Below, piece by piece: positions 1 to 6,811 of a stretch of 6,811 nucleotides of DNA (position 1 is the stretch's first letter; every line of letters begins with the position of its first letter). This DNA is from Nostoc sp. CHAB 5834. Lineage in GTDB: Bacteria > Cyanobacteriota > Cyanobacteriia > Cyanobacteriales > Nostocaceae. Position numbers and translations under genes: made by a program. The DNA lies in assembly GCA_020829485.1 (NCBI GenBank), contig JAIVFU010000074.1:25906-32716 (forward strand), written 5' to 3'. Below the pieces are notes generated by a model. The model did not search any database. It was not told where the DNA came from and saw only the letters and a program-made list of their open reading frames with translations.

Positions 1-555
1 GATGGCAAAACTTTAGCTTCCGCAAGTCTTGACAACACCATCAAATTGTGGAATCGGGAGACGGGCAAAGAAATTTCCACCCTGAGTGGGCATAGCAAAT
101 TGGTCAGCAGCGTCGTCTTCAGCCCGGACGGCAAAACTTTAGCTTCCGCAAGTTGGGACGACACCATCAAATTGTGGAATCGGGACACAGGCAAAGAAAT
201 TTCCACCCTGAGTGGGCATAGCAATTTGGTCAACAGCGTCGTCTTCAGCCTGGATGGCAAAACTTTAGCTTCCGCCAGTCTTGACAAGACCATCAAATTG
301 TGGAATCGGGACACAGGCAAAGAAATTTCCACCCTGAGTGGGCGCGATTCGGTCAGCAGCGTCGTCTTCAGCCCCGATGGCAAAACTTTAGCTTCCGCCA
401 GTGGTGACAACACCATCAAATTGTGGAATCGGGACACAGGCAAAGAAATTTCCACCCTGAGTGGGCATAGCAGTTGGGTCAGCAGCGTCGTCTTCAGCCC
501 CGATGGCAAAACTTTAGCTTCCGCCAGTGGTGACAACACCATCAAATTGTGGAAT
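1..555 (+). repeat. 126-bp tandem coding repeats (WD40 units)
   Basis: Four full units and one 54-bp partial unit are arranged head to tail with a 126-bp period; the third is 123 bp. The DNA is nearly identical, including synonymous positions: the first 54 bases of units four and five are the same. Differences gather at the codons after ASAS (L, W, L, G, G), two codons later (N, D, K, N, N), and in the four residues after the GH landmark. This pattern suggests recent duplication or gene conversion. Confidence 0.92.
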
Positions 556-651
556 CTGAATCTTGATGATTTATTAGCACAGGGTTGCAGTTGGCTTAAG
601 AGTTATTTAGCTAGCCATCCTGATGCGCCTAAAGTGTGTTCGGGGCGGTAG
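1..651 (+). CDS. WD40-repeat protein, C-terminal part (5' end outside window)
   Basis: The frame is open from the first base and ends with TAG at 649-651, giving 216 visible residues. Five WD40 units start at bases 1, 127, 253, 376 and 502. Each has the pattern DGKTLASAS-x-D-x-TIKLWN, then TGKEISTLSGH and SSVVFSP, which are the WD and GH landmarks of a beta-propeller blade. The third unit is one codon shorter and has GRD in place of GH plus the next residue. After the last blade strand comes NLDDLLAQGCSWLKSYLASHP, a tail I recognise from many cyanobacterial WD40 proteins. WD40 propellers bind protein partners and have no catalysis of their own. In cyanobacteria such C-terminal propellers are often joined to STAND/NACHT-type NTPase, protease-like or kinase domains, but that part is not visible, so the overall function is unknown. 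The gene converges on the Uma2 genes. Confidence 0.93.
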   Translation, partial: DGKTLASASLDNTIKLWNRETGKEISTLSGHSKLVSSVVFSPDGKTLASASWDDTIKLWNRDTGKEISTLSGHSNLVNSVVFSLDGKTLASASLDKTIKLWNRDTGKEISTLSGRDSVSSVVFSPDGKTLASASGDNTIKLWNRDTGKEISTLSGHSSWVSSVVFSPDGKTLASASGDNTIKLWNLNLDDLLAQGCSWLKSYLASHPDAPKVCSGR

Positions 652-696
652 GGGGATGAGGGAGATGAGGGGGATAAGGGGGATGAGGGGGATGAG
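652..696 (+). repeat. 9-bp G-rich tandem repeat, five units
   Basis: Five units of GGGGATGAG (variants GGAGATGAG and GGGGATAAG) begin one base after the TAG stop of the WD40 gene, with a partial sixth at 697-700. The unit is purine-only except for one T. The array runs directly into the first HIP1 site. Confidence 0.9.
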
Positions 697-699
697 GGA

Positions 700-797
700 G
701 CGATCGCCTTTTAATATTCAAAAAGAGCGATCGCTTCCCAAAGAAAAGATGCGATCGCAGTTCTGAACAGCTTAAATGTAGAGTTAAAGGCGATCGC
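700..797. repeat. Cluster of four HIP1 sites (GCGATCGC)
   Basis: Perfect octamers lie at 700-707, 727-734, 751-758 and 790-797. HIP1 is a highly over-represented palindrome of many cyanobacterial genomes. Further perfect copies in the window are at 2384-2391, 3248-3255, 3287-3294, 3856-3863, 4259-4266, 5323-5330 and 6018-6025. Four in about 100 bp is dense even for such a genome. Confidence 0.9.
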
Positions 798-813
798 TTG
801 GTAAATTAGAGAT

Positions 814-842
814 GCGATGTCTACGACGGGCTACGCCTACGC
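814..842. repeat. Interspersed cyanobacterial repeat (CTACGACGGGCTACGCC core)
   Basis: The stretch begins GCGATGT, continues CTACGACGGGCTACGCC and ends TACGC. From memory it matches a short repeat scattered through heterocystous cyanobacterial genomes. The core is partly self-complementary (GGCTACGCC resembles its complement GGCGTAGCC). It sits between the HIP1 cluster and the 42-bp array. Confidence 0.55.
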
Positions 843-858
843 AGTTATAAATTCGGCA

Positions 859-1119
859 TTTCGAGTTCCGAACACCAATGGCCGAGCAAAAAGGTCGAAG
901 TTCCGAGTTCCGAACACCAATGGCCGAGCAAAAAGGTCGAAGTTCCGAGTTCCGAACACCAATAGCCGAGCAAAAAGGTCGAAGTTCCGAGTTCCGAACA
1001 CCAATGGCCGAGCAAAAAGGCTGAAGTTCCGAGTTCCGAACACCAATGGCCGAGCAAAAAGGTCGAACTTCCGAGTTCTGAACACCAATGGCCGAGCAAA
1101 AAGGTCGAACTTCCGAGTT
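859..1119. repeat. 42-bp tandem repeat, six units plus a 9-bp partial
   Basis: Units occupy 859-900, 901-942, 943-984, 985-1026, 1027-1068 and 1069-1110, with a partial copy at 1111-1119. Each unit contains TTCCGAGTTCCGAACACC, then AATGGCCGAGCAAAAAGG and TCGAAG. They differ by only one or two bases. Inside each unit are two tandem GTTCCGA heptamers and the short palindrome GTTCCGAAC. There is no spacer between units, so this is not a CRISPR array. The partial copy ends two bases into the stop codon (1118-1120) of the minus-strand Uma2 gene. Confidence 0.95.
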
Positions 1120-1825
1120 AAACCTCCGGTTCGACTCCCAGCGCTTTTAACTGAGCGGCCAATTTCTCTGCACGTTGCCGTTCTTTTGCTGCTAACTCCA
1201 AACCCCATAGTAATAATTCGCCGTTATCATCCCACCAACGTAACCAATAACCTGTGCGGTTTTCTCGGCTTCCTTGCCATACACCTAAAAACAAATTCAT
1301 TTCGGCAATCCAGTGACGATTATTTGCATCTGGTGTTTGCAATTCATAATTTCCTAAATCATCTCGCCGATAAACTTCTAAAACTCCGCCGTCTGGTTCA
1401 AAAATGGCATAGTTTGGCACTTGTAAAATTTGCTCATAATAAAACCATTTACCAGGGGGATAAGTCGGTTTACTCGAATACTCTCCACCTTCTGTATCTG
1501 AGAGAAATTCCATCACAATTACCGGAATATCACCTTGGAGTCGTGGCGTATAACTGCGCTTCACTTCTTCTCGTGAGACTCGAATTGATGATACATATCC
1601 CCAATCTGGTGCTTTGACGACAAATCGATTATTTAAGGTGGCGCAGATACCGTAATTAGTGATGGTTAAAGCATCGGCGGGTAATCTGCCAGCAAGTTCT
1701 AAACTTTCTGTTAAAGCAGCAGCCAAAAGTGGCTGATTGATGTTATCCACTGGCTCGTTGTCTAAAACAAAATCATCAGGTAACTTTTCCCAGGTGACAT
1801 TATGAGTGGCTGCATTGGCTAGCAT
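1118..1825 (-). CDS. Uma2 family (DUF820) putative endonuclease, distal copy
   Basis: The 235-residue product belongs to the Uma2/DUF820 family, which has a restriction-endonuclease-like PD-(D/E)xK fold. Family-type active-site candidates are D74 in KAPDWGYV and E106 in VIVMEFLSD, followed by the GKWFYYEQILQVPNY helix-strand segment with K126. A conserved-looking tail follows (LFLGVWQ, WLRWWDD) with a short charged helix AAKERQRAEKLAAQL. The ATG at 1825 is the first start after an in-frame TGA 15 nt upstream; the ribosome site is weak (GAG about 13 nt before). It lies 63 nt downstream of a second Uma2 gene on the same strand, so the two may be co-transcribed. The cellular role of Uma2 proteins is largely unknown. 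Its stop codon touches a 42-bp tandem array. Confidence 0.88.
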   Translation of the reverse strand: MLANAATHNVTWEKLPDDFVLDNEPVDNINQPLLAAALTESLELAGRLPADALTITNYGICATLNNRFVVKAPDWGYVSSIRVSREEVKRSYTPRLQGDIPVIVMEFLSDTEGGEYSSKPTYPPGKWFYYEQILQVPNYAIFEPDGGVLEVYRRDDLGNYELQTPDANNRHWIAEMNLFLGVWQGSRENRTGYWLRWWDDNGELLLWGLELAAKERQRAEKLAAQLKALGVEPEV

Positions 1826-1888
1826 AATCAGAATATCTCAAGTACAAATTCAATTTCTAATAGCCCGATTAAAAAATTGCATACCGCG

Positions 1889-2635
1889 TTACTCCTGAGC
1901 AAGGGTTCGCACTTCTTCTACTGACAATGCTAAAGCTTGGGCAATCTGTTCGATGCTCAAATTCATTTGCAATAATCGGGGTATGGCATCTCTTCTAGCT
2001 TGTTCTGCAAGTTCCGCCCGTTGGCGTTCTTGTTCAGCCCGTTGGCGTTCTTGCTCGGCGTTGCGAGAAATTTCTGTATAAGTTAAAAACCGTTCTCCAT
2101 CAGGGCGATATAGTTGGAGAGTCTCTGTTGATAAAGCAAAGCGAATTTTTAAACGGGGACTCACCCAATCTTCCATTTGGGGGATGACATCTAACCCATC
2201 CTCACTACGCAACCATCCACACAAATTATTTTTTTCAGGATCGTAAATGTAATACTCTTCCACGCCATAGCGATCGTAGAAAAGTAATTTCTTGTCCATT
2301 TCAGTTTGGGTGTTGCTGGGAGAAAGAATTTCAAACACCACTTGTGGTGCAATCCCCTCCTCTTTCCATTGTTGGTAGCATAAGCGATCGCCCTTTGGTC
2401 TACCCAATACCACCATCACATCTGGGGCGTTAACAATTTTGTTGCGTCCCTCTACCGGATACCAAAATAAATCCCCGGCGACAAATACATTTGGATCGTC
2501 AGCAAATAGCCACTCTATATTCTGCTTAATTTCTACAATCCAGCCAAACTGTATAGTATTATTAGCCACTGGTTGTCCGTCACTATCTGGGTAGATGACC
2601 TCTGGCTGGGTCGGCGGTTGGATTTGCAATACCAT
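1889..2635 (-). CDS. Uma2 family (DUF820) putative endonuclease, proximal copy
   Basis: The 248-residue product shows the full Uma2 pattern: APDVMVVLG with D72, QVVFEILSPSN with E102, a lysine pair K115/K116 in EMDKKLLFYDRYGVEEYYI, then YDP. These fit the acidic and lysine residues of a PD-(D/E)xK-like nuclease fold. Residues about 190-216 form a charged coiled coil of AEQERQR heptads. The last 30 residues (NLSIEQIAQALALSVEEV) look like a small helical, HTH-like segment seen at the end of many cyanobacterial Uma2 and Rpn-type proteins. The start is supported by a GAGGG ribosome site 7 nt upstream. It is divergent from uvrA and precedes a second Uma2 gene. Uma2 genes exist in many copies in cyanobacteria; their substrate is not established. 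Confidence 0.92.
   Translation of the reverse strand: MVLQIQPPTQPEVIYPDSDGQPVANNTIQFGWIVEIKQNIEWLFADDPNVFVAGDLFWYPVEGRNKIVNAPDVMVVLGRPKGDRLCYQQWKEEGIAPQVVFEILSPSNTQTEMDKKLLFYDRYGVEEYYIYDPEKNNLCGWLRSEDGLDVIPQMEDWVSPRLKIRFALSTETLQLYRPDGERFLTYTEISRNAEQERQRAEQERQRAELAEQARRDAIPRLLQMNLSIEQIAQALALSVEEVRTLAQE
2016..2057 (-). repeat. 21-bp coding repeat for coiled-coil heptads
   Basis: Two adjacent 21-bp units (2016-2036 and 2037-2057) differ at only two bases and encode the heptad AEQERQR twice in the proximal Uma2 protein. Copy number of this heptad block varies among Uma2 relatives as I recall them, so it is probably a slippage-prone linker. Confidence 0.8.
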
Positions 2636-2642
2636 AGCTTCG

Positions 2643-2647
2643 CCCTC
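2643..2647 (-). promoter_or_regulatory. Ribosome binding site GAGGG for proximal Uma2
   Basis: On the minus strand GAGGG is followed by 7 nt and then the ATG at 2635. It is the clearest Shine-Dalgarno site in the window and fixes this start. Confidence 0.7.
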
Positions 2648-2680
2648 AGAAGGATATTTAATCGGGATGCTTCCAAATTA

Positions 2681-2702
2681 GCAGACTCTTAAGGATGTCT
2701 GC
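2681..2702. promoter_or_regulatory. Inverted repeat GCAGAC-N10-GTCTGC in the divergent gap
   Basis: Perfect 6-bp arms flank a 10-base centre that contains the palindrome CTTAAG. It lies 46 bp from the Uma2 start and 33 bp from the LexA box, in the only gap able to hold promoters for both divergent genes. It could be an operator. It lacks a T-run, so a terminator is unlikely. The binding factor is unknown. Confidence 0.4.
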
Positions 2703-2734
2703 GCCATGAATCTGGAAGGATAACTAACTAAAAC

Positions 2735-2748
2735 AGTACGATTGTTCT
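2735..2748 (+). promoter_or_regulatory. LexA (SOS) box upstream of uvrA
   Basis: AGTACGATTGTTCT fits every position of the cyanobacterial LexA consensus RGTACNNNDGTWCB. It lies 69 bp before the uvrA start and overlaps or abuts a candidate -10 element (TACTAT), so LexA binding would block transcription until DNA damage. This supports SOS-type control of uvrA. Confidence 0.8.
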
Positions 2749-2753
2749 ACTAT
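2748..2753 (+). promoter_or_regulatory. Candidate -10 element of the uvrA promoter
   Basis: TACTAT starts at the last base of the LexA box. No good -35 hexamer is seen 17 bp upstream (TAACTA). TAGTAT (2768-2773) and TATTAT (2771-2776) are alternative -10 candidates. The exact start of transcription cannot be read from sequence alone. Confidence 0.35.
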
Positions 2754-2817
2754 AAACCAATTAAAGATAGTATTATTAAGGACTGTTTCATAAGAAACTC
2801 CTTCTTCGCCGCCCAAT

Positions 2818-5754
2818 ATGTCAGACCAACAGCTAGCAGCATCCTTGAATGGACATCTTCCCAACCCCAGCCACAACAGCCAGAATACCATTCGGATTCG
2901 GGGTGCTAGGCAGCATAATCTGAAAAATATTGACTTGGAATTGCCACGTGATCGCCTAATCGTATTCACTGGCGTTTCTGGTTCTGGTAAGTCTTCCCTA
3001 GCCTTTGACACCATTTTCGCTGAAGGGCAACGTCGCTATGTGGAATCCCTCAGCGCCTACGCACGGCAATTTCTCGGACAACTGGATAAGCCGGATGTAG
3101 AAGCCATTGAAGGCTTAAGTCCAGCCATTTCTATTGACCAAAAATCAACGTCTCATAACCCGCGTTCTACTGTGGGGACGGTGACAGAGATTTACGACTA
3201 TTTGCGGCTGTTGTTTGGTCGGGCTGGCGAACCCCATTGTCCGATATGCGATCGCTGTATTGCACCCCAGACAATCGATGAGATGTGCGATCGCATCATG
3301 GAATTACCAGATCGCACGCGTTTTCAAATTCTTGCACCTGTTGTCCGGGGGAAGAAGGGCACACACCGGAAGCTTTTGTCAAGTCTGGCATCTCAAGGTT
3401 TTGTCCGCGTGCGGATCAATGGCGAGATCCGCGAACTGTCAGATTCCATTGAATTGGATAAAAACTTTACCCACACCATCGAAGTGGTAATTGACCGTTT
3501 GGTGAAAAAGGCTGATATCCAAGAGCGTTTGGTTGATTCTCTGTCTACGTGTCTCAAGCAATCGGGTGGGATTGCCAGTATTGTCATTAGTCATGAGTCA
3601 TCTAAGGAAACCCCCCCTAGCCCCCCCTTGGCAAGGGGGGGTGCCGAAGGCGGGGGGTCTAGCTCCGAAGAAGAATTAGTATTTTCGGAAAATTTTGCTT
3701 GTCCAGAACATGGGGCGGTAATGGAGGAACTATCGCCGCGATTGTTCTCGTTTAACTCGCCTTATGGTGCTTGTCCGCACTGTCATGGAATCGGGACTTT
3801 AAGAAGATTTGCGCCTGATTTGATTGTACCTGACTGGGAAGCGCCAGTTTATGCTGCGATCGCGCCTTGGTCAGAAAAAGAGAATTCTTATTATTTGGAA
3901 TTACTCTATAGCGTTGGGCAGATTTATGGATTTGAGTTACAAACAAATTGGAGCAAGCTAACAGAAGAACAGCAACAAATTATTTTGTTTGGCGAGAAAG
4001 ATGAACGAACCGCAGAGGCGCAGAGGAAGCAGAGTTTTAAAGGTGCTATTCCAATTTTACAACGGCAGTATGAGGGTGGTTCGGAATTAATTAAGCAAAA
4101 ATTAGAGCAGTATTTAATCGATCAACCGTGTGAAGTTTGTCTGGGGAAACGGTTAAAACCGGAAGCCTTAGCAGTGAAGTTGGGACAATATGGAATTTTA
4201 GAATTGACTACCGTATCGATTCGGGATTGTCGGGAGAGAATTGAGCAATTTAAGTTGAGCGATCGCCAGTTACAAATTGCTGATTTAGTTCTGAGAGAAA
4301 TTAAAGCTAGATTGCAATTTTTGTTGGATGTCGGTTTAGATTACCTCACCCTCGATCGTCCCGCTATGACTCTTTCTGGTGGCGAAGCCCAACGAATTCG
4401 TCTAGCAACGCAAATTGGTTCTGGGTTAACAGGAGTTCTCTACGTCTTAGATGAACCGAGTATTGGTTTGCATCAACGAGATAATGGCAGGTTGCTCAAA
4501 ACCTTAACTAAATTGCGCGATTTGGGTAATACATTAATTGTCGTTGAACATGATGAAGAAACAATTCGCGCAGCTAACTACATAGTTGATATTGGCCCTG
4601 GTGCAGGAATTCACGGCGGAAATATTGTCGCCCAAGGTGATTTTCAGGCGTTATTAGCAGCAGAAGATTCTTTGACGGGTGCATATTTATCAGGAAGGCG
4701 AGTAATTACTACACCAGCAGAACGCCGAGAAGGAAATGGGCGCAGTTTGGGGATTAAAAATGCTCATCGCAACAATTTACAAAACATAGATGTAGACATT
4801 CCGTTAGGTAAACTCGTCTCTATTACTGGTGTATCTGGTTCTGGCAAATCTACTCTGATTAACGAATTACTATACCCATCTCTGCAACACCATTTAACTA
4901 AGAAAGTTCCCTTACCTAGACATTTGGATAAAATTCAGGGATTAAACGCGATTGATAAAGCGATCGTTATCGATCAATCTCCCATTGGACGCACACCACG
5001 TTCTAACCCTGCAACTTACACAGGAATTTTCGATGCCATTCGAGATGTATTTTCCCAAACAGTAGAAGCCAAAGCTAGGGGTTACAAACCTGGACAATTT
5101 TCCTTCAACGTTAAAGGTGGACGTTGCGAAGCTTGTAGCGGACAGGGTGTAAATGTTATTGAAATGAACTTTCTCCCGGATGTTTACGTGCAATGCGAAA
5201 TTTGTAAGGGTGCAAGATACAACCGCGAAACTTTGCAAGTGAAGTACAAAGATAAGTCAATTTCTGATGTACTGAGAATGACAGTTGAGGAAAGTCTAGA
5301 CTTTTTCCAGAATATCCCCAAAGCGATCGCGCGTTTGCAAACTTTATTTGATGTCGGGTTGGGTTATGTCCAACTAGGACAACCTGCGACTACTTTATCT
5401 GGTGGTGAAGCCCAACGGGTGAAATTGGCAACAGAATTATCTCGACGCGCCACAGGTAAGACACTTTATTTAATAGATGAACCGACAACAGGGTTATCTT
5501 TTTACGATGTCCACAAATTGTTGGATGTATTGCAGCGATTGGTGGATAAAGGCAATTCAATATTAGTAATTGAACACAATTTAGATGTAATTCGTTGTTC
5601 TGACTGGGTGATAGATTTGGGGCCAGAAGGTGGTGATAAAGGGGGAGAATTAATTGCTGTGGGAACACCGGAGGAAGTTGCAAAAAATCCCAGGTCTTAT
5701 ACTGGGCAATATTTAAAGCAGGTGTTGAAACAGTATCCGGCGGTGAAGAAGTAG
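2818..5754 (+). CDS. uvrA: UvrA, excinuclease ABC subunit A
   Basis: UvrA is the dimeric ATPase that, with UvrB, finds bulky DNA lesions in nucleotide excision repair and loads UvrB for UvrC incision. The 978 residues show both ABC modules. Module I has Walker A GVSGSGKS at 52-59, signature LSGGEAQR at 519-526 and Walker B with LDEP at 544-547. Module II has Walker A at 671-678, signature at 860-867 and Walker B with IDEP at 886-889. The zinc site of module II is C770/C773/C793/C796; the first metal-type site is C295, H298, C319, C322. The UvrB-binding region lies at about 130-250. An in-frame TAA 27 nt upstream leaves this ATG as the first start; no clear Shine-Dalgarno precedes it. It is somewhat longer than the 940 residues of E. 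coli UvrA. Part of the excess is low-complexity sequence at about 256-286 encoded by short interspersed repeats, with another repeat at 396-406. Confidence 0.98.
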   Translation: MSDQQLAASLNGHLPNPSHNSQNTIRIRGARQHNLKNIDLELPRDRLIVFTGVSGSGKSSLAFDTIFAEGQRRYVESLSAYARQFLGQLDKPDVEAIEGLSPAISIDQKSTSHNPRSTVGTVTEIYDYLRLLFGRAGEPHCPICDRCIAPQTIDEMCDRIMELPDRTRFQILAPVVRGKKGTHRKLLSSLASQGFVRVRINGEIRELSDSIELDKNFTHTIEVVIDRLVKKADIQERLVDSLSTCLKQSGGIASIVISHESSKETPPSPPLARGGAEGGGSSSEEELVFSENFACPEHGAVMEELSPRLFSFNSPYGACPHCHGIGTLRRFAPDLIVPDWEAPVYAAIAPWSEKENSYYLELLYSVGQIYGFELQTNWSKLTEEQQQIILFGEKDERTAEAQRKQSFKGAIPILQRQYEGGSELIKQKLEQYLIDQPCEVCLGKRLKPEALAVKLGQYGILELTTVSIRDCRERIEQFKLSDRQLQIADLVLREIKARLQFLLDVGLDYLTLDRPAMTLSGGEAQRIRLATQIGSGLTGVLYVLDEPSIGLHQRDNGRLLKTLTKLRDLGNTLIVVEHDEETIRAANYIVDIGPGAGIHGGNIVAQGDFQALLAAEDSLTGAYLSGRRVITTPAERREGNGRSLGIKNAHRNNLQNIDVDIPLGKLVSITGVSGSGKSTLINELLYPSLQHHLTKKVPLPRHLDKIQGLNAIDKAIVIDQSPIGRTPRSNPATYTGIFDAIRDVFSQTVEAKARGYKPGQFSFNVKGGRCEACSGQGVNVIEMNFLPDVYVQCEICKGARYNRETLQVKYKDKSISDVLRMTVEESLDFFQNIPKAIARLQTLFDVGLGYVQLGQPATTLSGGEAQRVKLATELSRRATGKTLYLIDEPTTGLSFYDVHKLLDVLQRLVDKGNSILVIEHNLDVIRCSDWVIDLGPEGGDKGGELIAVGTPEEVAKNPRSYTGQYLKQVLKQYPAVKK
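3583..3601 (+). repeat. Heptamer (GTCATTA-type) repeat inside uvrA
   Basis: GTCATTA, GTCATGA and GTCAT stand in tandem with a 7-bp period. This resembles the heptanucleotide STRR sequences of heterocystous cyanobacteria, usually intergenic. Here it encodes VISHES at about UvrA residues 256-261, in the variable loop just before the ELVFSENFAC segment, and is followed at once by a GC-rich palindrome. Confidence 0.65.
3610..3658. repeat. GC-rich palindromic interspersed element inside uvrA
   Basis: Bases 3621-3641 form a perfect palindrome with 10-bp arms around one central base (CCCCCCCTTG against CAAGGGGGGG). An outer arm pair, ACCCCCC at 3610-3616 and GGGGGGT at 3652-3658, encloses it. C-run/G-run elements of this look are, from memory, common between genes in filamentous cyanobacteria. 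Here the element is in frame and encodes PPSPPLARGGAEGGG (residues 266-280) without a stop. Confidence 0.8.
4011..4034 (+). repeat. 8-bp periodic repeat (CGCAGAGG) inside uvrA
   Basis: CGCAGAGG, CGCAGAGG and AAGCAGAG follow one another with an 8-bp period, preceded by AACGAAC. This resembles a CGCAGAGG-type repeat I know from intergenic cyanobacterial DNA. It encodes about residues 396-406 (ERTAEAQRKQS) between LFG and the conserved FKGAIPIL, where UvrA proteins vary. A diverged relative lies just after the uvrA stop at 5769-5792. Confidence 0.65.
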
Positions 5755-5768
5755 AGTTTTTTGTCTTA

Positions 5769-5792
5769 CACAAAGGTGCAAAGACACAGAGC
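5769..5792 (+). repeat. 8-bp periodic repeat downstream of uvrA
   Basis: CACAAAGG, TGCAAAGA and CACAGAGC show the same 8-bp period and pattern as the repeat inside uvrA at 4011-4034 (consensus YRCARAGR). It starts 15 bp after the uvrA stop, the usual intergenic setting for this type of repeat, and continues less clearly to about 5800. Confidence 0.55.
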
Positions 5793-5842
5793 AAAGAGTG
5801 CGAAAAGAAAGACTTTTATTAAGAACCCCTTTTTTATTGTTG

Positions 5843-5869
5843 AGTGTTATCTTTGTATGGATAGACACT
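5843..5869. promoter_or_regulatory. Imperfect hairpin followed by a TATACT motif
   Basis: AGTGTTATC (5843-5851) pairs with GATA plus ACACT (5860-5869) around an 8-base loop with one bulged G. There is no T-run after it, so a uvrA terminator is doubtful. TATACT at 5869-5874 could be a -10 box for the relic reading frame starting at 5904, but no -35 at proper distance is seen. Confidence 0.25.
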
Positions 5870-5903
5870 ATACTTTAAGCATATATTAGGGAATTATCAA
5901 AAA

Positions 5904-5960
5904 ATGAATATGCGTGATTTATTTCCTGGCTATTACCAGCCTACAGAAGCTATAGTATGA
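5904..5960 (+). pseudogene. Relic N-terminus of a PIN-like-domain (DUF4935-type) gene
   Basis: An 18-codon frame, MNMRDLFPGYYQPTEAIV, ends in TGA. The start matches the opening I recall for PIN-like-domain proteins (M-x-DLFPGYYxPTE), which are normally several hundred residues long and continue into an FDxNVLLNLYR motif. Nothing of that continuation is found in any frame, so only the first dozen or so codons survive. An AGGGA ribosome-site-like motif lies 11 nt before the ATG. After the stop, a second frame (5956-6039, ending ELMRNLVKLAVSQKKRS then LILK) is open and might be another scrap, but I do not recognise it. The family is tied to RNase and toxin functions; this copy cannot work. Confidence 0.5.
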
Positions 5961-6025
5961 GATTTTTCATCAAGAATTAATGCGTAATTTAGTTAAGTTA
6001 GCTGTTTCTCAGAAAAAGCGATCGC

Positions 6026-6430
6026 TCATCCTAAAATAAACAAACTTCTATCAACATGAAAAAACTTTCCCAAAGCCTCAGCTTGTTCTTTCGTCATCTC
6101 TAACTTGCCATTAATTATTTTACTAACAATCTCGCTCGAACCTAGAATTTCTACCAAATCAGCTTGTTGCAAACCCCTTGCTTCCATCAAATGCAAGAGT
6201 CTTGAATAAGGTGTTGAGGAATTAAGCTGATAGTGCTTATCTTCAAAATCCTCAATCAGTTTTACCAATAATTCCAACAAAGCATCTTCTTCAAGAGTCA
6301 GATGAGAACGAGAAAGCAGTTCTTCAACAGTTTCTAAAAATTTCTCGTTTTCTTCTTCTGTCTTGATAATCCGAGGTTGATGTTGAGACAGCAATTCGCT
6401 GTAAATATCTGAGTTAAAAGTAAGGGTCAT
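6026..6430 (-). CDS. higA: HigA-type antitoxin, HTH protein
   Basis: The 134-residue product has an N-terminal helical part (MTLTFNSDIYSELLSQ, then a Glu-rich segment to about 70) and a C-terminal helix-turn-helix of the Cro/C1-XRE type at about 76-130 (LLHLMEARGLQQADLVEILG, NGKLEMTKEQAEALGKFF). Such HigA proteins neutralise a HigB RNase toxin and repress their own operon. I chose the ATG at 6430 rather than the in-frame ATG at 6460: it gives the family-typical MTLTFN start and overlaps the end of higB by 17 nt (stop at 6414-6416), as expected for translational coupling. Its toxin partner is broken, so it is now an orphan antitoxin. The TGA stop overlaps a HIP1 site. Confidence 0.88.
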   Translation of the reverse strand: MTLTFNSDIYSELLSQHQPRIIKTEEENEKFLETVEELLSRSHLTLEEDALLELLVKLIEDFEDKHYQLNSSTPYSRLLHLMEARGLQQADLVEILGSSEIVSKIINGKLEMTKEQAEALGKFFHVDRSLFILG

Positions 6431-6713
6431 TTTTCCAGGAGTCTTTGTCATATTCGGCATGAGTTAAGACATATTTTATATAGATGACCTGTTTTTCATA
6501 GTTAATACTAGCAATTAAGCGGTATTTATAGCGGTTCCTGTTCTGGTGAAGTACACAAGGGCGCTTCGGGATGCCCACCACACAAAAACTTTACTGCTTT
6601 AATCTGTACCTCACTCGATAGGGAACTGCTATATTACCTTTAATGTTGAAAACTATAAACTTGCTTACTGCTTCGGCTTGAGGATAAATAAGTAAGTCGG
6701 CAGGAAAAATCAT
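6414..6713 (-). pseudogene. higB: higB toxin, disrupted by a MITE and 5'-truncated
   Basis: Two pieces of a HigB-type RNase toxin flank an insertion. The upstream piece (6713-6633) reads PQAEAVSKFIVFNIKGN and the downstream piece (to TAA at 6414-6416) reads KYRLIASINYEKQVIYI and VLTHAEYDKDSW. Joining them with one TA restores KGNKYRLIA exactly. In the present sequence translation runs into the element and stops at 6591-6593, losing the C-terminal 37 residues, which include the conserved RLI and THAEYDK motifs. The joined product from the only nearby ATG (6713) is about 64 residues, whereas HigB toxins are near 95-100. An in-frame TAA lies 30 nt before that ATG, and no expected N-terminal sequence is seen in any frame, so the 5' end is also missing. 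The toxin is almost certainly inactive. Confidence 0.88.
6529..6631. mobile_element. 103-bp MITE with TA target duplication, inside higB
   Basis: The ends are imperfect inverted repeats. TATAGCGGTTCC at 6527-6538 faces the complement of TATAGCAGTTCC at 6622-6633, one mismatch in 12; the match continues to 29 bp (6527-6555 and 6605-6633) with 22 identities. The flanking TA at 6527-6528 and 6632-6633 is the target duplication, as in IS630/Tc1-mariner-type elements. A small GGGC/GCCC hairpin lies in the centre. It has no room for a transposase, so it must have been moved in trans. Removing element plus one TA restores the interrupted reading frame. Confidence 0.88.
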
Positions 6714-6730
6714 AACTATGTAACGAAAAG

Positions 6731-6811
6731 TTAACCAGAACTGTTAGAGCTAAATTTAATACGTTGTGTACTGTAGTTTCCTTTTTCCCCTCTAGCTTGA
6801 ATACCACCAAT
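6731..6811 (-). CDS. Possible C-terminus of an unidentified protein (partial)
   Basis: From the right edge a minus-strand frame is open for 26 codons (IGGIQARGEKGNYSTQ, then RIKFSSNSSG) and ends in TAA at 6731-6733, 17 bp before the first ATG of the higB remnant. The composition is protein-like but I do not recognise a family, and 26 open codons can occur by chance. It could be the end of an upstream gene or simply untranslated DNA. Confidence 0.25.
   Translation of the reverse strand: MGGIQARGEKGNYSTQRIKFSSNSSG

What the first reader, a model, noticed from the sequence alone, without database searches (positions are those of the whole stretch)
6414..6713. MITE insertion splits higB and leaves an orphan HigA antitoxin
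The 103-bp element has inverted ends and a TA duplication. Removing it with one TA restores the HigB frame exactly (KGN followed by KYRLIA), so the insertion is recent enough that both flanks are undamaged. The 105-bp net insertion keeps the frame length but carries a stop at 6591-6593. It records how a toxin-antitoxin locus is disarmed by toxin loss while the antitoxin persists.
Basis: partly seen in the sequence, partly recalled or inferred. Interest (0 to 1): 0.72.

Follow-up and report, generated by a model that had tools for sequence, protein, structure and literature searches.

The report
Twice-broken toxin gene beside surviving antitoxin
In this cyanobacterium two different jumping elements have broken a bacterial toxin gene while the gene for its antidote next door is still whole, an ordinary kind of event that seems to recur at this spot in relatives.

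Summary
The MITE is real: a 103-bp element (6529-6631) flanked by TA interrupts a HigB (PF09907) gene upstream of an open higA frame. Relatives carry the uninterrupted site with one TA, and similar-sized elements with the same ends occur elsewhere. But "both flanks are undamaged" is wrong. HigB homology stops at 6690; 6691-6811 is the end of an IS630-family element inserted at another TA, so the toxin's start and first 42 codons are missing from the window. The toxin was hit twice, and any promoter upstream of higB is cut off from higA.

The order DUF2358-higB-higA-uvrA is shared in Nostoc. Found by its flanks in 29 of 53 genomes: both genes whole in 5, only the antitoxin whole in 9, both broken in 4, a toxin scrap alone in 1, neither in 10. 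Toxin whole with antitoxin broken: 0 of 29, though three such cases exist in a paralogous HigBA family. In four genomes the toxin differs far less at silent sites than both neighbour genes, hinting at recent toxin exchange. A clear new example of a known kind (orphan antitoxin).

The parts
6026..6460 (-). higA antitoxin frame, 144 aa, open and without stops; its start lies inside the toxin's last 47 bp
   Evidence: HigA of solved complexes, E 5e-5; about 90% amino-acid identity to the closest Nostoc loci
6414..6527 (-). C-terminal remnant of higB (about residues 63-99)
   Evidence: PF09907 46.3 bits; contiguous with relatives' toxin
6527..6528 (.). TA beside the MITE (target duplication, one side)
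   Evidence: single TA at this place in relatives
6529..6631 (.). 103-bp MITE-like element, no transposase
6632..6633 (.). TA beside the MITE (target duplication, other side)
6634..6690 (-). Middle remnant of higB (about residues 44-62)
   Evidence: window 6632-6690 is 59 of 59 identical to L003, L004 and L005; piece 6633-6713 gives PF09907 19.4 bits, below the cut-off
6689..6690 (.). TA at the border of the IS630-family element; the duplicate on its far side lies beyond the window
   Evidence: relatives have TA here in the uninterrupted gene
6691..6811 (.). End of an IS630-family element, running past the window's end
   Evidence: matches in 12 of 12 relatives' genomes; under annotated IS630 transposases in several plasmids; terminal repeat
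2818..5754 (+). uvrA, conserved neighbour of the locus

Best explanation
A chromosomal higBA toxin-antitoxin pair of a Nostoc-type cyanobacterium, of the same family as the solved HigBA complexes, has lost its toxin through two transposon hits: an IS630-family element at codon 43/44 and a 103-bp TA-inserting MITE after codon 62. The antitoxin frame, which starts inside the last 47 bp of the toxin gene, is untouched and is now an orphan. Shown: both insertions, natural uninterrupted sites in relatives, the open antitoxin frame, and near-identity of the surviving toxin pieces to relatives. Inferred: both lesions are recent; the toxin is inactive, because its start, first 42 codons and continuity are gone; losing the toxin is tolerated whereas losing the antitoxin beside a live toxin is not; the orphan is kept partly by selection and partly because it has had little time to decay. 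Other genomes have lost the toxin at the same orthologous locus by other lesions, and some the antitoxin as well.
For: Adjoining alignment and single TA in L003-L006 and L008; element family; IS630 end and its abrupt border at a TA; PF09907 in each piece and in the intact relative (106.7 bits); homology to solved HigB and HigA; 1 difference in 128 toxin-only bases against L004; window higA dN/dS 0.16-0.48 against five relatives; survey of 29 syntenic loci with 0 of 29 toxin-whole and antitoxin-broken.
Against: The far side of the IS630 element lies outside the window and no genome is held, so its second TA was not seen. Antitoxin function and expression were not tested; no sigma-70-like promoter match lies in 6380-6811 (0 found, 1.1 expected in shuffles). 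The toxin-first order is not universal: three paralogous loci (L210, L211, L212) have a full-length toxin frame beside an antitoxin with a nonsense codon.
Confidence: 0.88

Rival explanations
1. A single MITE hit into an otherwise whole higB.
For: The MITE and its empty site are real.
Against: HigB homology ends at 6690 and IS630-like sequence follows.
Confidence: 0.03
2. The IS630 junction at 6690 is an assembly error near the window's right end, so only the MITE is a true lesion.
For: The window ends 121 bases into a repeated element, where draft assemblies often break or mis-join.
Against: The border falls exactly on a TA followed by the element's terminal repeat, as expected of a true insertion; the TA-target rule is documented for ISY100, another IS630-family element (PMC2170065, passages).
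Confidence: 0.05
3. The MITE or IS sequence was kept because it supplies a promoter for higA (useful insertion rather than simple damage).
For: The insertions separate higA from any promoter upstream of higB, yet its frame is open.
Against: No sigma-70-like site was found in 6380-6811; the scan covers only one promoter type. The toxin pieces are nearly identical to relatives, so there has been little time for selection to show.
Confidence: 0.05
4. The 55-codon frame 6414-6581, which begins in the MITE and ends with HigB's last 37 residues, makes a useful peptide, such as a decoy for HigA.
For: Open frame with PF09907 45.3 bits.
Against: The same 3' end is kept in many other broken loci, which its overlap with the antitoxin frame already explains; no start signal was shown.
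Confidence: 0.03

Closest known systems
HigBA type II toxin-antitoxin pair with PF09907 toxin (solved examples 5ifg, 5ycl, 6kml)
   Same: Toxin gene first and antitoxin second; both proteins are homologous to solved HigB (E 2.7e-8, using the intact relative L004) and HigA (E 5e-5).
   Different: In the window the toxin gene is broken at two places and only the antitoxin frame is whole.
Orphan (solitary) antitoxins, as surveyed in Klebsiella and E. coli (PMC7192599, PMC10790755; passages read)
   Same: Antitoxin without a working toxin at the original locus; those papers name degraded pairs and anti-addiction as possible explanations.
   Different: Here the two lesions are identified at base level and the same locus is seen whole, half-lost and lost in relatives.
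Tc1/mariner-IS630 elements such as ISY100, and TA-inserting MITEs
   Same: Insertion at TA with TA duplication (PMC2170065, passages); inverted ends.
   Different: The MITE's ends differ from those of the IS630-family element beside it; I did not find the transposase that moves it.

Membership tests
HigB toxin, PF09907 | Match to the PF09907 profile | tested here: met
   C-terminal piece 46.3 bits (cut-off 27); N-terminal piece 19.4 bits, below the cut-off alone; intact relative 106.7 bits
HigB toxin, PF09907 | Uninterrupted gene with its own start | tested here: not met
   Start and first 42 codons absent, MITE after codon 62
HigB toxin, PF09907 | mRNA cleavage activity | not testable with these tools
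   Needs experiment
HigA antitoxin | Homology to solved HigA and position just after higB | tested here: met
   5ycl_A and 5ifg_B, E 5e-5; overlaps the toxin's 3' end. Pfam HTH_3 stays below its cut-off (17 against 23 bits)
HigA antitoxin | Neutralises HigB | not testable with these tools
   Needs experiment
TA-inserting MITE | Short, inverted ends, TA duplication, no transposase, further copies elsewhere | tested here: met
TA-inserting MITE | A full-length parent element with the same ends | tested here: inconclusive
   None found in the plasmid collection; genomes were not searched for a full-length parent
IS630-family element (6691-6811) | Similarity to IS630 elements, terminal repeat, TA target | tested here: met
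   paired end motifs 1.16-1.19 kb apart in 3 of 7 relative copies examined, while the other 4 showed one or no exact motif
IS630-family element (6691-6811) | Transposase and far end present in this copy | not testable with these tools
   Outside the window; no genome held
PD-Lambda-2 phage-defence system | Match to its toxin and antitoxin profiles | tested here: inconclusive
   PD-Lambda-2_A E 6.8e-9 (C-terminal toxin piece) and PD-Lambda-2_B E 4.6e-20, but the latter covers only positions 3-105 of 402
PD-Lambda-2 phage-defence system | Remaining component(s) of the system present | not tested
   Not filed as a member; that the system has further components is recalled, from no call

The most novel reading that the evidence does not exclude
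At this locus the antitoxin is the lasting resident and the toxin a passenger that comes and goes. Toxin genes pass between Nostoc species in short recombination tracts that end near the toxin gene's borders, land beside a resident antitoxin that makes them harmless, and are then broken by transposons and deletions. Basis: for the six pairs among G003, G004, G005 and G008 the toxin differs at 0-3 of about 47 silent sites, DUF2358 at 22.5-32.5 of about 86 and the antitoxin at 12.5-27.5 of about 82 (Fisher p 7e-6 to 5e-4, pairs not independent); in 45 control pairs from other HigBA loci the median toxin/antitoxin ratio of silent divergence is 0.89, lowest 0.35.
Probability: 0.25. Interest if true: 0.65.

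Novelty: new member of a known kind. Interest (0 to 1): 0.42.

Why it matters
Addiction logic says a toxin-antitoxin pair should lose its toxin first. One orthologous locus seen whole, with the toxin broken, with both broken and with both undetected lets that order be tested on a tree, and the toxin's low divergence offers a testable reason why orphan antitoxins persist. The window itself is one clear, recent case, and a warning that a tidy single-insertion story can hide a second lesion at a window's edge.

Tried and rejected
The window's own genome is not held. Rfam: 0 matches. Promoter and terminator scan of 6380-6811: nothing. Parent element of the MITE: none found in plasmids. Search with the whole MITE: 1 of 12 relatives' genomes and 5 of 53 genus genomes, all partial matches; an exact end pattern hit 1 of 53. 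That the MITE derives from the neighbouring IS630-family element was dropped because their ends differ.

A 594-column uvrA tree (42 rows; 12 of 39 inner branches starred, 19 open) is too weak to place the window or count events; toxin-whole against toxin-not-whole needs 7 changes on it, rows with neither gene left out. One row, L067, was labelled antitoxin-only there although its antitoxin matches in two pieces. Lesions were then grouped by shared upstream sequence: G010/G039, G012/G036, G015/G048/G049/G053/G038 and L029/L067 group together, while G030 and L073 share only DUF2358-side sequence with the third group. That leaves about ten or more different lesion types, a hand judgement. Pfam on 10 hand-picked ORFs from 8 broken loci gave one transposase (ISL3 in L034), so transposons are not shown to cause most of the other lesions.

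The first paralog control lost loci through orientation (14 of 30 kept) and was redone (29 of 30); there pairs under 70% antitoxin identity after tail alignment were dropped, which left 9 of the 21 syntenic pairs and 2 of the six core pairs, so the six come. One search did not list all its matches. Nine loci were fetched because one search showed a stop in the antitoxin: three are true toxin-whole/antitoxin-nonsense cases (L210, L211, L212), five have a whole antitoxin (L209, L213-L216; in L213-L216 the stop lies just before its start), and L217 has both genes broken. Other stop-bearing antitoxin matches were not opened.

Literature: searches (open PMC library only). Searches returned 0 papers. 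Passages read in PMC7192599, PMC2170065, PMC10790755 and PMC5987646; other papers seen only as listings and abstract starts.

Full report
What was checked. The finding describes a 103-bp MITE splitting higB in front of an orphan higA. The window carries uvrA at 2818-5754 and, facing it on the minus strand, the antitoxin frame 6026-6460 with toxin-like frames behind it. The inverted ends are present and the element 6529-6631 has TA on both sides. The two toxin pieces, searched apart, match PF09907 at 46.3 bits (6414-6527) and 19.4 bits (6633-6713, under the cut-off of 27).

Empty site. A scan of genome contigs with the antitoxin gave 80 loci, the closest in Nostoc at about 90% amino-acid identity. 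The unmodified minus strand 6811-6414 was aligned to them. In L003, L004, L005, L006 and L008 the segments 6632-6690 and 6414-6529 fall on adjoining stretches with one TA between them. The MITE is therefore a lineage-specific insertion. Elements of 106-108 bp with the same ends are in L102, L106 and L108 (all from genome G004), in L110 (G047), and in a Calothrix plasmid, L111, the last 75% identical over all 107 bp.

The second lesion. In the same alignments homology ends at 6690. An intact relative, L004, has a 99-residue HigB (PF09907 106.7 bits; similar to solved HigB 5ycl, 5ifg and 6kml) whose start lies 128 bp upstream of that point. In the window that part is replaced by 6691-6811. This stretch has matches in 12 of 12 relatives' genomes searched, seven of which hold a copy at 85-89% over 116-121 of its 121 bases, and its relatives lie under annotated IS630-family transposases in several plasmids. 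In 3 of 7 such copies examined, paired end motifs starting just inside a TA lie 1.16-1.19 kb apart; the other 4 showed one or no exact motif. So an IS630-family element sits at codon 43/44 and continues past the window's end. Which element came first cannot be told. Both look recent: the remaining toxin-only sequence differs from L004 at 1 of 128 bases.

The orphan. HigA is open over 144 codons and homologous to HigA of solved complexes (E 5e-5). Its first codons overlap the toxin's 3' end by 47 bp, which would explain why that end survives in many broken loci. dN/dS between the window's higA and five relatives is 0.16-0.48. Between orphans that share upstream sequence it is 0.21 (G010/G039) and 0.38 (G015/G053), within the 0.14-0.42 of six pairs in which both genomes have a whole toxin. 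Only surviving frames were compared and stop codons were skipped, so constraint may be overstated.

The locus across Nostoc. The order DUF2358-higB-higA-uvrA is shared by many of the close loci. To avoid choosing by the antitoxin, 53 genomes of the genus group were searched with toxin, antitoxin, uvrA C-terminus and DUF2358. I took the 29 genomes in which DUF2358 and uvrA lie within 6 kb on one contig, plus 7 with one flank or split contigs, and fetched all 36 as 37 stretches. The other 17 showed no readable syntenic locus and were left out. In the 29: both genes whole in 5 (G003, G004, G005, G006, G014); antitoxin whole with toxin broken or undetected in 9 (G007, G009, G010, G012, G015, G024, G026, G039, G053); both broken in 4 (G036, G048, G049, G054); a toxin 5' scrap without antitoxin in 1 (G046); neither detected at E 0.1 in 10. 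Toxin whole with antitoxin broken: 0. In several of the nine the antitoxin's first two to nine residues are not matched and the start codon was not verified. Of the 7 partial loci, G008 is whole; G001, G002, G030 and G042 keep an antitoxin without a whole toxin (G042 at a contig edge, G030 without the first 20 residues); G038 has a split antitoxin; G045 has a toxin scrap and no antitoxin detected. The lesions differ: deletions reaching from DUF2358, a nonsense codon, remnants after unrelated sequence, and others. 'Neither' may be full decay or never present; this was not resolved.

Results against. In another HigBA family three loci have a full-length toxin frame and a nonsense codon in the antitoxin (L210, L211, L212). 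One lacks ATG at the usual start, and the other two differ at positions that other copies share, so those toxins may be inactive, but this was not tested. Five other suspected cases proved to have whole antitoxins and one to have both genes broken. The toxin-first order is thus consistent at the syntenic locus, not universal. The uvrA tree is too poorly resolved to count events.

An unexpected pattern. For the six pairs among G003, G004, G005 and G008 the toxin differs at 0-3 of about 47 silent sites, DUF2358 at 22.5-32.5 of about 86 and the antitoxin at 12.5-27.5 of about 82 (Fisher p 7e-6 to 5e-4, not independent). Against G004, in G003, G005 and G008 the last flanking difference lies 9-15 bp before the toxin start and the next cluster begins directly after the toxin stop; for the pair G003/G005 the antitoxin-side edge is softer by my reading of that list. 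G014 shows it weakly (p 0.03 against G004), G003/G006 does not (p 0.37), and G007 not at all (p 1.0 and 0.38). That argues against general silent-site constraint, as does the control median of 0.89 in 45 pairs of other HigBA loci. For the window, toxin-only pieces differ from L003, L004, L005 and L008 at 4, 1, 2 and 3 of 128 bases and the antitoxin at 26, 36, 38 and 29 of 426; this points the same way, though the contrast with L003 is small. Recent exchange of the toxin fits best, but the sample is four genomes.

Verdict. A real, recent, doubly disrupted higB with an open orphan higA: a good example of a known kind. The decay series and the toxin's low divergence deserve a proper phylogenetic study. 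Orphan antitoxins, including remnants of degraded pairs, are already described (PMC7192599 and PMC10790755, passages). My searches (open PMC library only) listed no paper that by title or abstract start treats this locus; one Nostoc genome paper mentions a higBA module in a figure legend (PMC5987646, passage), and I did not determine which locus that is.

Noticed in passing
3605-3661: A palindromic GC-rich repeat sits in frame inside uvrA, in a stretch that varies in length among relatives; L014 has a similar stretch.
   Followed up: partly
865-1120: About six head-to-tail copies of a unit of roughly 46 bp (CGAGTTCCGAACACCAATGGCCGAGCAAAAAGGTCGAAGTTC-like), seen by eye.
   Followed up: no
650-700: G-rich run of GGGGGATGAGG-like repeats just after the WD40 frame, seen by eye.
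   Followed up: no
L004, L003, L005, L200: toxin gene and flanks: Silent divergence drops sharply in the toxin gene relative to DUF2358 and antitoxin.
   Followed up: partly
L210, L211, L212: Paralogous HigBA loci with a full-length toxin frame but a nonsense codon in the antitoxin.
   Followed up: partly
L049 4731-5038: Plectonema toxin interrupted near the same codon as the window's MITE: the two matches (residues 37-64 and 59-99) are about 100 bp apart. The inserted sequence was not identified.
   Followed up: no
L034 4551-4943: A Phd/YefM antitoxin-like frame runs into the HigB remnant of a Richelia locus, with an ISL3 transposase gene beside it.
   Followed up: no
L010 4540-4977: A PIN-domain frame lies just upstream of an orphan higA where the toxin would be.
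   Followed up: no
L067 3368-4612 and L172 688-1938: Frames of 415 and 417 codons without Pfam match between DUF2358 and higA on the opposite strand; whether they are related was not tested.
   Followed up: no
6026-6460 and 6414-6527: Antitoxin and C-terminal toxin piece match PADLOC's PD-Lambda-2_B and PD-Lambda-2_A profiles.
   Followed up: no
1118-1825 and 1889-2635: Two Uma2-family (PF05685, putative endonuclease) frames side by side on the minus strand.
   Followed up: no
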